A stretch of DNA of 42,530 bases, from NCBI RefSeq assembly GCF_000337135.1, contig NZ_AOIN01000046.1, positions 24,309-66,838 of the forward strand, given 5' to 3'. Position numbers and translations under genes: made by a program. The notes beneath the pieces are model-generated. The model had not been told where the DNA came from. It did not search any database and saw only the letters and a list, made by a program, of their open reading frames with translations. The stretch comes from Natrialba chahannaoensis JCM 10990 (GTDB lineage Archaea > Halobacteriota > Halobacteria > Halobacteriales > Natrialbaceae). Shown piece after piece: positions 1 through 42,530 of the stretch; position 1 is the stretch's first letter, and each line of letters starts with the position of its first letter.

Positions 1-1628
1 ATCTCGCCGACCGTCGCGTACGTCTTCACCGCCGCGATGATGTGTGGCATGAGGTTCTCGGTACCTCGTGCGGCGCTACGGAGGGACTCGAGTGCCTCCG
101 CCACAGCGTCCTCATCGCGGTCGTCGCGGACGGCCTGGACGTTCTCGATCTGGCGTCGTTCGTCCTCCTCGGTGACTTCCTCGACATCCATTTCAGGGTC
201 CTCGTCGACTTCGAACTCGTTGACACCAACGATGATGCGCTCTTTCTCTTCGATCTCCTTCTGGCGATCGAAGGCGGTGTCCTGGATCTGGCGCTGGACC
301 CACTGTTGCTCGACGGCGTCTAACATACCGCCGCGGCTGTTAACCTCTTCAAGGATCTCGTAGGCCTCTTCTTCGACATCGTCGGTGAGCGATTCGACGT
401 AGTAGCTGCCGGCGAGCGGGTCGATGGTGTCGGCCGCGCCGGACTCGTGGGCGAGGATCTGTTGGGTCCGCAGGGCAGTACGGACGGACTCCTCCGTGGG
501 GAGGGCAAGCGCCTCGTCCTTCCCGTTAGTGTGGAGGCTCTGGGTGCCCCCGAGAACGGCGGCGAGCGCCTGGTAGGCCACGCGGACCACGTTGTTCTCT
601 ATCTGCTGGGCGGTGAGCATCGAGCCCGCGGTCTGGGTGTGGAACTTGAGCTGTTTCGACTTGGGATTGTCCGGGTCGAAGCGCTCGTCCATGATGTCGT
701 GCCACATCCGGCGGGCCGCGCGGAACTTGGCGACTTCCTCGAAGATGTTGTTGTGGCCGTTGAAGAAGAACGAAAGCTGCGGCGCGAAGTCGTCGACGTC
801 GAGTCCGGCCTTGATGGCGGCCTCGACGTACTCGATGCCGTTCCCCAGGGTGAAGGCGAGTTCCTGTGCCGCCGTGGAGCCGGCCTCGCGGATGTGGTAG
901 CCCGAGATGGAGATGGTGTTGAACTTCGGCGTCTCCTCGGCGCAGAACTCGAAGATGTCCGTGATGATCCGCATCGAGGGTTCGGGCGGGTAGATGTAGG
1001 TGTTGCGGGCGATGTACTCCTTCAGAAGGTCGTTCTGGATCGTTCCTCGTAGCTCGGCGCGGTCGACGCCCTGCTGGTCGCCCACGGCGATGTACATCGC
1101 GAGCAGGACCGAGGCGGGCGCGTTGATCGTCATCGAGGTCGAGACCTCGTCAAGTGGGATGCCGTCGAAAACGATCTCCATGTCCGCCAGCGAGTCGATG
1201 GCGACACCGGCCTTCCCGACCTCACCGGCGGCCATGTCGGCGTCGGAATCGTACCCCATCTGCGTCGGCAGGTCGAACGCCATCGAGAGCCCAGTCTGGC
1301 CCTGATCGAGCAGGTAGTGATAGCGTTCGTTCGTATCTGCGGGCGTCGAGAAGCCGGCGTACTGGCGCATGGTCCACAGGCGGCCCCGGTAGCCGGTGGA
1401 GTAGACCCCGCGCGTGTACGGCGGTTCACCGGGGTAGCCCAGATCATCCTGATAGTTGAGATTCGCTACATCGTCCGGCGTGTAGAGTCGGTCGACCTCC
1501 TGGCCACCCGTGTCGGTCGTGAACGTCTCCTGGCGCTCACCGAACCGATCGAGGACCGGTTCGACGTCGTCGTCGTGCCAGTCCTCCCGGCCGGCACGGA
1601 TCTCCTCGAGTTCCTCGGGGTCGAACAT
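1..1628 (-). CDS. mcmA: Methylmalonyl-CoA mutase large (catalytic) subunit, 3' end cut by window
   Basis: The protein isomerises (R)-methylmalonyl-CoA and succinyl-CoA with the help of adenosylcobalamin. I read 542 codons from the ATG at 1628 to the window edge without a stop; archaeal large subunits are usually about 560 residues, so only the C-terminal tail is missing. Diagnostic stretches are the N-terminal [20 protein letters not shown], the [13 protein letters not shown] segment, [14 protein letters not shown], and [20 protein letters not shown] near the end of the TIM barrel. The B12-binding domain is absent, as expected in archaea, where it is a separate small subunit. In haloarchaea the enzyme belongs to propionyl-CoA and methylaspartate-cycle metabolism (family knowledge). 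The small subunit is not in this window. Confidence 0.97.
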
Positions 1629-1773
1629 TACGAATACCGACGACCGGCCGGGGCTTGAAGGTTGATGAACGTGCCCGTGTTGCCATCGGCTCTCACTAGT
1701 ACGGTCCTGCGGTTGTACGGTGGCTCTCCGCAATCAGCGTGATCAACCACCCCTCCATCGGGGGCGACCCCGC

Positions 1774-1816
1774 ATCCCACCATCCACGTATCCCACCATC
1801 CACGTATCCCACCATC
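1774..1816. repeat. Tandem repeat, 16-bp unit, 2.7 copies
   Basis: The unit ATCCCACCATCCACGT occurs at 1774-1789 and 1790-1805, followed by an exact 11-base partial copy at 1806-1816. It lies between the end of the 1823-2221 gene and the start of the mutase gene, about 150 nt upstream of the mutase ATG. The copies are identical, which suggests recent expansion by slippage. Confidence 0.9.
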
Positions 1817-1822
1817 AGGCGA

Positions 1823-2221
1823 TCAAACCGCGTCGTCCGGATCGTGACGCGCCGCTACTCGAGTCGCCTCGGTCGCGTACTGATCCCGCGTCTCGCGGTT
1901 GTCGACCGTGCCGAGGTCGTTGCGCGAAACGGTCAGGCTCGCTTTCGTCTCCCGTTCCGGGCCTGTAAAGCTCGTGAGCGCGCGTTCGCGACGGTGGTAG
2001 TAGCGACCGTCCGGTGTCGCGTACACGAGGATGATCAGGTTCAGTTCGTCGTCGCCGTACGTTCGTTCGACGAGCCAGACGCGGGTTTTGGATTCATTGG
2101 TATTGCCATCGCCGCCACCACCATCACTACCATCACCACTCTCACCAGCCGTCCGATCAGCTAGCTCGTCGGATGAACTCGAATAATGGGTGTCGTGAGC
2201 GTCGGGATCGTCGGTGGTCAT
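1823..2221 (-). CDS. Conserved haloarchaeal protein of unknown function
   Basis: 132 residues from the ATG at 2221 (a GTG two codons upstream is possible). The first 45 residues are low-complexity, rich in Asp, Ser and Gly, and look disordered. The remainder is a compact domain beginning KTRVWLVERTYGDDELNLI and running through ATPDGRYYHRRERAL to a helical end (RDQYATEATRVAARH). I have an impression of similar short proteins in other haloarchaea but do not recognise a named function. No membrane segment, signal peptide or metal motif is visible. It lies 45-50 nt downstream of the acetyltransferase gene on the same strand, so the two may share a transcript. Confidence 0.75.
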   Translation of the reverse strand: MTTDDPDAHDTHYSSSSDELADRTAGESGDGSDGGGGDGNTNESKTRVWLVERTYGDDELNLIILVYATPDGRYYHRRERALTSFTGPERETKASLTVSRNDLGTVDNRETRDQYATEATRVAARHDPDDAV

Positions 2222-2272
2222 TGGCACAGGTGGGTGCTGAGAGACACGCTGACTCCCTGATGGACACAGCGC

Positions 2273-2926
2273 TTAGCGACCGGTATCGTACTTGTACGTC
2301 GCTGATTCGCTGTCGATACCGAAATCCTCCGGGCTGTCCTCGTCGGCCATCTCCGCGTCGCGCTCGGATGCCTGTTTGAACGCCTCCCTGAGACGATCCG
2401 GCATCCGGAACCGATCGATCTCGAGTGCGTAGGCGACGGCATCCGGATCGGTTTGCTCTCGTTTCGCCTCGAGCCGATGCTGGAGCGCTGGGGGAAGTTT
2501 CGATTCTTCGATTCGGCGGAATCCAAACTGTGCGAGGTACTCTCCTTCGCTCGTCAGCGAGTAGACGGTGTCGAACCCCTCGTCGCTTGCGTACTCGATG
2601 AGTCGTTCGATGACGTGTGCGCCGACGCCCTGGCCGCGCCAGTTATCGAGGACGCCGATACTTGTGAGTTCGCAGACGTCGGTTCGCTGGTCGTCTGCGT
2701 CGTCAGCATCGTCCGCGCTGTCACCATCGCCACCAGCCGCTCCCTCGTCACTGCTCCCGCCATCCTTATGGATCCGTATTCGGCCAAAGCCTCCCTTCTT
2801 ACCCGACTCCTCGTCGATCGCGATGACGTAGTCACGGGACCGGAACGCCGTCTCGTCGAGCCCCATCGACTCGATGTGGTCAAGTAGCCAGACCTCCTCC
2901 CGGTTTTTCGCGTCCCGTACGTACAT
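2273..2926 (-). CDS. GNAT-family N-acetyltransferase
   Basis: Predicted cytoplasmic acetyl-CoA-dependent N-acetyltransferase, substrate unknown. The 217-residue protein starts at the ATG at 2926 (MYVRDAKNREEVWLLDHIES); a TATA-like stretch at 2950-2960 lies about 26 nt upstream, which favours this start over a longer reading frame reaching 3304. The core motif LTSIGVLDNWRGQGVGAHVI contains the acetyl-CoA pyrophosphate-binding R/QxxGxG/A signature, followed by FDTVYSLTSEGEYLAQFGFR, the typical C-terminal strand-helix of GNAT proteins. An acidic disordered insert (DGDSADDADDADD) splits the domain before the signature. The C-terminal 60 residues are extra to the family core. The S9 peptidase gene is divergent. 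Confidence 0.87.
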   Translation of the reverse strand: MYVRDAKNREEVWLLDHIESMGLDETAFRSRDYVIAIDEESGKKGGFGRIRIHKDGGSSDEGAAGGDGDSADDADDADDQRTDVCELTSIGVLDNWRGQGVGAHVIERLIEYASDEGFDTVYSLTSEGEYLAQFGFRRIEESKLPPALQHRLEAKREQTDPDAVAYALEIDRFRMPDRLREAFKQASERDAEMADEDSPEDFGIDSESATYKYDTGR

Positions 2927-2949
2927 GATTTGATATTCGTCCCGAACGG

Positions 2950-2960
2950 CCAAAAGGGTT
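2950..2960 (-). promoter_or_regulatory. TATA-like element for the GNAT gene
   Basis: On the minus strand this reads AACCCTTTTG, centred about 28 nt before the ATG at 2926. That spacing fits a leaderless haloarchaeal transcript. Confidence 0.45.
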
Positions 2961-3015
2961 TGCGCGGCAGTAGCGGCGGCATCGCGAAGATCACCCGATG
3001 TTTGGCTTCCCGAAC

Positions 3016-3024
3016 ATCTATAAC
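3016..3024 (+). promoter_or_regulatory. TATA box for the S9 peptidase gene
   Basis: The sequence ATCTATAAC is centred at about 3021. A TSS 26 nt downstream would fall near 3047, which is exactly the second in-frame ATG of the peptidase gene, so a leaderless mRNA starting at MAATDDLD is likely. Confidence 0.55.
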
Positions 3025-3037
3025 ATAGCCATGTGAC

Positions 3038-5053
3038 ATGTCGCCAATGGCCGCGACTGACGACCTCGATACCAAAACAACGGACGTACTCGAGTCCCTC
3101 GCATCGCTCCCGACAATCGCGCATCCGACCATCTCCCCCGACGGCTCGGAGATCGCGTTCTACTACGACGAGACGGGGCGAAACGAACTCCACGTGCTCG
3201 ATGCAGAGACAGGTGCACTCGAGCAGTGGTCCGACGGCGACGTGCCGCGAAATGCGCGCTGGTTCCTCCGCTGGGATGCGGACGGAGAACGCGTGTTCTT
3301 CCACCAGGATGAGGACGGTGACGAGCAGAACGATATCTACGCGCTCTCACGAGAGGGGACGGTCGAGTCGATCGTTGAAATCGACGGCCAGGCGATTCTG
3401 AACGACGTGAGCGACGACGGTGAGTCGCTGCTGTTCACCTCGAACCGTGATGGACAGATGAACGCGTATCGGTACGACTGCACGACCGAGGAGGTGACCA
3501 AACTCACCGACTACGAGCGCGCCGTCGGCGCGCTGTCGTTCTCGCCGGACGGGGACCGGATCGCCTACGCGACGAACGAGACGGACGACTTCGACAACGT
3601 CGACGTCTACGTTGCGAACGCCGACGGCTCCGAGCCGCGAAATCTGTCGCTCGGCGACGTGGGTGCGGAGTCGGCACCGATAGACTGGGGGCCCGACGGA
3701 GAACGGCTGCTGGTCACGGACAACACAGAGGACCTCAGCCGCGCAGGTGTCGTCGATCTCGCTGCGCTGGACGAGGTTGGGGTCGAGGCCGATGGCGACA
3801 CCGAAAGCGGCGCTGACGACATCAACGCCCGGACAGCAGCCGACGACGCCGTCTCCTGGTTCAGCGACAGCGACTTCGAGGAATCTCCCACCGGATTCCT
3901 GCCCGGTGGCGAGCACTTCTTCGCGCTGCGCGACCGTGCGGCCCAGTCGATCCCCGTCGTCTACGACATCGGGACCGGCGAGAGCCGTGAACTCGACGTT
4001 CCCGAGGGTGTGACCTCTGTTGGTCGCATGGGACCGAGCGATGTTGCCATCGACGAGAATCGCCTCTTACTGCAGCACACGAGTCCGACGACCCGACCGG
4101 AACTGCTGGTGTACGACCTCGCAACCGACGAGTACGAGACGCTCCTCGAGGCCGAGTACGGTCCCTTCTCGCCCGAGGACTTCGCCGACGCGGAGTACCT
4201 CACAGTACAGTCCGACGGTGTTCCCGAGACGCCCGCCGAAGCAGTCGACCACGAGCCAGCCGACGAACTCGAGATCGGTGCGCTGCTGTACGATTCCGGC
4301 GAGCGCCCGTCACCGCTGCTCGTCAAAGTCCATGGCGGGCCGCGCGGCCGGGACACCAAGGGATTCAACCTCTACACGCAGATGCTGGTCATGCAGGGCT
4401 TTTCCGTCCTCGAAGTCAACTACCGCGGCTCGACCGGTCGTGGCCGCGAGTTTGTCGAGGAACTCCTCGAGGACTGGGGTGGTGCCGAGCAGGGTGACGT
4501 GGCGACGGTCGCCGAGCACGTCCTCGAAATGCGCGACTGGCTCGACGAGGACCGCGTCGTCGTCTTCGGCGGCTCCTACGGCGGCTACTCGGCCTACTGG
4601 CAGACGGTGCAGTATCCCGAGCTGTACGACGCTGGCATCGCCTGGATCGGCCTCACTGACCTCGAAGAACAGTACGAGACGACGATGCCCCACTATCGGA
4701 TCGAACTCATGGAGAAGTATCTCGGCACGCCCGAGGAGAACCCGGCCCTCTACGAGGAGCGTTCGCCGATCACGCACGCCGAGAACCTCGCCGCGCCGCT
4801 GCTCATGGTTCACGGCGTCAACGACACCCGCGTCCCTGTCTCGCAGTCCCGTCGCTATCGGGAGACACTCGAGTCCCTTGGCTACGAGTTCGGCCCCGAC
4901 GGCGATGTCGAGTACGAGGAACTCGGCGAGGAGGGCCACGCGTCGACCGACCAGCGCCAGCAGCTACGGACGTTCGAGTTGCTCGCGGATTTCCTCCAGC
5001 GACGGGCTGGCAACGAGCCTGTGGACGCTGCCGAGCACGTGGCAGAGGACTGA
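3038..5053 (+). CDS. S9-family serine peptidase (acylaminoacyl/dipeptidyl peptidase type)
   Basis: Cytoplasmic oligopeptidase of the prolyl oligopeptidase clan; no signal peptide is seen. The 671-residue protein has an N-terminal beta-propeller with WD40/TolB-like repeats (SPDGSEIAFYYDETG, SPDGDRIAYATNETD, WGPDGERLLVTDNTED) to about residue 390, then an alpha/beta-hydrolase domain. The nucleophile is Ser513 in GGSYGGYS; Asp596 (VNDTRVP) and His634 (EEGHAST) complete the triad, and HGGPRGRDTKGFN is the oxyanion region. All catalytic residues are intact. The listed start is the first ATG, but a TATA box at 3016-3024 is better placed for the ATG at 3047. It could finish the degradation of imported or proteasome-derived peptides. 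Exact specificity cannot be read from sequence. Confidence 0.95.
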   Translation: MSPMAATDDLDTKTTDVLESLASLPTIAHPTISPDGSEIAFYYDETGRNELHVLDAETGALEQWSDGDVPRNARWFLRWDADGERVFFHQDEDGDEQNDIYALSREGTVESIVEIDGQAILNDVSDDGESLLFTSNRDGQMNAYRYDCTTEEVTKLTDYERAVGALSFSPDGDRIAYATNETDDFDNVDVYVANADGSEPRNLSLGDVGAESAPIDWGPDGERLLVTDNTEDLSRAGVVDLAALDEVGVEADGDTESGADDINARTAADDAVSWFSDSDFEESPTGFLPGGEHFFALRDRAAQSIPVVYDIGTGESRELDVPEGVTSVGRMGPSDVAIDENRLLLQHTSPTTRPELLVYDLATDEYETLLEAEYGPFSPEDFADAEYLTVQSDGVPETPAEAVDHEPADELEIGALLYDSGERPSPLLVKVHGGPRGRDTKGFNLYTQMLVMQGFSVLEVNYRGSTGRGREFVEELLEDWGGAEQGDVATVAEHVLEMRDWLDEDRVVVFGGSYGGYSAYWQTVQYPELYDAGIAWIGLTDLEEQYETTMPHYRIELMEKYLGTPEENPALYEERSPITHAENLAAPLLMVHGVNDTRVPVSQSRRYRETLESLGYEFGPDGDVEYEELGEEGHASTDQRQQLRTFELLADFLQRRAGNEPVDAAEHVAED

Positions 5054-5057
5054 GGCG

Positions 5058-5993
5058 CTAGCCGCTCGCCAGCGCCGCCTCGAGGCGCGATTCGATCTCG
5101 TCGAGTTCGTTGCGCAGTGCCTCTCCTTCCTCGCCCTCCAGCGCGTCGATCCGCTCGACGAGTCCCTGCAGCCGCGAGTACTTCTCGTCTTCGTCGACGC
5201 TCGTCTTCTGGACGTAGACGCTTTCGTCCGTCTCGTACACCTCGGCTTCCGAGAGGTCCGTCACCGAGATGACGACATCCAGTTTCTCCGGGTCGACGCC
5301 GAGAACCCACTCGCGGGGCACGTCGTGCTCGTCGAGCGCCTCGAAAATTGCCTCCTCGTCCATCGGTCGCCGCCGTTCGCGAACCGTCCGCCGAACGGTG
5401 CCGTACCGGCCGTGTAGCTCCTGGTCCGGACCGAGTCGGTCGAGCAGCGCGTTCCGCGCCGACCGACGGAGCCGGTCCGCACCGTGTTGGACGTCCGAGG
5501 CGAGTACGTAGAGATCTGTGAGGGGGTCCGTCTCGAGTACCCCTGGTTCGGTCGCGTTCTCGAGTCCGTCGAGCAACGCGGCGAGCAATAGCCCATCGTC
5601 GTGGACGCGCTCAGGCTGGGTGCGCGCCTCGGCTGCGGAGACGAGGTACGGACTCTCGCCGGCCACAGCCTCGTCGTCGCGACGAATGGTGTCGTCCGTG
5701 ACCGTGTACGCTCCAGAGAGCGTCAGTAGCACTGCGTAGGGCTCGACGCCCGGTTGCAGAGTGTCGACTGGGAGTCCGTTCTGGTCGCCGTCCGCAAGTT
5801 GCGCTGTGAGTACGTCGAACTGCTCGCGCCAGAGGGTGTGCGTCTCCCCGCTGTCCCCGAACCGGACGACGATCCGGTCGTCCGCCGACCGTACGATATC
5901 GAATCGCCGCTCGGAGACTGGCGTCTCGAGAACGGCCCCGGACTCGAGTTCGGTACACGCTGTACGGAGGTCGTTCCATCGGTCATCGTTCAT
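5058..5993 (-). CDS. Conserved haloarchaeal protein of unknown function
   Basis: 311 residues from the ATG at 5993 (MNDDRWNDLRTACTELESG). A T-rich element at 6017-6026 sits 26 nt upstream and supports this start rather than a longer frame to 6077. The N-terminal half has alternating strands (RRFDIVRSADDRIVVRFGDS). The middle is helical and Arg-rich (RRTVRERRRPMDEEAIFEAL). A segment near residue 225 (VPREWVLGVDPEKLDVVISV) resembles a small winged-helix or alpha/beta unit. The last 50 residues (YSRLQGLVERIDALEGEEGE onward) are predicted coiled coil. No catalytic or metal motif is recognised. It converges on the S9 peptidase gene with only 4 nt between stops. Confidence 0.8.
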   Translation of the reverse strand: MNDDRWNDLRTACTELESGAVLETPVSERRFDIVRSADDRIVVRFGDSGETHTLWREQFDVLTAQLADGDQNGLPVDTLQPGVEPYAVLLTLSGAYTVTDDTIRRDDEAVAGESPYLVSAAEARTQPERVHDDGLLLAALLDGLENATEPGVLETDPLTDLYVLASDVQHGADRLRRSARNALLDRLGPDQELHGRYGTVRRTVRERRRPMDEEAIFEALDEHDVPREWVLGVDPEKLDVVISVTDLSEAEVYETDESVYVQKTSVDEDEKYSRLQGLVERIDALEGEEGEALRNELDEIESRLEAALASG

Positions 5994-6110
5994 GGCGGCC
6001 TCTCCACCAGCAGCGGGCAAAAAGCGGTGGCAAGCAGGTGCACAGATCTCCAACTGCTGTCTGCTGTTTCTTCCCACTATTCTACCCCACGATCCTATTG
6101 TAAAGAAACA

Positions 6111-6119
6111 AGCTTATGG
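6111..6119 (+). promoter_or_regulatory. TATA-like element for the small lipoprotein gene
   Basis: The sequence AGCTTATGG is centred 26 nt before the ATG at 6142, which predicts a leaderless mRNA. Confidence 0.45.
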
Positions 6120-6141
6120 CCGTCGTGACAGAGCACCGCAT

Positions 6142-6540
6142 ATGGAACGACGAGCCCTCCTCACGTCGCTCTGTTTCCCACTGTTCGTTTCTGTCCCCGG
6201 CTGTCTGGCACGAGGGCAGTCCCCACGCCTGTCACGGTTGGCCGTCGCCAACTTCACTGCGGAACCGGTTCGCGTCGAAGTGCACCTCACAGACGGCAGC
6301 GAAACCGCGTACGAAAACATCGTCAGTCTCGACGCAAACACCGAAGACAGGGTCGTCCCATCGACGGTGATTGCGGACGACCTTCCCGAGGATCACGGCG
6401 CGTCCATACTCGAGTACGGCCTGGCTGGATCGCCACTCGAGACGCTGGAGCTGTCGGACTACGTCGAGTCCGATTGCGGGAAAGTCAATCTCAATGTTCG
6501 AGAGGAGGCGGTCGAGGCGTTCGTCTCCTCGGGGTGTTGA
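6142..6540 (+). CDS. Small secreted lipoprotein, function unknown
   Basis: 132 residues with an N-terminal export signal MERRALLTSLCFPLFVSVPGC. The twin arginines at residues 3-4 and the lipobox VPGC (Cys21) indicate Tat export and lipid anchoring on the outer face of the membrane, the common haloarchaeal pattern. The mature part (LAVANFTAEPVRVEVHLTDG) looks like a small beta-sandwich and ends in VSSGC; the two further cysteines (DCGK and the C-terminal residue) could form a disulphide. I do not recognise a family. It has its own promoter. Downstream, the ASRT homologue gene converges on it. Confidence 0.8.
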   Translation: MERRALLTSLCFPLFVSVPGCLARGQSPRLSRLAVANFTAEPVRVEVHLTDGSETAYENIVSLDANTEDRVVPSTVIADDLPEDHGASILEYGLAGSPLETLELSDYVESDCGKVNLNVREEAVEAFVSSGC

Positions 6541-6618
6541 TCGCTCGGCACTCGAGGTGACAGTATGGTGGGGTGACTACGTGGTGCAACCGTCGTTCGG
6601 GACACGAGAGAGCTGACG

Positions 6619-6993
6619 CTACGAATCACTCGGATACGCAACCGTCGAGAGCAGCGCGTTCTCGGCTTGTCGCGAATCCAGCCGGGTGTGCTGGCAGACA
6701 ATCGGTACGTCGGATTCGATCACGCTAGCAAAGGGTGTCCCTTTCGGGATCTCCTTGGGGTCCTCGAACTCGTTGAACCGCAGGTGTTTGGTCCGTTCAG
6801 CGGGCACCGTCTTCTCGTACGGTCCCACTGGTCCGCGGTCGGTAAAGTAGACTGTAATCTCGACGCTGGCGTCTTCATCAGCCGTATTCTGGATGCAGAC
6901 GGATTCGTGGCTCAGCATCTCGGGTTCGGGACCGTTGCTCCCTTCGGGAATGTACCCCTCAGGGATCGTCCAGGTGGTCTTCCCTGTGGCCAT
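6619..6993 (-). CDS. Sensory rhodopsin transducer-like protein (ASRT family, PF07100)
   Basis: 124 residues from the ATG at 6993. The sequence follows Anabaena sensory rhodopsin transducer almost end to end, with hallmarks EGYIPEGSNGPEP, LSHESVCIQN, VEITVYFTDRGPVGPYEKTV, RTKHLRFNEF, ASVIESDVPIVCQHTRLDSR and QAENALLSTVAY. In the cyanobacterium this soluble beta-sandwich protein forms a tetramer and binds the cytoplasmic face of sensory rhodopsin. The family also occurs in many organisms without a rhodopsin, where it may be a ligand-binding or carbohydrate-related regulator (family knowledge). No opsin is in this window. It is divergent from the AOR gene, sharing a 231-nt intergenic region, so joint regulation is possible. 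A longer frame to 7350 lacks support. Confidence 0.92.
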   Translation of the reverse strand: MATGKTTWTIPEGYIPEGSNGPEPEMLSHESVCIQNTADEDASVEITVYFTDRGPVGPYEKTVPAERTKHLRFNEFEDPKEIPKGTPFASVIESDVPIVCQHTRLDSRQAENALLSTVAYPSDS

Positions 6994-7224
6994 CGTGTCT
7001 TCTTCTGCGCCACGAATCGGCCTGAAACGAGGGCCTGTATGGGCAGGTGCTGGCTGCGTCGGGGCTGTCTGTGACCCGCCGGTCTGTGGCAGTGGGTACT
7101 CGAGTCCCCTCGAAATTTTGGGTGCTACATCCGTGCGCAGGGGTACCCCCGTCTGGGCCGGCCGGAGAACCGGTCTGGTACCCAGTGGCCTACAGCTAAG
7201 GGCCCGGCCGAACAACTGTGCGCT

Positions 7225-8919
7225 ATGCGTCATGCGAAAGGGCCGCTGCTGACCGTTGACGTCGGTGAGCGAACGGCCACCGAGACCGAGATTGGCGACC
7301 TGCTCGCCGAAACCGTCGGCGGACGGGCGACCGCGACCGCACTGGCACACGAGCGAATTCCGTTCGATGCGGAGCCGTTCGGACCCGAGAACCGCGTCTA
7401 TCTCTCGACGGGACCGCTCCAGCAGTCCCAGATGTCCTTTACGGGCCGGATGAACATGACCGGCCTCTCACCGCTGACGGAGGGACTCGTCTCGACGAAC
7501 GCCGGCGGCTACCTCTCGCGCAACTTCGTCGAGGCCGGCATCAGCGTTTTCGAGGTCGTTGGCGAGAGCGACGAACTGCTCGCAATCCACGTCACCGACG
7601 ACGGCGTCGAGTTCGAGGAAGTACCCGAACTCGAGGGCGCGACGGTTCCCGAGACCTCCGACTACATGGCCGACCACCACGACCTCGGCCCCGAACACTG
7701 CATCGCCATCGGTCCGGCGGGCGAGAACCTCGTCCGTTTCGCGTCGGTGATGACGTTCGACTCGCGGGCGTTCGGCCGCGGCGGTCTTGGTGCGGTTCTC
7801 GGCTCGAAGAACGTCAAGTGCGTCACCTTCGAGGGTGATGCCGACGCAGTACCGGAGGTCGACGTCGAGATTCCGAACCCACCGGAGATGGACATCCACC
7901 GCGAGGCGGCCACCTCGGACGACCGGATGCGTCGCCAGGGGACCACCGGCGGCACGGAGTTCATCAACGACAACTTCTCGCTGCCGACGCGGTACTTCGA
8001 GGGGTACGAGTTCGAGGACGCAGACCAAATCGGCGGCAACGCCGTTGAGGAGAAGAAGTACAAGAAAGGGGCCTGTTCGGCCTGCGCCTACGCCTGCAAA
8101 CTGCCGACACGGGACGAAGAGCGCGGCGTCGAGACGGAGGGGCCGGAGTTCGAAACCGTCTATGCCTTCGGGTCGATGCAGGGAGTCGGCGACATCGTCG
8201 ACGTCATGCAGGCGAACGAACTCTGTGACAACTACGGGATGGACACCATCTCTGCGGGTGTCACCGTTGCGGCCTACCTGTCGAGCGAGGACGAGTTCGG
8301 GAACGCGGCACTCGCCCAGGAGATCACCGAGAAGATCGCACGCCGAGAGGGCGTCGGCGACACGCTCGCGGAGGGCGTCGAACGCTGTCACGACGACCTC
8401 GGCGTCGAGAACCTCACCGTGAAGGGCATGGAGTTCGCCGCCCACGACGGCCGCGTCCTCCACGGCCAGGGCCTGTCCTACGCCGTCGCGAACCGCGGCG
8501 CAGACCACATGTACGCCGGCATGCTGAGTCTCGAGTACGCCGGCGAACTTGATCCGGAAGGGACTCTCGGCAAGGCCGACGTGCTGGTCGACCAGGAGAA
8601 CCACAATGCCTTCCGCGACACGGGCATCGTTTGCGCCTTCGGCGGCGATTACGTCACCGAGGAGCGCCTGGAGACGCTGTTCGACGCCGACTACGAGGAC
8701 CTCCTCGCGGTTGGGAAGCGAACGATCGAACGCGAGCGCCACTTCAACAACCAGCGCGGACTCGACCGCGCGGACGACGTGCTCCCCTACGAGATTCCGG
8801 ATTTCGAAGCGGCGGTCGAAGAGTACTACGAGGCTCGCGGCTGGAACGACGACGGGACGGTTCCGGAGACGACGGACGCGGTCGCCTCAAGCGGAACGGC
8901 AGTTCCTTCGGACGACTGA
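7225..8919 (+). CDS. aor: Aldehyde:ferredoxin oxidoreductase family protein (tungstopterin enzyme)
   Basis: Cytoplasmic tungsten/iron-sulphur enzyme expected to oxidise aldehydes to carboxylates with ferredoxin as acceptor. The 564-residue protein is slightly shorter than the roughly 600-residue Pyrococcus enzyme. The 4Fe-4S ligands are CxxCxxxC at Cys284, Cys287 and Cys291, with the fourth at Cys470 (DTGIVCAF). Other family signatures are STGPLQQSQMSFTGRMNMTG near the N terminus, DSRAFGRGGLGAVLGSKNVK and AHDGRVLHGQGLSYAVANRG, which contact the bis-pterin cofactor. Substrate is unknown; haloarchaea carry several paralogues. Its stop is 33 nt from the convergent MFS gene, and a MoaD-like SAMP gene lies just beyond, which fits pterin cofactor metabolism. 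Confidence 0.95.
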   Translation: MRHAKGPLLTVDVGERTATETEIGDLLAETVGGRATATALAHERIPFDAEPFGPENRVYLSTGPLQQSQMSFTGRMNMTGLSPLTEGLVSTNAGGYLSRNFVEAGISVFEVVGESDELLAIHVTDDGVEFEEVPELEGATVPETSDYMADHHDLGPEHCIAIGPAGENLVRFASVMTFDSRAFGRGGLGAVLGSKNVKCVTFEGDADAVPEVDVEIPNPPEMDIHREAATSDDRMRRQGTTGGTEFINDNFSLPTRYFEGYEFEDADQIGGNAVEEKKYKKGACSACAYACKLPTRDEERGVETEGPEFETVYAFGSMQGVGDIVDVMQANELCDNYGMDTISAGVTVAAYLSSEDEFGNAALAQEITEKIARREGVGDTLAEGVERCHDDLGVENLTVKGMEFAAHDGRVLHGQGLSYAVANRGADHMYAGMLSLEYAGELDPEGTLGKADVLVDQENHNAFRDTGIVCAFGGDYVTEERLETLFDADYEDLLAVGKRTIERERHFNNQRGLDRADDVLPYEIPDFEAAVEEYYEARGWNDDGTVPETTDAVASSGTAVPSDD

Positions 8920-8952
8920 GTTAGCTGGATTCGCACCGCCCACGTTCTTCGA

Positions 8953-10254
8953 TTAGGCCAAGATGAGCAGCGAAATCGCAATGATGAGTGCAACTGCCGG
9001 GAAAATCGCGAGGATCGCGAACAGGACGCCCATCCCGCCGTAGGTGAGCGCGATGCCAGCGATCGAGGCTCCCGCTGCACCGATCCCGAAGACACCGAGG
9101 TAGGTGTAGCCGAACGAGAGACCGTGCACGTCGGCCGCGACGTACTTGCCGATCAGCGCCTGATGAATCGGCGCTTCCATGTAGACGAAGAAGCCGAGCG
9201 CAGCACAGACCGCAAGCGTCGCCGCCAGACCGGCCGAGGCCCCAATCGGGAACAGTATCGAGACGACGACCAGTGCGGCGAGCGCGACGATGATCGCCCG
9301 CTCGGGTGAGCGCGTATCGCTCAGTTTGCCGCCCGTGTACTGGCCGACCGCACCGATCAACAGCAGACCGGCGTAGGCGTACTGGCTCGGATTGACCGTC
9401 TCGCCGGCGATCTCGACCGATTCGAACACCGCCAGTCCGGCGAGCACGTCCGGCAGGAAGGTGAAGACGCCCCGGTAGTAGGTCCCGGCGAGCATCGCGA
9501 TGGTGAACACGAGGACGAAGCTGCCGGTAAACAGCAGCTTGGACTCCGACGTGAACGCGGCGACGTGCTCTCGCAGCGACGGTGTCGACGGTGTGTCGAC
9601 AATAGGTCGGTTGTCCCCGGCAGTACCGGACCCAGTGCCCGAGCCGTCGGCCGCTGGTTGCGTGACAGTTCCTGTGTCGTCAACTGTTTCAGCCATCGCC
9701 GCCATCTCGTCAAACTCGAGTCGGGTCGCTGCGACAACACCGACGAGCGCGGGCACGACGAACAGCGCGGCGACGGCGCGCCAGTCGAGGACTGTCAACA
9801 TGATGGCCGCGACGAGTGGGCCGAGTGCGGTGCCGACGTTGCCGGCGACACCGTGGTAGGCCAGCACGGTTCCCTGCTTGTCTGCACCGCGGGTGATCAG
9901 TGAGAGGCCGGCCGGGTGGTACAGGCTGGCTGTGGCTCCCCAGAGGACGAGCGCCGCGGCGAGCAACCAGATGTTCGCGGCGAGGCTAATGAGTGCGAAG
10001 CCGCCGCCCATGCCGAGCATCGAGACGACGACGAGACGCGTCGAGCCGTAGCGGTCCGCGAGGATGCCACTGGGGAGTGCGCCGACACCGATGAGGGCGT
10101 AACCGACCGCGACGACCGTTCCGAGAACCGCAGGCGACACGTCGAAGGCGTCGAGCCAGAGCACGACGAACAGCGGAATCGTTAGCTCGTAAATGTGGAA
10201 CGTCGCGTGTCCGAGCATGGTGAACTCGGCGATGTCGCGGTCGGTGCCCTCCAT
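8953..10254 (-). CDS. MFS transporter (fosmidomycin-resistance-like branch)
   Basis: 433-residue integral membrane protein with about 12 hydrophobic segments in two halves separated by a hydrophilic loop of about 60 residues (EFDEMAAMAETVDDTGTVTQ and on). The first half carries GILADRYGS, the MFS loop-2/3 motif, and LYHPAGLSLITRGADKQGT, which resembles the FxHPA signature of the Fsr/fosmidomycin-resistance branch. Substrate and direction cannot be assigned; drug or small-organic-anion efflux is typical of the branch. It follows the SAMP gene by 8 nt and is probably co-transcribed with it and the flavoprotein gene. In this arrangement it might move a substrate or product of the neighbouring AOR, which is inference only. 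Confidence 0.88.
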   Translation of the reverse strand: MEGTDRDIAEFTMLGHATFHIYELTIPLFVVLWLDAFDVSPAVLGTVVAVGYALIGVGALPSGILADRYGSTRLVVVSMLGMGGGFALISLAANIWLLAAALVLWGATASLYHPAGLSLITRGADKQGTVLAYHGVAGNVGTALGPLVAAIMLTVLDWRAVAALFVVPALVGVVAATRLEFDEMAAMAETVDDTGTVTQPAADGSGTGSGTAGDNRPIVDTPSTPSLREHVAAFTSESKLLFTGSFVLVFTIAMLAGTYYRGVFTFLPDVLAGLAVFESVEIAGETVNPSQYAYAGLLLIGAVGQYTGGKLSDTRSPERAIIVALAALVVVSILFPIGASAGLAATLAVCAALGFFVYMEAPIHQALIGKYVAADVHGLSFGYTYLGVFGIGAAGASIAGIALTYGGMGVLFAILAIFPAVALIIAISLLILA

Positions 10255-10262
10255 CGTGTGGC

Positions 10263-10544
10263 TCAGCCCCCGTAGACTGACGGAACGAGGCGGATCACGG
10301 CGTCCTCCCGGAGTTCGGTTGCCAATCCGTCGATGTGAGTTACGTTTTTCTTGTCCATCGTGACGACCGTATCCCCGGCCAGTGTTTCCGCGTCCTCGTC
10401 GACCAGTTCGCCCGACAGGCCGGGGTACTCGTCCTCGAACTCCCGGAGTAAGTCACCGACCGTCTCGGCGTTGGTCTCATGATGGAGTGTCTTCTCGCCG
10501 ACGGTATCACGAAACGGCCCGAAGAGCACGCACTCGAGTTGCAC
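10263..10544 (-). CDS. Ubiquitin-like small archaeal modifier protein (SAMP/MoaD family)
   Basis: 93 residues starting at GTG (10544), with a beta-grasp fold and a C-terminal diglycine (PSVYGG). Such proteins are adenylated by the E1-like UbaA, then either conjugated to lysines of target proteins (sampylation) or thiocarboxylated as sulphur donor for molybdopterin or tRNA thiolation (known from Haloferax). Visible features are LFGPFRDTVGEKTL, TVGDLLREFEDEYPGL and AVIRLVPSVYGG. Which Haloferax SAMP it corresponds to is unclear. It lies between a flavoprotein and an MFS gene and opposite an AOR that needs a pterin, so a MoaD-like role in cofactor synthesis is plausible. No ATG start is available in this frame near the domain start. 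Confidence 0.92.
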   Translation of the reverse strand: MQLECVLFGPFRDTVGEKTLHHETNAETVGDLLREFEDEYPGLSGELVDEDAETLAGDTVVTMDKKNVTHIDGLATELREDAVIRLVPSVYGG

Positions 10545-10619
10545 GATGTGCGAGTGTTTCTCGTGGGATGTCTTGTAGGCGACGGTCGCGGCGATAGACG
10601 GCCGCTACACGACCGTTTC

Positions 10620-11198
10620 TCACTCGGAGCGGAGGTCGGGCACGTCCGCGGGCGTATCGAAGTCGTGGAAGTGTTCGCCCTTCTCCTTGCTCAGAATGTT
10701 GAGTGCGGCCGATGCGCCATCACCGGCCGCGATGACGGCTTGCCACTCCTCCGCGCGGACCATCGCACCGGTCGCGTAGAGGTTCTCGACGCTGGTTTCC
10801 ATATCGATGTCGACGTCGATGGTTCCCTCGTCGTCGAACGCGATATCCAGTTCGGCGTCCTCGGCGAGCGAGCGATCTGCACCCGTCGCGAGGACGACGT
10901 AGGTCGCCTCGTAGGAATCGTCGTCCGTCTCGACACGGAAGCCGTCGTCTGCAGACTCGACGGCAGTGACCGGCTCGCCGAGATGCAAATCCGCCCCGCG
11001 GTCCTCGACCTGTCCGCGAGCGATCTGCAGGAACTCGTCGCCACCAAGGCTGCGAACCCCGAGGTAGTTGAACAGGTGGGCCTTGTGCATCCACGTCTTG
11101 TCAGTGTCAAATACAGCGGTCTCAAGGCCGTTCTTCGCCGTAAACAGTGCCGCACTCAGGCCAGCGGGGCCGCCGCCGACGATGATCACATCGGACAT
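10620..11198 (-). CDS. Thioredoxin-reductase-like flavoprotein lacking the NAD(P)H domain and CxxC
   Basis: 192 residues. The N terminus is a Rossmann FAD site (VIIVGGGPAGLSAALFTAKN), residues about 110-120 carry the second motif YVVLATGADRS, and near the C terminus ENLYATGAMVRAEEWQAVIA plus GDGASAALNI matches the last FAD-binding segment of thioredoxin reductases. Normal thioredoxin reductases are about 310 residues because a 120-residue NADPH domain with a CxxC pair is inserted; here it is absent and the protein contains no cysteine. It is therefore a single-domain FAD protein needing another electron partner. The frame is open and clean, so this is not a recent deletion. It is likely first in an operon with SAMP and MFS genes. 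Confidence 0.87.
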   Translation of the reverse strand: MSDVIIVGGGPAGLSAALFTAKNGLETAVFDTDKTWMHKAHLFNYLGVRSLGGDEFLQIARGQVEDRGADLHLGEPVTAVESADDGFRVETDDDSYEATYVVLATGADRSLAEDAELDIAFDDEGTIDVDIDMETSVENLYATGAMVRAEEWQAVIAAGDGASAALNILSKEKGEHFHDFDTPADVPDLRSE

Positions 11199-11428
11199 AC
11201 GCTACTCCGACTACGGACCAGCCGATAAACGATTTTGTCGCCAGGAGAGACCGTGTTCGGCGAGTGACTGTGAGCAACGCCGGAACTTGTCTCGCAGGCT
11301 CACTACCGGAGCTCCATCCCTGTGCTCATCGCGACCGGTACTCGAGTTCGACCGTCGCCCAGTTCATCACATCGAGAGCAGTGCCCACTTCTGTTACGAA
11401 ATGGCAACGGAGACGGCGTGAACCCGCC

Positions 11429-12235
11429 TCAGCTGGTTCGATCCGAGAGTGACAGCACCGTTGGATCGATCTGAGTTGCCGACTCCTCTGTCGTTGCGTC
11501 CGAGATCGTGTACACGGTGGCGTCTTCGTCCACTTCGGCACGCTCTCGCACAGCGTCGTCGCCTTCGTCTTCGTCTCCAGACTCTCCCTCCAGCACTGTC
11601 ACTGCTCCCGCAAGTAACGGCGCGAACACGCCCGCTATGGCGACCTCGACAGCCGCAAGCGGCTCCCGAACCACAACGCGGTCACCCGCCTCAATCTCGT
11701 ACTCGTCGATCAGATTCCGGGCGGACTCGAGTGCCCGTGCGTGCGAGACGGTGCGGCTCCCGTCGGTGAGCAGGCCGGTCTCGGGTGAAAGCGACTGCGG
11801 CGGGAACGAGGGGTTCTCACTCCAGAGGCCGGCGTCGAAGTTCTTGATCCCCGGCGTCTCCGGCTTATCGCCGTAGCCGAGCATGCTGGTTCCACGGGGG
11901 AGCTCGTAGCGGTCGGACTCGAGTTCGTCGACGGGTGCGACGATCGCTTGCAGGTTGGTCTCGTCGGCAAGATCCGCTGGCGGGTTTGGGCGGGTTGTGG
12001 CCCCAAGGAGTGTCGCGCCGAAGCAGGCAAGCAGGGCCACCGGGCCGTTACCGGCGACGCCGACGGTGACGCCCTCGCGGACGCCGGCGTGGCGCAGGAA
12101 GTTGCCGGCCTTCCAGGCAGAGGTACAGAGCCAGTGGGCGTCGTAGTCGCGACGTGTCGTGTCGACGAGGACGGTCCGTTCGTCGCGGCGCTCCCGGGTG
12201 AACAGTTCGTCGACGGTGGCGACGTGCGCGGTCAT
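11429..12235 (-). CDS. Truncated AMP-forming acyl-CoA synthetase-like protein
   Basis: 268 residues from the ATG at 12235. The first 220 residues follow the N-terminal subdomain of ANL (acyl/aryl-CoA ligase) enzymes: FLRHAGVREGVTVGVAGNGP, LLACFGATLLGATTRPNPPA and GLLTDGSRTVSHARALESAR. The last corresponds to the phosphate-binding A3 loop (usually TSGTTGxPKG) but is degenerate: the Thr/Ser/Gly pattern is reduced to TDGSR and the conserved Lys is missing. The later motifs (YGxTE, GD near the hinge, the catalytic Lys) and the C-terminal lid are absent; the normal length is over 500. An ATP-dependent ligase activity is unlikely. It may bind nucleotide or acyl groups, or be a relic kept as a regulator. 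The gene is intact and stands alone. Confidence 0.8.
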   Translation of the reverse strand: MTAHVATVDELFTRERRDERTVLVDTTRRDYDAHWLCTSAWKAGNFLRHAGVREGVTVGVAGNGPVALLACFGATLLGATTRPNPPADLADETNLQAIVAPVDELESDRYELPRGTSMLGYGDKPETPGIKNFDAGLWSENPSFPPQSLSPETGLLTDGSRTVSHARALESARNLIDEYEIEAGDRVVVREPLAAVEVAIAGVFAPLLAGAVTVLEGESGDEDEGDDAVRERAEVDEDATVYTISDATTEESATQIDPTVLSLSDRTS

Positions 12236-12297
12236 ACTGGCTACTGTGACCCGCGGTGAAAAAAGCGCGCCGAAACGGACGGCTGGCGTGGCAGCGA

Positions 12298-13470
12298 TCA
12301 GAACGCCCGCTTGATCTTCTCGAAGAACCCTTCGCTGACGTCGATCTCGTCGCCGCCAGCCTCGGCGAACGCCTCGAGTGCTTCGCGCTGTTCCTCGTTG
12401 AGCGAGTCGGGTGTGACGACCTGGACCTTCACGAAGAGGTCTCCCTGACCTCGTCCGCGCAGTCGGGGCATTCCCTTCCCCCGGATGCGGAAGGTTTCGC
12501 CGCTCTGGGTCGCTCGCGGGATATCGAACTCGACGGCACCATCGAGCGTCGGCACTTCGACGGTGTCGCCGAAGGTCGCCTGCGGGAACGAGATCGGCAG
12601 CCGGTAGCGCAGGTCGTTGCCATCGCGTTCGAACTCCTCGTGCTCGCGGATCGCAACGTCAATCAGCAGGTCGCCATGGGGACCGCCGTCCGGGCTGGGT
12701 GCACCTTCGCCTTCCATGCGGAGGGTCTGGCCCTCTTGAATGCCCGCGGGAACCTCGACGGTGAGGGTCGCCTCGTTGCGGACGTAGCCCTCGCCGCGAC
12801 AGGAACTACACGTTTCGGAGTAGAGCGTTCCTTCGCCCTCACACCGCGGACACGTCGTCGTCTGCTGGACGCGACCGAGCGGCGTCTGCTGGACCTGGGT
12901 CACCTGGCCCCGGCCCTGACACTCCGAACAGGTCCGGGAGTCGGCGTCCGGCGGGTGGCCCTCGCCATCGCAGTCAGCACACTCCTCGGGGCGCTCGACG
13001 GTGAACTGTTTCTCGACACCCTCGAAGGCTTCGCCGAGACCGATCTCGAGTTCGGTACGCAGATCGCGGCCCTTCTGGGGACGGCGTCGACCACGCCCGC
13101 GGCCGCCACCGCCGAAAACCTGTTCGAAGATGTCGCCGAGACCGCCACCGCCCATGCCGCCACCCATTCCGCCGAAGGGGTCGCCGCCCATGCCACCCAT
13201 ACCACCGCCCATGCCGCCCTCGCTGGCGTCGAAGCCGTGCTTTTCGGCCTGTTCGTAGCGGTCGTGGCCCATACGGTCGTAGGCCTCGCGCTTGTCTTCG
13301 TCGGTGAGTACCTGCTTTGCCTTCTGGATCCGCTTGAACTTCTCCTCGGCGTCCGGGTCGTCGCTGACGTCCGGATGGTACTCCGTGGCCTTCTTCCGGT
13401 ACGCCTGTTTGATCTCCTCGGCGGAAGCGTCGCGGCTCACACCGAGTGCGTCGTAGAAGTCCTCGCTCAT
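12298..13470 (-). CDS. dnaJ: Chaperone DnaJ (Hsp40, type I)
   Basis: 390 residues, standard DnaJ length. Domain order: J-domain with the HPD motif (KKATEYHPDVSDD, residues about 25-40), which stimulates the DnaK ATPase; a Gly/Phe/Met-rich linker (GGMGGGMGGMGGDPFGGMGG); a zinc domain with four CxxCxGxG-type repeats (CADCDGEG, CSECQGRG, CPRCEGEG, CSSCRGEG); and the C-terminal substrate-binding sandwich (VEVPAGIQEGQTLRMEGEG). All cysteines and the HPD are present. It is encoded on the same strand as dnaK, downstream of it, with a glycerophosphodiesterase gene in between. A 207-nt gap precedes it, so it may have its own promoter. Confidence 0.97.
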   Translation of the reverse strand: MSEDFYDALGVSRDASAEEIKQAYRKKATEYHPDVSDDPDAEEKFKRIQKAKQVLTDEDKREAYDRMGHDRYEQAEKHGFDASEGGMGGGMGGMGGDPFGGMGGGMGGGGLGDIFEQVFGGGGRGRGRRRPQKGRDLRTELEIGLGEAFEGVEKQFTVERPEECADCDGEGHPPDADSRTCSECQGRGQVTQVQQTPLGRVQQTTTCPRCEGEGTLYSETCSSCRGEGYVRNEATLTVEVPAGIQEGQTLRMEGEGAPSPDGGPHGDLLIDVAIREHEEFERDGNDLRYRLPISFPQATFGDTVEVPTLDGAVEFDIPRATQSGETFRIRGKGMPRLRGRGQGDLFVKVQVVTPDSLNEEQREALEAFAEAGGDEIDVSEGFFEKIKRAF

Positions 13471-13677
13471 TCGTTGTCGAACCGATACTCGGTTGAGGCA
13501 CTTGAAACGACCGTTCCCGACTGATCGGTTCCGAAAATCTTCCGTATTTCCCCTTCACGACCGGGAGCGGCGGGGCATTGATTAGCCGATCCGGTGTCGC
13601 GACACTCGCCGACTCGTCGGGGGCCGACGATCGTTTCTGTGAGAGCAGCTGGCGGGGACGAAACAGGTCGGGCCGCT

Positions 13678-14688
13678 CTAGAGAGCTCCCCAGCGAACGA
13701 TCTCGCTGTAATCGAGGAAGAGCCCGTCGACACCGGCGTCAATGAGTTGTTCGGTCTCGTGCCACGTGTCGACCGTGTAGACGTTCACCGGGAGGTCCCG
13801 CGCGTGGGCTTCCTCGACGATGTCGACGTCGGTTTCGCCCGCGTAGAGATCCTCGTCGAACATCGTTGTCCCTTTGATCGCCGCCATCGGTGGGTTGATC
13901 GCGACGATGTCGTACTCGTCGGCCATGTCGAGGGCTTCCTCGTTGGAGTACCACGAGAGGAACGCCACCGGGAAGTCGTGATCGATCTCGTTCTCAAGCG
14001 CCCAGAGGGCACCCTCCCAGAACGTCGAGAGCAGGATCTCGTTGTCGTACTGCGCGGCGATGTCGCACATCGGTTGGAGCCACTTCCACTGTTCGAGTTC
14101 CTCTTCGGGACGCTCGAAGTCCGTCTGTCCGCTTTCGGGACGGTCGTAGTGGACCGGGTCCGTGGCTCCCCACGCCCAGTCGAGTTCCTCGGACCCAACC
14201 TTGATGTCGATGTTGACGCCGACGCCGTCCGGAATGACCTCCATCGCCTCTTCGAGAGATGCAATGGTTTCGCCGCTGTCGAGCACTTCCGCCGAGAAGA
14301 CCTCGTCGGACGGCAGGTCGTACACCTTGCCGTCGGTGTCGGTCTGTCCGCCGATATTGCGGTCGTGGAAAACCGCGATGTCGCCGTCGGCAGTCGGATG
14401 GACGTCCAGTTCGATCCAGTCCGCACCGCGTCGGGCCGCCCGGTCGTTGCTGCCGCCCTTGACGGCCTGTTCGAACGCCCCGAGCGTGTTTTCGGGATAC
14501 GTTTTAGCGAACCCGCGATGTGCGATGACTGTCGCCCGATCGTCGAACTGGGACGCGTTTTCTCGGCCTTGACCCTGGTTTCGATCGACGGCTGCACTCG
14601 CCGACGATGCTATCGTGCTGCCAGCAACTGCTGCTCCTGTTCCGGCGATGAACCGACGCCGGTTGAGCATACTTGCCTTGTCTCCCAT
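13678..14688 (-). CDS. Secreted glycerophosphodiester phosphodiesterase (Tat substrate)
   Basis: 336 residues. The N terminus (MGDKASMLNRRRFIAGTGAA) is a Tat signal with RRxFIAG and a cleavage site near ASSASA, so the enzyme acts outside the cell. The catalytic domain has the GDPD hallmarks VIAHRGFAKTYPENTLGAFE (His, Arg, Glu, Asn), WIELDVHPTADG (Glu and Asp, metal ligands) and AVFHD (second His), ending in GVDGLFLDYSE. It would hydrolyse glycerophosphodiesters from lipid headgroups to glycerol-phosphate and an alcohol, for phosphate or carbon supply. A good TATA box at 14714-14725 gives it its own leaderless transcript despite lying between dnaK and dnaJ. Whether it responds to phosphate limitation cannot be told from sequence. 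Confidence 0.93.
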   Translation of the reverse strand: MGDKASMLNRRRFIAGTGAAVAGSTIASSASAAVDRNQGQGRENASQFDDRATVIAHRGFAKTYPENTLGAFEQAVKGGSNDRAARRGADWIELDVHPTADGDIAVFHDRNIGGQTDTDGKVYDLPSDEVFSAEVLDSGETIASLEEAMEVIPDGVGVNIDIKVGSEELDWAWGATDPVHYDRPESGQTDFERPEEELEQWKWLQPMCDIAAQYDNEILLSTFWEGALWALENEIDHDFPVAFLSWYSNEEALDMADEYDIVAINPPMAAIKGTTMFDEDLYAGETDVDIVEEAHARDLPVNVYTVDTWHETEQLIDAGVDGLFLDYSEIVRWGAL

Positions 14689-14713
14689 GCAACTAGTGCC
14701 AGATAGCCAGAAC

Positions 14714-14725
14714 TAATATAACTTA
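14714..14725 (-). promoter_or_regulatory. TATA box for the glycerophosphodiesterase gene
   Basis: On the minus strand this reads AAGTTATATTAG, centred about 31 nt before the ATG at 14688. A transcript would begin about 5 nt before the start codon. Confidence 0.6.
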
Positions 14726-14876
14726 TCGCCACATGAACATTACATTACAATAGGAATTATAAGTTATTGTGGTACAAATAATTTCTCTACGTATTGCTCT
14801 GATTATTGAATGACTCAATCGTCTTTGAATCGGTTTCTTTGCTCCATCATGGGATCGGACAGTCCGGAAACGAATA

Positions 14877-14915
14877 CATATTAGAATATGGGAGAAACCA
14901 TATCTAAATATTTAT
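14877..14915 (+). promoter_or_regulatory. Overlapping palindromes and plus-strand TATA-like element
   Basis: CATATTAGAATATG (14877-14890) is a 6-bp-arm palindrome. It overlaps a second stem, ATATGG (14886-14891) with CCATAT (14898-14903). Directly after comes CTAAATATTTAT (14904-14915), a strong TATA-like run. A transcript from it would start near 14936 and run towards the 3' end of dnaK in antisense. Function is unproven. Confidence 0.35.
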
Positions 14916-15194
14916 CGACGGTCTTATGGTATTGCCAAAACACTTAACCAGAGGTCTCCGGCCGCGCCACGTGGACTATTCGCTATCGTGCCACGGGAAA
15001 CGGGGACATCGGCGAGAAGACCCGAATCTCGACAGCGGTGTCTACGTTTTCCACGCCTTCCGTCCAGGAAGGCAGTCGGTACGGAACAGCGTTTCCGGTC
15101 GCTATCAGCGTGACGAGACGCCGAGCGAACCCGGTTTTAGTCGTTCACCTGTTCCGGCCGAAAGAATTGCGATCGCCTGGGTGGACGGTCCGGC

Positions 15195-17156
15195 TTACTG
15201 ACCGTCGTCTTCGTCCTCAACTTCGAAGTCGACGTCCTCGAAGTCGGCGTCAACGAATTCCTCGTCGTCGCCGCCGGCTGCACCGCTTGGGCCTGGGTTC
15301 GGGCCGCCGCCCATACCACCCATGTCACCCATGCCGGCACCGGCTGCGCCTGCGCCTGCACCTGCACCTGCGCCGCCTGCTGCACCAGCACCGCCAGCGC
15401 CCGCTGCACCGGCATCCTGGTACATCTGCTTGCCGATCTCCTGCAGCTCGGTGCTCAGGTGCTCGGTCGCGGCCTCGATATCCTCGGCGGTCGCCTCGTT
15501 GTCGTCGATCGTGGCTTCGAGGTCCTCGATGGCAGCCTCGATATCACCGCGAAGGGCGTCGTCGACTGCCTCTTCGTTCTCCTCGAGGAGGGTCTCGGCG
15601 CGCTGGATCGTGGCTTCCGCGGTGTTACGGGCCTCGATGCGCTGGCGCTTCTTCTCGTCCTCTTCAGCGTGCTTCTCGGCTTCCTGCTGCATCTCATCGA
15701 TCTCGGCGTCGGAGAGGCCAGCACCGCCCTCGATGGTGATCTCTTCGGATTCGCCGCTGCCCTTGTCCTCGGCGGAAACGTTGACGATGCCGTTCTCGTC
15801 GATCGAGAACGTGACTTCGATCTGTGGAGTGCCCGCAGGTGCCGGCGGGATGCCAGTCAGGTGGAACTCCCCAAGCATCTCGTTCTTCTCGGCGAGTTCA
15901 CGCTCACCCTGGAAGACACGGACCTGCACAGTGGTCTGGTTGTCCGCGGCGGTGGTGAAGATCTTCGATTCCTCGGTTGGGATGGTCGTGTTCTTCTCGA
16001 TGAGGCGCTCGAAGAGGCCGCCCTTAACCTCGATCCCGAGGCTGAGCGGGGTCACGTCGAGCAGGACGATGTCGTCGACCTCGCCGCCGAGAACGCCGCC
16101 CTGAATCGCCGCGCCGAGTGCGACGGCTTCGTCGGGGTTGACGTTCTTCTGGGGTTCCTTGCCGGTGAGTTCCTCGACCTTCTCGCCGACCTGTGGCATG
16201 CGGGTCGAGCCGCCGACGAGGAGCACTTCGTCGATGTCGTCCTTGCTGTAGCCGGCGTCTTCGAGCGCTTGCTCGGTCGGATCGACGGTGCGGTCGATCA
16301 GGTCCTGGGTGAGCGATTCGAACTTCGCGCGTGTGAGAGACTCTTCGAGGTGGATCGGGCCGTCGTCGGTGGCCGTGATGAACGGCAGGTTGATCTCCGT
16401 CTCCTTCCGGCTGCTGAGTTCGATCTTGGCCTCTTCGGCGGCGTCCTTGAGCCGCTGGAGGGCCTGGCGGTCCTCGCGGAGGTCGATGCCGTGGTCGGCC
16501 TCGAACTCCTCGGCGAGGAAGTCGATGATGGCCTCGTCCCAGTCGTCACCACCGAGGTCGTTGTCACCGTTGGTCGCGACGACCTCGTAGACGCCGCCGC
16601 CGAGGTCGAGGATTGAAACGTCGAAGGTGCCGCCCCCAAGGTCGTAGACGAGGACGGTCTGGTCGGAGTCGTCGTCGAGCCCGTAGGCCATCGAGGCGGC
16701 CGTCGGCTCGTTGATGATGCGCTCGACTTCGAAGCCAGCGATTTCGCCGGCGTCCTTGGTCGCCTGGCGCTGTCGGTCCGAGAAGTACGCGGGGACGGTG
16801 ATGACTGCCTTCTCTACTTCGTCGCCGAGGTACTCCTCCGCGTCACGCTTGATCTTCTGGAGGATCATCGCGGAGATTTCCTCGGGTGTGTACTCTTCGC
16901 CCTCAATGTCGACGGTGTAGTCGTCGTCGCCAATGTGGCGCTTGATGGAGGCGATTGTCTTTTCGGGGTTCTGGATCGCCTGGTTCTTTGCGGGTTTGCC
17001 GACGAGCCGCTCGTCGTCGTCGGTGAACGCGACGACGGAGGGGGTCGTCCGTTCGCCTTCGGCGTTGACGATAATCTCCGGATCGCCGCCTTCCATGACG
17101 GCGAACGCGCTGTTCGTCGTACCGAGGTCGATTCCGAGAATCTTGTTGCTCGCCAT
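15195..17156 (-). CDS. dnaK: Chaperone DnaK (Hsp70)
   Basis: 653 residues from the ATG at 17156 ([20 protein letters not shown]). The nucleotide-binding domain shows the phosphate-1 motif GIDLGTTNS, the phosphate-2 region [14 protein letters not shown], and [13 protein letters not shown]. The substrate-binding domain follows ([14 protein letters not shown], then [20 protein letters not shown]) with the helical lid. The tail has an unusually long Gly/Ala-rich run (GAAGAGGAGAAGGAGAGAGA, residues about 600-620) and ends in the acidic [19 protein letters not shown]. It binds unfolded proteins in an ATP cycle controlled by DnaJ and GrpE; grpE is not in this window. A TATA element at 17182-17188 predicts a leaderless mRNA and excludes a start 7 codons upstream. 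Confidence 0.98.
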
Positions 17157-17456
17157 TGTGGAGGGTATTGTGCGCACTTTGTTTTAAGCGTTACTAGCCA
17201 GCGTCACGAGTCGAATAAAATTCTAAATGGGCGGCTGTCACTGTGGAGTCGGGCGATTTTGTACAGCAATCTGGTCGAATCGGCTCGATTGAGCCGGTGG
17301 GCACGACTGCACAGTCGCTACGGAGCCAGAATTTGAAGCCATCTCCGCGAGCCAAAAGCAGAGTGGACCGGCGCTGGCGAACGGGGCAGGCGAACTCGGG
17401 CAGAAGCCAATCAGCTACTGTCAGACGCTGGTATCGGTGTCGACTGACAATCAAAC
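17157..17456. other. Intergenic region upstream of dnaK
   Basis: 300 bases between the photolyase stop and the dnaK start. It contains the dnaK TATA element and a second AT-rich patch at 17213-17226. No gene is seen; an antisense-looking frame on the plus strand has no codon bias. Confidence 0.6.
17182..17188 (-). promoter_or_regulatory. TATA box for dnaK
   Basis: On the minus strand the site reads CTTAAAA, centred about 29 nt before the ATG at 17156, giving a leader of 3 nt or none. Confidence 0.6.
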
Positions 17457-18857
17457 CTACTCGTCACCACGAGCCGCTTCGAACATCTCGATCGCCGTCT
17501 CGCGGCGCTCTGCGTGATCGACGATCGGGTCCGGATACTCGGGTGCGACGCTCGCCCGTTCGTCGGGTTCGAGGGCAACCCACTCGTGGATCGTCTCGGC
17601 GGGAACGTCCTCGAGTTCCGGGACGTACGTTCGGATGTACTCGGCGTCGGGGTCGTGGCGCTCTCCCTGGGTCATCGGGTTGAATATTCGGAAGTACGGT
17701 TGTGCGTCAGTGCCGGTTCCGGACGCCCACTGCCAGCCGCCGACGTCGCTTGCGGTGTCGTGATCCGCGAGCTTCTCGCGGAACCAGGCGTACCCCTCGC
17801 GCCAGTCGAGCAGGAGGTCCTTCGTCAGGAACGACGCGACGATCATGCGCAGTCGATTGTGCATGAACGCCTCGGCTCGAAGCTGGCGCATGCCGGCGTC
17901 GACGATCGGATAGCCCGTCGTCCCGTCCTTCCAGGCCTGGAGTGCAGCGGCATCGGTCCGCCACTGAATCGGGTTCTCGTAGGACCGGTAGTTCGTCGTG
18001 ACGGTGTGTGGATTCGTGGCGAGCACGTGGGCGTAGAACGCTCGCCACGCGAGTTGGGATTCGAACTCCTCACAGGAGTCGGCCGTTGCGTCGTCCGGTG
18101 CCTCCGATTTCGCACGTTCGACCGCCTCATACACCGTGCGGATGCCGATGGTCCCCCACTTGAGGTGCGGTGAGAGGCCGGAGGTGGCGTCGGCCGCGGG
18201 GTCGTCTCGCTGGTCCGCATATCGATAGATGGGGTCAGCACAGAACGTCTCGAGCCGACGGCGTGCGGCCTCCATCCCGGTGTCGGGAATATTCGCCTCG
18301 GGCTCGTCGAATCCGAGGGCTTCCTGAGACGGAAGCGGGTCCCCGGAGACTGACGCCAGTTGCTCGCCGTTGGGTGCCGGGACGGGTGACTCCTTCTCGC
18401 GGTCACGCCACTTCTTCCAGAAGTACGAGTAGACAGCGTACGTCTCACCTTGCTGGGTGGTAATCGAACCGGGTTCGAACAGAAGTGCATCGTCGACGGA
18501 CGTGGCCTCGAGTCCGGCGTCGGTCAGCGCTTCGCGGACCGCCTCGTCTCGCTTGCTAGCAAGTCCGGAGTAGTCTCGGTTCCACGAGACGGACTCTGCG
18601 TCGTGCTCGCGGGCAATTCGAGGCAGTTCGTCTCGAGGGTCACCGGTAGCTACCACAAGGTCACTGCCGCGCTCGCGATACCAGGCCCGAAGTTCAGAAA
18701 GCGACTCGAGCATGAACGCTACCCTGGGCGGCGAGGCGTACTCGAGGACCGCCGGGTCGAAGACGAATGCTGGTATCACTGACCCGGTTTCCGCCGCAGC
18801 GGAAAGCGAGCGATTGTCCGCGGCTCGAAGGTCCCGGCGGTGCCAATGAACGGTCAT
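17457..18857 (-). CDS. phr: Deoxyribodipyrimidine photolyase (class I CPD photolyase type)
   Basis: 466 residues, typical length for class I photolyases. The N-terminal antenna-binding Rossmann domain starts MTVHWHRRDLRAADNRSLSA. The C-terminal FAD domain contains ESQLAWRAFYAHVLATNPHT, GTTGYPIVDAGMRQLRAEAF (including the conserved GxPxVDAxMRQL), HNRLRMIVASFLTKDLLLDW and GGWQWASGTGTDAQPYFRIF, followed by NPMTQGERHDPDAEYIR. These residues hold FAD and form the lesion pocket. The enzyme repairs cyclobutane pyrimidine dimers with visible light. The GGWQWASGTGTD motif favours CPD repair over animal-type cryptochromes; the antenna chromophore is not assignable. It is probably monocistronic. Confidence 0.95.
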   Translation of the reverse strand: MTVHWHRRDLRAADNRSLSAAAETGSVIPAFVFDPAVLEYASPPRVAFMLESLSELRAWYRERGSDLVVATGDPRDELPRIAREHDAESVSWNRDYSGLASKRDEAVREALTDAGLEATSVDDALLFEPGSITTQQGETYAVYSYFWKKWRDREKESPVPAPNGEQLASVSGDPLPSQEALGFDEPEANIPDTGMEAARRRLETFCADPIYRYADQRDDPAADATSGLSPHLKWGTIGIRTVYEAVERAKSEAPDDATADSCEEFESQLAWRAFYAHVLATNPHTVTTNYRSYENPIQWRTDAAALQAWKDGTTGYPIVDAGMRQLRAEAFMHNRLRMIVASFLTKDLLLDWREGYAWFREKLADHDTASDVGGWQWASGTGTDAQPYFRIFNPMTQGERHDPDAEYIRTYVPELEDVPAETIHEWVALEPDERASVAPEYPDPIVDHAERRETAIEMFEAARGDE

Positions 18858-19344
18858 AACGCGGTGGGGCTGCCGTTCGGCGTAGTTGGCCTCCCGATAA
18901 CCGTCCGAAGAGTAAGCGACCCCAGTCGTGTTCTCTCAGACCGGGCTATGTGTCTATGACTCATAGTGTGACGTCTCCCGCTCGAGAGGTATCGATTGTC
19001 CCTAACAATCCAGTTCCCTACCAAGCCGATGCCAGCTCCACGACCGAATCTGATCGTTCTCGAGGAGAGGCCGATATGGACGGTCATCCGCCGCCCGAGG
19101 AACGGCTTTCGCTCTCCCGACGTGTACAACACCGACGAAGAGTTACACAGACGAAGAGTTGGAGGGAAACCGAGCGGCAGCAGCGAATAATGCGGGCTGC
19201 TAACAGCTACCATTCGAAGCGCGCAGGGGATGCTACAACCAAAACGAAACTACAACCGAAATTCGGACGCAAACCAGACCTGCGCCGCCGCGATCGGACT
19301 TGTGGCTGGCGCTCGATTGTGGACGGACTACCGGTGTGGACTGA
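18858..19344. other. Intergenic region between photolyase and HalOD1-PAS gene
   Basis: About 490 bases with no supported gene. It holds a 13-base palindrome CTATGACTCATAG (18954-18966) upstream of the photolyase gene, where the promoter should be, and two copies of GACGAAGAGTT in the 19130-19157 region. A plus-strand frame (18950-19648) runs through but shows no haloarchaeal composition and overlaps the sensor gene in antisense. Confidence 0.55.
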
Positions 19345-20055
19345 CTACTTGTGTGGATTCGCCTGCTCAAGAGACGAAACTGCCTGCGCCTGCTCCTGGT
19401 TCATATCGGTTAGGTCGACGATTGCCCCAACGATAGAGAGTGGTTCTGACCCATCGAACAGTGGCATGCCGATCTCGATCACATTTTTCTCCACGCCGTC
19501 GGCTGTCTGGAGTCGGTACATAACCGAAAACGGTGATTCGCTCTCGATGGCGGCGTCAACTGCCGCGTCCACACGGTCACAGTCGTCGGGGTGGATCAGA
19601 TCGAAGCCGAAGTTGACGCCGCCGATGATGAACGCGTTCGGCTCGTAACCGGTCAGCTCGTGGCAGTTGCCGCTGATGAACTCGATCGGCCAGCCCGCCT
19701 CGTTGCGCGACTGGTAGACCGTACAGGGAAGGTTCGTGAAAAACCGCTGGAGCTGCCGTTGATCCGGCATCTCTCGATTGCCGTCGACACTTCGTTCGCT
19801 GGTCGAAATCGGCGACCGACGTCCCGTGCGGTACGAAATACCGTCGATGAATACTTCGGCGTCGGCGGTTACCGTCACCTCGTGGCCAGGGACCTGAAAC
19901 GACAGCTCCGTGGCCGTGTTGCTTGCGACGACTCGCTCAATCATTGTCGGGTCGACATAATCCGCCAGCGTGTACTCTAATGAGCCCGGATCAGTCCCGT
20001 TCGCCGCAGCGAGCGCTGCAACGACCTCGTAGATAATTTCGTTATGACGACTCAT
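19345..20055 (-). CDS. HalOD1-PAS sensor/regulator protein
   Basis: 236 residues. Residues 5-75 (IIYEVVAALAAANGTDPGSL, LADYVDPTMIERVV, FQVPGHEVTV) match HalOD1, the haloarchaeal output domain normally joined to receiver domains. Residues about 100-220 form a PAS domain (FFTNLPCTVYQSRNEAGWPI, FISGNCHELTGYEPNAFI, FDLIHPDDCDRVDAAVDAAI, GAIVDLTDMNQ). No histidine kinase, receiver or membrane segment is present, so it is a soluble sensor with an output module only. The start codon lies inside the preceding HTH gene (14-nt overlap), indicating translational coupling. Its ligand is unknown; PAS domains in such proteins often sense redox, oxygen or small molecules. Confidence 0.85.
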   Translation of the reverse strand: MSRHNEIIYEVVAALAAANGTDPGSLEYTLADYVDPTMIERVVASNTATELSFQVPGHEVTVTADAEVFIDGISYRTGRRSPISTSERSVDGNREMPDQRQLQRFFTNLPCTVYQSRNEAGWPIEFISGNCHELTGYEPNAFIIGGVNFGFDLIHPDDCDRVDAAVDAAIESESPFSVMYRLQTADGVEKNVIEIGMPLFDGSEPLSIVGAIVDLTDMNQEQAQAVSSLEQANPHK

Positions 20056-20422
20056 GCGCTTCGACGAGCCACTCCTGCTCTAGCGTCTCTGGCAGTTGGT
20101 CGACCGATTCCTGGAAGAGCCTCATCACGGCGGCCGGTTCGCTGAACCGCGGACCGCGACGGACGCAGAACGGCTCGTGTTCCCAGCGGATGTAGTCGGC
20201 ACTCGCCAGTGCAGGAAGATGGTGGTGTCGTAATTCGACTGCGATTCGTTCGGGATCAGCCTGTGACGGTGATGTGAGCGCCACGGCTGGTAACGGGAGA
20301 CGTTGATCGGCAGGTGCATCGAGCAGCGAGACGACAATCTGCCGGCGCGGCCGGGCCGACAGCAACCGTAGCAACTGCTCCCACCGGTCTTGGACGACGC
20401 CTCCATCCGGTGTCTCCATCAT
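20042..20422 (-). CDS. Haloarchaeal HTH-type protein (DUF7344-like)
   Basis: 126 residues from the ATG at 20422 (MMETPDGGVVQDRWEQLLRL). The segment LLSARPRRQIVVSLLDAP followed by PERIAVELRHHHLPALASADYIRWEHEP resembles the winged-helix DUF7344 module common in haloarchaea, where the LRHHHLPAL stretch is a recognisable signature. A role in transcriptional control is likely but no target is known. A TATA-like element at 20441-20450 sits exactly 26 nt before the ATG, giving a leaderless mRNA and arguing against a longer start at 20485. It overlaps the HalOD1-PAS gene and the two probably form one sensor-regulator unit. Confidence 0.82.
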   Translation of the reverse strand: MMETPDGGVVQDRWEQLLRLLSARPRRQIVVSLLDAPADQRLPLPAVALTSPSQADPERIAVELRHHHLPALASADYIRWEHEPFCVRRGPRFSEPAAVMRLFQESVDQLPETLEQEWLVEAHESS

Positions 20423-20440
20423 ACGGTGTGTAATACCCGG

Positions 20441-20450
20441 AGGATAGTAA
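20441..20450 (-). promoter_or_regulatory. TATA-like element for the HTH/HalOD1-PAS operon
   Basis: The minus strand reads TTACTATCCT, centred about 25 nt upstream of the ATG at 20422. Confidence 0.5.
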
Positions 20451-20678
20451 GTGTACCCCCGCGTTCGTTGTTTCTGCACCCTCAATCAACCCGGACACTC
20501 GAGTCGGCGGACCGGTCACCAGTGTGGCCATATCGTCGCCAGTAACTTTCGATCTCCAATCTTGCGTACAGGTAGTTCTCGGGGAGAATAATTCAAGTAT
20601 CGAATATGGTGCTAAGACCGAACACACGACTCACGACCACCGCTGTCGGTACCGGGCTGTCGCCGTCAGTGTATACTG

Positions 20679-20788
20679 ATACTGCCGGACAGAACTATTC
20701 GAAGATCGGTCGCGCTACTGCGGCCATCACCTTTGGAGGCGGCTGCGACTTCGTGATCGACTTCTCACTGACTTCTGTCCGGCAGTAT
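20679..20788. mobile_element. 110-bp MITE-like element with 16-bp perfect terminal inverted repeats
   Basis: The left end ATACTGCCGGACAGAA (20679-20694) is the exact reverse complement of the right end TTCTGTCCGGCAGTAT (20773-20788). The 78-bp interior has no gene of its own. Perfect long inverted ends around a short non-coding core are what a miniature inverted-repeat transposable element looks like. No clear target-site duplication flanks it, and no second copy or parent transposase was seen in the window, so a structured regulatory element is the alternative. Confidence 0.55.
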
Positions 20789-20892
20789 GACTGTACGAAC
20801 GCAGAAACGATGAGGGATGTGATCAGCGTCTCTCTGTGTACATCGTTTACCACACCTGTCCGAAGGAGCCAGTTGGATGACGCTAGAGAGTC

Positions 20893-20918
20893 GTTGTCAC
20901 CGAATTGTTTTTGACAAC
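20893..20918 (+). promoter_or_regulatory. Inverted repeat upstream of the zinc-ribbon gene
   Basis: GTTGTCA (20893-20899) and TGACAAC (20912-20918) form 7-bp arms around a 12-base centre, 20 nt before the ATG at 20938. It overlaps the expected promoter and could be an operator. Confidence 0.35.
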
Positions 20919-20937
20919 TCGAACACACGGTTAGGGC

Positions 20938-21501
20938 ATGTTCGACGGGTCCGCGGCAGAGCGCATCAAGGAGCGCCGACGCAACGCAGTCGATCCCGAG
21001 GCATTTCTCCTCGATATCGACGCGATTCAGCCGACCGACGGCGAGGAAGGCCTCCAGTTCACACCCAAATTCGCCGAGCGTGTCGAGAACCGCCTCAATC
21101 GACTGCAAGTCGACGGCGTCGAGCCAACCGACATCGGTTCTATCTTCGGTGTTTCGGACGACAACGTCTCCAAGTCCGACCGGTCTTATCCCGCCTACAA
21201 GACCGGGAGTACGGTGCGAAGTTGGCCCTCTGCGGGCGCAGTCCAGCTCGACGTTGCTGTCGACAAGAGCATTCGTGCGGTAACCGACGAGTGGACTGAT
21301 GTCCCCTCCAGACAGCGCTACCGAATCCTTCAGTCGCTTCGGTCTTTCCAGGAGCAGTGTCTGTTCTGTACGGGTGCGCTCTCGATCAGCGACCAGACGG
21401 TCGAGTCCTGTTGTAGCAACGTCGAGGTCGTAACGATTTCGTGTACCGACTGTGGACGACGATTCCTGGAGTTCACCCCCGATTCAGTTCCAGAAGTTTG
21501 A
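20938..21501 (+). CDS. Zinc-ribbon haloarchaeal protein, function unknown
   Basis: 187 residues, soluble. The N-terminal 115 residues are helical and strand-rich (ERIKERRRNAVDPEAFLLDI, FAERVENRLNRLQVDG) without a recognised fold. A C-terminal metal site is suggested by CLFCTGAL, then ESCCSN, then SCTDCGRRFLEF; the CxxC pairs at each end would hold one zinc. Zinc ribbons of this kind usually bind DNA, RNA or protein, but no specific role can be claimed. It seems to be transcribed alone, with an inverted repeat at its promoter and a MITE-like element further upstream. Confidence 0.78.
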   Translation: MFDGSAAERIKERRRNAVDPEAFLLDIDAIQPTDGEEGLQFTPKFAERVENRLNRLQVDGVEPTDIGSIFGVSDDNVSKSDRSYPAYKTGSTVRSWPSAGAVQLDVAVDKSIRAVTDEWTDVPSRQRYRILQSLRSFQEQCLFCTGALSISDQTVESCCSNVEVVTISCTDCGRRFLEFTPDSVPEV

Positions 21502-21704
21502 CACCCCTCACCGGCTGAAGTCGGAGAAAACTCTGGCGTTAGGATATAACGAGTCACAATCCGTTCACCTGGTTTCAGGCGTGTGTCAGTGAGAGCCAAT
21601 AGTTTGCCTGATCGGCTCTGGACTTCCATCCCCACACGAATTACTTGTCACACCAAACCTAACCCCAAATTACACTCCACATAGACGAGGATCACCGGCC
21701 AACC

Positions 21705-21714
21705 GAAATATACA
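21705..21714 (+). promoter_or_regulatory. TATA box for the 94-residue protein gene
   Basis: GAAATATACA is centred 32 nt before the ATG at 21741, predicting a leader of about 6 nt. Confidence 0.55.
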
Positions 21715-21740
21715 GACCGGACCACCACAGTATCGTTTAC

Positions 21741-22025
21741 ATGTCACGTACCGTCGATGATCTCCGGAACGAGATACGGCTGGCCGTGGGGAGATACGAA
21801 CGGACCGAATCGACTGCCTTCACGAAGGAAGCCCTTGCTGCGATTTGTGAAGCTGTTGGCTATGACTATGACCGGAACACGAACCGCTTGCCACCCAAAT
21901 CACAGCTGCGAGCGGGAATCCGCTGGGCAATCGGCGAGAAAGACGAGGTCGACCCCGAACGGGCAGGACACCCCTTCCGCAAGGCTGAACTCGAGTCCCT
22001 CGCGACTGCGCTCCGAGACGAGTAG
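21741..22025 (+). CDS. Small haloarchaeal protein, function unknown
   Basis: 94 residues, charged and soluble. It is mostly helical (RTVDDLRNEIRLAVGRYERT, FTKEALAAICEAVGYDYD, KSQLRAGIRWAIG, KAELESLATALRDE). The arrangement of two short helix pairs with RLPPKSQLRAGIR between them could be a small nucleic-acid- or protein-binding fold, but I do not recognise a family. The well placed TATA box and good codon bias support it being real. The neighbours on each side are also of unknown function and have separate promoters or long gaps, so context gives little. Confidence 0.7.
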   Translation: MSRTVDDLRNEIRLAVGRYERTESTAFTKEALAAICEAVGYDYDRNTNRLPPKSQLRAGIRWAIGEKDEVDPERAGHPFRKAELESLATALRDE

Positions 22026-22217
22026 CGATCGGCGCTCTAGACGGTGGCCGGTGACACTGGCCGAGAGTCGGGACTGACGAGAATCACCAGATCCGCAGCC
22101 GCTGTCGACTGTGGACAGCACAGCCGAAACACGGTGATCGGCCCTTGATGCCGTCGCTCGCCGAGAATCTGCCACCGTAAGCAACACTCTTGTCGATTCG
22201 AACACAACTCGCGAGCA

Positions 22218-22670
22218 ATGGCGCTTCCGGAGCCTATCGATCGCCTTCACCAGCCCGAGTTCACCGGCGCGAATCGCTGTCTTCCGTGTACCGCCGTCAA
22301 CGTCGTCCTCGCAGTGATCTTCTCCGGTATACCCGTTGCGCTGACGTGGTTTGCTGCTGGCCTGACCCTTTCGCTGGGCGTCGGAACAATCGTTCTCTGC
22401 TGTTCGCTTGGTCTGATCGTCGTCCGAGGCTATCTCGTTCCCGGTACGCCCGAACTCACGAAGCGGTATCTCCCCGAGAGGGTGCTCGCTCGATTCCACG
22501 ACCGGGGGGCGGGCATCGACGACCAAGCGGCTCCCGAACTGGCACTGAAGGGGCTCGAATCAATCCCGAGCGAGACGGATCGGACAGAGTCGGAATCAGA
22601 ATCTGAATCTGAATCTGAATCTGAATCTGGACCAGAACCAGGGTCAGAGTCACGAACAGAGTCGGAATAA
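22218..22670 (+). CDS. Small membrane protein with CxxC motif and Ser-Glu repeat tail
   Basis: 150 residues. The N-terminal segment PEPIDRLHQPEFTGANRCLP and CTAVN contains a CxxC pair (Cys20, Cys23) just before two hydrophobic segments (about residues 27-47 and 50-70) separated by a short turn, i.e. a membrane hairpin with both ends on the same side. The C-terminal half is soluble and ends in a Ser-Glu repeat encoded by the hexamer array at 22593-22628. I have an impression of haloarchaeal relatives with the same N-terminal motif, and do not know their function. The repeat tail may vary in length between strains. Confidence 0.75.
   Translation: MALPEPIDRLHQPEFTGANRCLPCTAVNVVLAVIFSGIPVALTWFAAGLTLSLGVGTIVLCCSLGLIVVRGYLVPGTPELTKRYLPERVLARFHDRGAGIDDQAAPELALKGLESIPSETDRTESESESESESESESGPEPGSESRTESE
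22593..22628 (+). repeat. Hexanucleotide microsatellite (GAATCT)n inside a coding region
   Basis: One GAATCA followed by five GAATCT units. It encodes alternating Ser and Glu, so unit gain or loss keeps the frame and only alters tail length. Confidence 0.9.
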
Positions 22671-22899
22671 GATCCCGATACCCGATGCGAGAGCGAGAAT
22701 CAGAACTGCACTCGAGTACAGATGAGACTGTGATGTTGCACTACTAAGATGGTGTACGACTGTGCGACTGTGGTGGTAAGGGAGTCCAAAGCGACACGAA
22801 CTGACAACAGCACTGTCGCAAACTGGCTGACCCGACACAAAAATTGACGAGTGCTGGCCGCCGAATCTGACTCACAGCGCAGCCATCGACTCGAGTTCG

Positions 22900-24318
22900 T
22901 TATTCCTGTACGACCGTGCCGTCGTACTCTTCGCCGAACTGGTTCGCTTCGGGTGCAGCCTGGCTGTAGTTATCGCCGTGTAATAGACACGCGATATCGT
23001 GTGTCGGCGAGTGCTCGACGTAGACTGGATCGTTCGTCTCACACGGCGAGACGTACGTGTCCTCAAGCGTCGCCTCGCACGCGTGAGTGCCACGTTCGTG
23101 AAGGTCGCTGATCGCGTCCGACAGTACCGATTCGGCCGCGTGATCCGACAGTTCGGGTGGCAACCCGAACTCGTCACGAACGAGACCGTCCAGTCGCTCT
23201 CGTGAGAGTCGCGACTGGTCCTCACGGATATCTTTATCCGATTCGGTCAGCGTCACGAGCTGGGTGACCTCCTCGGCCTCCCGAACCTGCAGTTTGAACG
23301 TCAACAGCGACCGCCACTCCGGCTGCTCGAGGTCGTACTCCGCTGGCGGAATCACACGGGGACAACGCGTGTGGAACTGGCACCCAGACGGTGGATCGAT
23401 CGGCGATGGGACCTGTCCTTCGAGGAAGATCTGGTCTCCCTCCCAGAGCGGATCTGGTTCCGGAATCGCCGAGAGCAATGCCTCAGTGTAGGGGTGGTGG
23501 GGTTCGGAGAAGATCTCCTCAGTCGTCCCAACCTCGGCGAACTCGCCGAGATACATCACGGCGATCCGATCCGAGATATGCTCGACGACGCTCAGGTCGT
23601 GTGCGATAAAGATGTATGCCAGATCGAACTCTTCTTGCAGGTCCTCGAGTAGGTTGAGGATCTGAGCCTGAACGCTGACGTCGAGAGCGCTCACCGGTTC
23701 GTCACAGATGATCACTTCGGGGTCGACGGCAAGCGCCCTGGCGATACCAATTCGCTGACGCTGCCCGCCGGAGAACTCGTGTGGATACCGATGGGCGTGG
23801 CTCGGATTGAGCCCGACAGTATCGAGGAGTTCGTGAATCCGGTCGAGTCGGTCTTCGCCGTCGGCGATGCCGTGGATGTCGAGTGGCTCGCCGATGATGT
23901 CTCCCACGGTGAGACGCGGGTTCAGACTCGAGAAGGGGTCCTGAAAGATGTACTGCAGGTCCGTCCGAAGGTCACGAAGCCTGCTACTCGAGAGCCCGGT
24001 CAGTTCGATTTCCTCACGACTGCCGCCGGGACTGGGACTTGGACTTGGACTTGGACTGTCGTCCGACTGCTGTCTGTAGTAGACGGAGCCGTCGGTCGGC
24101 TCGATGAGCCGCAACAGTGCGCGACCGAGCGTTGTTTTCCCGCAGCCACTCTCGCCGACAACGCCGAGCGTTTCGCCGGGGTACAGCTCGAGGGAAATAT
24201 CGTTGACTGCCTGCACGGTCTGTTTCCGGCCAAGGAGGTTGTCGATGAACCCGCCCTCGGTCGTATAGTGCTTCGTCAGGTCGTCGGTCCATAGGATTGG
24301 CTCAGTATCGCTACTCAT
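22900..24318 (-). CDS. dppF: Oligopeptide/dipeptide ABC importer, second ATPase subunit
   Basis: 472 residues from the ATG at 24318, which overlaps the end of the preceding ATPase gene by 8 nt. It has Walker A GVVGESGCGKTTLGRALLRL, the signature SGGQRQRIGIARALAVDPEV, Walker B VIICDEPVSALD, the H-loop IAHDLSVVEH, and the Opp/Dpp-type C-terminal domain with FHTRCPRVIPPAEYD. It hydrolyses ATP on the cytoplasmic side to drive import. Two oddities: a Ser-Pro repeat (DDSPSPSPSPSPGG) inserted between Walker A and the Q-loop and encoded by a hexamer microsatellite, and a 120-residue C-terminal extension with several cysteines. Such extensions are seen in haloarchaeal members. Last gene of the operon; transported peptide or substrate unknown. 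Confidence 0.93.
   Translation of the reverse strand: MSSDTEPILWTDDLTKHYTTEGGFIDNLLGRKQTVQAVNDISLELYPGETLGVVGESGCGKTTLGRALLRLIEPTDGSVYYRQQSDDSPSPSPSPSPGGSREEIELTGLSSSRLRDLRTDLQYIFQDPFSSLNPRLTVGDIIGEPLDIHGIADGEDRLDRIHELLDTVGLNPSHAHRYPHEFSGGQRQRIGIARALAVDPEVIICDEPVSALDVSVQAQILNLLEDLQEEFDLAYIFIAHDLSVVEHISDRIAVMYLGEFAEVGTTEEIFSEPHHPYTEALLSAIPEPDPLWEGDQIFLEGQVPSPIDPPSGCQFHTRCPRVIPPAEYDLEQPEWRSLLTFKLQVREAEEVTQLVTLTESDKDIREDQSRLSRERLDGLVRDEFGLPPELSDHAAESVLSDAISDLHERGTHACEATLEDTYVSPCETNDPVYVEHSPTHDIACLLHGDNYSQAAPEANQFGEEYDGTVVQE
24029..24058 (-). repeat. Hexanucleotide microsatellite within the ATPase gene
   Basis: Five near-identical units GGACTG/GGACTT on the plus strand, read on the coding strand as repeated Ser-Pro. 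It lies in a surface insertion of the ATP-binding domain. Confidence 0.85.
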
Positions 24319-25366
24319 GCAGATCACCCGGGACGCGTTCGCTCAGGTCTTCGTCGATCGACACGTCGAAGCCGAGTCCGTGTTGCAGATCGTTGGTATA
24401 CTCGAGACACCGCGCCGACTGCTCTCGTGCGTCAGGACCGTTGCCGACATCGATCATGGACGGTTCCGTCCGAGTGCAGGCTTCCTCTGCGTACGGACAG
24501 CGCGGGTGGAAACTACACCCGGTCGGCGTATCGATCAGATCGGGCATCGATCCGGGAATCGTTCGCAACCGGTCGCTGTCGTCTCCGACGCGTGGAATCG
24601 AACTCATGAGTCCGACCGTGTAGGGGTGTTTGGGATCGTAGTACAACTCTTCGACCGGTGCCTTTTCGACGGCCTGTCCGGCGTACATGACCATCACACG
24701 GTCACAGAGTTCGGCGACGACGCCGAGGTCGTGCGTGATGAGCTGGACAGCCGTGTCGAACTCGTCAGTGAGGTCCTCGAGAAGGTCGAGGATCTTTGCC
24801 TCGGTGGTCACGTCGAGTGCGGTCGTCGGCTCGTCGGCGATCAGTACGTCTGGATCGCACGACAGCGCCATCGCGATCACTGCTCGCTGTTGCATCCCGC
24901 CGGAGAACTCGTGTGGGTAGTCGGAGTAGCGGTTCTCGGCGTCCGGAATGCCGACCTGGTCGAGCAGTTCGATGGTGCGCTCTCGTGCGTCTTCCTCGTC
25001 GTAGTCGAGGTGGTGTCTGATCGCTTCGGCGATCTGTTCGCCGATCGTGTAGACCGGGTTGAGCGCGGTCTGGGCATCCTGGAAGATCATCGCGATCCGA
25101 TTACCGCGTATCTGGCGGACCTCGGAATCGCTCATTTGCAGGAGATCTTCGCCGTCGAGCAGTATTTCACCGCTCTCGATTTCACCGGGACTCTCGATGA
25201 GTCGCAGCAGCGAGAGGGCGGTGACGCTCTTGCCGGCACCACTCTCGCCGACGACGCCGAACTTCTCCCCGCGTTCGATCGTGTAGGAGAGATCGTCGAC
25301 GGCGGTGACAACGCCTTCCTGCGTGTAGAACGACACCGTCAGGTCGTTGACCTCAAGCAGCGCCAT
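24311..25366 (-). CDS. dppD: Oligopeptide/dipeptide ABC importer, first ATPase subunit
   Basis: 351 residues. Walker A is GVVGESGAGKSVTALSLLRL, the Q-loop lies in AMIFQDAQTALNPVYTIGEQ, the signature is SGGMQQRAVIAMALSCDPDV, Walker B is LIADEPTTALD, and the switch His is in LITHDLGVVAE. The C-terminal Opp/Dpp domain contains PTGCSFHPRCPYAEEACTRT, whose cysteines resemble the iron-sulphur-like motif of this family. It pairs with the second ATPase to energise the transporter. Start and stop touch the neighbours: the ATG overlaps the stop of the permease gene by one base and the end overlaps the next gene by 8 nt, which shows tight translational coupling. Confidence 0.95.
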   Translation of the reverse strand: MALLEVNDLTVSFYTQEGVVTAVDDLSYTIERGEKFGVVGESGAGKSVTALSLLRLIESPGEIESGEILLDGEDLLQMSDSEVRQIRGNRIAMIFQDAQTALNPVYTIGEQIAEAIRHHLDYDEEDARERTIELLDQVGIPDAENRYSDYPHEFSGGMQQRAVIAMALSCDPDVLIADEPTTALDVTTEAKILDLLEDLTDEFDTAVQLITHDLGVVAELCDRVMVMYAGQAVEKAPVEELYYDPKHPYTVGLMSSIPRVGDDSDRLRTIPGSMPDLIDTPTGCSFHPRCPYAEEACTRTEPSMIDVGNGPDAREQSARCLEYTNDLQHGLGFDVSIDEDLSERVPGDLHE

Positions 25367-26379
25367 TAGCCACCACCTCCGATGTCGTCGACCTGTGCAT
25401 CGAGTGCGTCGTTGACTGCGTCACCGATGATGTTCATCGACATGACGAACACGAAGATCATGAGGCCAGGGAAGACGGTCGCCCACCAGTACCAATCGCC
25501 ACCGGCACCCGTCGCAAGCGTATCAGATTCTGCGTCGAGAATCGTTCCCCACTCGGGCGTGCCGGGGTCGAAGCCGAGGCCGAGGAATCCGAGCGCTGCG
25601 ACGCCGATGACGACGGTTCCGATACTGAGTGTTGCCTGCACGATAACCGGGGCGATAGCGTTCGGGATCACGTGCCGGAAGATCACCGTTCGGTCGCGTG
25701 CGCCGAGCGCCTTTGCCGCCAGTACGTACTCGTTCTGTTTCACCTTCAAGATCTCACCGCGGATGATACGTGCGTAGGTTGCCCAGCCGACGAGTGCGAA
25801 CGCACCGACAAGTGGCCAGAAGCCGCCGCCGAAGAGAGCGACGAGGATGAGTGCCAGCACGAGGCCGGGGAACGCAAAGACGATGTCGAGAATCCGCATG
25901 AGAACTTCGTCGACACGACCGCCGAAGTAGCCGGAGATGCTGCCGTAGATCACGCCGAACGTCGCCGCGAGTGCGGTGACGACGAGTCCGATCGAGATGC
26001 TGTATCGGCCGCCAGTAACCACTCGCGAGAACAGGTCTCGCCCGAGTCGATCGGTTCCCATCGGATGCGAGAGCGATGGCGCGGCGTACCGAGCGCCGAC
26101 TGCAGTCTCCGTCGGATCGTACGGGACGATCGAGAGCGGCTGAATGGTTACTCCGCCGACCGAAATCGATTGTGAGAGAAGCGCAGCGAGTCCCATTACG
26201 GCCACGACCACAAAACCCCCCAACGCGAGTCGGTCCCGAACGATATTCGACACGATCTTTTGCCACCGACTCTCGACCTCCTTGCTCTCCAGTTCGCTCG
26301 CAGTGGCAAGCGGATCCTGGTCGTCGATATCTTCGGTATCGAACCCTGAAATCTGTATTCGTCCTCTTTCTGTTGACAT
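25366..26379 (-). CDS. dppC: Oligopeptide/dipeptide ABC importer, permease (DppC type)
   Basis: 337 residues. An N-terminal cytoplasmic region (QDPLATASELESKEVESRWQ) is followed by a first membrane helix (LALGGFVVVAVMGLAALLSQ), an external loop holding HPMGTDRLGRDLFSRVVTGG, the usual DppC/OppC signature, and five further helices. The EAA loop, which docks on the ATPase, is around EYVLAAKALGARDRTVIFRH. It forms half of the membrane channel with the DppB-type subunit. The gene follows dppB by 8 nt and overlaps dppD by one base. Confidence 0.95.
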   Translation of the reverse strand: MSTERGRIQISGFDTEDIDDQDPLATASELESKEVESRWQKIVSNIVRDRLALGGFVVVAVMGLAALLSQSISVGGVTIQPLSIVPYDPTETAVGARYAAPSLSHPMGTDRLGRDLFSRVVTGGRYSISIGLVVTALAATFGVIYGSISGYFGGRVDEVLMRILDIVFAFPGLVLALILVALFGGGFWPLVGAFALVGWATYARIIRGEILKVKQNEYVLAAKALGARDRTVIFRHVIPNAIAPVIVQATLSIGTVVIGVAALGFLGLGFDPGTPEWGTILDAESDTLATGAGGDWYWWATVFPGLMIFVFVMSMNIIGDAVNDALDAQVDDIGGGG

Positions 26380-26387
26380 AGTTGTAA

Positions 26388-27344
26388 TCAGTATTCGTCT
26401 CTAATTCGTGGGTCGAGCAGTGCGTAGACGATATCCGCGAGCAGATTCGCGAGTACGATGAAGAAGCCGGTAAACAGGGTGATCGCCAGAATGAGGTTGA
26501 TCTCCCTGAGGTGGACTGCCTGGATGAGTTCGAGACCGAGACCAGGCCAACCAAACACCGTCTCGACGACGACCGATCCGGCGACGATACTCGCGGTCAG
26601 GAACGCGGCGACGGTCGTGACCGAGATGAGTGAGTTCCGGAGCACGTGTTTGAGGATGACCGTTCGTTCCGGCAATCCTTTCGCACGCGCGGCGGTGACG
26701 TACTCCTTGTTCAACTCCTCGGCCATCGACGTGCGCATAATTCGCATCATGTTCGCTGCGGCTGCCGTCCCGATCGTGACACCGGGCAGAATCAGCCACC
26801 AGAGCATCGATGGAGAGAGCAACGATGTCTGCGGGTCAAGCGTTGGGAACCAATCGAGGCGAACAGCGAAGATCGCCATCAGCATCAGGCCGAGCCAGAA
26901 GTTCGGGATCGAAATGCCCGACAGTGCGACGAATCGGCTCACGTCGTCACCGAGCTGGTCCTTGTTAACCGCGGCATAGATGCCGCCTGGAATAGCGATC
27001 AGCACCGCAAACACCCAGCCGAACAGACCGAGTATAATCGTCTCGGGAAGCCGAGCCAGTACGACGGAACTAACGTCGCGACTGCTCGAGTACACTTCGC
27101 CGAAGTCGCCAGTCAATACCCCCTGTATCCAGTTGAGATACTGTACCCAGACCGGTTGATCCAGACCGAATTCGCGCCGAAGTCTGGCTGATTCGTGTGC
27201 GGGAACGTTGGGATTCGCCGCAACCAACTGATCCACGATGTCACCCGGTGTGATGTGCATAAGCGCAAACGTGACCACCGAAACGCCAAACAATACCGGG
27301 ACTGAGGCAAGTATCCGTTTAAGAATGAATTTTTGTAAACTCAT
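26388..27344 (-). CDS. dppB: Oligopeptide/dipeptide ABC importer, permease (DppB type)
   Basis: 318 residues, six predicted membrane helices. Family hallmarks are the first helix ILASVPVLFGVSVVTFALMH, the loop HITPGDIVDQLVAANPNVPA, the GLDQPVWVQYLNWIQGVLTG stretch, and the EAA loop EYVTAARAKGLPERTVILKH. It ends FIVLANLLADIVYALLDPRI RDEY in the normal manner. It pairs with the DppC-type permease. A 49-nt gap separates it from the binding-protein gene upstream; that gap contains a GT/GC-rich run at 27350-27371 and no visible terminator, so read-through is likely. Confidence 0.95.
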   Translation of the reverse strand: MSLQKFILKRILASVPVLFGVSVVTFALMHITPGDIVDQLVAANPNVPAHESARLRREFGLDQPVWVQYLNWIQGVLTGDFGEVYSSSRDVSSVVLARLPETIILGLFGWVFAVLIAIPGGIYAAVNKDQLGDDVSRFVALSGISIPNFWLGLMLMAIFAVRLDWFPTLDPQTSLLSPSMLWWLILPGVTIGTAAAANMMRIMRTSMAEELNKEYVTAARAKGLPERTVILKHVLRNSLISVTTVAAFLTASIVAGSVVVETVFGWPGLGLELIQAVHLREINLILAITLFTGFFIVLANLLADIVYALLDPRIRDEY

Positions 27345-27393
27345 ACCTTGTGCGTGTGCGTGTACGTGTGCAAATAGGTCCGAAGGCAGTCGG

Positions 27394-29418
27394 TTAGCGA
27401 TCCAGGTACATGATCTGCTCGTCAGCAGGACTGTACACTGCGTAGCTCAGGATCGCCTGCGTCTGCGGATGAACGTTGAATCCGACAACCTCGTCGTTGG
27501 TCGTGCCGGTGTTCAGTGAGTAGTCGACGATGGTGTTCGCAGAGAGGTCGACCAGCTGGGGCCACAACTCGTCGTAGCGCTCTCTGCGGGTGTCTTCGTC
27601 TTCGGCGACATCGGTGTCGAACCGACAGCTTCGGAGCAGATCAACGAAGTCGTCTGGCAGCGCTCCTTCCGGGAAGAAGAAGTTACAACAGCCGTTCCAG
27701 TTGTCCGGATCGTGAATCGTTTCCGGGAAGCCGTGTGGTTCCGGCGTGCCAGCGAGTCCGATGACTGTCGCAGCGTTGTCCTCGGCGGCGTCGTGCCGTG
27801 CACCGTCGGTGTAGAGTTCCGGCACCCAGTCGCCGAGTGCAGCCGGCGTCTCGAGTTCGGCCTCGAAAAGACCGCTCTGATTCAACTCGTCGACAGCCAG
27901 CTGCATCTTGTCGATACGCTCGTCGTCCTCGGCGTTCGTCTGGATGACGATCTCAACCGGCGCTTCCTGGCTCGACTCTTCGATAAGCTGTTCGGCCTGT
28001 TCGACGTCAGGCTCAAGCGGGTACGCCCACTCCTCCTCGAAGAGGTCTTCGTACTCGCCAGTTGTTGCGAGGTCGGCAGCAGGTTCCGGGAATGGAACCC
28101 GCGCCGGATCGCCCCAGCCCTGTTCGATGAGGTCAACGATCTGCTGACGAGGGATCAGTGCGCTGACCGCCTGCCGGATCTCTCGTTCGGCGAACGCGCC
28201 GCCAGTATCGGTCTCCTCGACCGGGAACTGCATGAACTTGAAGCCGAAGGCCTCCGTCGCGGAGACGACGTAGTCGTCAGATTCGTAAAAGTTGTTACGC
28301 GCGTCCGATGGCAGTTCGTAGGCGATGTCGACATCGCCGTCCTCGAGTGCAGAACTCCGCTGGACGGACTCCTCGACGAAGCGGATGTTGATCTCGTCGA
28401 TAACCGGGCTTTCTGGGAATTCGCCGGGGCCGTCCCACCACGGAATGTTGTCGAGACCGACTTCCTCGACCCAGTAGTTCTCGTTTCGGGAGAGGAGCAG
28501 CTGCGAGCCCTCCTCGAACTCTTCAACCTGATACGGTCCTGTACCGATCGGGACCATGTCCTCGTCGTCCCGTGGATCGAGTTCACCAGCCGGAACGTCG
28601 GCATGCTGGGCCGGATACACGACCGGATTCATTTCCACGAACGCTGCGGCGTCCGGCTCCTGCGAATACAGCGCGTACGTGTAGCCGTCGTCACCGTCGA
28701 GGGCCTCGGCGTACATGAACGTGTCGAACATCTGACCTTCGTTGTCAGAGCCGACGTATCTGTCGTAGGACCGGACGAGGTCTTCGGCCGTCAACTCATC
28801 ACCGTTGTGGAACTCGATGCCCTCGTGCAAGCGTCCCTCGACTCTGGTTCCGTAGACGCCATCAGCGACGGCGTCGCCGGCTTCCTCTCGGGTCAACACT
28901 CGGACTGTGTCGCCCTCCTCAGCCGGCAGGTCGTCAGGGTGTTGCATGAGGACGAGATTGTTGTCGTCTTCCAGATCGAAGAACGGGAAGCCATCGTCTG
29001 CGTCGTCGGCTTCCAACTCGACCATGTAGTCCTCGTAGTCGGTTACATCGACATCGTTCGCCTCCTCGGCTTCGTGTTCGGCGGCCATCCAGGGGAGGTA
29101 CTCACCGTCGCTGTTGACCGTCGTCAGGCCGTCGTAAACTGCCTCGAAAACCACCGAGTCTTCGGCAGCGGTACTCTGGGCCTGGTCGTAGTCAGAGATA
29201 CTGTTCCGTGGAATTGCGAACTCGAGTCGTCCACCTTCCTGAATCTCGTCGAAGTCGACGTCGTTGCGTTCTAGTGCGTCGCTGACGTCGAGTTCTTCGT
29301 CGTCATCGTCACCATTACCCAGACAGCCCGCAACACCGATTGCACCGGCGGCTGCAATTCCCTGCAGCAGTCGGCGGCGATCGAGGCTCGAATTTCGCGA
29401 TTTCGTTGTTTTCGACAT
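27394..29418 (-). CDS. Extracellular solute-binding lipoprotein of the peptide ABC importer (family 5)
   Basis: 674 residues from the ATG at 29418. The N terminus MSKTTKSRNSSLDRRRLLQG has the Tat twin-arginine signature and is followed by a hydrophobic stretch and the lipobox VAGCLGN, so it is a membrane-anchored lipoprotein facing the outside. An acidic linker (GNGDDDDEELDVSD) follows. The mature part follows SBP family 5 (periplasmic peptide-binding): VFEAVYDGLTTVNSDGEYLP, GIEFHNGDELTAEDLVRSYD, VPIGTGPYQVEEFEEGSQLL, FAEREIRQAVSALIPRQQIV. It is longer than bacterial DppA (about 535), partly because of acidic insertions. It leads an operon with two permeases and two ATPases; the ligand is not predictable from sequence. 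Confidence 0.94.
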   Translation of the reverse strand: MSKTTKSRNSSLDRRRLLQGIAAAGAIGVAGCLGNGDDDDEELDVSDALERNDVDFDEIQEGGRLEFAIPRNSISDYDQAQSTAAEDSVVFEAVYDGLTTVNSDGEYLPWMAAEHEAEEANDVDVTDYEDYMVELEADDADDGFPFFDLEDDNNLVLMQHPDDLPAEEGDTVRVLTREEAGDAVADGVYGTRVEGRLHEGIEFHNGDELTAEDLVRSYDRYVGSDNEGQMFDTFMYAEALDGDDGYTYALYSQEPDAAAFVEMNPVVYPAQHADVPAGELDPRDDEDMVPIGTGPYQVEEFEEGSQLLLSRNENYWVEEVGLDNIPWWDGPGEFPESPVIDEINIRFVEESVQRSSALEDGDVDIAYELPSDARNNFYESDDYVVSATEAFGFKFMQFPVEETDTGGAFAEREIRQAVSALIPRQQIVDLIEQGWGDPARVPFPEPAADLATTGEYEDLFEEEWAYPLEPDVEQAEQLIEESSQEAPVEIVIQTNAEDDERIDKMQLAVDELNQSGLFEAELETPAALGDWVPELYTDGARHDAAEDNAATVIGLAGTPEPHGFPETIHDPDNWNGCCNFFFPEGALPDDFVDLLRSCRFDTDVAEDEDTRRERYDELWPQLVDLSANTIVDYSLNTGTTNDEVVGFNVHPQTQAILSYAVYSPADEQIMYLDR

Positions 29419-29561
29419 TGTGTTTATAAACACCGTTACGTTGGATGTGGCTCCTCCCCCCGACATGCTGTCGGCGAGGCTCACTGGGTTCGACCAGCAT
29501 ACATTGTGGGGAGTGACCACATTGCATTTGCCAACACTACAACCTGTCCATATGATGGTAG

Positions 29562-29575
29562 TCATATATAGATTT
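29562..29575 (-). promoter_or_regulatory. Candidate promoter of the peptide ABC importer operon
   Basis: On the minus strand this reads AAAATCTATATATGA. It would give a leader of about 120 nt before the ATG at 29418, unusual for haloarchaea, where most mRNAs are leaderless, so the region in between may be regulatory. Confidence 0.4.
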
Positions 29576-29856
29576 TGATCACGAATTATGATGGCACAGG
29601 CTGCTGAACGAGAAGTGGTTCTTTGTTCACCTTCTCCCCGACCCAACACGCAACCATTCAAAGATATATACACCAGTGTACAATTAACCACACCAGCCGC
29701 GCGATGGTTGCTCCAAGAGAGTATACCGTTTGGTTACCGCAGGACCGATATGTCGCATACGCCGTACATCGGACGACGACACTATTCGTGTCACTGTGTC
29801 ACCGCGTCACCTGCTAACTGCAAGCTACCAACTACCACGTCATGCATACCCGAACG

Positions 29857-29863
29857 TTTTAGG
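29857..29863 (+). promoter_or_regulatory. TATA-like element for the 180-residue protein gene
   Basis: TTTTAGG centred 27 nt before the ATG at 29887; supports that start rather than one at 29863. Confidence 0.5.
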
Positions 29864-29886
29864 TGACCCAGTCCTTCCCGACCCCT

Positions 29887-30429
29887 ATGCGTCGGATCTA
29901 CGAGTCGGACGCCCTCCAGCGTGACGAGGAACCGTTCACGCCGAACAAGCGGACCTCATCCGCCACTGTCCAGTCTTTCCGGTCAGTAAATTCCTCAGCA
30001 CTCAGCAACCTGCTCGTCCCGACGACCCTCCACCACCGGGCGATCTCGGTGGATGTCTCGACACCGAAAACGACGTACTCGGTTGGTGAACCGATTCCGT
30101 TTACCGTCACGATGCGAAACGCACTTCCTGTTCCGGTCACCCTCTCGACTGCGTCGCCGTTGCTGTGGACGTGGCACGTCGACGACGTTACGGAGGCCTC
30201 ACACGTTGCGCGCTACGACCCTCCGGACGAGACCGGCGCGTTCAACTTCCAGCGGGGGGAGCGTAAGCGATTCCGAAAGGTGTGGCACCAACTGTTTCAG
30301 GTCTCGGACAGTGACTGGGAAGAAGCCGACCTCGGAGAGCATACGATCAGTGTCCACATCAACGTTCCTGACGCCGAAGAGAAGGGGTTAACGGCCGAAA
30401 CGACCGTCCAGATCAGCCCGGGTGAGTGA
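29887..30429 (+). CDS. Haloarchaeal protein with an Ig-like/BsuPI-type beta-sandwich, function unknown
   Basis: 180 residues from the ATG at 29887 (MRRIYESDALQRDEEPFTPN). After a basic N-terminal part of 40 residues, the rest reads as a beta-sandwich of the intracellular-inhibitor/BsuPI kind: ISVDVSTPKTTYSVGEPIPF, TVTMRNALPVPVTLSTASPL, FNFQRGERKRFRKVWHQLFQ, LGEHTISVHINVPDAEEKGL. No signal peptide or membrane segment is evident, so it is probably cytoplasmic. I recognise the fold type only, not a function. It is monocistronic with its own TATA element; the COG1325 gene converges on it with a 142-nt gap. Confidence 0.78.
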   Translation: MRRIYESDALQRDEEPFTPNKRTSSATVQSFRSVNSSALSNLLVPTTLHHRAISVDVSTPKTTYSVGEPIPFTVTMRNALPVPVTLSTASPLLWTWHVDDVTEASHVARYDPPDETGAFNFQRGERKRFRKVWHQLFQVSDSDWEEADLGEHTISVHINVPDAEEKGLTAETTVQISPGE

Positions 30430-30571
30430 GATCAACTCGAGAAACAAACTCAGACCCTACGTGCAGAATCAGCCCGAACCTACAGAACTTTCACACCAAG
30501 CGAACGACGTAACGAGAAACGCGAAGTATCGGGAGCAGAAACGCTACAATCGAAGCTCTGCCTGTCCAGTC

Positions 30572-31015
30572 TTACTCAGCGCTTTCGTCTCGGAGCCGCT
30601 CGAGTACTTCCCGGGCGTTCTCGAGTGCCTGCTCTTTTTTTGCGGGGTAGGCCTCGACCTTCGCGCGCAGCATGATGCCGTCGCCGACGCGGATCGTTCC
30701 CCCGAAAGCGGCCTGTTTGTCCAGACTAAGGAAGAGTTCGGTGTTCTCAGTCACGCGATCGTCGAGTTCCGCAAGCAGCGTGTCGAACGACTCGAGATCG
30801 GTGAGCCGCGAGAGGACGTGGCGCACCTCGTCTGCGTTCTCGACGCGGGCTGAGAGAACGAGGATGCGATCGCCGTAGTGACCCTCTGATTCGACGCGCT
30901 CGATCTCGAACTCCTCGGGGAGGAAGGTCCGAAGGGCCTCCTCGACGCGCTTTTCGTCCTCCGTGGCGTAGCAGAACGTTCGAATGTCGACGTAGTGAAG
31001 CGGAATCTGTGGCAT
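30572..31015 (-). CDS. Archaeal RNA-binding protein (COG1325, predicted exosome-associated)
   Basis: 147 residues, soluble. It starts MPQIPLHYVDIRTFCYATED and continues VEEALRTFLPEEFEIERVES, EGHYGDRILVLSARVENADE and FLSLDKQAAFGGTIRVGDGI. This matches COG1325, a conserved archaeal family predicted to have a double-stranded-RNA-binding-like fold and to act with the exosome in RNA processing (family knowledge; biochemical evidence is limited). The length fits. It is preceded on the same strand by the SH3-like small protein gene with a 96-nt gap, so they may or may not be co-transcribed. Confidence 0.87.
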   Translation of the reverse strand: MPQIPLHYVDIRTFCYATEDEKRVEEALRTFLPEEFEIERVESEGHYGDRILVLSARVENADEVRHVLSRLTDLESFDTLLAELDDRVTENTELFLSLDKQAAFGGTIRVGDGIMLRAKVEAYPAKKEQALENAREVLERLRDESAE

Positions 31016-31111
31016 CTGTAGTGTCGTATACGGCTGCGAACTCTCAACGAGATGGCTCGGTCGGTTTCGGGGGGAGCGCCTGTCGGTAGTTGCTGTTTGG
31101 TGTCGTTGTCG

Positions 31112-31336
31112 TTAGTTTTCGTCTTCGTCGTCGCCGTCCTCGTCCTCGTCCACGTCAACGTCGGCCGCCTCGAGATCTTCTTCCGGAATGCCTGTCTCCT
31201 GTCCGTCCTCGAAGCTCACGGTGTAGGTTACGTCGCCGAACATCGATTCCATGGTCTGGGTGACCGTCCCGACATCGCCGTTGAAATCGCTGTGCTTGTC
31301 CGTCAGGACGACTTTGTCGTCTTTCTCGAAGCTCAT
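31112..31336 (-). CDS. Small SH3/KOW-like protein (DUF1918-like)
   Basis: 74 residues from the ATG at 31336 (MSFEKDDKVVLTDKHSDFNG). The core DVGTVTQTMESMFGDVTYTV followed by SFEDGQETGIPEEDL has the spacing of an SH3-like barrel of the KOW/DUF1918 type, often nucleic-acid or protein binding. It ends in an acidic tail (DVDVDEDEDGDDEDEN) typical of haloarchaea. A longer frame to 31423 has no support. The role is unknown. It sits between the small membrane protein and COG1325 genes on the same strand. Confidence 0.8.
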   Translation of the reverse strand: MSFEKDDKVVLTDKHSDFNGDVGTVTQTMESMFGDVTYTVSFEDGQETGIPEEDLEAADVDVDEDEDGDDEDEN

Positions 31337-31476
31337 AGTCGCAGTTCCCCGCCGTCGCGTAAAAAGGGACTGATTCACCGCCCTCTCAAGTAGTCCCGTG
31401 GTCGCGCCAGTTCGTCTTGCCACCGGCTGGTCACCGCCTCACCGGCGTCAAGACACTCACCACGACGTTGTTCGTC

Positions 31477-31887
31477 TCAGTTGTCCAACTGGCGAGATTC
31501 GCTGGATTCGCCGGGTGAGCGATCTGACCCCGTATTGTCGCCAGCAGCGCGCCGAACGCGAACCCACTCGTAGGCGGTGCCGACGCTGACCGCGATACCG
31601 TAACAGGCACCGAGGAACGGCACCCAGTACACCCAGAACTCGAACCGTGGCTCGATGGCGTTGCCAATCGCCGTCCCGATGCTGTAGATGACGTACCCCG
31701 GCAACGCCAGCGGCGAGAACAGTGCCGTCCGGAGCCAGCCCAACGCGAACGGCACGATCAACAAGATTGTAGTCGCGACCGTCGCCGGACTCGTGAGCGC
31801 TCGGCGGCCGATCTCGAGCCGGCCTGCGTGCCCGGTCGATGGCTCCGATCCTCTCCCCGACTCCGGTCTAGGAGAGTCTCCGCTCAT
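31477..31887 (-). CDS. Small integral membrane protein, function unknown
   Basis: 136 residues. The N-terminal 30 residues and the C-terminal 25 are polar. In between are two to three hydrophobic segments: SPATVATTILLIVPFALGWL, LALPGYVIYSIGTAIGNAIE and FWVYWVPFLGACYGIAVSVG. No family is recognised. Its start overlaps the end of the aspartoacylase-like gene by 4 nt (ATGA-type junction), so the two are translationally coupled. A role linked to the exported hydrolase is possible but not shown. Confidence 0.78.
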   Translation of the reverse strand: MSGDSPRPESGRGSEPSTGHAGRLEIGRRALTSPATVATTILLIVPFALGWLRTALFSPLALPGYVIYSIGTAIGNAIEPRFEFWVYWVPFLGACYGIAVSVGTAYEWVRVRRAAGDNTGSDRSPGESSESRQLDN

Positions 31888-32753
31888 GCGTTTGTCCCTC
31901 CGTCTGGTTCCGTTTCGGACTCCTGTCCTGACTCCGGTGCACCCGCTACGCCAATTCCCGTGTCGTACTCGAGTCCCCCATGAGCCGCGAGGACGTGTGC
32001 GGTCGCGAGCCGAGACTGTTCGGTCATGGTTGCGTGGTCGAGGAGGAAGGCGGTGGTCTCGAAGAGATAGGAGGTCGCATCGAGTTCGGCGGCGGCCTTC
32101 TGGAAGAGCAGTGGGCCGCCAGCGGTGCTCTCCTGTGAGGTAAAGCGGTGGAACGGCAGGTACCAGGGGACGGCGTCTGCGGTGAGCGCGTTGGCAATGG
32201 CGCGGCCGTGAGCGTCTGTGGAGTGAAAGAGTGTCTGGCCGACGTACTCCTGGTGGAAGCCGTAGATCCCAAGCGAGCGGTGGAGATCGAGGACGACGTC
32301 GGGGTCGTACCGCTCGACCGCGTTCCAGATGCCGCGTGCGAGGTCGCTGGTTGGGTCCTGGTTAGCCGGGAAGTGGCGGTTCAGATCGCCGTCGACGCCA
32401 CCGCGTTCGTCGTTCTCGACGGCGACGCGGTCGGTCTCGGGAACGACGACGAGTCGGCCAGCATCGGGTGCCCACTCGGTGACGTCGTGGGCGGCCTCAA
32501 TGCCGTTGCGTTCGTCGCCATGAACGCCGCCGAAGACGATCACCGTCGGTCCCGGTTCGGGAGCCGTGAGCTCGTACAGCGTGGTTTCGTGGACAGTATC
32601 GGGTAGCAGTCGTGTCGTCTCGGTAACGATGTCGTCCCTCCCTTCCCGCGCCGCTGCAAGCAGTGGATCGTTGCCGCCGGGTCGACTCACGACGCCCGCG
32701 ATGGCTGTGCCTGCGAGTGTTGTCACCGCGGCGAGCGCACTCCGACGCCTCAT
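31884..32753 (-). CDS. Exported aspartoacylase/succinylglutamate desuccinylase-like zinc hydrolase
   Basis: 289 residues. It begins MRRRSALAAVTTLAGTAIAG, a Tat-type signal, so the enzyme probably works outside the membrane. The M14-related zinc deacylase motifs are clear: VFGGVHGDERNGIEAAHDVT (HxxE zinc ligands), GVDGDLNRHFP (DxNRxFP, substrate binding) and VVLDLHRSLG (third zinc ligand His). SYLFETTAFL near the C terminus holds the likely catalytic Glu. It would cleave an amide of an acylated amino acid or a peptide end; the substrate is not known. The C-terminal 30 residues are a Gly/Glu-rich disordered tail. It is coupled to the membrane protein gene. Confidence 0.88.
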   Translation of the reverse strand: MRRRSALAAVTTLAGTAIAGVVSRPGGNDPLLAAAREGRDDIVTETTRLLPDTVHETTLYELTAPEPGPTVIVFGGVHGDERNGIEAAHDVTEWAPDAGRLVVVPETDRVAVENDERGGVDGDLNRHFPANQDPTSDLARGIWNAVERYDPDVVLDLHRSLGIYGFHQEYVGQTLFHSTDAHGRAIANALTADAVPWYLPFHRFTSQESTAGGPLLFQKAAAELDATSYLFETTAFLLDHATMTEQSRLATAHVLAAHGGLEYDTGIGVAGAPESGQESETEPDGGTNA

Positions 32754-32876
32754 CAGTAGCTGTGATCGGATCAGTCCTCAAGCACCTTCTCCTTGACGAT
32801 GTGAGTGTGATCAGAACGTACTGGTATCGCTATCCCGTCGAATTTCTCTCGTATACTGGCTCAAGTGACGACTTCG

Positions 32877-32891
32877 GTGTGTGTGTGTGTG
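32877..32891 (+). repeat. (GT)n microsatellite
   Basis: Seven and a half GT dinucleotides in the intergenic region upstream of the aspartoacylase-like gene. Confidence 0.85.
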
Positions 32892-33009
32892 ATAGGTAGT
32901 ATCTAGTGAGAATGAACACCGTGTCCACCTTACTCAATAACGACCGTTAATTTTGGATGGTGAAAGAATAGTTCCGAACGCGTAACTGCACGCGGTGTAT
33001 ACCACTGAT

Positions 33010-33138
33010 ATGGAACGTCGAGACCCGATTACGAACGTCCCGATCGACGACGGTGATATCCCCGTCTACCTGCCTGGAACGCCGACGCTTTCGTTCGTTC
33101 GAACGATCGAACGAGCGATCGACATGCTCCAGCGATAA
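33010..33138 (+). CDS. Possible 42-residue protein
   Basis: A short frame from the ATG at 33010 to the TAA at 33138 encodes MERRDPITNVPIDDGDIPVY, then LPGTPTLSFVRTIERAIDML ending QR. Third codon positions are mostly G or C, and the peptide has a balanced haloarchaeal-like composition with an amphipathic C-terminal helix. It lies alone in the 430-nt space between two genes and is convergent with the DJ-1 gene, 44 nt away. An AT-rich patch (AATAGTT, about 32967-32973) may serve as promoter. No family is recognised; it could also be a chance frame. Confidence 0.45.
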   Translation: MERRDPITNVPIDDGDIPVYLPGTPTLSFVRTIERAIDMLQR

Positions 33139-33181
33139 CACGGAGTTGCCAGCAAAACGAACGTCTACCGGTCTCTGACTC

Positions 33182-33868
33182 TTACGCTGCCGAGACTCCG
33201 AGCTCGTCGAGCAGCGTCTCCGCCGCCGCACTCGAGGACTCCGGTCCACGAGCTGTGAGGAGGTCGCCATCTACAGTGACGCTCGTATCCTGGTCGAGTT
33301 CGGCGTCCCAGCTGCCGCCTGCGGCTTCAACCTCGTCTTCGACCCAGTAGGGTAGCTTGCGACCCGTCGGCATGACGTCGTTCTCGTCGACGATCTCTGC
33401 TTCCCACTCGGTCGGGAAGCCGGTCACGTCGCGGCCCTCGACGATGAAGCCGCCATCGCTGCCGCGGGCGAACGCGAGCAGGCCGACGGCGTGACAGACG
33501 ACCAGCGCCTTGCCCTCGCCCTCGACCGCGTCCCGTAGGAGTCGCCGAGCGTCGCTGTCCTGATTCACGTCCCATTCAGTGCCGTGCCCGCCGGGGAAGA
33601 CGACGGCATCGTACTCCGCGGCATCTGCTTCGGCCGTCGGAATTGGATCGTTGAGTCGCTCGTCGTTCTCGTGGACCTCTCGGACGTGCTCGGCGGTCTC
33701 CTCGCCAACCTCGTCCGGATCGGCCGATGTCTCGTCGAGTTCTGGCGGCCCACCCGAGGGCGTTGCGACCGTGATTTCGACGCCCGCATTCGAGAGCGTC
33801 TCGAGTGGCTCGACGCATTCTTCTCCCCAGTAGCCTTCCTCGCTAACGACGAATAGTGCGCGCGTCAT
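33182..33868 (-). CDS. DJ-1/PfpI family protein (Hsp31-like)
   Basis: 228 residues, soluble, class I glutamine-amidotransferase fold. The nucleophile elbow is KALVVCHAVGLLAF with Cys125 followed by His126; the preceding oxyanion loop is AVVFPGGHGTEWDV, and the N terminus EGYWGEECVEPLETL carries the conserved Glu near the active site. The length and the TGRKLPYWVEDEVEAAGGSW segment resemble the Hsp31/glyoxalase III branch, whose members act as chaperone, protein deglycase or methylglyoxal glyoxalase (activity in this protein untested). Transcribed away from the Hsp20 gene, with which it shares a 276-nt divergent region; both would suit a stress response. Confidence 0.9.
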   Translation of the reverse strand: MTRALFVVSEEGYWGEECVEPLETLSNAGVEITVATPSGGPPELDETSADPDEVGEETAEHVREVHENDERLNDPIPTAEADAAEYDAVVFPGGHGTEWDVNQDSDARRLLRDAVEGEGKALVVCHAVGLLAFARGSDGGFIVEGRDVTGFPTEWEAEIVDENDVMPTGRKLPYWVEDEVEAAGGSWDAELDQDTSVTVDGDLLTARGPESSSAAAETLLDELGVSAA

Positions 33869-34108
33869 GGAGACAGTCTTACGCCGAGCAGCCTGAAAAC
33901 TCCACCACCACCAGAGGGTGCTGCCGGGACCGTGTCACCGTTTTCCGTTTCGGTCGGCGATGCTGTCGCCGGTACCGTTCTGAGTGCTCGCTGCTGTTGC
34001 TGTGTCGGCTACGAGAGCACCTACCGTACGTTGTCTTCATCATGCACAGCCAAAGCTACCATGGCACAACACGTTATCGTTGCTGACGGTCAGACGGAGC
34101 TGAAGTGG

Positions 34109-34118
34109 CCTTTTTTGG
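34109..34118 (+). promoter_or_regulatory. TATA-like element for hsp20
   Basis: CCTTTTTTGG centred near 34113; a start 26 nt later (34139) lies after the ATG at 34136, so the ATG at 34145 is the more likely start. Confidence 0.4.
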
Positions 34119-34144
34119 CGTCCGTGGTGTATGTCATGGTGACT

Positions 34145-34627
34145 ATGGCAGACAGATCGAGTCCCTTCGACGGCATCGAGGAACTGCTCGAAAAGCTCAA
34201 CCGCCAGCTCGAGACGGCCGCCAGATCCTGGGAGCAAAGTATTGAGGATCAAAGCCAGCGGCGGCTTGATCTTTCGATGAATGTTGGAAGCGGGTCGACC
34301 AGCCTCGATATCGCAGACGAAGACGAGGAGTTCGTCGTCACCGTCGACGTTCCCGGATACGAGACTGACGACCTCGATATTCGACTGTCAGGCGAACTAC
34401 TCACCATCGAGGGAGAACGCAAGCGTGCGGAAGGTCACGATGACGAGGAAGATCGCGGCGTCTACATTCGACGGGAGCGCGAGGTCCAGTCATTTAGCCG
34501 CAAGGTCACGCTTCCGGCCGCCGTCGACGCCGACGGAATCGACGCGACGATCAATAACGGAATTCTGACGATACGGCTCCCAAAGCGTGAACCGGACAGC
34601 GAGTCCCACCGGATCGATATCGACTAA
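34145..34627 (+). CDS. hsp20: Small heat shock protein Hsp20
   Basis: 160 residues from the ATG at 34145 (MADRSSPFDGIEELLEKLNR); an ATG at 34136 is in frame but less likely from promoter spacing, and GGTGA just before 34145 could act as ribosome-binding site. After a helical N-terminal arm (50 residues) comes the alpha-crystallin domain: EEFVVTVDVPGYETDDLDIR, LLTIEGERKRAEG, SFSRKVTLPAAVDADGIDAT, NNGILTIRLPK. The last is the conserved GILTI-type strand. The protein forms oligomers that hold unfolded proteins for refolding by DnaK/DnaJ, which are also in this window. The C-terminal IxI-like motif is weak (IDID). Confidence 0.93.
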   Translation: MADRSSPFDGIEELLEKLNRQLETAARSWEQSIEDQSQRRLDLSMNVGSGSTSLDIADEDEEFVVTVDVPGYETDDLDIRLSGELLTIEGERKRAEGHDDEEDRGVYIRREREVQSFSRKVTLPAAVDADGIDATINNGILTIRLPKREPDSESHRIDID

Positions 34628-34668
34628 ACCCCAGTCAACTGGCCGGGGGAGTCCGCCGTCGGTTGCTG

Positions 34669-35721
34669 TCAGGCGTCGAGATTCAGCGCCTCGAAGAAGC
34701 GACTCGAAATCCGGCCGCTGACGAAGTCCAGAAGCTGCTCTGCGTCGCCCACTTCGTCTGCGAAAATACCGAGCTCGATGTACCCACCCGCCATGTCGTG
34801 GTGGCCACCCGCGGACCCCAGGTCGCCGAACCCGGCGTCAAGCGTCTCGCCCATATTGATTCGCGGATCGATTGAACGGCCGCTGATTCGGATCGCGTCG
34901 CCCACGATACCGTAGACGAGCACCGTATCGACCCCTTCGAGATTGAGCAGGTAATCCGCTGCCTGGGGGAGCGCGTCCGTCTCGGATGTTTTACCGACGC
35001 TCGCGACCAGCGAGGATCCCCGGCGCTCGCGCGTATCGATCGCCCGCCCGATCGCATCGAGTGTCCCCGGCGAGAACGCACTTCCATACAGCTGTTCGAG
35101 TACCTCCAGTTCTGCATCGGAATAGACCCAGAGTGCAGCTTCGTACTCCCGTCGGGACGGGTCACGGACGAAATCCAGGCGCTCGCGATGGAGTGCAAAC
35201 AACAGTGCTGAGGCGAGCCGACTGGTCAACTCGATATCGAGCTCGTCGAGATACTCGACAAAAATGGTCGCCGTCGCGCCGTACTCCGTCCGAACATCGG
35301 CGAACTCAGCGTCGCCACCGTCGTCAGGGTGGTGGTCGACGATGATATCCGGTTCGACCTCCGTCTCGAGCGACGTGTTCTGCCCGCTCGCGTGATCGAC
35401 GAACGCAACACAGTCGAACTCCTCGAACGCCACGTCCTCGAGAGGGACGACCGTGAGTGTGAGCATATTGACGAACGCTCGATTCTGCTGGTGTGAAATC
35501 TCGCCGCCGTACGTAATTACCACTTCCCCGATATCGTGTTCGTCGGCAATCGTCTCGAGTGCGAGCGCGCTGGCCAGGCAGTCGGGATCCGGATTGTCGT
35601 GACAGACGACGACGAGCGAGGAGGCGGACTCGAGAACCGAGACGAGATCGGCCGCGCGTGACATGTCGTCATCCAATACGTGAAACAGCCGTTTGAACCC
35701 AGTGACGGTACGGAGACCCAT
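34669..35721 (-). CDS. DHH-family phosphoesterase (NrnA/RecJ-like)
   Basis: 350 residues from the ATG at 35721 (two codons inside a slightly longer frame). DHH domain motifs are VVVCHDNPDPDCLASALALE (motif I, metal ligands), FVDHAS (motif II), IIVDHHPDDGG (DHH, motif III) and RLDFVRDPSRREYE. The DHHA1 domain near the C terminus has GSAGGHHDMAGGYIE, the GGH substrate motif. All predicted metal ligands are present. Relatives hydrolyse nano-RNA, pAp or cyclic dinucleotides; which substrate this one uses is not known. A 15-base inverted repeat with 6-bp arms (35736-35750) lies immediately upstream of its start and may be regulatory. Confidence 0.9.
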   Translation of the reverse strand: MGLRTVTGFKRLFHVLDDDMSRAADLVSVLESASSLVVVCHDNPDPDCLASALALETIADEHDIGEVVITYGGEISHQQNRAFVNMLTLTVVPLEDVAFEEFDCVAFVDHASGQNTSLETEVEPDIIVDHHPDDGGDAEFADVRTEYGATATIFVEYLDELDIELTSRLASALLFALHRERLDFVRDPSRREYEAALWVYSDAELEVLEQLYGSAFSPGTLDAIGRAIDTRERRGSSLVASVGKTSETDALPQAADYLLNLEGVDTVLVYGIVGDAIRISGRSIDPRINMGETLDAGFGDLGSAGGHHDMAGGYIELGIFADEVGDAEQLLDFVSGRISSRFFEALNLDA

Positions 35722-35735
35722 CGGCAACCGTCTCG

Positions 35736-35750
35736 CGAGCCAATGGCTCG
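35736..35750. promoter_or_regulatory. Inverted repeat upstream of the DHH phosphoesterase gene
   Basis: CGAGCC and GGCTCG flank AAT, 15 nt before the ATG at 35721. Could be an operator or a 5'-leader hairpin. Confidence 0.4.
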
Positions 35751-36071
35751 TTGACTGAGGGTACTCGAGTGGATCTGTGTCGGCCCGAGTCGTATGCTGC
35801 TGATATATTGGTGTAGGGGTCCGTTGTGCTGCGGTATGTTGTTGTATACTGCTGTCGAATGTCGATAGAGACCACGATTATGTCAGTTGAAGTCGGCCCA
35901 CACTCGTATGACCCCAATACGAGCTCGGTTCAATGGCCGTACGGGTGGTCAAACCAAAGGTCATCGCTCATACTTAGACGTTACTATCGACATGTCCCGC
36001 CCAATCCGGCAGCCGCCGGGAAATCGCCGCGAGACGTGTCAGTGTTGTCGCCATGCGAATCCTTGACGAAA

Positions 36072-36080
36072 TCTATTTCA
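36072..36080 (+). promoter_or_regulatory. TATA box for the thiolase operon
   Basis: TCTATTTCA, inside the palindrome GAAATCTATTTC (36068-36079), is centred 28 nt before the ATG at 36104, predicting a leaderless mRNA and fixing the start. Confidence 0.6.
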
Positions 36081-36103
36081 TACCGGGCACTCCGTTCACG
36101 AGT

Positions 36104-37282
36104 ATGCGAGATGCCTACCTCGTCGGTGCGGGACAGTCGGCCTACGGGGCGTTTCCATCCGAGAGCTACCGGTCATTGTTCCGGACAGCGTTCGAAGACG
36201 CAGTAGCAAGTGTTCCGAACGGGCTCGAGACGGGCGACGTTGACGAAGCCTTCATTGGCACGCTCGGCGTCGGTGGCCGTCAGCTCGGTCTCTCGGGCCC
36301 GGCGGTAACCGAACACGTCGGTCTCGACGGTGTTCCCTGTACGCGCGTCGAAAACGCCTGCGCAGCGAGTGGCTTTGCGACACGCCAAGCCGTTCAGGCG
36401 GTCAAGTCCGGCATGGCGGACGTCGCTCTCGCGGGCGGCTTCGAGATCATGACGGACATGAGTTCGGACGCGACGAAGTATTGGCTCGGTGTCTCCGGCG
36501 AAACTGAGTGGGAGCGCCTCTCCGGCACCACCTTCTCGGGCGTCTATGCCCAGATGGCCAGTGCTCACATGGACAAGTACGGCACCACGCGCGAACAGCT
36601 CTCGCGCGTCGCTGTCAAGAACCACGCGAATGGCGCGAAAAATCCGCACGCCCAGCTCGGCTTCGAGTGCTCACTCGAGGAGGCCCAGTCGGCACCGGTC
36701 GTCGCAGATCCGCTCAATCTCTATCATTGCTGCCCGACCTCTGATGGGGCAGCCTGCGCGCTGATCGTCAGCGAGGATGTCGTCGACGAGTATACGGACG
36801 ATCCGATCCGCGTCGCCGGCGTCGGTGCCGGCAGCGACAGTGTTGGACTCTTCCAGCGTGACTCCTACACTGGCGTCCCGGCGAGCCAGCGTGCCGCCGA
36901 GACGGCCTACGAGGTGGCTGGCATCAGCCCCGAGGAGCTCGACTTCGCGGAGGTTCACGACTGCTTTGCGATCGCCGAACTGCTGGCATACGAGGATCTC
37001 GGCTTCTGTGAGAAGGGTGAAGCCGGTCAGTTCATCGAGTCCGGCGCGACCGAACTCGGCGGTGAACTCCCCGTCAACACGTCGGGCGGCCTCAAATCGA
37101 AGGGGCACCCGATCGGGGCAACCGGGGCCGGCCAGGTCGTCGAGGCGTTCAAACAGCTCTCGGGCAAAGCCGGCGAGCGTCAGATCGAGAACCCCACACG
37201 CGGGCTCACGCACAACGTTGGCGGCAGCGGTGGTGCATCTGTGATTCACGTATTCGAGAAGGAAACGGAGGTGAGCGTCTGA
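36104..37282 (+). CDS. Thiolase (acetyl-CoA C-acyltransferase, archaeal/SCP2 type)
   Basis: 392 residues from the ATG at 36104 (MRDAYLVGAGQSAYGAFPSE). The enzyme makes or cleaves a beta-ketoacyl-CoA. The acylated nucleophile is the Cys in RVENACAASGFATRQAV; the second motif is EVHDCFAIAELLAY (HDCF), and the catalytic His is in NTSGGLKSKGHPIGATGAGQ; all are present. The C terminus GLTHNVGGSGGASVIHVFEK is typical of archaeal members. The stop overlaps the start of the following gene by one base, so the two products are made together. In archaea such thiolases can form a complex with DUF35 and HMG-CoA synthase; here DUF35 is fused to the partner. Chain-length specificity is unknown. Confidence 0.94.
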   Translation: MRDAYLVGAGQSAYGAFPSESYRSLFRTAFEDAVASVPNGLETGDVDEAFIGTLGVGGRQLGLSGPAVTEHVGLDGVPCTRVENACAASGFATRQAVQAVKSGMADVALAGGFEIMTDMSSDATKYWLGVSGETEWERLSGTTFSGVYAQMASAHMDKYGTTREQLSRVAVKNHANGAKNPHAQLGFECSLEEAQSAPVVADPLNLYHCCPTSDGAACALIVSEDVVDEYTDDPIRVAGVGAGSDSVGLFQRDSYTGVPASQRAAETAYEVAGISPEELDFAEVHDCFAIAELLAYEDLGFCEKGEAGQFIESGATELGGELPVNTSGGLKSKGHPIGATGAGQVVEAFKQLSGKAGERQIENPTRGLTHNVGGSGGASVIHVFEKETEVSV

Positions 37283-38760
37283 TGGCCGCCATCACCGCCG
37301 TCGGCGCGTACGCACCACGATTCCGGATCACGGCCGAGGAATTCGCAGATGCCTGGGGCCACTTTCAGGCCTCCGGTATCTCGGAAAAGGCCGTCCCCGC
37401 AGCCGACGAGGACGCCCTGACGATGGGTTACGAGGCCGCGACGCGCGCACTCGAGGCAGCGGAACTCACTGGCGACGCTATCGACTGGCTCGCGTTCGCA
37501 TCCTCTCACCCACCGGTCGCAGAGGAGGACCTGACGGCTCGCCTGGGCGCGATGCTCGCCGTCAACGAGTCGGCCACCCGTCACGTATTCACTGGCAGCA
37601 CGCGGGCCGGCACCCGCGCGCTCTGGGCGGGTATGGACGCAGTCGACGCGGATGAGACCACGACGGGGCTCGTCGTCGCCGCCGACGCACCGGTCGGCGA
37701 ACCGGATAGCGAACTCGACCACGCCGCCGGTGCGGGTGCCGCCGCGTTCGCCCTCGAAGCGAGCGGTCCCGCCGACATCGTCGACCGTGCCGAGCACTCC
37801 CTCCCCTACCCCGGCACCCGGTTCAGAAACACCGGCGAGGAGGACACTCAGGGCCTCGGCGTCACCCAGTACGACCGCCAGGCGTTCACCGAAACGATTG
37901 GCGGCGCTGTCGACGCACTCGAGTCCGATTCCAGCGACGACCTCGAGCCAGCGTCCGCCGCTATCCAGGCTCCGAACGGGAAACTCCCCTACCGCGCCGC
38001 CGGCGCGGCCGGCGTGGGAACCGACGAGATCCAGGCCGCTGCAACGGTTCACGACCTCGGCGACCTCGGCGCTGCGAGCGTTCCAGTTTCGCTTGCCAGT
38101 GCGCTTGCAGAGGACCACGAGTCGATTCTGGGCGTCTCGTTCGGTAGTGGAGCCGGTGCCGACGCGCTGGTACTCGAGTGCAGTGGGAGCGTTCCGGCAC
38201 AGGTTGACTTGGAGACAGACACGAACGGCGCAGACGACGAACAGACACTCTCGTACGCCGAGTACCTCCGCCAGCGCGGTGTCGTCACGGCGGGACCACC
38301 CTCGGGCGGCGGTGCGTACGTCAGCGTTCCGTCGTGGCGACGGTCGATTCCACAGCGGTACCGACTCGAGGCGGGCCGCTGTCCGGAGTGTGGTGCACTT
38401 TCGTTCCCACCAGAGGGTGCCTGTGATGAGTGTGGGTCGCTTGCTGAGTATGAAGCAGTCGAACTCGCGGACACAGGCCGTATTGAGGCTGTAACGACGA
38501 TTTCGCAGGGAGGTGCGCCACCAGAGTTCGCGCCACAGCAGTCACAGGCCGGTGACTACGCGGCGGCGATCGTCGAACTTCCGGTTGCAGAGAGTTCGAG
38601 AACGGAGACAGGTGAGGGGACCGTGAGCCTCCCCGCGATGGGGACCGACGCTGCACCCGACGCCTTCGCAGTCGACGATGAAATCGAGACGACGATTCGG
38701 CGGATATACACGCAGGAGGGCGTGACGCGGTACGGATTCAAGGTTCGGCCAGCAGCGTAA
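37282..38760 (+). CDS. HMG-CoA synthase-like protein with altered active site, fused to DUF35 (zinc ribbon + OB fold)
   Basis: 492 residues. Residues 1-320 follow the archaeal HMG-CoA synthase fold: ITAVGAYAPRFRITAEEFAD, SEKAVPAADEDALTMGYEAA, ASSHPPVAEED, PNGKLPYRAAGAAGV and VSFGSGAGADALVLE. Compared with the archaeal enzyme pattern as I know it, the catalytic Glu (GSESHP) is Ser74, the nucleophile Cys (FACKAGT) is Thr107 in STRAGT, and the His (HQPNGK) is Gln229 in QAPNGK. Residues about 325-492 are DUF35: zinc ribbon CPECGALSFPPEGACDECGS (Cys367, 370, 381, 384) and an OB fold (TGRIEAVTTISQGG, YAAAIVEL). It is coupled to the thiolase. Likely a scaffold or CoA-binding partner and not a true synthase; annotation as HMG-CoA synthase would mislead. 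Confidence 0.88.
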   Translation: MAAITAVGAYAPRFRITAEEFADAWGHFQASGISEKAVPAADEDALTMGYEAATRALEAAELTGDAIDWLAFASSHPPVAEEDLTARLGAMLAVNESATRHVFTGSTRAGTRALWAGMDAVDADETTTGLVVAADAPVGEPDSELDHAAGAGAAAFALEASGPADIVDRAEHSLPYPGTRFRNTGEEDTQGLGVTQYDRQAFTETIGGAVDALESDSSDDLEPASAAIQAPNGKLPYRAAGAAGVGTDEIQAAATVHDLGDLGAASVPVSLASALAEDHESILGVSFGSGAGADALVLECSGSVPAQVDLETDTNGADDEQTLSYAEYLRQRGVVTAGPPSGGGAYVSVPSWRRSIPQRYRLEAGRCPECGALSFPPEGACDECGSLAEYEAVELADTGRIEAVTTISQGGAPPEFAPQQSQAGDYAAAIVELPVAESSRTETGEGTVSLPAMGTDAAPDAFAVDDEIETTIRRIYTQEGVTRYGFKVRPAA

Positions 38761-38897
38761 CGATCACCTGCAGTCGAGTTCGAACCCGGCATCGTGCTAC
38801 CGTTGTGGTCAGCGCTGTTGGCCGTTGTATAGCCGCTGTCCGTTGTATAGTTCGTATCTCTCTATCGTGTGGTCGGTTGTTGCTCTTGCGTGCTCGT

Positions 38898-38919
38898 CTG
38901 TACTGTTCTGGCAGTACAG
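38898..38919. terminator. Stem-loop between convergent genes
   Basis: CTGTACTG (38898-38905) and CAGTACAG (38912-38919) form a perfect 8-bp stem with the 6-base loop TTCTGG. It lies in the 248-nt region between the convergent ends of the thiolase operon and the small membrane protein gene. It may help end transcription, though archaeal termination mostly depends on T-rich tracts and none follows directly. Confidence 0.35.
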
Positions 38920-39008
38920 CTGCACAGTGACCGCTCACGGGTAACACGACGGTGACTGTGGTAGGGAAAAACGGTTCGAGAAGGGAATAAAATGACTGGA
39001 GTGGACGA

Positions 39009-39224
39009 CTAGTCCGCGTTGAGCGGTGGCTTGGCGGAACGGGCTTCGTCGGAGACGTCTGCGGGCGTATTGACGAACATCGCATGACCGATGATCGCCA
39101 TCGCGGTGAACGCGCCGATCGGGACGGCTGCGGTCAGCGAGATGCCGACGAACGTCAGGGCTGCAGTGATTCCAACCAGTGCGACTGGGATAAGGCCAAG
39201 AACAATGTCGTAATATCCAGTCAT
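39009..39224 (-). CDS. Small membrane protein (71 residues), function unknown
   Basis: 71 residues with two hydrophobic helices: DIVLGLIPVALVGITAALTF and ISLTAAVPIGAFTAMAIIGH, joined by a short turn, then a polar C-terminal tail (MFVNTPADVSDEARSAKPPL). It is a membrane hairpin of the sort common in haloarchaea, with no known function that I recognise. A strong TATA element at 39251-39259 predicts a leaderless transcript, so the gene is very likely expressed. Confidence 0.78.
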   Translation of the reverse strand: MTGYYDIVLGLIPVALVGITAALTFVGISLTAAVPIGAFTAMAIIGHAMFVNTPADVSDEARSAKPPLNAD

Positions 39225-39577
39225 AATCTATCCAATAGTACGTGAAATGCGTATATAAGTGTTTCCCATAATCGCTTGATATTGGATTGGTTTCTAATCC
39301 ATATTCTGGGCACTGGATATCCATAACTTATGAGTTGCTTATCGACGAGTAGATATGGATAAGAATAATCATGTGATGACAGAGATATTCGTCGAAGATA
39401 CGATACAACGTCAAATAGAGACGTAAAACCGTACGACGGGATGACTATGGCTAGTGTTGACACTAGTCATTTATGAGTCGAGCGAGACAGTCCAATAGTT
39501 TATACTGCTATCAGTGCCACAATATTGTTCCTCATACCTGATATGTTCGAGAACACAGATAACCAGTGACCAGAGCG
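39225..39577. other. AT-rich intergenic region with palindromes
   Basis: About 350 bases, clearly richer in A+T than the rest of the window. It holds the TATA of the 71-residue protein gene, the stem GGATT-7-AATCC in 39280-39300, and CTAGTGT-TG-ACACTAG (39451-39466), extended by ATG and CAT with one mismatch on each side. The CTAG tetranucleotides here are usually rare in haloarchaea. No gene is seen. Confidence 0.55.
39251..39259 (-). promoter_or_regulatory. TATA box for the 71-residue membrane protein gene
   Basis: Minus strand CTTATATAC, centred about 30 nt before the ATG at 39224. Confidence 0.6.
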
Positions 39578-39994
39578 TTACCGCCGGACAAGCACGGCAT
39601 ACCCAACACGCCAGCCGACGAGGGCAACCAGCCCGAAGCCAGTGATGACGAGGCCGAACGGCCAGGCAGCACCCCCATCGAGGAACGGCGAGACACGGAG
39701 GGACAGACCGATATTCGCCGCCGCGATCCACGTCAGTGCTGTCAGCCGCGCTGTCCCGGCTACCGACGCTGTCGCGTCGCGGATGTACAGCCCAGACAGT
39801 GCCGCCATCGCGCCCCAGCCCAGCAGGAACGGGGCCAGCGCCTCGAGTAAGGTAGGAACACCGTCGACTAGACCGTGGGAGTACTGACCGTACAGGATCA
39901 ACGCCGTCAGCAAGGCGACGTCGACGGTACCGATCAACAACGTTTCGCGATCGAAGATCGATGTGCGCTCATCCGCCTGCACTGCAGTGTCCAT
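39578..39994 (-). CDS. DUF3054 family membrane protein
   Basis: 138 residues with four predicted membrane helices: TVDVALLTALILYGQYSHGL, EALAPFLLGWGAMAALSGLY, ARLTALTWIAAANIGLSLRV and PFGLVITGFGLVALVGWRVG. The pattern LAPFLLGW, the WIAAANIGLSLR stretch and the final GWRVGYAVLVRR match DUF3054, a family of small membrane proteins in actinobacteria and haloarchaea with no known function. The start is the ATG at 39994. It has no coupled neighbour. Confidence 0.85.
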   Translation of the reverse strand: MDTAVQADERTSIFDRETLLIGTVDVALLTALILYGQYSHGLVDGVPTLLEALAPFLLGWGAMAALSGLYIRDATASVAGTARLTALTWIAAANIGLSLRVSPFLDGGAAWPFGLVITGFGLVALVGWRVGYAVLVRR

Positions 39995-40342
39995 ACACGC
40001 TGCTCGGGGCCGTATCCCTATTGATGTCCCGATTTCAGCCGCTGCGTTGGCTCATCACATCGCCCACTCGCCGGCAGGAATTGACAGGGGAGGAGGAACC
40101 CGGCGACTGGCATCGCCGAGTTGCCGCATGTCGTCCCAACGGACGAAGCGTCTCCGTGCGAGGACGTCCTCGCACGTCCCCTCGAACGAACGGGAGCGGC
40201 TTTGTTATCGGACCCCTTCATCACTCTTCCAGCAGTCGGGAGCACAGCCTGTCCGGTGTACGGCGTGCATACTACTCGAGTAGCCGCCGTATGGAGTCCC
40301 AAACTGGACCGCTGGATGTGGCTATGGATGTGGATGCGAACA
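39995..40342. other. Intergenic region with a 22-bp perfect palindrome
   Basis: About 350 bases between the TIR gene end and the DUF3054 gene start (both on the minus strand). It includes a 22-bp perfect palindrome (40155-40176) and the 12-base palindrome CTACTCGAGTAG (40272-40283). Frames run through on both strands but lack haloarchaeal codon bias. Confidence 0.55.
40155..40176. promoter_or_regulatory. 22-bp perfect palindrome
   Basis: The half-site CGTGCGAGGAC is followed directly by its exact reverse complement. It may be a dimeric protein binding site or a hairpin in the transcript downstream of the TIR gene. Confidence 0.4.
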
Positions 40343-40969
40343 TCATTGCGCGTTCGTCTCAGCACTGCCGTCCTCTCGACGGAGATACCCGATCGTCCCC
40401 GGATCGAAATAGTAGCGCGAGCCACAGTTTCTACAGTCGGTCGACAGCGCCTGGCCGTGCTGGTGGAGCTTCCAGAGCTTCGTCTGGTTGCGTTCGATCT
40501 CGAGTGTCACCGGTTGGTCACAGTTCGGCACGGTACACGGGAACCGGACGTACCAGTTCGGCACCGAAAGCGCACCGAGCGGGGCGAGTTCGCTCCGCAG
40601 TCGGCACAGCAGGTTGAAGATCGTCACCGAGGGATTCTCGCGGTCGATGACGACGCCCTCGACGTCGCTGATGAAACCGCCACGGCGGCGCTCGTCGTCG
40701 TACAGCGGCAACACGGGGATGCCCTTCGCCAGCGCGTAACCGATCTCCTGATTGATCCACTGGCTGGTCATCGCTCGTTCAGTGAGCACCGCAACGACGA
40801 CATCGCTGTTCGCCAGCCGGCCCTCGAGACGCGCGCGTGACCCACCCGATTCGACCTCCTCAAGCACGATGTGGACGCCGAACGGGAAGTTCTTCACCGT
40901 CGAGAACAGGTCCTGGACGAGCTCAAGATCACCTGGTGCATGCGAGACGAAGACCTGTTCTCCGGACAT
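40343..40969 (-). CDS. TIR-domain protein with C-terminal zinc ribbon
   Basis: 208 residues. Residues 1-128 form a TIR domain: QVFVSHAPGDLELVQDLFST (box 1), VHIVLEEVESGG, LANSDVVVAVLTERAMTSQW and INQEIGYALAKGIPVLPLYD. Glu75, in SQWINQEIG, is at the position of the catalytic Glu of NAD-cleaving TIR enzymes, so NADase or cyclase activity is possible. Residues 145-182 hold a zinc ribbon (CTVPNC and CRNCG; Cys145, 150, 179, 182). TIR proteins often work in phage defence with a partner that senses infection; no such partner is adjacent, so it may be self-contained, with the zinc ribbon as sensor or binding module. A TATA element at 41001-41009 supports the start. Confidence 0.88.
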   Translation of the reverse strand: MSGEQVFVSHAPGDLELVQDLFSTVKNFPFGVHIVLEEVESGGSRARLEGRLANSDVVVAVLTERAMTSQWINQEIGYALAKGIPVLPLYDDERRRGGFISDVEGVVIDRENPSVTIFNLLCRLRSELAPLGALSVPNWYVRFPCTVPNCDQPVTLEIERNQTKLWKLHQHGQALSTDCRNCGSRYYFDPGTIGYLRREDGSAETNAQ

Positions 40970-41000
40970 ACTCTTTCGTCGAAACGTTGGGGCGTGAGCT

Positions 41001-41009
41001 ATTATTAAG
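41001..41009 (-). promoter_or_regulatory. TATA-like element for the TIR gene
   Basis: Minus strand CTTAATAAT, centred about 36 nt before the ATG at 40969; predicts a leader of about 10 nt. Confidence 0.45.
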
Positions 41010-41051
41010 GTGTCTACTCTCGTGACTCACCACCAGTGGCCGATGCAGGAA

Positions 41052-41513
41052 CTACTCCTGCGAAATCGTCTCCAGGACCCGCTGTGAGAACGCCACCTGC
41101 GAGAGTTCGTTCGAGAGGTTCTCGAACCACGCAGCCTCGACGTGCCAGCTCCCTCGCCGGTCTCCATCCGTCGTCAGTGACGTAACCTCGAGTCGCCCCG
41201 GCTGCCACTCCCGTTCCTCGGCAACCGCCAGCAGCGTCCGAAGCACCGCACCGACCTCGTTACTCGTCACCCCCGGTGCCTCCGAGACGGTTTCGTACTC
41301 GAGTACGATCGGAGCCGATTGCTCGTCACCGCTGGTAGCGTCCTTCTCAGTGTGTGTTTCGGTGGTACTCGCAGTCTGATCCGTCGCCTCGCTTTCGCTC
41401 TCGCTCTCGTTCTCGCTCTTGTCCCCATCCCCCTGTTCGAACGCCGTCACGTAGATGCCGTGGCTCATGAGCCGGTTCTCGAGTGCGACAGCCACGGGCC
41501 GCTCGTCACTCAT
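41052..41513 (-). CDS. Conserved haloarchaeal protein of unknown function
   Basis: 153 residues from the ATG at 41513 (MSDERPVAVALENRLMSHGI); a longer frame to 41633 is not supported. The ordered parts are LENRLMSHGIYVTAFEQG at the start and APIVLEYETVSEAPGVTSNE, VGAVLRTLLAVAEEREWQPG, SWHVEAAWFENLSNEL further on. Between them lies a 40-residue disordered Ser/Glu/Thr insert encoded by a TCGCTC-type microsatellite at about 41388-41420. The fold looks like a small alpha/beta unit; I cannot name the family. It lies 82 nt upstream of the TIR gene on the same strand, so co-transcription is possible, but the TIR gene has its own TATA. Confidence 0.75.
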   Translation of the reverse strand: MSDERPVAVALENRLMSHGIYVTAFEQGDGDKSENESESESEATDQTASTTETHTEKDATSGDEQSAPIVLEYETVSEAPGVTSNEVGAVLRTLLAVAEEREWQPGRLEVTSLTTDGDRRGSWHVEAAWFENLSNELSQVAFSQRVLETISQE

Positions 41514-41667
41514 ACGACACGTGTTATCGTGTTGTGAGAAAAGGTGTTGGGTCGGGTGTGTACTGTGCCGGCTTTGTGTACGACTTGCAAGCGACTTCGT
41601 TGAGCGGCCGTGTTGCACACCGTCGCTGAGCAATCGCTGCCGCGAGGACGACTTGGCGAGGAGTCAC

Positions 41668-42312
41668 TCAGAGCGGGTCGACCAGATCCTCAAGTGCAGC
41701 CGTCGGATCGTCTGCCTTCGCGACGCCGCTTGCGAGCAGGACGCCCTCGGAGCCGAGGTCGCCGGCAGCGACCACGTCGTCGCCGGTGCTGATACCTGCA
41801 CCGCAGAGCACTGACACACTGTCGTCGACGCTCTCGGCTGCGTCTACGGCGTCCTCGACGACATCAGGATCAGCCTGACTGACCGGCGTTCCCGTCCCGA
41901 TAAGCTCCGGCGGTTCGACGGCAACGGCGTCCGGCCCGAGCGCCGCGACGGCACCGATCTGGGCCGGGTTGTTCGCACAGACAACCGTTTCGAGGCCGGC
42001 GCGCTCCGCCGCCTGCACCGAGCCATCGATATCGGCGAGCTTCAGGCGCTGCTCGGAGTGATTGATCAGGGTACCCGCTGCACCTGCGTCGGCGACCGAC
42101 TCGGCGAGCGTGTGGCCGGTGTTGCTCCCGTGCTCGATCGGATCGACATGCTGCGCCCACGTTTCTGCGCCCGTTTCGGCGACGCGTTCGAGGTGTGCCG
42201 CCTGGGGTGCGACGGCGAGGCGCGCGTCGGTATTCTCGTTGACATCGCGGACGGCCTCCGCAACGGCAACTGGATCACACGGATATGTCTTTAGGTTGAC
42301 AAGGACAAACAT
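41668..42312 (-). CDS. tpiA: Triosephosphate isomerase
   Basis: 214 residues, the short archaeal form (bacterial enzymes have about 250). It interconverts dihydroxyacetone phosphate and glyceraldehyde 3-phosphate in glycolysis and gluconeogenesis. Active-site residues are Asn6 and Lys8 (VNLKTY), the electrophile His85 (INHSEQR) and the base Glu133 in [15 protein letters not shown], which includes the flexible loop. [13 protein letters not shown] and [14 protein letters not shown] hold the phosphate. The start is supported by a TATA-like element (minus strand GCTATTTCTT, 42341-42350) about 7 nt-leader distance upstream. Confidence 0.97.
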
Positions 42313-42340
42313 CGCTATAGGAGAGAGACCCGTCCCGCGA

Positions 42341-42350
42341 AAGAAATAGC
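42341..42350 (-). promoter_or_regulatory. TATA-like element for tpiA
   Basis: GCTATTTCTT on the minus strand, centred about 33 nt before the ATG at 42312. Confidence 0.5.
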
Positions 42351-42530
42351 TTGCGAGTCAGCACGCCACGTCGCGCCACTCCGCCGACGCTGGGAGACAG
42401 GAGGTGACAGCGGCTATAGAAGCCACTGCAAGTCACTACATACCTGATCGCACGACGGCAGCGCGGGTCGGAGCGAGTGAACTGAGCGAGAACCGCGAAC
42501 GTGCGATCAGTGTGTAACTAGTTGCAGTTG

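Follow-up and report, generated by a model that had tools for sequence, protein, structure and literature searches.

A vertically inherited, chromosomal TIR protein with a four-cysteine domain in Natrialbaceae, and a J-domain neighbor in its relatives

INTRODUCTION

To our knowledge, TIR proteins of prokaryotes are nearly always discussed as scattered defense effectors. A 42,530-nucleotide stretch of the Natrialba chahannaoensis JCM 10990 genome (here, the window) carries, at 40343..40969 on the minus strand, a gene for a 208-aa protein in which a TIR domain is followed by a cysteine-bearing tail. A preliminary description, made from the sequence alone, saw in it a possible one-gene defense or signaling device with no partner gene adjacent. 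The question raised by this locus is whether such a protein is a defense effector or has a standing role in the cell.

RESULTS

TIR fold and NAD-site residues

The reading frame was found where described, and the claim of a TIR domain with a glutamate at the NADase position was confirmed. The domain spans about residues 4 to 132 (40574..40960, minus strand). Pfam TIR_2 matched residues 6 to 93 with 41.7 bits against a cutoff of 28 (E = 2e-10), and ThsB_TIR likewise scored over its cutoff (E = 1.6e-6). An AF2 model built from 38 relatives (pLDDT 77) predicts a fold that matched solved TIR domains in VIA, with a Z score of 12.2 and an rmsd of 2.6 over 118 aligned residues for 8fz9_B, a TIR of B. 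cereus. In a PDB profile search, the region of Glu75 (codon at 40745..40747, minus strand) aligned with the W-x3-E motif of AbTir-type bacterial chains, Glu75 falling on the glutamate of that motif.

Conservation was assessed in an alignment of 70 distinct full-length homologs, from which two broken copies (the frameshifted L039/L089 and the fragment L090) had been removed beforehand. Trp71 (codon at 40757..40759, minus strand), Glu75, and the tail cysteines Cys145, Cys150, Cys179, and Cys182 were all invariant (70/70), as were His10, Arg45, and Arg125. Since six such positions are invariant in all 70 rows, the combined TIR and four-cysteine pattern is not due to chance. The order of the two domains was fixed across homologs, of which the closest from named relatives are those of Natrialba sp. 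SSL1 and N. hulunbeirensis (97% and 96% protein identity), and the most distant reach down to 46 to 50% identity. According to excerpts of a TIR survey (PMC7075850), W71 and E75, in the survey's own numbering, bind ligand in SARM1, the equivalent of Trp71 being a ligand contact there; E75 is described as critical for NADase activity, yet common among TIRs without reported activity. We conclude that the product of 40343..40969 is a TIR-fold protein with W71 and E75 at NAD-site positions, and it probably cleaves NAD.

Seven bacterial loci, mostly from Bacteroidota (L040 to L046), encode TIR proteins whose QWINQEIG motif is identical to that of the present protein and that also have a conserved LKGFIHKQIDLPY stretch. 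No CxxC motif was present in these bacterial reading frames, and the four-cysteine domain was absent from them.

The C-terminal four-cysteine domain

The tail (residues 133 to 199; 40373..40573, minus strand) carries Cys145-x4-Cys150 and Cys179-x2-Cys182, exactly the spacing given in the preliminary description. Modeled alone, the domain is predicted to be compact (pLDDT 89), running strand, cysteine pair, strand, helix, strand, cysteine pair, and two strands; in this model, both pairs sit between strands, as the knuckle turns of a zinc ribbon would. A Pfam search with the 70-residue domain returned no zinc-ribbon family over its cutoff. Searches of solved structures with the model gave nothing below an E value of 0.49 in Foldseek and a best Z score of 3.3, to beta-propellers, in VIA, hence no convincing solved fold, although in both searches such absence says little. 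The earlier label "zinc ribbon" describes the cysteine pattern fairly but goes beyond what family and fold searches returned. We consider it very probable that the domain binds zinc. By our own reading, the cysteine pairs, strands, and helix follow one another as they do in Zim17. Homology to Zim17/Hep1, the DNL zinc ribbon that partners Hsp70, was considered and rejected, with hhalign values of 4.2 and 4.7% and a VIA Z score of 2.5 for Tim15.

The domain appears specific to this protein. A profile run against 243 genomes of the order gave 45 clear matches, all of them this TIR protein, and 3 marginal ones (E = 0.002 to 0.008); all 12 matches in 294 genomes of the phylum were again this protein. 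Averaged over 70 rows, 28 of them net positive, its net charge is −0.1 per 100 residues, compared with −11.5 per 100 residues for 384 equal-length stretches from 24 candidate genes of the window, only 3.9% of which reach the net charge of the window protein's own domain. A near-neutral domain within an acidic proteome hints at a binding surface, and only hints.

A single-copy gene in a housekeeping neighborhood

Single copies of the TIR gene were found in 105 of 125 genomes of the family, covering 27 of 29 genera; this count includes G071, whose single copy is broken into two pieces, and G054, which has only a fragment. Across the order, 90 of 392 genomes carry it, all within three families. 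The gene is missing from 20 of the 125 family genomes and is therefore dispensable.

The preliminary description had proposed collecting homologs with the same two-domain order and tabulating their neighbors, and had named housekeeping surroundings as speaking against its proposal. The domain order and Glu75 proved constant, and the neighbors are housekeeping genes. The conserved neighborhood comprises tpiA, a TIGR00270/MBF1-like regulator, a CDP-alcohol phosphatidyltransferase, and DUF3054. It is anchored by tpiA (triose-phosphate isomerase; 41668..42312, minus strand), which lies within the compared segment in 55 of 60 TIR-bearing loci, a set that includes the window and counts some genomes twice, and on the downstream side by a DUF3054 membrane protein gene (39578..39994, minus strand). 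The usual order, seen also in an annotated Natrinema record, is tpiA, a small acidic gene, the TIR gene, and DUF3054. The small gene (41052..41513, minus strand; 153 aa) is present in most loci with a conserved position; its product matched no Pfam family. Beyond DUF3054, a thiolase gene and an HMG-CoA/ACP-synthase-like gene with a ChsH2 zinc ribbon (36053 to 38760 of the window, plus strand) are kept in many relatives.

Sixteen loci of genomes without the TIR gene were examined: tpiA was kept in all 16 and DUF3054 in 15, and between the two no trace of the TIR gene was seen. In these genomes, the gene has been cleanly lost. Broken TIR genes at the usual locus, one with a frameshift (L089:6058-6402) and one a fragment (L090:6352-6603), look like recent losses under way. 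In a 68-locus tree built from tpiA and two neighbors, parsimony counts 7 switches in the presence of the TIR gene; the gene is present on the deepest branches. The dN/dS values of the TIR gene (0.02 to 0.17 in 18 close pairs) match those of tpiA (0.02 to 0.19 in 16 pairs), and both are exceeded by those of the fast-evolving small acidic gene (0.15 to 0.48 in 15 pairs). The TIR gene is therefore under purifying selection, with a constraint like that of tpiA.

A plasmid search returned two records only: a 987-kb Natrinema replicon and a Megaira TIR that matched over residues 5 to 123 only. Although labeled a plasmid, the Natrinema replicon (CP031304.1, L152) has the entire core neighborhood, along with tpiA and adenylate kinase, and may be a piece of chromosome. 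Neither a phage collection nor a set of viral contigs contained a match to the TIR gene. Overall, we conclude that the gene is chromosomal and has been passed down vertically within Natrialbaceae and a small number of related haloarchaea.

A convergent J-domain gene in relatives

Between DUF3054 and the TIR gene, the window has an empty gap (39995..40342) at the position where most relatives carry a further gene. This gene lies tail to tail with the TIR gene in 43 of the 60 TIR-bearing loci and encodes a protein with at least three CxxC...CxxC units followed by a C-terminal J domain (PF00226, E = 1e-8), and the HPD motif is present in each of the 43 copies found. Lineages differ in how many CxxC...CxxC units the protein has (L152:6612-7292, minus strand, and its equivalents; more in L083 and L085 to L087). 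The J gene still adjoins the TIR gene where the DUF3054 side has been lost (L083 to L087). The statement that no partner gene is adjacent is thus true of the window and its genus and fails for most relatives. The gene is absent from all 7 genomes of the genus and from 10 other TIR-bearing genomes of the family; a search of the source genome gave no J-protein match, and no relict of the gene was seen in the gap.

Counted over the 125 family genomes, 88 have both genes, 17 the TIR gene only, 3 the J gene only, and 17 neither. Over 243 genomes of the order, with bare J-domain matches excluded, 45 have the TIR gene, 37 the J gene, 35 both, and 196 neither; outside the family, the same 7 genomes carry the two genes. 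Adjacency is not universal: J genes of the same architecture lie far from the TIR gene in two genomes outside the family (G148 and G159; L153 and L154), and in several genomes of one genus (G024 to G028) the distance is about 150 kb. Fisher's test gave 4e-9 for the family and 8e-31 for the order, values that ignore shared ancestry and are not to be read as probabilities. The co-occurrence is confounded by common descent and by adjacency, since a single deletion can take both. The distribution of the J gene follows that of the TIR gene. Because 17 of 105 TIR-bearing genomes have no J gene, there is no strict requirement for the J protein. A functional link between the two proteins seems plausible to us at slightly less than even odds, and in the relatives the J protein is the likely partner.

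DISCUSSION

Preferred reading and its alternatives

The reading that we prefer, at a probability of about 0.35, is that of a vertically inherited, chromosomal TIR enzyme that processes NAD in stress or quality-control signaling, ancestrally together with the J protein; the enzymatic activity and the partnership are what we infer. The enzyme would process NAD+, and its own zinc-binding C-terminal domain would anchor or target it. In the ancestral state, the convergently encoded multi-zinc-ribbon J-domain protein would be its partner, recruiting Hsp70 (DnaK) to the TIR protein or to a triggering client, and this recruitment would gate assembly and activity of the TIR protein. Natrialba would have lost the partner; lacking that J protein, it would have to rely either on a four-cysteine domain that regulates sufficiently alone or on another J protein. 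Stress or quality control as the role of the TIR protein is itself a tentative assignment. More speculative again is a two-gene module in which a multi-zinc-ribbon J-domain co-chaperone, dedicated to this task, would gate a core TIR-zinc NADase; the zinc units and Hsp70 would sense protein-folding or zinc/redox stress and thereby switch the enzyme.

The defense reading survives in a core form, in which the zinc domain senses a nucleic acid or viral protein and unleashes NAD depletion. Many prokaryotic TIRs are defense effectors, and the TIR fold with its invariant E75, the near-neutral four-cysteine domain, and the best matches of the protein in a defense library, which are ThsB models (E = 4.6e-6), fit such a role. 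The match to the NCBIfam Thoeris type III ThcB4 model did not reach equivalog level (35.5 bits; cutoff, 220), and padloc models matched neither the six window neighbors nor the J protein, hence no ThsA-type effector among those. Mobile defense genes would be expected to be patchy and to have variable neighborhoods, as opposed to presence in 105 of 125 genomes with tpiA at 55 of 60 loci; a patchy distribution is indeed the impression given by other TIR_2 proteins of haloarchaea, with 22 matches in 19 of 243 genomes. The low dN/dS bears no sign of an arms race, neither the phage collection nor the viral contigs searched gave a match, and most relatives have a candidate partner gene. The one-gene defense device of the preliminary description is accordingly disfavored. 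Slow evolution and core status are compatible with an immune function, and we regard a core antiviral role as possible but unlikely.

Similarly unlikely is a noncatalytic scaffold, whose TIR domain would only self-assemble while the zinc domain docks a partner. According to excerpts of PMC7075850, more than 70% of TIR domains overall have a conserved E75, and its frequency does not track activity; its presence agrees with a scaffold as well. Against this, both W71 and E75 are invariant down to the most distant homologs, and NAD-hydrolyzing bacterial TIRs such as AbTir have N-terminal and W-x3-E motifs that align with those found here.

We give less credence to housekeeping decapping of NAD-RNA, with the TIR domain stripping nicotinamide from NAD-capped RNA and the zinc domain gripping the RNA. 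The available text of PMC10937652 reports that the archaeal TIR protein TcpA (in vitro) and several bacterial TIRs remove nicotinamide from NAD-RNA, and that of PMC10663502 reports NAD-RNAs in Haloferax volcanii and Nudix proteins, tested in Sulfolobus, that do not decap NAD-RNA; a core gene with a near-neutral four-cysteine domain would suit this activity. However, the great majority of other haloarchaea lack the TIR gene (the 196 of 243 order genomes above have neither gene), though NAD-RNA occurs there too, and active deNAMing TIRs, as described in the same text of PMC10937652, tended to be positive near the site, whereas the TIR domain here is acidic (−5.9 per 100 aa). Least likely, and very improbable, is that the protein is not a TIR but a nucleotide N-hydrolase akin to nucleoside 2-deoxyribosyltransferases: an NDT-like chain tops the single-sequence PDB matches, but the Nuc_deoxyrib_tr match (residues 51 to 99) is confined to the second half and, at 25 bits, lies under its cutoff of 28.8, while TIR_2 and ThsB_TIR lie over theirs and the fold search puts TIRs first.

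Significance of a core TIR gene

On the preferred reading of an NAD-processing signaling enzyme, the protein would be informative about the relation between immune TIR enzymes and ordinary NAD signaling. That a TIR gene is fixed, single-copy, and constrained like a glycolytic enzyme throughout an archaeal family suggests a standing role in the cell, and the co-distributed J-domain protein offers a concrete, testable partner. Should the two-gene module be real, NAD metabolism in archaea would be coupled to the quality control of proteins. Neither TIR domains nor J domains are new in kind; their combination, as a TIR-Cys4 protein with a J protein, does appear to be new, in that a literature search, mainly of titles and abstract openings, found no published account of a core TIR-Cys4 protein whose neighbor is a multi-zinc-ribbon J protein.

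Comparison with known systems

AbTir, BtTir, BtpA/TcpB, and the TIR domain of SARM1 share with the present protein the TIR fold, an F-(I/V)-S-H start, and the W-x3-E motif. In contrast to the bacterial NAD hydrolases and SARM1, the protein described here, known from its sequence, pairs an N-terminal TIR with a lineage-specific Cys4 domain and is encoded by a fixed core gene. Thoeris ThsB, a TIR synthase of a cADPR isomer, resembles the present protein in that the ThsB_TIR model scores over its cutoff and ThsB chains are among the fold matches; unlike ThsB, this protein has no ThsA-type effector among the six neighbors tested and is core rather than patchy. TcpA of Theionarchaea is likewise an archaeal TIR protein, with NADase and NAD-RNA activity; compared by description rather than by sequence, it differs in that the available text of PMC10937652 mentions no zinc domain for it. 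The J protein, finally, shares its C-terminal J domain and HPD motif with DnaJ and other J-domain co-chaperones, whereas its at least three N-terminal CxxC...CxxC units set it apart from DnaJ and, among the genomes searched, occur in this arrangement only in TIR-bearing haloarchaeal families.
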